From a virus: a DNA stretch of 26,870 nucleotides. This document shows, one piece after another, positions 1 through 26,870 of this stretch (its first letter is position 1; each line of letters opens with the position of its first letter). The stretch covers positions 1 to 26,870 of IMG/VR virus record IMGVR_UViG_3300042561_000208, one strand, 5' to 3'. The notes under the pieces were generated by a model. It did not search any database and was not told where the DNA came from. It was given only the letters and a program-made list of their open reading frames with translations. The position numbers and the translations under genes are program-made.

Positions 1-168
1 TGAACCTGGGATTGCTTGACGGGCAGGACGCTTATCTGCGACAGAACGAAGTAGTGGTTCTGAACGGAGAGCGAACTCGAGAAGACGGTCATACGCCTTC
101 TGTACGAGACCTGCGCCACCAACTGTACCACCGAGAGATGTACTCGCGGTTGATGTATATTGTGACAT
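1..168 (-). CDS. Major capsid protein, N-terminal part (runs off the window)
   Basis: This reading frame starts at an ATG at 168 and stays open for 56 codons to the window edge. An AAGGAGA ribosome-binding site lies about 8 nt upstream. The peptide begins MSQYTSTASTSLGG and continues with LVQKAYDRLLEFALRSEPL, then ADKRPARQAIPGS. This resembles the N-terminal arm and first helix of HK97-fold phage capsid proteins, which often carry an AYDR-type helix followed by a PGS turn. It lies directly downstream of a scaffold-like gene in the virion operon, the usual scaffold-then-capsid order. The missing C-terminal part means the fold itself cannot be checked. An ORF on the opposite strand over the same bases is a shadow. 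Confidence 0.75.
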   Translation of the reverse strand, partial: MSQYTSTASTSLGGTVGGAGLVQKAYDRLLEFALRSEPLLRSVADKRPARQAIPGS

Positions 169-198
169 TAGTTTTTAGTCTCCTTGACTATGAACGGA

Positions 199-681
199 TT
201 ATTGTTGTGACTGAAGGATAGACAGTAGCTCTTCGGCTGAACCAGCTTGGTTCATACGCTGTTCTACATCTAGTCCTCTGTCAGGTGTTAGAGCACCTTG
301 TGTCAGGATATCTTGCTGGCGAAGCCGAGCAATCTCCTGTTGATTTACTGGTGCTTCTTGTTCCGCTACCTTGATTCCAAACAAGTCTGCGTTATCATCG
401 AGCCAATTAGAAACTGACTCCTCGTTAACATCATCCAGGTCTTTTAATACAAGGCGTGCGGCCTTTAGATTAACACCCTTTTTTTCTAGGACTTCTTTGA
501 CAACTCGCTCACGCTGCACCTTGGATAAACCCTCAAGTTGCTCAGTCAGTTCCTTGATACGCTTCTCATCAGAGCGTTTAGCCTTGCGGAGTTTCTTTAG
601 TAAGTCACTCTCACTTGCACCAAACGACTGCGATTCTGTATCTAGGTCGTCGTCTTCTTCATCCCAGTAGTTGTTGCTCAT
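199..681 (-). CDS. Capsid scaffolding-like protein
   Basis: A 160-residue acidic, strongly helical protein. The N-terminus is rich in Asp and Glu (YWDEEDDDLDTES). Residues of about 25-75 are a charged heptad-like helix typical of a coiled coil, and the C-terminus is Gln/Leu rich (SAEELLSILQSQQ). An in-frame start 11 codons upstream is possible, but the ATG at 681 has an AGAAGGGTGG ribosome-binding site about 6 nt away and begins the natural acidic N-terminus. It sits immediately upstream of the capsid gene. Small acidic helical proteins there are usually internal scaffolds that help procapsid assembly and leave before DNA packaging. No protease domain is fused to it. The function is inferred from composition and position. 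Confidence 0.6.
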   Translation of the reverse strand: MSNNYWDEEDDDLDTESQSFGASESDLLKKLRKAKRSDEKRIKELTEQLEGLSKVQRERVVKEVLEKKGVNLKAARLVLKDLDDVNEESVSNWLDDNADLFGIKVAEQEAPVNQQEIARLRQQDILTQGALTPDRGLDVEQRMNQAGSAEELLSILQSQQ

Positions 682-798
682 AGCAACCACCCTTCTATTC
701 GTTGTTAGTCGCAAGCCTCAAGTCCATTCGGGGTAATGGGTTGGCTCTTGCTATCGGTCTAATACGCTGCATGGGGCCGATGGGTCCATGTCAGGATT

Positions 799-2154
799 CT
801 AGTATAGCGCTCGATTTACTCGGCGTTGGGACTTAAGCATTCCAGGCGCAGCAGAGAACTCTGCTTTTTCTCTACCAACTAAAGCTTCACGAGCTTTCTT
901 GGCTTCAATACTTCCGAGGTATGCTTCTTGTTCTGCTTGTAATTGCCCATATTGTTGGTATCCACCAGCATAGATTGAGCTAAGTTTCTCAGAGACTGGC
1001 AATACATCAGCAATATATGCTGAAGCTTTAGCCGCTTCAGCGGCATCTGTTCCTGCTTTAAGCATTGTTTCTACGCCAATAGTTCCTCGTTTAACATTTG
1101 AATATGGAGCAGCTTGAGCCCCAGTAAAGGTAGTAGCCTGTAGGCTTGTGCCTAGATTCTGAGCAAGTGCTGCTCCACCAATCTCAGCAGCTTGAATCTT
1201 GCGTTGGATAACTGGCAACTGATTAACAGGGTCTAAAGTATATGCCATTAAATCTTGTGTAGTTAACTCAGGATAGAACTGTAACAAAGCCTTGGATACC
1301 TGAGGTAGTGCACCCTGTACTCTATCATATACTAATTGTACTCGGGCAGCTACTTCATCTGGAGCTATATCACTACCAATAAAGTTAGCGTATCTTTCTT
1401 TGTTAGCAAATTGTTTTAATCCGTATGATTCAAAAATTTTCTTATATGCTGCTTCATTAGACAAATAAGTAGCATCATCTAGAGGAGCAAGTCCTGCGGC
1501 CATACGTTTTCTATTTCCTTCAAAACGCTTTAGGTATGGTTCATTGTACCTTTTGTCATACTTAAGAAGTAAGAGTGCATCTTGAGAATCAATCTCTGGA
1601 TATGTAGTACGAATATTATTTAAAACATCTACTAGTCCTTCTAAGCCTAGAGCTGATAGAGATGAGAACAATGCAGTAAATGCAGCATTACCATCGAACA
1701 TACCCTTGCTAACATTAGCCTGCTTATTAGGAGGAAGTTGACTAAAGGTGACAGTTGGGTCTAGATTAAAGGCTGTTACCTCACCAGCTAAAGCTTCTGT
1801 TTCAAGAACTTTAGCTTCAGCTATTTGCTTCTCAGCTAACTCTTGTGCAGCCTTAGCTTCAGCAGCTAATCTTTCTGCCTCTTCAATATCAGCTTCAGCC
1901 TGTGCTATGATGGCAGCTAAATTTTCTTCTTCCTTAGTAATAGCCTCATCGACAGATGTTCTTAGCCTGATAGTTTCTGCAGCAATCGCAGCTTTAACAG
2001 GGTCAACTACTTCGCTAGGGTCGTAGATTCCTTGTTGCTTTTGGATAGCAGTTATAGTACCAGATTCTCCAGCAGAAGCAGCAGAGTCTGTTCTGCCCCG
2101 TACTACGCCTAACTCAGCATCTTTCTCAGCGTCTGTTTTAATTTTTCTAGCCAC
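799..2154 (-). CDS. Structural or virion-associated protein with N-terminal coiled coil, unknown function
   Basis: A 451-residue protein starting at a GTG (2154) behind a CTGGAGC ribosome-binding site. Residues of about 50-120 form a long Ala/Glu-rich coiled coil with repeated EEAERLAAEAKAAQELAEKQ-type heptads. The middle is helical, with a motif around residues 195-235 (DALLLLKYDKRYNEPYLKRF and ATYLSNEAAYKKIF). The C-terminus is basic. No catalytic motif, signal peptide or membrane segment is visible. It is one of four consecutive large leftward genes between the portal side and the scaffold/capsid genes, so it is probably a virion component, such as an internal, connector or tail-associated protein. 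I do not recognise a named family. Confidence 0.6.
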   Translation of the reverse strand: MARKIKTDAEKDAELGVVRGRTDSAASAGESGTITAIQKQQGIYDPSEVVDPVKAAIAAETIRLRTSVDEAITKEEENLAAIIAQAEADIEEAERLAAEAKAAQELAEKQIAEAKVLETEALAGEVTAFNLDPTVTFSQLPPNKQANVSKGMFDGNAAFTALFSSLSALGLEGLVDVLNNIRTTYPEIDSQDALLLLKYDKRYNEPYLKRFEGNRKRMAAGLAPLDDATYLSNEAAYKKIFESYGLKQFANKERYANFIGSDIAPDEVAARVQLVYDRVQGALPQVSKALLQFYPELTTQDLMAYTLDPVNQLPVIQRKIQAAEIGGAALAQNLGTSLQATTFTGAQAAPYSNVKRGTIGVETMLKAGTDAAEAAKASAYIADVLPVSEKLSSIYAGGYQQYGQLQAEQEAYLGSIEAKKAREALVGREKAEFSAAPGMLKSQRRVNRALY

Positions 2155-2166
2155 TTATGCTCCAGT

Positions 2167-3018
2167 TCATTTAAGACCAAATTTAGGGGGCGCTACTTCG
2201 ATATTGTATTTATTTTCAACTGTTTCTGGATTAAATTCCGAAACAATTTTTTTATCAGTCGCAACTTGTTTCCATGACTTACCATAAATATTTGTAACAG
2301 GAACAAGCACATCTCTAATCGATGTTGGTTGATAAAATGTTTGCCCTTGAACTAAAGTCGCATATTTTTTAAAGTTGTCTTTGTTGTTAACGGCTTCGTA
2401 AAGAAACCATTCACCATTTTCTTTACCGCCAATCCAGCTATAAAAATATATTTTATCATCCGTTATTCTTCCAGCTGGACGCTCCATAAAATTAGTTATA
2501 GGACTTTTCTGTGCTCGCGCTAAAGCGTTAGACAAGGCAGCTGATTCTCTTTCTGGGCGCTTACCTAAAACTTTCTCCATGTCTAAATCAGATTTTATTC
2601 CAAGTACTGATTTATCTACATTACCTTTTGTTTCAATTTTTCCATCTTTGATAACAAAACCTTCTCCTCCTGGTTTAGTTGGAACCATTTTAGAGCGAAC
2701 ATCTTTAACAGCAAGCTCAGCTGCAGGTATCAATCCCTTGTATTTTTCGTAGTTGGATTGTGTAAGGGGAGCTTCTCTTGCTACCCATTTACCAGTCTCT
2801 TTGCCACCGTTCCAACCATAATACCTGATGACTTGATTTCCCTCATCAATGTAGCCTTCAGGGCGTTGAGTAAAGTTATACTTAGTGTCAGATGCAGCAC
2901 GAGCCAATGCTCTTTGCAGTGCCCCTGCTTCACGTTGAGTCTGAAGCTCATCCATTCTTTGTTGCTTGCGAGCCGCCTTTTCTTCAGGCGTCATATCCTT
3001 GCTATATTTTTCAGCCAT
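2167..3018 (-). CDS. Virion-region protein with two copies of a W-x-GGKE-x-G-x-W domain
   Basis: A 283-residue protein starting at an ATG behind TAGGGGTATC. It contains a clear internal duplication. Residues of about 33-97 and 161-223 align with each other, sharing A-L-x2-ALARA, then F-x2-RP-x-G, then a W-x-GGKE-x-G-x-W core, then an N-[YF]-x-KY tail. Weaker similarity continues about 20 residues after each copy (KDVRSKMVP and IRDVLVPV). The N-terminus is a charged helix. The strand-rich core with paired Trp residues could be a small beta domain for assembly or binding. It is co-oriented with the structural genes, 7 nt from the preceding one. No known family is recognised, so only a probable virion role is proposed. 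Confidence 0.6.
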   Translation of the reverse strand: MAEKYSKDMTPEEKAARKQQRMDELQTQREAGALQRALARAASDTKYNFTQRPEGYIDEGNQVIRYYGWNGGKETGKWVAREAPLTQSNYEKYKGLIPAAELAVKDVRSKMVPTKPGGEGFVIKDGKIETKGNVDKSVLGIKSDLDMEKVLGKRPERESAALSNALARAQKSPITNFMERPAGRITDDKIYFYSWIGGKENGEWFLYEAVNNKDNFKKYATLVQGQTFYQPTSIRDVLVPVTNIYGKSWKQVATDKKIVSEFNPETVENKYNIEVAPPKFGLK

Positions 3019-3025
3019 GATACCC

Positions 3026-4282
3026 CTATAGTCCGAAGTTATTCATTAGGACTTCAGCATCGCTGAATGAGCGTTGCTGGTATAACTTAGTCTTCTTAAA
3101 CTCAGGTAGGGTATATAGATACTTCTGCCATTCTTCTGGCGTCATCAATTCCTTACCCTTAAATACTGGATACATCTTAGAAATTTCAACTGCATTCTCA
3201 GGTACACCGTAGATTTTTGAATAGATACCAGTATATGTAGCAAGAGCTTCTTTAGTTGTAAGCCCCTGCTGGAAGTATTTCTCTAGTGCAGGGAAGGCAA
3301 CCTGTGCCTGTACTCCAATTTTCTGCATTGTATTTTCTAGGGCTTGACGACTTCTGATTCCATCGACTGCTTGTTTATATAGACTCTTATCATCAACTGG
3401 AATACCATAGGCATCATATGTCTTGCGTAAAACATTATAGACTCCACCAAGAGCACCTTTTTGTAGAAGCATGGAATCTGGTTGTTTGTCACCCTTGAAT
3501 ATATCCATTGCTTTTTTCTGAACAAAGTCAAGAAGTAATTGTTCGCGTTCTAGTTGGGTGATGTTTCCACCACGCTTTAGCTCCAGCTTATTGATTGTAT
3601 CAACATACTGATTAGCGAGTTCTTTATCAGCCTTAACATCAAGGTAGTCAAGGAATGATTGATTGAGTTCTACTCTAAGAGCATCTGCCGGGGTAAGACT
3701 AATCTTCTTGCCAACAAGTCCTGATATATCAAGTGTCTGTTTAGCAAGCTTAGGGTCTGCATAGAAACGATTGATAGTATCGCTGATATCTTCCCCGACA
3801 GTATCGGAGATGTACATTAATTTCTCTACAGCAGCAGCATCTTCAGGGCGTACGGTTATTCTACCAGAAGCAGCCAGACTCTTTAAATATGATGCAGTCG
3901 GTCTGTCCTTTTCATTGCCGTATGCGCCAGGTATCTGAGCAAGTTTGCTAAGTATTGCTATTCTTTGTTCATTATTAAGAGTCTGCAGGAATGTCATTCC
4001 TGAACCTCTAGAATACTGAGTCTTCTTTGTTATGAATGCACCAGGAACTGGTCTTCCAGTTGAAGTCTCAGGTGGACGATTAGTTGATGTTCCACCATAA
4101 ACTGGACTACCTATTGGTCTGCCGTCTAAGCCAATCTTTCCACTAGAACCAGTATTAGTCGGTGGCCCTCCAGCGTTCTTTGCTTCGCTAGAAGCTTTAT
4201 CGACAAGCTCAGTGGAGGTTTTAGTTTTATTGTCTTTAGGTTTGTACCTATCTTTGACATTAGCTGGTGTCGTGACACTCAC
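3026..4282 (-). CDS. Structural-region protein, low-complexity N-terminus, unknown function
   Basis: A 418-residue protein. The GTG start at 4282 shares its first base with the stop codon of the 1616-residue gene (TAGTG), which implies translational coupling, and a TGGAGG site lies just upstream. Residues 1 to about 95 are rich in Thr, Gly, Pro and Lys and probably disordered. The rest is helical, with segments such as GMTFLQTLNNEQRIAILSKL and LTTKEALATYTGIYSKIYGV. The latter resembles an LTT-[QK]-[DE]-hydrophobic stretch in the 451-residue neighbour, so the two may be distant relatives. No enzyme motif is visible. Position in the virion operon suggests an internal or tail-associated structural protein. 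The assignment is weak beyond being a real gene. Confidence 0.6.
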   Translation of the reverse strand: MSVTTPANVKDRYKPKDNKTKTSTELVDKASSEAKNAGGPPTNTGSSGKIGLDGRPIGSPVYGGTSTNRPPETSTGRPVPGAFITKKTQYSRGSGMTFLQTLNNEQRIAILSKLAQIPGAYGNEKDRPTASYLKSLAASGRITVRPEDAAAVEKLMYISDTVGEDISDTINRFYADPKLAKQTLDISGLVGKKISLTPADALRVELNQSFLDYLDVKADKELANQYVDTINKLELKRGGNITQLEREQLLLDFVQKKAMDIFKGDKQPDSMLLQKGALGGVYNVLRKTYDAYGIPVDDKSLYKQAVDGIRSRQALENTMQKIGVQAQVAFPALEKYFQQGLTTKEALATYTGIYSKIYGVPENAVEISKMYPVFKGKELMTPEEWQKYLYTLPEFKKTKLYQQRSFSDAEVLMNNFGL

Positions 4283-7200
4283 TACTTAGCCTCCAACTCT
4301 CTCTTGAAAAACGCATAGTACATATTCATAAAATCTGGGTGACGAGCTATGATTTCTTTAGCTCTTTCAGCAAGCCATTGACGCTGTGGCAATGAAGCTT
4401 TATTCGCTAAGCTATCTGACTTATTACCGCTAGCTTCTACTGCTTGCTCGCGTAGGTATAGATAGTCACGAAGTCCTTGCACTGCATCTGAATCATCAAA
4501 GCTTTCATCAAGAGCCATACGCTTTAGCTGCTCTTTGATGCGCTTGTTGCGGTACGGGTCAGCATCATACTTTAATCCAGCTCCTACAAATGACTCTGTT
4601 AGGTTGCGAGAAGATTCATCGAACTGGTCAGATTCCCAGTTCTCGCCAACTGAGCGAGCAAGGAGTGTATCCTTTGCCGCATTGTAGCGGAGCATTGTTG
4701 CTCTCTGCATTAACTCTTCGGTACTGAATCTTTCTTTATTTCCCATACGGCGTTGCCAACGATATAGCTCTGTAGAATATCCTCCGCCTGGATAGGCATA
4801 GCCATATACATCTGGATATATATCTACAACCTCTGGATTTTCCTTAACAAGTTCATATGTGTAAAGATTTGTAGGGGCACCAGTTGATGTAGCTATGATA
4901 GCAAAGGCATAATTAGGGCCATATAAATCAAAGAAGTCACGATAAGCCTTGGCTCTATCCCCACCAGAAGCAGCTTCTAACTGTTTAAAATCATTATATA
5001 AAGCTGTTGTTAGTAGGGTATTTCCATCCTCTAATGTAGTCAATCCAGTAGGATTAATAGGGAATGGTGAGACTAATCCAATGATACCACGGAAAGTTGT
5101 AAAGAACTTAGCAAAGAAGTCAGCATCTTTTATCAGTTTTGCTTGGTCTTCCATATCATCTAAATCATAACCGCCACTAGATGCAAGATAGTTCATCGTT
5201 GGTGCAAAGGCTGCAGCATATCCTTCTTCTGGGCTAACAGGAGCTAGGATACGACGCCAGTTACCAGGCAAGAAACCTTCTATAAACCCTGTCTCAAAGT
5301 CAGGACTTCCAAATGGAAAAATAAACTTATATGCCATATCACGCAAAGTAGGAGTTAACAACTGAAGTGGTTGAATTCCTGCCTTATCAAGGGCAGATAA
5401 TGGTATAGTTAATCCTGGGCCTACGCCTGGAATAATGCTACCTGAAGCAAATGCAAAGTTAAATGATTGAGGTGTAGCAGCTGCAGCATAAGGGCCGCTG
5501 ACTGCGGCACGACCAAATACTAGATTAGTCATGAAGTTCATGCCAGTTGCTAGGAACGGAACAAAGAACTTACGTTGACCATCTAATGGGTCCGTATAAA
5601 AGAACCCTTGGTTTGGGTCATAGTAGTCTCTAGCATCAGTCAATTGGTACATAGCAGACGACTCTGGCTTAGTCAGCCATTGCAATCCCTTGTTAATCTT
5701 GTACAATTGCATTGGATTGTTAAGGGCAATGTTGCCCCAAGCATTAATTGTATTTTGCCAAGCTTGTCCAAATGGTAGTATTAGACGGAATTGATGGAAC
5801 AATAGACGCTTCTTAGAAGCATCATAGAATAGTTCAGCTACATGTCGGCTAGCTACAGTTGATGCGTACTCATGAGCCATCTGAGCGGTAACATTTCCAC
5901 CCTCTTTGGTCTGCTCGAAAGCTTTCCATACCTGGTGTTGCTTACCGATAGGTTGACCCTTCCAGCTCTTGAGCGGGGTAAGGGACTTCTCTGCAACTAC
6001 CTTAAGCTGTGCTACTGCTGCTGCATCCAATGAGCCAGCAATATCTAGGACGGTATCCCAATATTTCTGACGCCATTCAGGACCCATGGTGCTAGACTTT
6101 TCTAGAGATATTGCTTTATCAAAGAATGATTCAATAAATCTATTTATTCTACCTTCTTCTTCTTTACCCTTTTTAGCAAACTTAGCTACAGGGACATTCA
6201 TTGCTAGATTTTCCCAGCTACCTTTACCATCAAAGGCATTCTTAAGAACGCTAGCAAATTCTTGATTTGCATCAGCTAAAGCTTTTTTACCTTTAGCAAT
6301 CTCTTCTGCATTCCTAATAGAATTTTCTGCAGACTGTAATCCCTTTGGAACTATGATGTTAAAGGATTCACTTTGGATTTTGCCAAAAGCAATTAAGTTC
6401 TTAATAGCTTGTGCAGCTTCGCCGTCCATACCTGCTGCTTCATCAACTCGAGCGCGTACTGAAGTAAGCTGCTCCTTTTTATTCTTTCCAGTGAACAAGT
6501 AGTTCATTGCGCCTTCGTCAGTTAAAAGCCACTCACGAACATCTTTTGGTTGACCGTTAGCGAACTCTTCCCATTCTTTCTTTCCAGCACCTCTTAGAAC
6601 ATAATCAACGCCAGCTTGTTCTTTACCAAGAGCGGTACGGGCTACTACTCGGCCACCGATAGAGTTGCTAAGGATACGAATTTCATTTGCTAATCCTTCG
6701 AACCAACGTGGATGACCATATTCTACTGGTACAAAGCCAGCAAATGTCATAGCGGTTCTAACATCTGTATCAAATGATGTTACACTCTTGCTAGCCATGA
6801 ATGCAATATAAGATTCTTTGGCGTTATGAGCTAAGACTTCAGTTCCGAATTCATCTACCGCACTACCAAGCTTCATGCCTGGGCCCATAACTGTATCTTT
6901 GTATGGGTCAAATGCTGCTAATAATCTTCGCATTGGATTAGAGCTTGTTTCATTACCAAGCCACATAGCCATAGCCGTTACTGGGTTGTTAAAGAAAGAA
7001 ATATGACCAGTACCTAGTACACGAATCTGCTCTTCGGCAATATTGCGAAGAATGTATGCGGGACGAACAAGGACCATTTTCTTCCAGTAGTTACTGGTAA
7101 GATTGTTAGCCATCTTTCTAAGTGCCTGTACATTACTACCGCCATATCTAGTAATACTAGAAATGATATCAAGTATATCATCTGCTGGCGGTAGATAAAC

Positions 7201-9132
7201 CATAGAGTTTAAATACTCAGAGTCTAGATGCGGGCCAGTAATAGTTTTTTTCTTACCACCAACCATTATATAATCAAGCTTTGCCCCTGCTGCGTGACGG
7301 TCAGCCCAATAACGAGCCATCTCCTGACGTCCATTTTCAAATACACGAGTCGCTTCTTTTAGAGCTTCAGCGTCTATTTTATTTTTGCCAGAGTTGGCTC
7401 TGAAAATCTCATCAAATAGCCTACCTGTAGCAGCATAGCCTACAGCTGATGCATCATCTGCATATACTACTGTGTTTACTAAATCATCGATTACATTCTC
7501 TGGCACATTAGTAGCGCGACCATAGTTATATATAGAACTAACTAGAGCATCCTTATCAGATGCGTGCACTAAGGAACCACCAGGTAGGATTACGGCGTAA
7601 TTCTTAGATACAGTGCTCATGACGTTACCAATAAATGGTAATTTAGCCACTCCTCTTGCACCAAGTCCCTTAACTGAGTTGACTACTTGAGTGGCTTTAC
7701 CTGGAACAATACGTGAATTAGCTAAACCACGAATGGCGTTTCCAACTTTGGTACCAGTTTCTAGCACATCAGCTACAACTTCTCCTTGAGCGATGTATTT
7801 TGCTAAGACACCAAGGACTTCTTCTCTTGTGGTAGCAGCAGCTAGCTCTTTTGCTTGCTCAACACTAAAAGCACCGCGGGCGCCGCGTTGTTTACCTAAG
7901 CCATAGATTTCTTTAAAGCCCATACCAGCAAGAGAGTCAACAATAGGTGCACCATTGGAGCCACTAAGGAACTTAGCAATTGCTTCAGGGTCATAAACTA
8001 TGTTATCATACTCGTCAGCAACTTGCATCTGCTTCTTAATAGCATCAGCAACTTCTTCTTCACGAGCTAAACGACCAAACCCGCTAGATGAACGCCATGC
8101 TTCGATAGCTTCGTTGGTCTGTTTAACCAATTCTTCTAGCTCTGCTTCCTTAAGCGCTAAGTCTCTAGCAGTTGTTGCTGCTTTCATACCAGAAGATAGG
8201 CGAGCTGTACGCTCCAACTGGTCTTTTATCATTTTTGCACGGGTATAAGCTATGCCAGGGTCAGACATAATTAAAACTACTAAGTCACCGATAGCCGAAA
8301 CTAGGCTACCTTTACCGCTGTCAGGCTCTATGAATGGAATAAACTCAATTACTGGGTCAAAGAAAGAGTAAGGACGCTCATAAGTTCTTCTATCATCTAG
8401 TTTAACTACTATCTTTGCTGATTCTAACTTTGCTTGACGTGCAGCAAAGCCAAGCCCAGTCTCTTCTGAAGCAAAAAATCCTTGGCCAAAGTCAATAGCT
8501 TTGCCTTCAGCAATAGCTTTTCCAATTTGACCAGCTTTAGTTTGGTCAACGATTGCTTTAGGAGCGCTAGCGTCACGTCCACCGAATACTGCTCCAGTCA
8601 AATAGCCAGCTTCTTCGCGGGTTTTATTTGGGTCAGTAGGTTGACCTGTCCAAAAATCAATGTCTCCGCTAGAGTAAGCATCAAAAGATTGTTTGAGTGT
8701 ACGGACACCAGCGCCTAGTAATTCAAAAGGAGTCTCTAGCGCTAAAGTTCCAAAACGTGTAAAACCTTTTACATACTTCCAAACTTTGCCACGAACTGTC
8801 TTATCAAATTTCTCATTAGCAATACGTTGAGCTTCAAGGAATGCATTCTGCTCACGCTGAGCCTGAGTCATGCTATCAATATCAACTAGTGTTTTTACTA
8901 AATCATTATTAGGAATAGCATAGTTTTTTGATAGACTTGCTAAAAGCCCACCAGACATTCCTGGATTATCTAATATAAGTTGACGTGCATTGACGCCTTC
9001 TTGGCCTGGAATAAGTCTAGATGCTTTAACTAAATCTTCGTAATCAGCTTGCTGTTGAGTTATAGTCCGTTCCTGAACTCCAGTAATTGTCCAGGTACCA
9101 TCTTTATTTTTTTTTACACCTGGTTGACTCAC
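4282..9132 (-). CDS. Very large (1616-residue) virion protein, candidate internal or ejected protein
   Basis: By far the longest gene in the window. The GTG start at 9132 overlaps the upstream stop by 4 nt. The protein is mostly helical, with scattered hydrophobic or amphipathic stretches. Around residue 690 is KKMVLVRPAYILRNIAEEQI. Around residue 1110 is FHQFRLILPFGQAWQNTINA. A Gly/Ala/Pro-rich hydrophobic segment of about 90 residues follows, containing FVPFLATGMNFMTNLVFG and SGSIIPGVGPGLTIPLSAL. No polymerase, lysozyme or protease motif was found. A giant helical protein with membrane-active-looking segments in a head operon suits a protein packaged in the head and ejected with the DNA, or a tape-measure-like role. 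It lies between portal and scaffold rather than after tail genes. Function is inference only. Confidence 0.7.
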   Translation of the reverse strand: MSQPGVKKNKDGTWTITGVQERTITQQQADYEDLVKASRLIPGQEGVNARQLILDNPGMSGGLLASLSKNYAIPNNDLVKTLVDIDSMTQAQREQNAFLEAQRIANEKFDKTVRGKVWKYVKGFTRFGTLALETPFELLGAGVRTLKQSFDAYSSGDIDFWTGQPTDPNKTREEAGYLTGAVFGGRDASAPKAIVDQTKAGQIGKAIAEGKAIDFGQGFFASEETGLGFAARQAKLESAKIVVKLDDRRTYERPYSFFDPVIEFIPFIEPDSGKGSLVSAIGDLVVLIMSDPGIAYTRAKMIKDQLERTARLSSGMKAATTARDLALKEAELEELVKQTNEAIEAWRSSSGFGRLAREEEVADAIKKQMQVADEYDNIVYDPEAIAKFLSGSNGAPIVDSLAGMGFKEIYGLGKQRGARGAFSVEQAKELAAATTREEVLGVLAKYIAQGEVVADVLETGTKVGNAIRGLANSRIVPGKATQVVNSVKGLGARGVAKLPFIGNVMSTVSKNYAVILPGGSLVHASDKDALVSSIYNYGRATNVPENVIDDLVNTVVYADDASAVGYAATGRLFDEIFRANSGKNKIDAEALKEATRVFENGRQEMARYWADRHAAGAKLDYIMVGGKKKTITGPHLDSEYLNSMVYLPPADDILDIISSITRYGGSNVQALRKMANNLTSNYWKKMVLVRPAYILRNIAEEQIRVLGTGHISFFNNPVTAMAMWLGNETSSNPMRRLLAAFDPYKDTVMGPGMKLGSAVDEFGTEVLAHNAKESYIAFMASKSVTSFDTDVRTAMTFAGFVPVEYGHPRWFEGLANEIRILSNSIGGRVVARTALGKEQAGVDYVLRGAGKKEWEEFANGQPKDVREWLLTDEGAMNYLFTGKNKKEQLTSVRARVDEAAGMDGEAAQAIKNLIAFGKIQSESFNIIVPKGLQSAENSIRNAEEIAKGKKALADANQEFASVLKNAFDGKGSWENLAMNVPVAKFAKKGKEEEGRINRFIESFFDKAISLEKSSTMGPEWRQKYWDTVLDIAGSLDAAAVAQLKVVAEKSLTPLKSWKGQPIGKQHQVWKAFEQTKEGGNVTAQMAHEYASTVASRHVAELFYDASKKRLLFHQFRLILPFGQAWQNTINAWGNIALNNPMQLYKINKGLQWLTKPESSAMYQLTDARDYYDPNQGFFYTDPLDGQRKFFVPFLATGMNFMTNLVFGRAAVSGPYAAAATPQSFNFAFASGSIIPGVGPGLTIPLSALDKAGIQPLQLLTPTLRDMAYKFIFPFGSPDFETGFIEGFLPGNWRRILAPVSPEEGYAAAFAPTMNYLASSGGYDLDDMEDQAKLIKDADFFAKFFTTFRGIIGLVSPFPINPTGLTTLEDGNTLLTTALYNDFKQLEAASGGDRAKAYRDFFDLYGPNYAFAIIATSTGAPTNLYTYELVKENPEVVDIYPDVYGYAYPGGGYSTELYRWQRRMGNKERFSTEELMQRATMLRYNAAKDTLLARSVGENWESDQFDESSRNLTESFVGAGLKYDADPYRNKRIKEQLKRMALDESFDDSDAVQGLRDYLYLREQAVEASGNKSDSLANKASLPQRQWLAERAKEIIARHPDFMNMYYAFFKRELEAK

Positions 9133-9575
9133 GAAGTAACACCTGGTCTATCTACATATTCAAGCATACGCTTCAAGTCTTGATTATTTGGGTCTTGTAG
9201 ATAGAGGGCGCGGATGGTATTAATACCACTATCAAATTCTGCGACAGGAGAAATTGGAGGAAGTCCAAGAATTTCTTCTCCGCCTCCATCACCTAATCTT
9301 CCACCTGCTGTAACTGGTTGGTTAGGACGTTGAGTTGGGGCATCAAGAGGAATTACTTCAGGTAGTTGTGGTGCATTTGCTGGGACAACGCGAGCATTGC
9401 CAGACTTGATTGGAGCAGCTTGACGCTGTTCATTAACAGCTTTATTCATGCCGTATGCAAAACCTGTATAGTCTGTACTCATACCACTTTGTCCGTTTCC
9501 ACCAAGGCCATTAACATTGGCTGGATTATACTGAGGGCCACCATTAGCGCCGCCGCGATTTTCAGTTTCTGCCAC
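9129..9575 (-). CDS. Gly/Asn/Pro-rich virion-region protein, unknown function
   Basis: A 148-residue protein starting at a GTG behind a strong GAGGAGGATACC ribosome-binding site. The first ~100 residues are low complexity (ENRGGANGGPQYNPANVNG, then Pro-rich stretches) and probably disordered. The last ~40 form a short helical tail (INTIRALYLQDPNNQDLKRM). It overlaps the preceding gene by 14 nt and the following giant gene by 4 nt, so it is translationally linked to both. It may be an assembly or linker protein, but the sequence gives no specific function. Confidence 0.5.
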   Translation of the reverse strand: MAETENRGGANGGPQYNPANVNGLGGNGQSGMSTDYTGFAYGMNKAVNEQRQAAPIKSGNARVVPANAPQLPEVIPLDAPTQRPNQPVTAGGRLGDGGGEEILGLPPISPVAEFDSGINTIRALYLQDPNNQDLKRMLEYVDRPGVTS

Positions 9576-9804
9576 TGGTATCCTCCTCAGGACTATAAGA
9601 ATATTCTTCTGCTGATAGCAGCATACCCTTGGCTAACCAAGGATTCATGTTTTCGCTTACATCTGTCATAAGATAGCGTGTGCCTTCGTAGTCACTCCAC
9701 TCACTTACTAATACCCAGCCAGTACATATCTGGCTTTCTGAATCTTCTAACTCTTCGGCAAGTACTCTCATCGCCTTATCAATAGCTTGACTAAACTTAC
9801 TCAT
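9562..9804 (-). CDS. Small acidic protein, unknown function
   Basis: An 80-residue protein with a central GWVLVSEWSDYEGTRYLMTD strand-rich segment and a helical N-terminus (SKFSQAIDKAMRVLAEELED). The ATG overlaps the stop codon of the upstream peptidase gene by 4 nt (ATGA), and its own stop overlaps the next gene by 14 nt. Small proteins with a GWVLV-x-EW core are common near portal genes in actinobacterial phages as I recall them, but no function is established to my knowledge. The tight coupling to the peptidase leaves open a role as its partner or as a head protein. Confidence 0.55.
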   Translation of the reverse strand: MSKFSQAIDKAMRVLAEELEDSESQICTGWVLVSEWSDYEGTRYLMTDVSENMNPWLAKGMLLSAEEYSYSPEEDTSGRN

Positions 9805-10346
9805 TTGAGTTGCTCTTCTACTTGGTATGGTGGTGCTGTGTATACACTAATTCGTGCAGCCACTTCCATTGCACCGACGACATCGCTACCCGCGTAAAGC
9901 GCTCCAAGAGCGTAACTGCCACCGCTTCCGATTGCGTAGAATCCTTCTTCACTTTTCATTACCGCCAAATCTTGGTCAACATCAAATAGCTCACCACCTA
10001 CTGCGATGAGAAATTGAAATCTTAATCCATCTTTATTCTTGTCATGAGGCTCATCAAAATTATAACCATTGTCCGTAAGACACTTACGAAGAGAAGGCAT
10101 AGCTTTGACTATCATGTAGCGATAGGCATCTTTCTTGTCTTTCGCTGAGAATACTGGTGGAATCCAAATGTTCTGGGCAATGTCGCAGGGTGATACTTCT
10201 CCTGCTCCTGCTATTAGTAACGCGCCGCGTGATGATATCTTACGCATCAATGGATGTGAGTAAGATTTACCACTATCATCTGTAATGCGACTGTCAGCAA
10301 CAATGACAGATTTATCTTTATATTCAACTCCAATAATCGTTGTCAT
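9801..10346 (-). CDS. Proteasome beta/HslV-type N-terminal-threonine peptidase, candidate head-maturation protease
   Basis: A 181-residue protein close in size to bacterial HslV. It begins MTTIIGVEYKDKSVIVADSR. After Met removal the first residue is Thr1, followed by Asp17 in VADS and a Lys at mature position 35 in MRKIS, matching the Thr1/Asp17/Lys33 catalytic set of the proteasome/HslV family. GSGGSYALGALYAG matches the family's conserved GSGG[NS]YA loop. The start has a strong AGGAGGGG ribosome-binding site. No HslU-like ATPase is visible. The gene sits between portal and other head genes, where many tailed phages encode the prohead protease, and no other head protease is seen. Family membership is well supported by sequence. 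The head-maturation role is inference. A role in protein turnover during infection is the alternative. Confidence 0.8.
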   Translation of the reverse strand: MTTIIGVEYKDKSVIVADSRITDDSGKSYSHPLMRKISSRGALLIAGAGEVSPCDIAQNIWIPPVFSAKDKKDAYRYMIVKAMPSLRKCLTDNGYNFDEPHDKNKDGLRFQFLIAVGGELFDVDQDLAVMKSEEGFYAIGSGGSYALGALYAGSDVVGAMEVAARISVYTAPPYQVEEQLK

Positions 10347-10360
10347 TGTCCCCTCCTAGA

Positions 10361-12139
10361 TTATCGTCGGCGAATAGTTCTTACGCTTGCGCTAGCTTCT
10401 CCCGAAGCGTTTAAGCTTGATAGTAAACTTAAGATATCTGGACGCCCACCCTCTTGTCCAGTCACTTCTGTTTCTGTAGGAAGAGCGCCTCCTACTGGAG
10501 CGCCAGCGGGAGCAGGGGACGGTTGCTCAACCATCGGGGCACCAGCAGGAGGAACCTGTTGCTCAGGTGCGAAGATTTCTTCAATCGCATCCTCTATCGC
10601 TTGTCCTTTTTGGCGAGCTCTAATTACCTGTGCAATCTTAGATACTATCTGACTTGCATCTCCACCACTTGCAGCAATCTGTGGGATTGCTTGGGTGTAT
10701 GCTTGAAGCGAAGCAAGAAGAGCTGTACGCATATCTTCAATCTCAATCTTCTCAACTTCTTGACTTACGTTAACTGTAAATGGTAGTTCACGCATTGCCA
10801 TATCCTTGGAGATTAATTTACCACCAAGTGCCTGTAGCATGAATATCAAACCTTGTGCTGGGTTCAAACCAGCTAGCATACCGTAGCGTACATCAGCAGA
10901 GTAATCACCCTTGATGTCCTTCTTAGGATTATAACTAATCTCGTAAGGAGCACCAGCGTCTACACCGCGAATTGTCTTCTCTTCTGGGAAGATAAGTTCA
11001 TCAACTTGGAAGCAAACCTGAATGACGTCACGGAGGGCGCTGGCGAAGATTGCCTGTGCAGATTTGACCTGAGTATCGAATGCACCCATGAGAGCCTGTA
11101 CGCCCTGACCCGTGACAACCGATGCATTAATGTTACCTGTACGTCCCTCAGGGTAACGTGCTCCAACACGCAATTCTTGATTAAGCAGAGTCTGCTCAGT
11201 GAATGCGCCTTGTGGCAGTGTAAGCTCTACGCGGCGTACACCAGCTGGGTTTGATGTACGGATAACCGCATCGCCACCAAGCTGTAGCTCTTGTACATCT
11301 TGTGGAAGTACGATAGGAGCTTGTACTGATTTCTCTGCTGCTTCCATAGCAAGAAGAGCAAAGCGGTTGCGGAGCAACTGAATACCTAATATGTCATCAA
11401 ACTGTCCACGCAGTTCACCATCAATAGATGGTTTACGGGCTACAACAATCATCATCTTACCAAGAGGATTCTTAGCTTGAGATAATACAAGGTTGTTTTT
11501 ATCTGGTAGATAGATTACCGATTGGTCTTTATCATAGTAACGAACCATTTCGATAAGAGAGTTTAACTCTTGCTTGTATCCAAGTCCACCAAGGAGCGCA
11601 CGCTCATACTCAGGGAATTGTGCAACAAGCTCACCAAGAGTCATAGAGTAACGCTTAGCAAATGCTACGCATCGTCCATATCTATCAAACTCTGGATATG
11701 CACCTACTGGATTCTCTAAACGAATACGAGGTAGCTTAGCTTCTGAATCTAATTCAATTACAAATGGCAGGAAGCCGTAGGTTATATACCAGTCCGCTCC
11801 CGAGTACATCTGCACAGCCATATCCGAATGGGCAAAGTAATTGCTCGCAATACGAGTACGCTTGTCAGCAAAGCTGCGAGCCCTGTCTGAAACCGAATTC
11901 GCCGCGGAGCAGTTGACCGCAGGCAGAGGCGCCATGACTTCAGATAAGTCTCTAGCAACAATGTCAATAAAATTCGCAACGACATTTGCATCTACCCCAT
12001 CTGGAAAGAAGTCAGGATATACGCTGGCAATCTGACCTTTGCGGACAGCAAGAACGTCTTGATTACGAGCGTCCCTATCTGCATTACGAAAGCGCAACGA
12101 GTCAACTCGTGCTGCAATCTGTTCAATTGAAAGTGCCAT
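10361..12139 (-). CDS. Portal protein
   Basis: A 592-residue protein directly downstream of the large terminase, in the usual terminase-portal order. Residues of about 1-120 are helical, followed by a long mixed region with SGADWYITYGFLPFVIELDS and RLENPVGAYPEFDRYGRCVA, resembling the clip/wing region of phage portal proteins. The C-terminus is Ala/Pro/Gly rich and ends TIRRR. I choose the ATG at 12139 because a TAGGAAC ribosome-binding site lies 5-6 nt before it and it begins 6 nt past the terminase stop. A longer in-frame start at 12166 would overlap the terminase gene by 22 nt. Portals form the dodecameric ring at the DNA entry vertex. No protease or head-closure domain is fused. Confidence 0.8.
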   Translation of the reverse strand: MALSIEQIAARVDSLRFRNADRDARNQDVLAVRKGQIASVYPDFFPDGVDANVVANFIDIVARDLSEVMAPLPAVNCSAANSVSDRARSFADKRTRIASNYFAHSDMAVQMYSGADWYITYGFLPFVIELDSEAKLPRIRLENPVGAYPEFDRYGRCVAFAKRYSMTLGELVAQFPEYERALLGGLGYKQELNSLIEMVRYYDKDQSVIYLPDKNNLVLSQAKNPLGKMMIVVARKPSIDGELRGQFDDILGIQLLRNRFALLAMEAAEKSVQAPIVLPQDVQELQLGGDAVIRTSNPAGVRRVELTLPQGAFTEQTLLNQELRVGARYPEGRTGNINASVVTGQGVQALMGAFDTQVKSAQAIFASALRDVIQVCFQVDELIFPEEKTIRGVDAGAPYEISYNPKKDIKGDYSADVRYGMLAGLNPAQGLIFMLQALGGKLISKDMAMRELPFTVNVSQEVEKIEIEDMRTALLASLQAYTQAIPQIAASGGDASQIVSKIAQVIRARQKGQAIEDAIEEIFAPEQQVPPAGAPMVEQPSPAPAGAPVGGALPTETEVTGQEGGRPDILSLLSSLNASGEASASVRTIRRR

Positions 12140-12144
12140 AGTTC

Positions 12145-14013
12145 CTATCCGTATGTCTGTTGCCATTGCTCTGCAACAGCTTCATCTAAGTTAATTGAGA
12201 ATCTTCTCTCCGTCTGGGCTCTTGTTGCCCAACGGTTTTGCATCCATCTTGCTGACTGTGAGTGTTGTTGCATTAACTCGCGGACGCGAATGACTGCAAA
12301 CCAGAGAGCCATTACACAGTCTGTAGGGTTTCTAGTCTCAGGCTTCCAAGTAATCAACTGTTGTACTAAAGCCTTAAGGCCTTCGCTTCCTTCGTTAGAA
12401 GGTAGCTCTATCGAGTTGTTATCTTGAAATCGTCCATCTCTAATACTGCCAAATAAACTCGCCATAGAAGCCACACCAAAAGAAGTATCCCACTTATTTT
12501 TACCAGTGAAGTGAGAGTTGAGTTGACATCCGTACATCGAAAGCCAGTTACGCAGTTCATCATCGAGTGCGTATGCTTTCTGGTGTGCGTTGATTTCAAT
12601 TCGTAATTCCTGTGGCTTATAGCGCTGTACCCAATCTTCGATAAGGGCACGAATTTTCGCAGGGGTAGGTTCTGTCATATTGACAGCATCTAAAACATAA
12701 ATCATACTGTCGCCACGGTTATAAGTAATAGCTACCGCAGCAGTATTGCCAGTCATCGCTGGGTCTAGGCCTATAACTGTATAAGCAGACTCTAGGTGCT
12801 TTGGATGTCCTGGGACTCCTGGTTTGAGGGGTCCACGCTTTCGCATACCATTAACGCATCCTGCAATTGCTGTGGGTGAGAATATTGAATCTTCGGTGAC
12901 ATCCTCTTGCTGGTAGACCATCGCCCAGATGGAAGGTGCCACTTCACTACGCCGAGTAAAAAGTGAAGGACCGTCCCACTTGGGGTAAAGTCCTTCGGCG
13001 TTAGCTTCATCTTTATCGCCTTCAGCCCTATCCGTCCATGGCCAAAGCGTTTTCCAGTTCTTCGGGTTTTCATCAAACTCCAGTACGGCTGGCTGGGCAA
13101 AGTAGGTAAAGGGAGATTTACCACCTGTCCATTGTTGACCGTCCCGAATCATTTTATATAAATCTACTGGAGCAACACGGGTCCCTACGATAAGTAGTTT
13201 CCCGTGTCGTCCTAAGCGTGTGATGACTTCTTTTTGAAGCCATTCAATTTGCTTCTCCCATTCGTGGGAATTGGAGTTCATCACAACATCGTCGAGGATA
13301 ATCAAGTCGGCACGAGCACCGTAAATTTGACTACCAAAACCAAGGGCTTGTACTGTAGGGTCCTTCTCACCAGAGTCCCTACCAGTGCCAAGGTAAATCA
13401 TATCAGCACTCCAGGTTTGGCTATCAGCCTTGTATCCGCCTTGCGGACCGAAGGCTGTCTGAAGCTTTATCCAATTCGGGTGTGAGAGTCTTGTTTTAAT
13501 CGCCGAGAGAAACTTGCGGGCCATGCCCTGGGTCTTAGAGACGATAATGATGCGGACGTTAGGGTCCACGGCTAGTCGGTAGGTAACATAGTTAATCGTC
13601 ACCACGGTGGACTTAGCATGTTCAGGGGGTACGTTAATCAGGACTCGGTTAGATGCCCCTGGCTCGTATGTCATGGCAGGGTGCATATAGCGGGGCTCGC
13701 GCCCCTCAATCAAGTCAATCCAGTCCTTATGATGGTCAAAGAGGCTGGTGTCTAGAAACTGCTGGGAGAAGTCTTCAAAGCTGATATCCTTAAGATTCTT
13801 AAAGTCAGCCTTGATACCTTTGCCTTCGAGGCGGGCCTTGTCGGCCCTGTCTTTGAAGTCAGTATCCTTCATGGACCACTGCCTAAAGGTTACCTCATTG
13901 CGGTTAACTGAGCCCATTGCCTGGGCTATGGTGCTACCTTGGGCTAGCATCAGGAGAACTTTCTCCTTAGCCTCATGCATCGGTATATCTACCTTGCCAG
14001 GCTTTCTACCCAT
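12145..14013 (-). CDS. Terminase large subunit with N-terminal helix-turn-helix
   Basis: A 622-residue DNA-packaging motor. The ATPase domain has a Walker A-like PPEHAKST at residues 129-136, a Walker B IILDD at about 238-242 and a coupling motif GTR at 277-279. The RNase H-like nuclease domain shows acidic positions D417 (VIGLDPA), E473 (IEINAHQ) and D565 (PTDCVMA). Residues of about 16-62 look like a helix-turn-helix (TIAQAMGSVNRNEVTFRQW), as found in small terminase subunits. The ATG follows GGGGGACACTG. It is the first gene of the leftward virion block, next to the control region. No separate small terminase gene is seen, so the N-terminal domain might provide DNA recognition. Family call is firm and the small-subunit idea is inference. 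Confidence 0.93.
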   Translation of the reverse strand: MGRKPGKVDIPMHEAKEKVLLMLAQGSTIAQAMGSVNRNEVTFRQWSMKDTDFKDRADKARLEGKGIKADFKNLKDISFEDFSQQFLDTSLFDHHKDWIDLIEGREPRYMHPAMTYEPGASNRVLINVPPEHAKSTVVTINYVTYRLAVDPNVRIIIVSKTQGMARKFLSAIKTRLSHPNWIKLQTAFGPQGGYKADSQTWSADMIYLGTGRDSGEKDPTVQALGFGSQIYGARADLIILDDVVMNSNSHEWEKQIEWLQKEVITRLGRHGKLLIVGTRVAPVDLYKMIRDGQQWTGGKSPFTYFAQPAVLEFDENPKNWKTLWPWTDRAEGDKDEANAEGLYPKWDGPSLFTRRSEVAPSIWAMVYQQEDVTEDSIFSPTAIAGCVNGMRKRGPLKPGVPGHPKHLESAYTVIGLDPAMTGNTAAVAITYNRGDSMIYVLDAVNMTEPTPAKIRALIEDWVQRYKPQELRIEINAHQKAYALDDELRNWLSMYGCQLNSHFTGKNKWDTSFGVASMASLFGSIRDGRFQDNNSIELPSNEGSEGLKALVQQLITWKPETRNPTDCVMALWFAVIRVRELMQQHSQSARWMQNRWATRAQTERRFSINLDEAVAEQWQQTYG

Positions 14014-14043
14014 CAGTGTCCCCCGTTAAATCACAGAAATAAC

Positions 14044-14061
14044 GCCCGTCATAAAACGGGC
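14044..14061 (-). promoter_or_regulatory. Leader hairpin upstream of the terminase gene
   Basis: GCCCGT (14044-14049) and ACGGGC (14056-14061) pair as a perfect 6-bp stem with a 6-nt loop. Read leftward, the stem is followed by GTTATTTCTG and lies about 30 nt before the terminase start codon, inside any leftward late mRNA leader. It could be a weak attenuator or a stabilising 5' hairpin. Confidence 0.4.
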
Positions 14062-14072
14062 ATAGCTTCCCC

Positions 14073-14105
14073 ATATATATATATTATATATATTATATTA
14101 TATAA
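14073..14105. other. AT-only tract between the divergent gene blocks
   Basis: About 33 consecutive A/T bases made of alternating TA and ATT units, within the 911-bp gene-poor region 14014-14924. A second AT-rich tract lies at 25894-25991, beyond the early genes. Easily melted DNA of this kind fits an origin or promoter UP-element role, but nothing in the sequence decides which. Confidence 0.4.
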
Positions 14106-14135
14106 GAGCTTGCGTAGTTCAAGCGGAGCAAGCTC
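14106..14135. repeat. 8-bp inverted repeat
   Basis: GAGCTTGC (14106-14113) and GCAAGCTC (14128-14135) are exact reverse complements separated by 14 nt. It lies between the AT-only tract and a second inverted repeat, in the presumed leader or promoter zone of the leftward virion operon. It may be an operator or an RNA hairpin. Confidence 0.45.
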
Positions 14136-14151
14136 CTTATTATAAATATTT

Positions 14152-14180
14152 ATTATTACATATATAGAAAACCTGTTCAA
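14152..14180 (-). promoter_or_regulatory. Weak candidate leftward promoter for the virion block
   Basis: Read leftward, TTGAAC (14180-14175) is separated by 17 nt from AATAAT (14157-14152). The match to the sigma70 consensus is moderate and the surroundings are AT-rich, so chance matches are likely. Its -35 hexamer lies in the left arm of the 10-bp inverted repeat at 14169-14201, which could then act as an operator. It would give a leader of about 130 nt before the terminase gene. Confidence 0.25.
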
Positions 14181-14201
14181 ATCGGGAAACCGAACAGGTT
14201 T
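14169..14201. repeat. 10-bp perfect inverted repeat with a competing GAAA-loop hairpin
   Basis: AAACCTGTTC (14169-14178) and GAACAGGTTT (14192-14201) are exact reverse complements with a 13-nt spacer. Within the spacer, TCGG-GAAA-CCGA (14182-14193) can form a smaller hairpin with a GNRA tetraloop that competes for the inner bases. An AT-rich stretch follows on the right. It may be a terminator-like RNA element or a protein-binding dyad. The position between divergent transcription units favours a regulatory site. Confidence 0.5.
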
Positions 14202-14230
14202 CCTAGATATATTTTATTTTAGGGGGTAAT

Positions 14231-14290
14231 ATGTCCGATTTGTATATATATTGGGGGGCTTATAACAGAAAATTATTGGGTGAGACATAA
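14231..14290 (+). CDS. Possible 19-residue peptide ORF
   Basis: ATG at 14231 preceded by AGGGGGTAAT, the same ribosome-binding site and spacing that precede the WhiB-like gene (AGGGGGTAATATG at 18664-18676). The frame encodes MSDLYIYWGAYNRKLLGET and then stops. No promoter of good quality is visible immediately upstream. The start context is the only real support. Confidence 0.25.
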   Translation: MSDLYIYWGAYNRKLLGET

Positions 14291-14318
14291 TATTATACTG
14301 ACCGCACATTTATACAAT

Positions 14319-14380
14319 GCCCCCTCAAAGATTCCTGAGAGATTCCTGAGAGTTGTCTGAGTGTTGTCTGAGTAGGGGGC
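14319..14380. repeat. Four tandem 11-bp CTGAG repeats inside a 7-bp inverted repeat
   Basis: The 11-bp unit GATTCCTGAGA occurs at 14330 and 14341, and the related GTTGTCTGAGT at 14352 and 14363, so CTGAG recurs exactly every 11 bp. The array is bracketed by GCCCCCT (14319-14325) and AGGGGGC (14374-14380), which are reverse complements. Helically phased short direct repeats are typical of iterons for replication initiators or of cooperative regulator sites. Confidence 0.6.
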
Positions 14381-14448
14381 TACCGCCCCTATACCTATAC
14401 CCTCTACCTATACTAGAGAGTTATACCTTAATTAAATATGAGAATATG

Positions 14449-14464
14449 CTGAGGGTTTTCTGAG
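14449..14464. repeat. Further CTGAG pair with the same 11-bp spacing
   Basis: CTGAG occurs at 14449-14453 and again at 14460-14464, once more exactly 11 bp apart. It lies about 80 bp right of the four-copy array. The repeated spacing suggests the same DNA-binding protein contacts both clusters. Confidence 0.5.
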
Positions 14465-14513
14465 TGTGCGACTATCTCCCCGTGCCCTGTCCGATTCGCC
14501 CTAGTTGCCCCTT

Positions 14514-14564
14514 ATGTCTAGACACTCCCTAAATTAGGTAATAGGCTAGGGGTAGGGTATAATA
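14514..14564 (+). promoter_or_regulatory. Promoter-like module A1 (palindrome plus TATAAT)
   Basis: Contains the palindrome TGTCTAGACA (14515-14524), then ACAC-x-CC-x-TAAATTA, then TATAAT at 14558-14563. The distance from ACAC to TATAAT is 36 bp. There is no convincing -35 hexamer 17 bp before the TATAAT. The module repeats 84 bp further right, so it may be an activator-dependent promoter or an operator unit. Confidence 0.4.
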
Positions 14565-14597
14565 TGGGCATGTCCGAATTATCCTTATTCGCCCTAT

Positions 14598-14647
14598 ATG
14601 TCTAGACACGCCGTAAATTATGCGGTGAGGGCTTGAGGGTGTATGAT
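14598..14647 (+). promoter_or_regulatory. Promoter-like module A2 (second copy)
   Basis: ATGTCTAGACAC recurs exactly (14598-14609), followed by GCCGTAAATTA and TATGAT at 14642-14647. The spacing from ACAC to the -10-like hexamer is again 36 bp, as in module A1. GAGGGTGTATGAT at 14635-14647 is also found at 14722-14734 in the next promoter. No good -35 hexamer is visible. Confidence 0.4.
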
Positions 14648-14705
14648 GGGGGCGTTATGAGATACCCTTCAAGGTATCGCACGACACGCCGAAGGTTAGC
14701 CCGAT

Positions 14706-14734
14706 TTGACTTTAAGTCTTAGAGGGTGTATGAT
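14706..14734 (+). promoter_or_regulatory. Rightward sigma70-type promoter P1
   Basis: TTGACT (14706-14711), a 17-bp spacer and TATGAT (14729-14734). It is preceded by ACACGCCGAAGGTTAGCCCGA, a module repeated before promoter P2 with the same 45-bp distance from ACAC to the -10. The -35 lies in the short dyad GACTT-T-AAGTC. It would transcribe the rightward block starting at 14925. Confidence 0.6.
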
Positions 14735-14757
14735 TCGGTTAGAAAATTAAATAGGGT

Positions 14758-14862
14758 TTAGGTAATCGGCTAGGGTTTTGATTCTAACGATTAGATACTT
14801 AGTAGAAGCGGGTCGCCCGTGAGTATCACGCTAAAATTGACCAACACGCCGATACCTAACCC
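14758..14862. repeat. Repeated and inverted segments between P1 and P2
   Basis: TTAGGTAATCGGCTAGGG (14758-14775) repeats the segment at 14534-14551 with one mismatch. Its left part is nearly the reverse complement of GCCGATACCTAACCC at 14848-14862, so the intervening DNA or RNA could form a long stem. The region is clearly built from shuffled copies of a few elements. Confidence 0.45.
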
Positions 14863-14865
14863 GAT

Positions 14866-14894
14866 TTGATTCTCTAAATATTCTATGATATACT
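14866..14894 (+). promoter_or_regulatory. Rightward sigma70-type promoter P2
   Basis: TTGATT (14866-14871), a 17-bp spacer and TATACT (14889-14894). The upstream ACACGCCGATACCTAACCCGA matches the segment before P1. Transcription would start near 14901, giving a short leader with a GAAGGGAGAAGG ribosome-binding site before the GTG at 14925. This is the most likely promoter for the first rightward gene. Confidence 0.65.
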
Positions 14895-14924
14895 TAAGGC
14901 AACAACTAGAGAAGGGAGAAGGTA

Positions 14925-15254
14925 GTGCCGAACCCCTACGCGGGGTCGGGTAGTATAGTTCGCACGCCACCAACGATAAGCGCTTCGCGCCCGTGGGGTA
15001 AGCGCAACTACAACCTAACGGGGGCAACATGCTCACCCGTAGTGATTACCGACAAGCAAGGCAACACGCGAACTATCGCGCCCCTAGTAATCGGTAAAGT
15101 AGTTCGCCTAGCCCGTAAGTCGCACAAGGCTATCATGGCAGGAGAGCGCACAACTACGCCCGACTTGACCGAAGCACAACAAGATGCTATACTAGCGCAA
15201 CTACACGCTAACACCCCTAAACGGGAGATGGCGTTCAACATACACGACAAGTAG
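14925..15254 (+). CDS. First gene of the rightward block, unknown function
   Basis: A 109-residue basic protein starting at GTG 14925 behind GAAGGGAGAAGG. The N-terminus (PNPYAGSGSIVRTPP) is Gly/Ser/Pro rich. A strand-rich middle (SPVVITDKQGNTRTIAPLVIG) is followed by a basic helix (VVRLARKSHKAIMAGERT) and an acidic helix (DLTEAQQDAILAQLHA). The DNA here is more GC-rich than the flanks. As the promoter-proximal early gene it could be a host-takeover or regulatory protein, but no family is recognised. Confidence 0.55.
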   Translation: MPNPYAGSGSIVRTPPTISASRPWGKRNYNLTGATCSPVVITDKQGNTRTIAPLVIGKVVRLARKSHKAIMAGERTTTPDLTEAQQDAILAQLHANTPKREMAFNIHDK

Positions 15255-15262
15255 GAGAGAGC

Positions 15263-15427
15263 ATGGCGAGAAGTATTGAGGAGATACTTGCCCACTATGA
15301 GCGACTTAATCGCGCCCTAGATAGGCAGGAGAAGCGAGAGATATTCGGGGAGAAGGTTATCCTAGCCCGTAAGGATTGGATACCCGCTACCAAGCAGACC
15401 CGACTAATCGGGATTCAAGGTAGATAG
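15263..15427 (+). CDS. Small basic protein, unknown function
   Basis: A 54-residue ORF starting MARSIEEILAHYERLNRALD and ending TRLIGIQGR. The ATG follows a TAGGAGAGAGC ribosome-binding site 8 nt after the upstream stop codon. It is a predicted charged helix with a C-terminal extension. Spacing, ribosome-binding site and continuous orientation support a real gene, probably co-transcribed with 14925-15254. No family is recognised. Confidence 0.5.
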   Translation: MARSIEEILAHYERLNRALDRQEKREIFGEKVILARKDWIPATKQTRLIGIQGR

Positions 15428-15434
15428 TAGGATA

Positions 15435-15481
15435 GTCGCGCACACCTAACGGGTGCGAGGGTTCAAGACCCTAGCGCGACA
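15435..15481 (+). ncRNA. Minimal tRNA-like structure (no D or anticodon arm)
   Basis: GTCGCGC (15435-15441) and GCGCGAC (15474-15480) pair over 7 bp like an acceptor stem, followed by a possible discriminator A. Directly inside the 3' strand is a T-arm: GAGGG, loop TTCAAGA, CCCTA. The loop matches the TTC-R-A consensus and the closing G-C pair is present; one stem pair is a G-A mismatch. Where the D and anticodon arms should be, 15 nt form only a 4-bp hairpin (CACC/GGTG). No CCA is encoded. It may be a tRNA mimic, a decayed tRNA, or an attachment-site remnant, although no integrase is in the window. Confidence 0.45.
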
Positions 15482-15500
15482 CGCGGAAAGTCAGGGATAC

Positions 15501-15529
15501 TTGACTTATCGCCATGAGTAAGATATACT
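15501..15529 (+). promoter_or_regulatory. Rightward sigma70-type promoter P3
   Basis: TTGACT (15501-15506), a 17-bp spacer and TATACT (15524-15529). The -35 overlaps a 6-bp dyad, AAGTCA (15488-15493) with TGACTT (15502-15507). Transcription would begin near 15536, just ahead of the GGAAGGA ribosome-binding site of the gene at 15552. Confidence 0.6.
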
Positions 15530-15551
15530 TATGCCATATCGGAAGGATATT

Positions 15552-15662
15552 ATGGTGAGCGAAAGCGACCCACTTAAGAATAGATTTTGGACATGCCCTA
15601 AGTGTGGCAGACTTAATCTAGGCGCATGGTGTCCTTGCGATAAAGATAAGCCGAAAGGATAA
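15552..15662 (+). CDS. 36-residue zinc-ribbon mini-protein
   Basis: Encodes a 36-residue peptide starting MVSESDPLKNRFW and containing CPKCGRLN then WCPC, a plausible four-cysteine zinc ribbon. The ATG follows GGAAGGATATT, and promoter P3 lies directly upstream. The next gene begins 4 nt after its stop. One of several small cysteine-pair proteins in the rightward block. Function unknown. Confidence 0.5.
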   Translation: MVSESDPLKNRFWTCPKCGRLNLGAWCPCDKDKPKG

Positions 15663-15666
15663 ACTT

Positions 15667-15813
15667 ATGGATAACTTCATAGAGTTTAGCGTGAGCGAGT
15701 GGGGTATAACCTTCTCAAGCGCACCGCTATACTTTAACCTACAATGGTGGCTAGTAATGGCTACAATAGGTGTTATGATAGCCCGCAAGGTTATCAAGCA
15801 TAAGAGGGGTTAA
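15667..15813 (+). CDS. Small single-span membrane protein
   Basis: A 48-residue protein starting MDNFIEFSVSEWG. Residues of about 26-40 (LQWWLVMATIGVMIA) are a hydrophobic segment followed by a basic tail (RKVIKHKRG), which suggests a single membrane span with the C-terminus in the cytoplasm. The ATG follows AAAGGATAAACTT and the stop lies 2 nt before the next gene. It could act at the host membrane early in infection, for example in exclusion or lysis timing. The family is not recognised. Confidence 0.5.
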   Translation: MDNFIEFSVSEWGITFSSAPLYFNLQWWLVMATIGVMIARKVIKHKRG

Positions 15814-15815
15814 GC

Positions 15816-16016
15816 ATGAGCGATAGCGATTACTTGCTAGTTCTTGCTCCTAATGAGTTAGACACTATCCGCACCGCGCTACGCGCTGAGAGCGATAGAT
15901 GTAAGCGACAAGGATTTGAGGGGTTAAAGACCCACACCGATAATCTTAGAGATAAGATTAGCAACATGATGATTGAACACACCTACACTAGACTTGAAAA
16001 CAAGTCTAAGGTATGA
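15816..16016 (+). CDS. Small helical protein, unknown function
   Basis: A 66-residue protein, MSDSDYLLVLAPNELDTIRT followed by a charged helix and ending RLENKSKV. The AGAGGGG ribosome-binding site lies just before the ATG, 2 nt after the upstream stop. Its last codons encode the 8-bp hairpin and -35 element of promoter P4 (15989-16017). Overlap of coding end and promoter is common in compact phage genomes. No family is recognised. Confidence 0.5.
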   Translation: MSDSDYLLVLAPNELDTIRTALRAESDRCKRQGFEGLKTHTDNLRDKISNMMIEHTYTRLENKSKV

Positions 16017-16017
16017 T
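15989..16017 (+). promoter_or_regulatory. Rightward promoter P4 over an 8-bp hairpin, before the amidoligase gene
   Basis: TAGACT (15989-15994), a 17-bp spacer and TATGAT (16012-16017). TAGACTTG-AAAA-CAAGTCTA (15989-16008) is a perfect 8-bp dyad with an AAAA loop that covers the -35 and most of the spacer, so a bound regulator would block polymerase. The leader leads straight to the TAAGGGGGTGAGATA ribosome-binding site of the amidoligase gene. Confidence 0.5.
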
Positions 16018-16054
16018 AAGATAAGGCAACGATAACACCTAAGGGGGTGAGATA

Positions 16055-17260
16055 ATGCCAGATGATAATGATGATGATTTAGTTAGTTGTGGTGAGTGTA
16101 ATACTGAGATAAATGAGGGTGATTCTTTCACTACTAACAATGGTGAGATAGTCTGCTCAGATTGTATCCAAGTGTGCCAATACTGTGAAAGCATATACAC
16201 TTCTAATGATGATTGGTATAGTGTAGGTAATGAGTATTGGTGCGAGAGTTGCTGGAGTAATGATTCTTTCACTTGTAATCGTTGCGACTACACTACCAAC
16301 TCCCACCGAGATGGTGGAACTAATGTAGGTGATGAGTATTGGTGTGAGAGTTGCGTAAGCGATAACGCCACCTATTGTGATGAGTGTGATGAATACTATC
16401 CTGATGGTGATGAGTGCTCATGTAGTCAAAACAATCGGGGCGTAGTTCATCAGTATTCATACAAACCTAACCCTGTCTTTCATGGTGGCAACGATAAGAA
16501 TCTCTACATGGGCTTTGAGTTGGAGATGTCTTTCGGTGATGACCCTGATAGGGGTGATTACAGTAGCGCCATATCTGATGTGATAGAACTAGAGCAAGCA
16601 GATGTCTGCTATCTCAAGCAAGATGGTTCTATTAGTGGCTGGGGGTATGAGTTAGTCACGCACCCACATACGCTTACTGCGTATGAGCAAGCCACCGACC
16701 TATGGAATTATATTGAGTCGTGTCGCAAGAGGGGCGCGAGAAGTTGGGATACGGATTCATGTGGGCTTCATGTCCATGTGTCGCGTAGTGCGTTCAAGTC
16801 GGGCGCTCATACGCACCGATTCTTGTCGCTCATCTATCGTAATCCGCGAGAGATGATGAAGTTAGCTGGGCGCAAGAACTCGCGCTTTGCTCGCTTTGAT
16901 GATGTCTATACGCCTGATGAGTGGGGTATCCCACAATTCAACTTGCGAGATAAAGTTCATTATGCTGGTAGAACCGAGCGATATAGTGCGGTGAATACCA
17001 ACAATGACTACACACTAGAGTTGCGCTTCTTTCGTGGCAACATGAAGCGCGAGGGTATCATGAGTGCCCTTGAGTTGTGCCACGCTTCGGTAGAATACAC
17101 ACGCAATATGAGTGTGCCTGATGTAAAGTTGGGTATGCTCAAGTGGGAGTGGTTCGCCGATTGGGTAGCCACTAACAATGGCTTATATCCTAACCTATAC
17201 CAGCGCATGTCCAAAGTGCCTAGTATATCCTTATCAACTCCAACACTAATCAATGCCTGA
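16055..17260 (+). CDS. Zinc-finger/amidoligase fusion protein
   Basis: A 401-residue protein in two parts. Residues 12-123 hold eight Cys pairs arranged as about four LIM-like or treble-clef units: C12/C15/C34/C37, C41/C44/C63/C66, C74/C77/C97/C100, C108/C111/C121/C123. Two of these units are near-repeats with a G-[ND]-EYWCESC core. From about residue 150 comes an amidoligase domain of the glutamine synthetase-like fold (Amidoligase_2): GFELEM at 153-158, KQDGS plus YELVTHP at 188-204, CGLHVHVSR at 236-244 and a later TLELRFFRGN. Family members form amide or isopeptide bonds using ATP. The next gene is a class II glutamine amidotransferase that could supply ammonia. The zinc units may bind the protein or nucleic acid target. 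Domain call is strong; substrate is unknown. Confidence 0.8.
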   Translation: MPDDNDDDLVSCGECNTEINEGDSFTTNNGEIVCSDCIQVCQYCESIYTSNDDWYSVGNEYWCESCWSNDSFTCNRCDYTTNSHRDGGTNVGDEYWCESCVSDNATYCDECDEYYPDGDECSCSQNNRGVVHQYSYKPNPVFHGGNDKNLYMGFELEMSFGDDPDRGDYSSAISDVIELEQADVCYLKQDGSISGWGYELVTHPHTLTAYEQATDLWNYIESCRKRGARSWDTDSCGLHVHVSRSAFKSGAHTHRFLSLIYRNPREMMKLAGRKNSRFARFDDVYTPDEWGIPQFNLRDKVHYAGRTERYSAVNTNNDYTLELRFFRGNMKREGIMSALELCHASVEYTRNMSVPDVKLGMLKWEWFADWVATNNGLYPNLYQRMSKVPSISLSTPTLINA

Positions 17261-17271
17261 GGGGGTGTTAT

Positions 17272-18183
17272 ATGTGTCTATTAGTAGTATGTAAGCCTAA
17301 CGCTATACCAAAGCGTGAGGAACTTACAGAGGGAGCATGTGCTAATCCACATGGCTTCGGCTTTGCTATCGTAGCAGATGGTAAAGTTATCCGCTATCGC
17401 ACAATGAGTGCCAAGAAGGCGGTGTCTAAGTTCTTAGAACTACGCGAGCAGTATCCTAGTGGCTATGCTATATGGCATGCTAGATACGCTACGCATGGTG
17501 TAAAGAACGAGGATAACTGCCACCCATATCAAGTCGGTGATGATACCAATACTTTTCTAGCGCACAATGGTGTGCTAGATACCTTCATCAGCAAGGGCGA
17601 TAAGCGTAGTGATACGCGTGTCTTTGCTGAGGATACGCTACCTAAACTCGGTGGTGTGCTCGCCCTTGAGGACGAGAACATCTATCGTATGATTGAGGGG
17701 TGGGCTAGCGGTAGCAAGATAGCCGTGCTCACCACCAATCCACAAGCCCAATACCAACTCTATCTAATCAATGAAAGACTTGGAACTTGGGACGACAATG
17801 GTGTATGGTGGAGTAATTCGAGTTATAAGCGGGCAGTAGCCACGCCACGCTCGTATTACAATCCATCACCTAACCCTATCGCTGATACAGGTGCTTTCGC
17901 AGAGGATAACTTTGCTGACGAGCAATCTTACTACGCAGAACTTCAAGCGCAGTTAGATAGCTACGCCATCATAGATGAGTGTCCCATGTGTGAAGCCTTG
18001 ATTGACATAGAAGTGTCCGTAGATTTCTGCCAATACTGCGAGGCATGCGTGTCATGTGGAGCACATCAACTAAATTGTATGTGCTACACACCCTATTCTG
18101 CCCAGCCAAAGCAACGCGAGTTTGACTTTGACAACCAATGGGTAAGAGTGTATAATAAAGACCAACAAGCACTACCTTACTAA
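17272..18183 (+). CDS. Class II glutamine amidotransferase with C-terminal zinc-binding tail
   Basis: A 303-residue protein. Cys2 follows the initiator Met, as required for the N-terminal nucleophile of class II amidotransferases. NPHGFGFAI (25-33), WHARYATHG (68-76) and LAHNG (96-100) match the glutamine-binding and oxyanion-hole motifs of the family. The enzyme should hydrolyse glutamine to ammonia. Residues 237-271 contain eight cysteines (CPMC, CQYC, CVSC, CMC), likely two zinc sites absent from simple YafJ-like members. It begins 11 nt after the amidoligase stop, behind GAGGGGGTG, so the two enzymes are almost certainly co-expressed. It might feed ammonia to the amidoligase or act on its own. 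The target is unknown. Confidence 0.82.
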   Translation: MCLLVVCKPNAIPKREELTEGACANPHGFGFAIVADGKVIRYRTMSAKKAVSKFLELREQYPSGYAIWHARYATHGVKNEDNCHPYQVGDDTNTFLAHNGVLDTFISKGDKRSDTRVFAEDTLPKLGGVLALEDENIYRMIEGWASGSKIAVLTTNPQAQYQLYLINERLGTWDDNGVWWSNSSYKRAVATPRSYYNPSPNPIADTGAFAEDNFADEQSYYAELQAQLDSYAIIDECPMCEALIDIEVSVDFCQYCEACVSCGAHQLNCMCYTPYSAQPKQREFDFDNQWVRVYNKDQQALPY

Positions 18184-18206
18184 CCAACCTAACAGAAAGA
18201 TAATCC

Positions 18207-18470
18207 ATGACTAACGAAACACTTATCGTTGGCTTAGCTGACGAACTGCGCGACATCGCTTCTTTACTTGAGACAGCGATTGAAGTAGATGATAGTTTCC
18301 CACGCGGAACTATTGTCAAAGCACTACCTAATCAGACCCGCTTCAAACCTAAGTCAATGTGGGTGTCATTGGGAGATGGCACATACAAGCACTTGACAGG
18401 TAAGAAGGGCTTAATCACTACCCATGAACGCCTTGATGGATTCGTAGATGTCATCTTCGACTCCTTCTAA
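18207..18470 (+). CDS. Small protein, unknown function
   Basis: An 87-residue protein with a helical acidic N-terminal part (LIVGLADELRDIASLLETAI) and a strand-rich C-terminal part (SMWVSLGDGTYKHLTGKKGL). The ATG follows AGAAAGATAATCC, a moderate ribosome-binding site 23 nt after the amidotransferase stop. The next ORF overlaps its end by 23 nt in another frame. It is probably part of the same transcript as the amidoligase pair, which makes an accessory role possible, but no family is recognised. Confidence 0.5.
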   Translation: MTNETLIVGLADELRDIASLLETAIEVDDSFPRGTIVKALPNQTRFKPKSMWVSLGDGTYKHLTGKKGLITTHERLDGFVDVIFDSF

Positions 18471-18672
18471 CAACAGGGCTGCTGTAGCCAAGCCATTAGC
18501 AGGTATGCTAGTGGCTGGCTATGTAGTCTTAGTATTTCCAGATGACACAGCCGAGAGCTCCCTATTCTATGGCATGTTTGACACAATAGAGAAGGCTCAA
18601 GATTGGGCTGACTTGCTAACAGGTATCGTCACGATACACCCTATCTATCAGACAACCCACAACAGGGGGTAA
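18448..18672 (+). CDS. Small protein, unknown function
   Basis: A 74-residue protein whose middle reads AGYVVLVFPDDTAESSLFYG followed by TIEKAQDWADLLTG, an alpha/beta-looking mini-domain. The ATG at 18448 overlaps the upstream gene by 23 nt and has only a weak GATGGA site. An internal ATG at 18505 is an alternative start that would avoid the overlap. The stop lies 1 nt before the WhiB-like start. The family is not recognised. Confidence 0.45.
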   Translation: MSSSTPSNNRAAVAKPLAGMLVAGYVVLVFPDDTAESSLFYGMFDTIEKAQDWADLLTGIVTIHPIYQTTHNRG

Positions 18673-18673
18673 T

Positions 18674-18997
18674 ATGAAGGGCTCTTGCTCCACACACCCG
18701 AAGCCTGACCTATGGTTTCCTGAGCAACCTAAGGGCAGACCCACTATGGCTAAGCGTAAAAGACTTGCCGATAGTGCTATGCTTGCTATTGGTATCTGCC
18801 AAGATTGCCCCATCAAAGCAGAGTGCTTAGCCGAAGGCATGAAGCCTGAGAATATAGAGTATGGTATATGGGGTGGCATGCTAGCAGGTGAGAGAATACT
18901 CATGGCTGGCATACCAACTAACCGAACTATCCGAAGCGACGCTATCACCTTCGCAGAAGGAGTAAGAGTATGGCAAGACATATCGCTCACTACATAG
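18674..18997 (+). CDS. WhiB-family iron-sulfur transcription regulator
   Basis: A 107-residue protein with the WhiB signature: C5 in GSCSTHPKPDLWFP, then C42-x2-C45-x5-C51 (CQDCPIKAEC), then the YGIWGGM turn at 63-69. Four cysteines would bind a [4Fe-4S] cluster. WhiB proteins regulate transcription by contacting sigma region 4 of the host polymerase and are characteristic of Actinobacteria and their phages. The ATG follows AGGGGGTAAT. The C-terminal tail lacks a long basic stretch, so direct DNA contact may be weak. Its presence with a phage sigma-like protein suggests control of host polymerase. The next gene overlaps its end by 28 nt. Confidence 0.85.
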   Translation: MKGSCSTHPKPDLWFPEQPKGRPTMAKRKRLADSAMLAIGICQDCPIKAECLAEGMKPENIEYGIWGGMLAGERILMAGIPTNRTIRSDAITFAEGVRVWQDISLTT

Positions 18998-19371
18998 GAG
19001 CACTAATCTTTACTATCATATTCACCATTGTGATAGTAGAACCACTAAGCACACCGCACAAGTATTCTAAGAAGGATACTTGGACAGTAGAGGATAGCAA
19101 AGGCTACGCCTACAACAGGCTATCCGAGTGGCGTGATAAACAGATGTCTTGCCTTAGTAAACTGTGGGGTAAGGAATCAGCATGGAAACCCAACGCATAC
19201 AACAAAGTAAAAGTTATGGGTAAGAATGCTGGCGGTATCCCACAGATACTAGGGCTAGACCCAGCAACACCCCCCACCAAACAGATTGACAGGGGGCTTG
19301 AGTATATATATTATAGATACGATACTCCCTGTCAAGCTTGGGCTCACTTCAAAAAGAAAGGGTGGTACTAA
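18970..19371 (+). CDS. Membrane-anchored lysozyme/transglycosylase-like peptidoglycan hydrolase
   Basis: A 133-residue protein. Residues of about 9-23 (IGALIFTIIFTIVIV) are a signal anchor or uncleaved signal. The C-terminal domain (from about 58) matches the actinobacterial lysozyme-like fold: C61-x4-WGKESAW with E69 as candidate catalytic acid, NAGGIPQ, then YIYYRYDTPCQAWAH-FKKKGWY with C121 able to pair with C61. The ATG follows AGAAGGAGTAAGAGT and overlaps the WhiB gene by 28 nt. It sits in the rightward accessory block, far from the M15 endolysin and holin. It could be a secondary lysin or part of DNA entry or superinfection control. Domain call is moderate to good. Confidence 0.65.
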   Translation: MARHIAHYIGALIFTIIFTIVIVEPLSTPHKYSKKDTWTVEDSKGYAYNRLSEWRDKQMSCLSKLWGKESAWKPNAYNKVKVMGKNAGGIPQILGLDPATPPTKQIDRGLEYIYYRYDTPCQAWAHFKKKGWY

Positions 19372-19577
19372 TGCCATCGTTAAGAAATGATTATGTTGTT
19401 CTTTGCGACTCTTGCTATAAACCTATCGAAGGTAAGTCGGTGATAGTAAATGGAAAGAAACTTATGGACACTTGGATATACCACGAATCTCCAACAGACT
19501 GCGCCAACGCAGTTGAACCAACTGAAATCAGGAGGAGGTTAGGGTGGAAGAATCTTGGAAAGAACCAAAACACATAA
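19371..19577 (+). CDS. Small cysteine-pair protein, unknown function
   Basis: A 68-residue protein starting at the ATG that overlaps the upstream stop by 1 nt (TAATG), preferred over an upstream in-frame ATG lying inside the lysozyme-like gene. VLCDSCYKPIEGKSV and a later TDC suggest a zinc ribbon. It ends in a basic tail (RRRLGWKNLGKNQNT) and overlaps the next gene by 34 nt. Coupled translation with the neighbours is likely. Function unknown. Confidence 0.5.
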   Translation: MPSLRNDYVVLCDSCYKPIEGKSVIVNGKKLMDTWIYHESPTDCANAVEPTEIRRRLGWKNLGKNQNT

Positions 19578-19789
19578 CAGAATTAAAGCCTGACTACAAG
19601 AGTGCTATGGATATTCGTGGCACACCGACAACTATATGTCCTTGTGGTAGTCAGATATGGAATCTCAAAACCATATTCGATTCTGATGATGGCACTATCG
19701 AAATGTATTTCACAGACATGGAGTGTGCCGAGTGTGGCACGCTAGCTACTGCGCCTACCCCTGCGGGTAGCACGCTGGAGGATTACTAA
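19544..19789 (+). CDS. Small zinc-ribbon protein
   Basis: An 81-residue protein starting at GTG 19544 behind a strong AGGAGGTTAG site. ICPCGSQIW and ECAECGTLA provide two cysteine pairs about 30 residues apart around a strand-rich middle, a typical zinc ribbon. Such proteins can bind nucleic acids or polymerase, but no specific family is recognised. It ends 1 nt before the FmdB-like gene. Confidence 0.55.
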   Translation: MEESWKEPKHITELKPDYKSAMDIRGTPTTICPCGSQIWNLKTIFDSDDGTIEMYFTDMECAECGTLATAPTPAGSTLEDY

Positions 19790-19790
19790 T

Positions 19791-19964
19791 ATGCCGACAT
19801 ATGAATATAGATGTGGTAAGTGTGACTCGCTTACTATACTTTCCCGCAGCGTAGATACGCGTGATGAACCAGTCACCTGTGTCTGTGGCTTTGAGTCAAC
19901 AAGAATATACACCGCAGTCGGTGTCCAATTCAAGGGCACAGGCTTCTATAAGACAGGAGGATAA
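19791..19964 (+). CDS. FmdB-like zinc-ribbon protein
   Basis: A 57-residue ORF beginning MPTYEYRCGKCDSLT, with TCVCGFEST and ending VGVQFKGTGFYKTGG. The MP-x-YEY-RC-x2-C start, second cysteine pair and F-x-G-x-GFY tail match the FmdB/zinc-ribbon regulatory family closely. It follows the upstream gene by 1 nt, and its last codons (GGAGGATAA) form the ribosome-binding site of the next gene. Function in phages is unknown. Confidence 0.7.
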   Translation: MPTYEYRCGKCDSLTILSRSVDTRDEPVTCVCGFESTRIYTAVGVQFKGTGFYKTGG

Positions 19965-20423
19965 GTGATAACTTACAACTTGAACACAGAGGATGTAAGC
20001 AATCTAATCAAGGCACATTTATGTGATGACTTAGAGATTACTACTGCTGAGGATTATACCTTAGTGCGTAGTGATAGTGATAAGTTCTATGGTATGGTTA
20101 AAACATATGAAGCTGGAAATGTAATCTTAACTAAAGATGACCATCAGAAAATCATTACTGGTGCGACTGATGATTACAATTCCCTGTTCATAGCAGTAAC
20201 GCCTGAAGGCGTGTTCCAATTTAACTTGTCGCTACTACGACTAGAGTTCGAGAACTATGTAGACCATAGTGCTGGAGTAGATATAGATGTAGCCGAGTTA
20301 GATATATCTAATGGCACACAGATACTAGAGTGGTATCCTGAGTTCGCAAGCGAGGACGATTATGTTGACGCATTGATGAGCAACGGAGATTCTATTGGCT
20401 TTGATGAGAGCGAGTCTTGGTGA
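19965..20423 (+). CDS. Acidic protein, unknown function
   Basis: A 152-residue very acidic protein starting at GTG 19965, right after the FmdB-like stop and behind CAGGAGGATAA. It is strand-rich in the middle (YNSLFIAVTPEGVFQFNLSL) and ends in Asp/Glu-rich helices (EWYPEFASEDDYVDALMSNG). High acidity is common in phage DNA mimics and anti-defence proteins, but also in ordinary small phage proteins, so no function is assigned. It is the last rightward gene and faces the sigma-like gene 17 nt away. Confidence 0.5.
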   Translation: MITYNLNTEDVSNLIKAHLCDDLEITTAEDYTLVRSDSDKFYGMVKTYEAGNVILTKDDHQKIITGATDDYNSLFIAVTPEGVFQFNLSLLRLEFENYVDHSAGVDIDVAELDISNGTQILEWYPEFASEDDYVDALMSNGDSIGFDESESW

Positions 20424-20436
20424 AGTATTGGACTTC
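20422..20436. terminator. Weak hairpin between converging genes
   Basis: GAAGT (20422-20426) and ACTTC (20432-20436) form a 5-bp stem in the 17-nt gap between the rightward and leftward early blocks. A U-rich tract is lacking apart from GTTATTCCTCT. The position is right for a bidirectional terminator, but the stem is weak. Confidence 0.25.
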
Positions 20437-20440
20437 GATG

Positions 20441-21151
20441 TTATTCCTCTCCACCTGTGCTTTCCTCGGTGGTGCTGACATCAATTCCATAATCACTACT
20501 GTTGCTCTCATCACCTTCGTTGCTATCTGGTTTATCTAAGTCCTCGTCATAGTAAGGCTTATACCCACCAAGTTTATTGACGAGTCTTTTTATCGCACGC
20601 TTGTGACGCATTCTCGCTGCGTCCTCCGTGCCCAGAGATAGAAAGTTGGCTATCTCCTTGAAGTCTAGCGACTCAGCATGGCGGAAGAATAATAACTTCC
20701 TATCCTCTTTGGAAAGCTTCCAATATGCTGAGTCAACTTCAAGTAACATAACCTGTATGTTGCCACCCTCAGCAGGCGCAGAAGGTCTGCCACCCCCACT
20801 AAGATTTAACTTCGGTGCGATATGAAAGTTACCCATCAACACAGCAGGTAACAGCACCTCAACTAAACCTGGTTCATAATAATATAAATCAGATACATCA
20901 TAGCCAACTGTCTTGGCTTTCCATCTCTGACAGTAATCCAACGCTTCGTTTCTTAGACTACGATAGATAAGGTTCTTAGCATCCTTCTCACCTATCGCTT
21001 CCCAAGTATCTAGTTTATTAGGGTGCTCAGCAAACCATTGGTATAGTGCTTGCTTGATATCCTCATACTCACAGATGGTAAACTTCTTAGAGTATTCACT
21101 AGCAACTGCTGTGACTACATACTCCCAGCGTTCGATTCTTTTCCAGTCCAT
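20441..21151 (-). CDS. Sigma factor-like transcription protein
   Basis: A 236-residue protein. Residues of about 144-195 hold a sigma region 4-like helix-turn-helix (LSKEDRKLLFFRHAESLDF, then KEIANFLSLGTEDAARMRHK). The N-terminal part (EYEDIKQALYQWFAEHP, then RSLRNEALDYCQRWKAK) resembles region 2 of extracytoplasmic-type sigma factors, and the tail is acidic and probably disordered. The ATG overlaps the upstream stop by 1 nt (TAATG). It is the last gene of the leftward early block. It probably redirects host RNA polymerase to phage promoters, perhaps those lacking clear -35 boxes at 14514-14648. That link is inference. Plain DNA-binding regulator is the alternative. Confidence 0.6.
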   Translation of the reverse strand: MDWKRIERWEYVVTAVASEYSKKFTICEYEDIKQALYQWFAEHPNKLDTWEAIGEKDAKNLIYRSLRNEALDYCQRWKAKTVGYDVSDLYYYEPGLVEVLLPAVLMGNFHIAPKLNLSGGGRPSAPAEGGNIQVMLLEVDSAYWKLSKEDRKLLFFRHAESLDFKEIANFLSLGTEDAARMRHKRAIKRLVNKLGGYKPYYDEDLDKPDSNEGDESNSSDYGIDVSTTEESTGGEE

Positions 21152-21543
21152 TATTCTTTCTCATTCTTATACTTGCGTGTCATTGTAAGTAAGTCTTCAA
21201 CTGTAATAAGATAACCCTTAGACTTATTAGGTGGCACCTCGCAGGAGATTTCCCTGCCAAGTTCAGCTATACCCTTCTTAAGTATATGTGTTGGCACGAT
21301 TACTGTTGACTGCTCTAGCACGAATGCCCAGTACGCAGCCTCGGTTACTGATAAACCTGATGGCTCCCACGCCTTAGACTTATTAAACCAACACTCAACT
21401 TCAATGTATAAGTTGTTAGTAATCCACCACTTCCTGTCGCGCTTGACTTCTACTGTGCGCCCACCAGTAAGTAACTCCTCGACCAATTGCTCACCCTTAC
21501 GACCATACCCAAAGTCTAAATCGAACGAAGAGTTCTTTACCAT
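21151..21543 (-). CDS. Putative PD-(D/E)XK-type nuclease-like protein
   Basis: A 130-residue protein starting FDLDFGYGRKGEQLVEELL, then TVEVKRDRKWW and YIEVECWF. The order of an N-terminal helix with Glu, a central Asp and a V-E-V-K strand (E32-x-K34) fits the PD-(D/E)XK fold, and a later LSVTEAAYWAFVL helix is seen in similar phage proteins. The ATG directly abuts the upstream stop. It lies among replication and nucleotide genes, so DNA processing is plausible. The catalytic set is not fully certain. Confidence 0.45.
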   Translation of the reverse strand: MVKNSSFDLDFGYGRKGEQLVEELLTGGRTVEVKRDRKWWITNNLYIEVECWFNKSKAWEPSGLSVTEAAYWAFVLEQSTVIVPTHILKKGIAELGREISCEVPPNKSKGYLITVEDLLTMTRKYKNEKE

Positions 21544-21945
21544 TTACTTATCCCACTTATCTCTGAGTACTAGCAAGGCTATGATGGCGTAGTTAGCTAA
21601 GTCCTTGAACGAATCCTCAAGGGATTCATACTCAGCCTTGCGTTGGAAGTCTATTAAGTTATTGATACGAGCAGTCTTATCGTGGATACGAACACGAAGC
21701 CCATTGAGGGCACCGCCAGGGGCATCAGCAATATTCTTAGCCCCATAATCCCTGTGCTTCTTAAGCAGGACGGACATCAACTCATCGTATACAATCCTTA
21801 CATCCTCTTCGAACTGGGTTGGGTATTGTACCCGCTCTTCCTTGCTAATAGTGGGACGCTTAGGGTCACTATCAGGATATCCTTTTCTTGATTTGTCCCA
21901 GTTATCTGGTAACCCATGCCAGCTAGGTGTTCTATAATCTGCCAT
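21544..21945 (-). CDS. DUF1599-like/all-alpha NTP pyrophosphohydrolase-like protein
   Basis: A 133-residue protein. The C-terminal ~80 residues are helical, with LKKHRDYG, then GGALNGLRVRIHDKTARINN, then ESLEDSFKDLANYAIIALLV. The pattern KHxDYG, RI-x-DK-x-xR, E-x-x-x-D-x-x-x-D-x-AxY is that of the DUF1599/nucleotide-modification-associated family, related to MazG-type all-alpha NTP pyrophosphatases. Such enzymes may adjust nucleotide pools or act in base-modification pathways. The ATG follows GAAGAGAT. No nucleobase-modifying enzyme is seen nearby, so a housekeeping nucleotide role is as likely. Confidence 0.6.
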   Translation of the reverse strand: MADYRTPSWHGLPDNWDKSRKGYPDSDPKRPTISKEERVQYPTQFEEDVRIVYDELMSVLLKKHRDYGAKNIADAPGGALNGLRVRIHDKTARINNLIDFQRKAEYESLEDSFKDLANYAIIALLVLRDKWDK

Positions 21946-21951
21946 ATCTCT

Positions 21952-22302
21952 TCACTCTCTATTCTTGAATAGTTGTTTGAGTTCTCCATCGAAGTCTTCC
22001 ATCACGCTTTCTACTATAATATCCTCAACAGTTTCACCAATCATTTCAGGGTAAACTTCTGCTGTGAATAAAGTTAAGTAAGATGATTGTGTTATCTCAC
22101 CGATATACTTTGCATCATCTCTGTTATCATATAGCCCGCGTAATAAACTACCAAGCAGTAGACGAAACCCACCTGGCAATATCATTGAAGGGTTGAACTC
22201 TTCTCCATCATCAAGCATGTGTTCAACCACAGCAAATGCATCACTTAATATTTCTCCACACTCAGGACACCTATAATTTTTACCATCAAAGAACTCAGGC
22301 AT
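21952..22302 (-). CDS. Small protein with N-terminal CPEC zinc motif, unknown function
   Basis: A 116-residue protein beginning MPEFFDGKNYRCPECGEILS, with HML about 15 residues later, a possible C2H-type zinc finger. The remainder is acidic and helical (GETVEDIIVESVMEDFDGE). Its ATG overlaps the end of the primase TOPRIM ORF by 8 nt, suggesting coupled translation with primase. No family is recognised. Confidence 0.45.
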   Translation of the reverse strand: MPEFFDGKNYRCPECGEILSDAFAVVEHMLDDGEEFNPSMILPGGFRLLLGSLLRGLYDNRDDAKYIGEITQSSYLTLFTAEVYPEMIGETVEDIIVESVMEDFDGELKQLFKNRE

Positions 22303-22918
22303 TAGCTAGTCCTGCTCTCTTAAGTATTGCTTGCGCCCCGTTGCTAGTATAGAATGAGTTAGGGTCTTCGCCGTCGGGGAACTGGACGATAGTAACAGGG
22401 AGTTCTCTTGCAAGTGAGTTGGCAAACTCCTTGCCTGGCTGGTCTCCGTCCGCAAAGACAAAGACTCTTTCGAAATCGGCGAGGAGTCTCGTGTAATGTT
22501 TCTTCCAACTATTAGCCCCTGGCACACCAATACAAGGAATACCGACACAGGAAGACATAGTAATAGTATCCAACTCACCTTCACAAATACCAATGTAATC
22601 ACCAGCCCGCTCAATATCAAGAACATTATACATTTTAGTATCAGCGCCAGTGAGTCCCATGTACTTAGGCTCCACTGCAGGATTGAGCGAACGAAACCGT
22701 AAATCCACAACACCAGTCTTAGTAACATATGGTATACTCAACCTTCCTTGGTACATTTCATGGCCTATCTCAGCCTCTACGACTACGCCTAATCGCGCCA
22801 GCCGTGCTACTTCTATCGGAATGCCCCTGCTTTTTAGGTAGCCTTCTGCCTGATAAATGTTTGCCGCGTACTTCTCCGCTGCTCGTTCCAATAATTCTCT
22901 CTGCGAATTCTTTTGCAT
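22295..22918 (-). CDS. DNA primase, TOPRIM catalytic part (split gene)
   Basis: A 207-residue DnaG-type primase fragment. ICEGELDTITM (E113, E115, D117) and VFVFADGDQPG (D157, D159) are the acidic metal-binding motifs of the TOPRIM fold. Upstream, EKYAANIYQAEGYLKSRGI is the linker helix usual before TOPRIM. It begins at an ATG (22918) inside the zinc-finger ORF and overlaps it by 149 nt in the +1 frame. Whether the two parts are joined by frameshifting or work as two subunits is open. No C-terminal helicase-binding domain is present. It should make RNA primers with the helicase-like ATPase at 23829-24611. Confidence 0.8.
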   Translation of the reverse strand: MQKNSQRELLERAAEKYAANIYQAEGYLKSRGIPIEVARLARLGVVVEAEIGHEMYQGRLSIPYVTKTGVVDLRFRSLNPAVEPKYMGLTGADTKMYNVLDIERAGDYIGICEGELDTITMSSCVGIPCIGVPGANSWKKHYTRLLADFERVFVFADGDQPGKEFANSLARELPVTIVQFPDGEDPNSFYTSNGAQAILKRAGLANA

Positions 22919-23135
22919 CTCTTATACTAGTTCCTTCTCTTTGTGATATGATTTGCAAACTGTTTCCCTGAACCCCGCATGCAAAGCAGATGAACACATT
23001 GGTGTCCAAGTTGGCTGTGCCCGATTGATGTGTATCTCCGTGGAATGGACATCGCAGATTTGTTTGCCCGTGGTTGCGTCGTATGTCCGCACCGTAGTGG
23101 ATAAGGACATCTCTAATACTTGGTAAGTCATTCAT
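22770..23135 (-). CDS. DNA primase, CHC2 zinc-finger part (split gene)
   Basis: A 121-residue ORF. C29, H32, C50 and C53 (RCPFHGD and FICFACG) form the CHC2 zinc finger of bacterial-type primases, which recognises the DNA template. Meaningful similarity to primase stops near residue 70 (AKEFAERI). The remaining ~50 residues are basic and look like out-of-frame read-through of the TOPRIM gene. Continuity of the primase sequence passes into the +1 frame at that point. The start overlaps the upstream nuclease stop by 8 nt. Split primases occur in some actinobacterial phages, for example cluster A mycobacteriophages, as I recall. Confidence 0.7.
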   Translation of the reverse strand: MNDLPSIRDVLIHYGADIRRNHGQTNLRCPFHGDTHQSGTANLDTNVFICFACGVQGNSLQIISQREGTSIRDAKEFAERIIGTSSGEVRGKHLSGRRLPKKQGHSDRSSTAGAIRRSRRG

Positions 23136-23481
23136 ATCTCTCTCTCATCCACTGCTCTAAGTCCTGTATAACCCACGCATTCTTAACGCTATGATTACGA
23201 CGCTTCACTATGACGAAGGCTGGAGGTATGTCCGCCAACCCTCGAGCCTTCGCATAGTTCTTTGCCTCAACCTGCGCCTCGTCCCAGAAGGCAGGTAAGT
23301 CTAGCTTCTTACGATTCTTTAACTCAAGTATATAAGTCTTACCACGCATGAATACATACAAGTCCCCTTCGTCCTTAGCACCAGCCTTAGTTAATCGTTC
23401 TGCTACTGCCTCGTTATCACGAAGCCATCGCATTACATCAGTCTCAAACTGTGCACCTTTACGTCCGTTGGGGTTAGCCAT
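23128..23481 (-). CDS. Resolvase-like PD-(D/E)XK nuclease
   Basis: A 117-residue protein with the order of the archaeal-type Holliday-junction resolvase/restriction-nuclease fold: GRKGAQFETDV with E13, AGAKDEGDLYV with D40, and YILELKNRK with E53-x-K55. It is followed by a helix (EAQVEAKNYAKARG) and a FVIVKRRN strand. The ATG overlaps the upstream stop by 1 nt. In a replication block such an enzyme would resolve branched DNA or trim ends before packaging. Branch specificity is inferred. Confidence 0.65.
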   Translation of the reverse strand: MANPNGRKGAQFETDVMRWLRDNEAVAERLTKAGAKDEGDLYVFMRGKTYILELKNRKKLDLPAFWDEAQVEAKNYAKARGLADIPPAFVIVKRRNHSVKNAWVIQDLEQWMRERYE

Positions 23482-23669
23482 TAGTATGCGCTCTTATCTT
23501 TCTTTAGTATTCTCGTTGCCCAGTCAAGTCCGTCGCATACGCCCTGCGTATAATCGTCCCTAACCTGTGGTTTGGCATCATTAATCTTCTGTATGCAGAT
23601 GGCAACATGTCTGTGATATTCAGTCTGTGCCATTTCTTTTGCATGTATCTCCAAGTAATCGTCATCCAT
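23481..23669 (-). CDS. Small helical protein, unknown function
   Basis: A 62-residue protein starting MDDDYLEIHAKEMAQTEYHR. I use the ATG at 23669, behind TGGAGAAAAATTA, rather than an upstream in-frame start that would lie inside the neighbouring small gene. It is predicted helical, with HRHVAICIQKINDA and GVCDGLDWATRILKK. The start overlaps the end of the 51-residue gene by 8 nt. No family is recognised. Confidence 0.45.
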   Translation of the reverse strand: MDDDYLEIHAKEMAQTEYHRHVAICIQKINDAKPQVRDDYTQGVCDGLDWATRILKKDKSAY

Positions 23670-23817
23670 TAATTTTTCTCCAGATGAGGAAGTTAAACTC
23701 CCGACCAAACAGAGTTATAGTCAATCCATAATCTGCTTCGTCCCATTCATAAATACTGATACCTAGGTAATCTGAAAACTTTACTCGTTTATCTGTCCCT
23801 GCATATTTTATTTTCAT
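23662..23817 (-). CDS. 51-residue protein, unknown function
   Basis: This ORF begins MKIKYAGTDKRVKFSDYLGI and ends FNFLIWRKING. A good AGGAAG ribosome-binding site lies upstream of the ATG, the start is 11 nt after the helicase stop, and the end overlaps the next gene by 8 nt. This exact packing supports a real gene filling what otherwise looks like a gap. It has mixed alpha/beta composition and no recognised family. Confidence 0.55.
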   Translation of the reverse strand: MKIKYAGTDKRVKFSDYLGISIYEWDEADYGLTITLFGREFNFLIWRKING

Positions 23818-23828
23818 ATGTTTTCTTC

Positions 23829-24611
23829 CTAACCATTCTCTGGTATATCTTCAACGAACATGTACTCAGGATTGAAAGCAATCCAAGTCATTAGTCCACC
23901 ACCCGCGTCGGCTTTGCCATAACGGTTCTTGACAGGGGCCACGCCCATTGATGTGCCCACAACACCAAGCGTGCAAATGAGTGCGGGGAGCTGAGCCACC
24001 TTTCCCTGAATCGCGGAACGAGGCTGGCAAGGAGAGCCAGGTACCGCCTCACTCGTATGATGTAATACCAACACACCCGCATTCGTAGCCCTAGCAAGAT
24101 ACTTCAACTCCTTCATGATAGCTCTCATAGAAGAGAACTCTTCGCCACCATCGGTGGCTACATCCATTAAGTTATCTACAACTATTAGTTGTGGTGGACA
24201 TCCCCACAATTCTTCGAAGGCTTGTACTTCCTCATCGATATCTTGTAGTGATGGTGCTGATTCAAATGACCAAACAATATGACCAGCCTTAGCTAGCACT
24301 GCTCTTGTCCAACCTAAATCAGTATTCAATAATCCTTCAACATCAGTCTGATTCTTACCCGAAATCATAGATGCTAATCGCATAGCCATTGTGTGTGCGT
24401 TAGTGTCGGCGCTAATGTATAGCGTAGGAACCTTCATCTTTAGCGCAAGAGCTAAGGCAAGTGTTGACTTACCTACTCCTGGCGCTGCTGCGAACATCGA
24501 CACTTCGCTCCGTCTGAGGACAATCTTGTTTGCCTCGAACGCTTTGAAGCATGATGGGAGCGGTTCTCCGCCGATACTAGGACGACCAACGCTTCTGACA
24601 AGTGTACGCAA
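23829..24611 (-). CDS. RecA-fold replicative helicase-like ATPase
   Basis: A 260-residue protein with Walker A APGVGKST (43-50), Walker B LIVVDN (143-148) and a VLVLHHTSE motif (181-189), as in DnaB-, RepA- and KaiC-like ATPases. A GGEPLP stretch and a helix precede Walker A. The N-terminal domain of DnaB is absent. The start is a TTG at 24611 behind AAAAGGAATAAAAA. A hairpin lies just upstream (24633-24667). In a block with primase it most likely unwinds the replication fork or loads onto DNA. A recombinase-like ATPase is less likely because no DNA-pairing loops are recognised. Confidence 0.72.
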   Translation of the reverse strand: MRTLVRSVGRPSIGGEPLPSCFKAFEANKIVLRRSEVSMFAAAPGVGKSTLALALALKMKVPTLYISADTNAHTMAMRLASMISGKNQTDVEGLLNTDLGWTRAVLAKAGHIVWSFESAPSLQDIDEEVQAFEELWGCPPQLIVVDNLMDVATDGGEEFSSMRAIMKELKYLARATNAGVLVLHHTSEAVPGSPCQPRSAIQGKVAQLPALICTLGVVGTSMGVAPVKNRYGKADAGGGLMTWIAFNPEYMFVEDIPENG

Positions 24612-24632
24612 TTTTTATTCCTTTTGAATAGA

Positions 24633-24667
24633 AGCCGTAGCCAATCCATGACTAACTGACTACGGCT
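24633..24667 (-). promoter_or_regulatory. Intercistronic hairpin before the helicase gene
   Basis: AGCCGTAG (24633-24640) and CTACGGCT (24660-24667) are exact reverse complements separated by 19 nt. The hairpin fills the 70-nt gap between two leftward genes and ends about 20 nt before the helicase TTG start. It lacks a following U-tract, so mRNA processing or translational control is more likely than termination. Confidence 0.45.
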
Positions 24668-24681
24668 CATTGATTCTTTAT

Positions 24682-25068
24682 TTAGTTTACTGGCTTGCAC
24701 TGGTCAGCTGTACCCTGTGGGGTAGGACATGCCCAGAATGCATACGGTTTACCAGTCTTGCTACTGATTCCACTACGATAGATACGAGCTCCGTGCTTAC
24801 ACGTTGGAGCTGCGGTACCTGATGCTTCCGAGACTGGGCTGGGTGGTAAGGAGAGCGGTGGCGTTGTGCTTGTTGTGGTACTTGGCGTCGATAAAGGGGC
24901 TACATTGTACGCACCTGCCAATAGCTTGTTAGTTGCAGCAATCTGTGTAGCGTAATCACCTACACCTTCAAGCAGTACACTAAGTTCATCAGCAGTATTG
25001 GCACGGATGTTAATCATATCACCAGGGCCAGTCTTATACGAGACTTGCAGTTTCCATTCTTCGTTCAT
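24682..25068 (-). CDS. Protein with C-terminal zinc-binding domain, unknown function
   Basis: A 128-residue protein. Residues 1-50 form an alpha/beta segment (KLQVSYKTGPGDMINIRANT). A Pro/Ser/Thr-rich linker follows (about 58-85). The C-terminal domain contains CKHGARIYRSG, then GKPYAFWACPTPQGTADQCK, with three cysteines and a histidine. Similar C-terminal modules occur in replication regions of actinobacterial phages, and a single-stranded DNA-binding or recombination accessory role is possible. The ATG directly follows the upstream stop codon. Confidence 0.5.
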   Translation of the reverse strand: MNEEWKLQVSYKTGPGDMINIRANTADELSVLLEGVGDYATQIAATNKLLAGAYNVAPLSTPSTTTSTTPPLSLPPSPVSEASGTAAPTCKHGARIYRSGISSKTGKPYAFWACPTPQGTADQCKPVN

Positions 25069-25677
25069 TTATTTCTCTTTCTTTGAAGTAAACGAGCAGT
25101 GCTCTGTGAGCCCGCATCGGTTACAGTTGTTTGTGTTGGGTAAGAATATACCAGCACGGCGTGCTTTGTCAAATTTTTCTACGAAGTAATCAATCATCTC
25201 GGTTGAGTATTTGGTTAGGTCTTCCATCTGACCAGTGCCAGACTGACGAGCCATCCAATAGTTACCATAGTTTATATCAACACCGAAGACTTTCTTTAGC
25301 CCTGCTCGGTAGAAACCTAGCTGTAAACTAGAGTCAGGTGTGCGTTGTGATGTCTTCAAGTCTACCACAACCAACTGACCATCAACATCAAAGACTCTAT
25401 CGATTACCATCTTGACTGGAACACCAGCAAATTCAGGTATGATACCTAGCTCAATCGCAGGAACGCCTTCAGGCGTTTTCCAAATCTTCCAATTCTTGTT
25501 GACTTGTCGCCACTCGATGTAGGATTGGACCCATTGTGGACCAGCGATATTCCAGAAGGAAGCATCTTCCTTATTGGGGTAATCTTTCGTAGCCCTACCG
25601 CCAACTCTAAGCGTCGATAAGTCGACATCTTTGGTATATTCATTCCATGCCTCTTCCCATAATTGTTTACTCAACAT
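25069..25677 (-). CDS. RecB/Cas4-like exonuclease, catalytic part (split gene)
   Basis: A 202-residue protein with the PD-(D/E)XK core: E76, D93 (VIDRVF) and D106-x-K108 (VVVDLKTS), followed by a Gln in SSLQLGFYR. Near the end C185-x2-C188-x5-C194 (CNRCGLTEHC) matches the C-terminal three cysteines of the iron-sulfur cluster in Cas4/AddB-type nucleases. The fourth cysteine of that cluster is in the upstream ORF. I use the ATG at 25677, which overlaps the upstream stop by 11 nt. A longer GTG start exists at 25722 but is only out-of-frame read of the N-terminal gene. The enzyme should degrade or process DNA ends. Confidence 0.7.
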   Translation of the reverse strand: MLSKQLWEEAWNEYTKDVDLSTLRVGGRATKDYPNKEDASFWNIAGPQWVQSYIEWRQVNKNWKIWKTPEGVPAIELGIIPEFAGVPVKMVIDRVFDVDGQLVVVDLKTSQRTPDSSLQLGFYRAGLKKVFGVDINYGNYWMARQSGTGQMEDLTKYSTEMIDYFVEKFDKARRAGIFLPNTNNCNRCGLTEHCSFTSKKEK

Positions 25678-25864
25678 GTTGTCTGTCCCATTCTTCAGTA
25701 GCCTTGTGGAATGCGGAGCCACCTGCGCTCCATACCGCTGGCTTCTCTGGTATCTGCAACAGTCGGCTGAGGTAGTATAGATAACCGCAGTCGATGAAGG
25801 TAGTCAGAGCTGAATAGGATACATGACCTGGTATCTTATAATCATCAGAGAGATATACTCCCAT
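25667..25864 (-). CDS. RecB/Cas4-like exonuclease, N-terminal part (split gene)
   Basis: A 65-residue ORF matching the start of the RecB-like nuclease family: SYSALTTFIDC with C26, then AGGSAFHKATEEWDR with H53, the conserved first-motif histidine. It stops with TAA, and the family sequence continues in the +1 frame in the next ORF. The ATG at 25864 follows GAAAGGATTATACCCTG. It is the first gene of the leftward early block, about 115 nt from the proposed promoter. Either frameshift joins the two parts or they act as two chains. A sequence or assembly error of one base must also be considered. Confidence 0.65.
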   Translation of the reverse strand: MGVYLSDDYKIPGHVSYSALTTFIDCGYLYYLSRLLQIPEKPAVWSAGGSAFHKATEEWDRQHVE

Positions 25865-25893
25865 CAGGGTATAATCCTTTCATTAAGACTTGC

Positions 25894-25991
25894 TATATAT
25901 AATTATATATATTATAATATAATTAATATATATTATATACAGACCCCTTCGGGGTCTTATTATTATTTAATATATAATATATATAATTATA
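25894..25991. other. AT-rich palindromic region, candidate origin or promoter zone
   Basis: Almost entirely A/T apart from one GC hairpin. It includes an 18-bp perfect palindrome (25894-25911) and a 12-bp palindrome TATATAATTATA (25980-25991) that also supplies the -10 box of the leftward promoter. It lies directly upstream of the replication genes. Easily melted palindromic DNA next to primase and helicase genes fits a replication origin, but there are no clear initiator repeats. Confidence 0.35.
25941..25957. terminator. GC hairpin with UUC loop in the early leader
   Basis: AGACCCC-TTC-GGGGTCT is a 7-bp perfect stem followed on the right by TTATTATTATTT, a classic terminator shape for rightward transcripts. 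Leftward it lies in the leader of the early mRNA without a U-tract, where it could protect the 5' end or attenuate. No rightward gene ends here, so its target is unclear. Confidence 0.5.
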
Positions 25992-26014
25992 CCTGACAGA
26001 GGAGAAGCTGTCTA
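25986..26014 (-). promoter_or_regulatory. Leftward early promoter with overlapping operator-like dyad
   Basis: Read leftward, TAGACA (26014-26009), a 17-bp spacer and TATAAT (25991-25986). The spacer and -35 contain CCTGACAG (25992-25999) facing CTGTCTAGG (26008-26016), an inverted repeat with one unpaired base that a repressor could occupy. It would drive the replication block starting at 25864. Confidence 0.65.
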
Positions 26015-26059
26015 GGGGTAATCTATGACTACTAATCGGACAGTAGGAAACACAAAAGA

Positions 26060-26095
26060 CCCCCCTTCCCAAGGTGATTACCTTAGGTTGGGGGG
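26060..26095. terminator. Strong bidirectional-type terminator after the lysis genes
   Basis: CCCCCC (26060-26065) pairs with GGGGGG (26090-26095), with inner AAGGT/ACCTT pairing around a GATT loop. Leftward it is followed by TCTTTTGTGTTT, so it should end the leftward lysis transcripts and insulate the early promoter beyond it. Confidence 0.7.
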
Positions 26096-26112
26096 TTTAG
26101 TGTCTTAAAACA

Positions 26113-26124
26113 GCCTTAGAAGGC
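26113..26124 (-). terminator. Small hairpin terminator downstream of the holin-like gene
   Basis: GCCT-TAGA-AGGC forms a short stem. Read leftward it is followed by TGTTTTAAG. It lies 22 nt past the holin-like stop and before the larger terminator, giving two hairpins in series. Confidence 0.45.
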
Positions 26125-26145
26125 GTTTAAAGGGTATTCTAGAGG

Positions 26146-26331
26146 CTACTCTGCGCCTCGGCCGAACTCCTTAGCGGATGGGTCAAGCCACTTAAGTACA
26201 GGCCCGAGGAACCCAGCGAGGGCTGCCATTCCGAGTGTCTTAATGTCGGTCTCTCCAGCGAGGTAGAGTGCGATTGCAGCTGAGGCTGCAGCACGGAACC
26301 ATGTGAGCGATACTTGCTTTAGTGCTTCCAT
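26146..26331 (-). CDS. Holin-like membrane protein
   Basis: A 61-residue protein with two hydrophobic segments, about 10-26 (TWFRAAASAAIALYLAG) and 33-48 (LGMAALAGFLGPVLKW), and a charged C-terminus (DPSAKEFGRGAE). Size, two-span layout and position directly after an endolysin gene fit a small phage holin that permeabilises the host membrane at lysis. The ATG lies 1 nt from the endolysin stop. Holins vary widely, so the call rests on context and topology. Confidence 0.65.
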   Translation of the reverse strand: MEALKQVSLTWFRAAASAAIALYLAGETDIKTLGMAALAGFLGPVLKWLDPSAKEFGRGAE

Positions 26332-26844
26332 TTAGATTGCCTTTCGTTTTGTACTGTGAACCTTACAGCAGGTACAGACAGGCTGTGCTACTGTTTTCTT
26401 TTTTGGCTGTGGCTGTAGTTTAGCCATAACCTGATTCACAATCTTAGGTTGATTCATCCACCAGAACCAAGGGCTAGTGTCATTAGCCATATCAGGGTTA
26501 ATAGATATATGTAGATGTTTAGAATGAGGATTACTACCACTGTAAGGACGATTGCCAGCGTTACGCTTGGCTTTAGACCATATCTTTTTGTTAAAGATGA
26601 GATACTCAACTCTCTCATCCTCTTTAAGTTTTTCGAAAATAATTGCACAATCAACCCCGTTCTTAGGGTCGTGGGTCAAATCGACTGCTAGCCCAGTATT
26701 GTGGTCCGAATTCGGGCTGGCTTTCTGATGCGCTAACGAAGGCAACAACCCGTCTGACAGTTTCTTGCGCTTCGGAAACAACGCTGTCGCTTGACGGAGC
26801 ACAGCAATAGCAGCAGGTGACGCTACTTTGGCTACAGGTTTCAT
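26332..26844 (-). CDS. M15-family peptidase endolysin
   Basis: A 170-residue protein. SDHNTGLAVDLTHD contributes H48 and D55, and HSKHLHISI contributes H110 and H112, the H-x6-D and H-x-H zinc-site pattern of the VanY/M15 D-Ala-D-Ala and L-Ala-D-Glu peptidase group. The C-terminal ~30 residues are basic with CTCC and may bind the cell wall. There is no signal peptide, so release needs the adjacent holin. The start overlaps no gene, but the upstream stop TGA abuts its ATG. It cuts the peptide cross-links of host peptidoglycan at lysis. Exact bond specificity cannot be read from the sequence. Confidence 0.8.
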   Translation of the reverse strand: MKPVAKVASPAAIAVLRQATALFPKRKKLSDGLLPSLAHQKASPNSDHNTGLAVDLTHDPKNGVDCAIIFEKLKEDERVEYLIFNKKIWSKAKRNAGNRPYSGSNPHSKHLHISINPDMANDTSPWFWWMNQPKIVNQVMAKLQPQPKKKTVAQPVCTCCKVHSTKRKAI

Positions 26845-26870
26845 TCATTTCCTCAATGCTTCCTTGACTA
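26845..26870 (-). CDS. C-terminal end of an upstream gene (runs off the window)
   Basis: Read leftward from the window edge, one frame gives VKEALRK followed by TGA directly before the endolysin ATG, in the TGAATG arrangement usual for coupled phage genes. The GAGGA in these codons serves as the endolysin ribosome-binding site. Only seven codons are visible, so identity is unknown and the frame choice is tentative. Confidence 0.35.

Follow-up and report, generated by a model that had tools for sequence, protein, structure and literature searches.

The question raised by this locus is whether two adjacent genes of a freshwater actinobacterial phage, an amidoligase gene and a gene for a class II glutamine amidotransferase (GAT), make up a genuine functional unit, what such a unit would do, and whether it is of a kind already described. 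The pair lies in a virus record of 26.9 kb (26,870 nucleotides, the whole of which was analysed and is called the window below), whose other genes are those for terminase, portal, WhiB, transglycosylase-like and sigma-like proteins, primase and DnaB. The amidoligase gene is the first of the two (16055-17260, plus strand, 401 aa), and the GAT gene (17272-18183, plus strand, 303 aa) follows exactly 11 nt past its end. The ORF check agrees with the first-pass annotation in these coordinates and in the spacing, and every motif listed there, namely GFELEM, YELVTHP and CGLHVHV together with Cys2 and AHNG, is located. A Shine-Dalgarno-like GGGGG precedes the amidoligase at 16043-16047 (plus strand), where it is kept in near relatives, and another precedes the GAT at 17261-17265 (plus strand), inside the 11-nt gap. 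Purifying selection acts on both genes: dN/dS lies at about 0.13-0.36 in the amidoligase and at 0.09-0.45 in the GAT, where the value of 0.45 is that of a single close pair in which changes are very few. Both proteins are already contained in PHROGs as phage families (phrog_16683, 1.4e-33, for the amidoligase, and phrog_25883, 4.1e-32, for the GAT), and PADLOC gave no match to anti-phage defence genes.

Profile searches bear out the identity of the first protein as an amidoligase (Amidoligase_2, a glutamine synthetase-like ligase), which had been claimed from motifs: it matches PF12224 with an E-value of 6.4e-8 and 33.2 bits, exceeding the curated cut-off of 22, and so do 24 of 24 aligned relatives match this family, while phrog_2443 'amidoligase enzyme' is also matched (3.6e-9). 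AlphaFold models were made for each protein singly, from alignments of 24 relatives. For the amidoligase model, with a pLDDT of 78, Foldseek against PDB gives Dop as the best match, besides glutamine synthetase (GS), GmaS (gamma-glutamylmethylamide synthetase), PafA and YbdK, with E-values of 1e-5 to 1e-4, probability 1.00 and modest TM-scores of 0.3-0.4. The catalytic core covers residues ~151-352 (16505-17110, plus strand), as given by the invariant columns and the HHalign motif alignment. Its catalytic residues, E155/E157 (ExE), D190, E199, H239/H241 (GLHVHVS), R309 and E322/R324, are invariant across 41 relatives, and nearly all of them are kept in nine very divergent proteins. In HHalign, GLHVHVS falls onto GSGMHCHMS and TLELRF onto RRIEVRF of E. 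coli GlnA with a low probability of 19%, and GFELEM falls onto GIELEM of YbdK with a low probability of 5%; nonetheless these motifs coincide with known GS sites, and the metal- and ATP-site residues (ExE, GxHxH, ExR) are all present.

The second protein is a class II glutamine amidotransferase-like Ntn hydrolase, an assignment already made in the first-pass annotation and upheld here by the profiles, by the Ntn fold and by the Cys right after the start Met. It matches PF13522 (1.5e-6) and PF13230 (1.7e-6), each beyond its cut-off, and GATase families are matched by 23 of 24 aligned relatives. In the glutaminase (Ntn) domain (17272-17841, plus strand), all of 43 relatives retain the motifs Cys2, H69-A-R71-Y-A-T74-H75-G76, H98-N99-G100 and S113-D114-T115 without change, and an alignment to GlmS sets HARYATHG and HNG against its HTRWATHG and HNG. 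This alignment places the glutamine-site residues R71 and N99-G100, while D114 is placed by motif. Because the active-site residues are invariant and are aligned with GS or GlmS sites, both proteins look catalytically intact, from which we infer catalytic activity.

The function of the GAT can be read in two ways, one being the supply of ammonia and the other the trimming of gamma-glutamyl bonds. The model of the GAT (pLDDT 72) is matched by Foldseek to the GlmS glutaminase domain (5.8e-7), then to PurF and EgtC; by sequence the nearest proteins are GlmS and PurF, in each of which the glutaminase domain supplies ammonia, and EgtC is absent from the sequence-search matches although it is matched by fold. 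We give an even chance to the pair being a glutamine- and ATP-dependent two-component amidating or ligating enzyme, which is the preferred reading because the GAT is nearest to the ammonia-supplying GlmS and PurF and its gene shows tight linkage to that of a ligase that uses ATP. In such an enzyme, the GAT with its N-terminal Cys2 as the nucleophile would split glutamine and pass ammonia to the amidoligase, and the GS-like amidoligase, with ATP and Mg2+, would activate a carboxylate and convert it to an amide. A different division of labour, possible but doubtful, is that of a ligase and a gamma-glutamyl hydrolase of the EgtA/EgtC or PuuA/PuuD type, where the amidoligase would couple an amine to glutamate or to some other amino acid, the Ntn protein would remove or trim gamma-glutamyl groups, and no ammonia would be transferred. 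This accords with the fold match of EgtC to the GAT and of the gamma-glutamyl ligases YbdK and GmaS to the amidoligase, and with the gamma-glutamyl cyclotransferase (GGCT) that accompanies the amidoligase in Clostridium prophages and is also found in LUZ24/phiEco32; the corresponding gene of the LUZ24/phiEco32 cassette is called an aminohydrolase in PMC11945000, and the GAT is placed among degradation genes in PMC5498523. It accords less with the sequence relationship of the GAT to GlmS and PurF rather than to EgtC, and with the window lineage having no GGCT.

In addition to the catalytic domains, each protein has a Cys-rich array, and both arrays went unmentioned in the first-pass annotation. 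In the amidoligase, the array covers residues 12-123 (16088-16423, plus strand) and is probably zinc-binding and LIM/treble-clef-like; the N-terminal ~125 residues contain 14 Cys, mostly in CxxC pairs, which are invariant in 41 relatives. The likeness to LIM is weak, with an E-value of 0.016 to LIM chains for the family profile, and with the LIM profile matching one of 24 ligase members at a weak 0.021. In the GAT, a zinc-ribbon-like C-terminal region (residues 234-271; 17971-18084, plus strand), which is a low-confidence part of the model, has eight conserved Cys, C237, C240, C253, C256, C259, C262, C269 and C271, all invariant or nearly so. Among 117 scorable pairs, the ligase array contains three or more CxxC in 97, and in 91 of those 97 the GAT contains two or more as well; the other 20 pairs, of the MEP402 type, have one or two in the ligase and none in the GAT. 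The arrays probably bind zinc, and they would join the two proteins or dock the substrate; zinc binding, complex formation and the transfer of ammonia are further properties that we infer for the pair. It is unlikely, in our estimate, that the pair is a modification machine distinct from the larger LUZ24-type cassette, in which the zinc arrays of both subunits would build one complex and recruit a macromolecular host target (a surface polymer, the ribosome or RNA polymerase) for glutamine-dependent amidation or for peptide conjugation.

The arrays also bear on a protein or peptide tagging function, in which the amidoligase would attach a peptide or an amino acid to a host protein by means of the LIM-like array. 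LIM-like arrays elsewhere mediate protein-protein binding, the 14 Cys are invariant, the best Foldseek match is the depupylase Dop, and the Pup ligase PafA is also listed. However, Dop and PafA are two among many equally good matches in the GS superfamily, the Cys-rich arrays could equally bind a partner or nucleic acid, and neither a conserved third gene nor a tag peptide is found beside the pair across the phage groups, and we regard tagging as quite unlikely.

As for transcription, the first-pass annotation had placed the pair behind a dedicated promoter. The site concerned is a promoter-like TTGAAA-17-TAAGAT (15994-16022, plus strand), ~32 nt before the amidoligase gene begins, which in the window has 9/12 consensus matches and alone is no better than chance. 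At the same position, however, relatives have near-consensus boxes, TTGACA-17-TANAAT in five (L012, L013, L014, L016, L018) and TTGACT-17-TATAAT in two (L068, L071), so that the upstream promoter is backed by comparison and not by the window alone. A second site, TTGACA-17-TATAAT (18128-18156, plus strand), lies in the 3' end of the GAT gene with a 12/12 match to the sigma-70 consensus; it has the same position in most near relatives, although it also overlaps conserved coding sequence. Transcription of the following unit probably begins there, and the site would thus delimit the pair at its downstream end. With the upstream boxes on one side and this promoter of the next unit on the other, the pair reads as its own transcription unit, the promoters here being consensus matches and not mapped sites. 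Further along the window, at 18674-19371, a WhiB-like gene overlaps a small transglycosylase-like gene whose product has an N-terminal hydrophobic stretch; the lineage as a whole conserves this block.

We then consider the pairing across phages. In 125 of 132 loci, the GAT gene lies on the same strand as the ligase gene and follows it within 300 nt. Most of the loci come from a single lineage of phages whose gene order is fixed, so they are not independent counts. Among the exceptions, three are contig ends (L017, L060 and L124), one lacks a GAT (L048), one has a single intervening gene (L050), one has three, an ATP-grasp among them (L052), and one gives a weak match (L109). In loci of the MEP402 type, the two genes overlap. 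A sample of 33 metagenomic loci, picked by DnaB independently of the pair, has both genes in 32, and the remaining locus is cut by a contig end; for long contigs, 17 of 18 have both genes and the last one breaks off within the GAT gene. Nearly all members of a common lineage of freshwater actinophages thus have the pair. More telling than the counts from the 132 loci is that it recurs in some ten groups of phages, among them those infecting Mycobacterium, Methylophilales and Acinetobacter as well as gut and uncultured phages, in which the other shared genes are only generic ones for replication or packaging. The pairing is not a by-product of shared phage ancestry, because the pair persists in unrelated groups that have no other specific neighbours in common. 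Therefore the earlier view of a two-gene system agrees with the 132 loci, with the ten or so groups and with the DnaB sample alike: the amidoligase and the GAT form a genuine module, and what recurs is these two genes by themselves. Neither outcome named in the first-pass annotation as refuting, a missing profile match or a lack of conserved pairing, was observed. Comparison of the two trees by a Mantel test gives r 0.90 over 34 sequences, which is inflated by one lineage, and r 0.21 (p 0.07) when each of 13 groups is reduced to a representative. Cellular genomes were scanned by strict patterns, which does not prove absence of the pair from chromosomes, and the distant alignments A3 and A4 are too variable for a pattern scan.

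Several loci show departures from the common arrangement. Tandem duplication is seen in L103 (3633-7936) and L104 (4380-8088), each cluster having two amidoligase genes and that of L103 also two GAT genes. The sole 'archaeal' match, L101 (JAHPYZ010000033.1), comes from a Lokiarchaeota MAG bin; beside the pair it has replication genes of phage type, and the contig probably belongs to a phage of uncertain host. On the linear plasmid pGD21-2 of Mycobacteroides abscessus (L146, 153322-155020), a Marvin-like amidoligase is followed by a GAT like that of glucosamine-6-phosphate synthetase, and similar amidoligase matches are found in NZ_CP015269.1 and NZ_CP025548.1; these mycobacterial plasmids, like pGD21-2, are about 150 kb in size, and they may be phage-plasmids. 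In a Clostridioides phage and a plasmid (L048, 5686-7875, and L147, 5668-7856), the amidoligase has no GAT and adjoins an RlaP-type nucleotidyltransferase. Since the homologous ligase of Clostridioides phages has no adjacent GAT, the ligase can work without one, which counts against the two-component reading.

Cultured relatives tell about the host and about the need for the pair. LanE43AprE7 and AprF5 (E7 and F5 below) are cultivated Planktophila phages (PMC10202952), and both genes are missing from them (OX376640.1 and OX376641.1; L148-L151). They are syntenic with the window, with identities of 78% for TerL, 81% for DnaB, 74-75% for primase, 61% for sigma, 40% for WhiB and 41% for the transglycosylase. 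Owing to this synteny, the host of the window phage is likely to belong to 'Ca. Nanopelagicales'; WhiB is present in 15 of 15 long relatives tested. As E7 and F5 lack both genes, the pair is gained or lost together and is dispensable for lytic growth in some members. A search for a substitute in the corresponding interval of F5 finds no informative candidate: the ORFs there are small ones and one that is nuclease-like. Near the structural genes, the window also encodes on the minus strand (4282-9132) a 1616-aa protein without PHROG matches, and E7 has a 1764-aa protein of similar size downstream of portal.

Returning to the amidating reading, the target would most likely be a cell-wall peptide of the host or a small peptide precursor, and the modification would alter the surface of the infected cell. 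The cell-wall substrate and the role in superinfection exclusion are the weakest part of this proposal, the sole tie to peptidoglycan in the window being a transglycosylase-like gene close by, which is probably transcribed from a promoter of its own. An auxiliary role in nitrogen metabolism, with the pair recycling ammonia and glutamine in the infected cell, is very improbable: hosts possess their own GS, and ammonia assimilation needs no dedicated ligase with substrate-binding Cys arrays. Such a role has been argued for the Planctomycete phage ZRK32, which has amidoligase, GAT, glutathione synthase and GGCT genes and promoted growth (PMC10945688), but the growth effect is not assigned to these genes. 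Annotations of phage amidoligase and GAT genes go back to about 2009, the role given to them being a guess, and we found in the literature no assay and no demonstrated activity for any phage amidoligase/GAT pair. The two-gene form is small enough to be expressed and tested, so the question of what phage ligases act on becomes directly testable, and cultivated relatives exist both with and without the pair. If the cell-wall reading is true, the pair would give a phage an enzymatic means of changing the surface of bacteria that rank among the most abundant groups in fresh water.

Finally, we compare the pair with known systems. Two cellular enzymes offer a similar division into ligase and glutaminase-like partner. 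MurT/GatD combines a Mur-ligase fold with a class I GAT and is non-homologous to the phage pair. It likewise has a co-transcribed ATP-using ligase and glutamine-splitting partner, in peptidoglycan amidation of Staphylococcus (PMC3267633), and is an analogy only. EgtA/EgtC of ergothioneine synthesis likewise pairs a GS/GCS2-like ligase with a class II GAT-like Ntn hydrolase; unlike an ammonia-feeding GAT, EgtC hydrolyses a gamma-glutamyl bond, and it is unmatched by sequence.

Among phages, the closest described system is the LUZ24/phiEco32 cassette, which shares adjacent homologous amidoligase and GAT genes (LUZ24 gp18 and gp19 against the window pair, HHalign 2.6e-7 and 1e-6) and adds a COOH-NH2 ligase, a RimK-like ATP-grasp and GGCT. 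According to PMC5498523, PMC10580990 and PMC11945000, this cassette is proposed to change peptidoglycan and thereby block superinfection; PMC10580990 and PMC11318856 trace the proposal of cell-wall modification and superinfection exclusion to 2009, and Iyer 2009 and Hardies 2013 are the sources of the cassette as cited in PMC10580990 and PMC5498523. In 15 contigs of 39-41 kb from the window lineage, neither GGCT nor the COOH-NH2 ligase (PF14395) is found, with LUZ24 and phiEco32 positive as controls for GGCT; a repeat of the PF14395 search on seven of these contigs again gives none, and there too LUZ24 and phiEco32 are positive. No RimK-like ATP-grasp is found in the window lineage either, by a PF08443 search that also missed LUZ24's own. 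As GGCT and the COOH-NH2 ligase are absent, the window pair is a relative of the cassette and not the full cassette.

The simpler two-gene form is also known. In the Mycobacterium phage Marvin (cluster S), gp105 and gp106 have the same order, an amidoligase-like protein and then a class II GAT, with about 34% and 30% identity to the window pair and Cys motifs in both proteins, and the genome has neither GGCT nor the COOH-NH2 ligase, as in the window lineage; Marvin differs in the longer C-terminus of its amidoligase, a shorter Cys array, a gap of ~80 nt and another gene context. The Methylophilales phage MEP402 shares the order in gp06 and gp07, although there the genes overlap, and GGCT and the COOH-NH2 ligase are again absent, with LUZ24 and phiEco32 as positive controls; it differs in its Gram-negative host and in its CxxC motifs, of which the ligase has one or two ahead of the core while the GAT lacks them. 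In uncultured Caudovirales, A0A6J7X5D3 'Amidoligase enzyme' and A0A6J7X2B6 'LIM domain containing protein' are full-length structural matches with 47% and 18% identity, and databases thus already contain this architecture. The first-pass annotation had regarded the pair as an undescribed system, which does not hold, as the pair is annotated in Marvin, MEP402, an uncultured podovirus and pGD21-2, is homologous to part of the LUZ24/phiEco32 cassette, and has been discussed in papers. The pair is therefore of an already described kind, to which the present analysis adds the Cys arrays, the near-universality in one lineage and the joint absence from cultured relatives.
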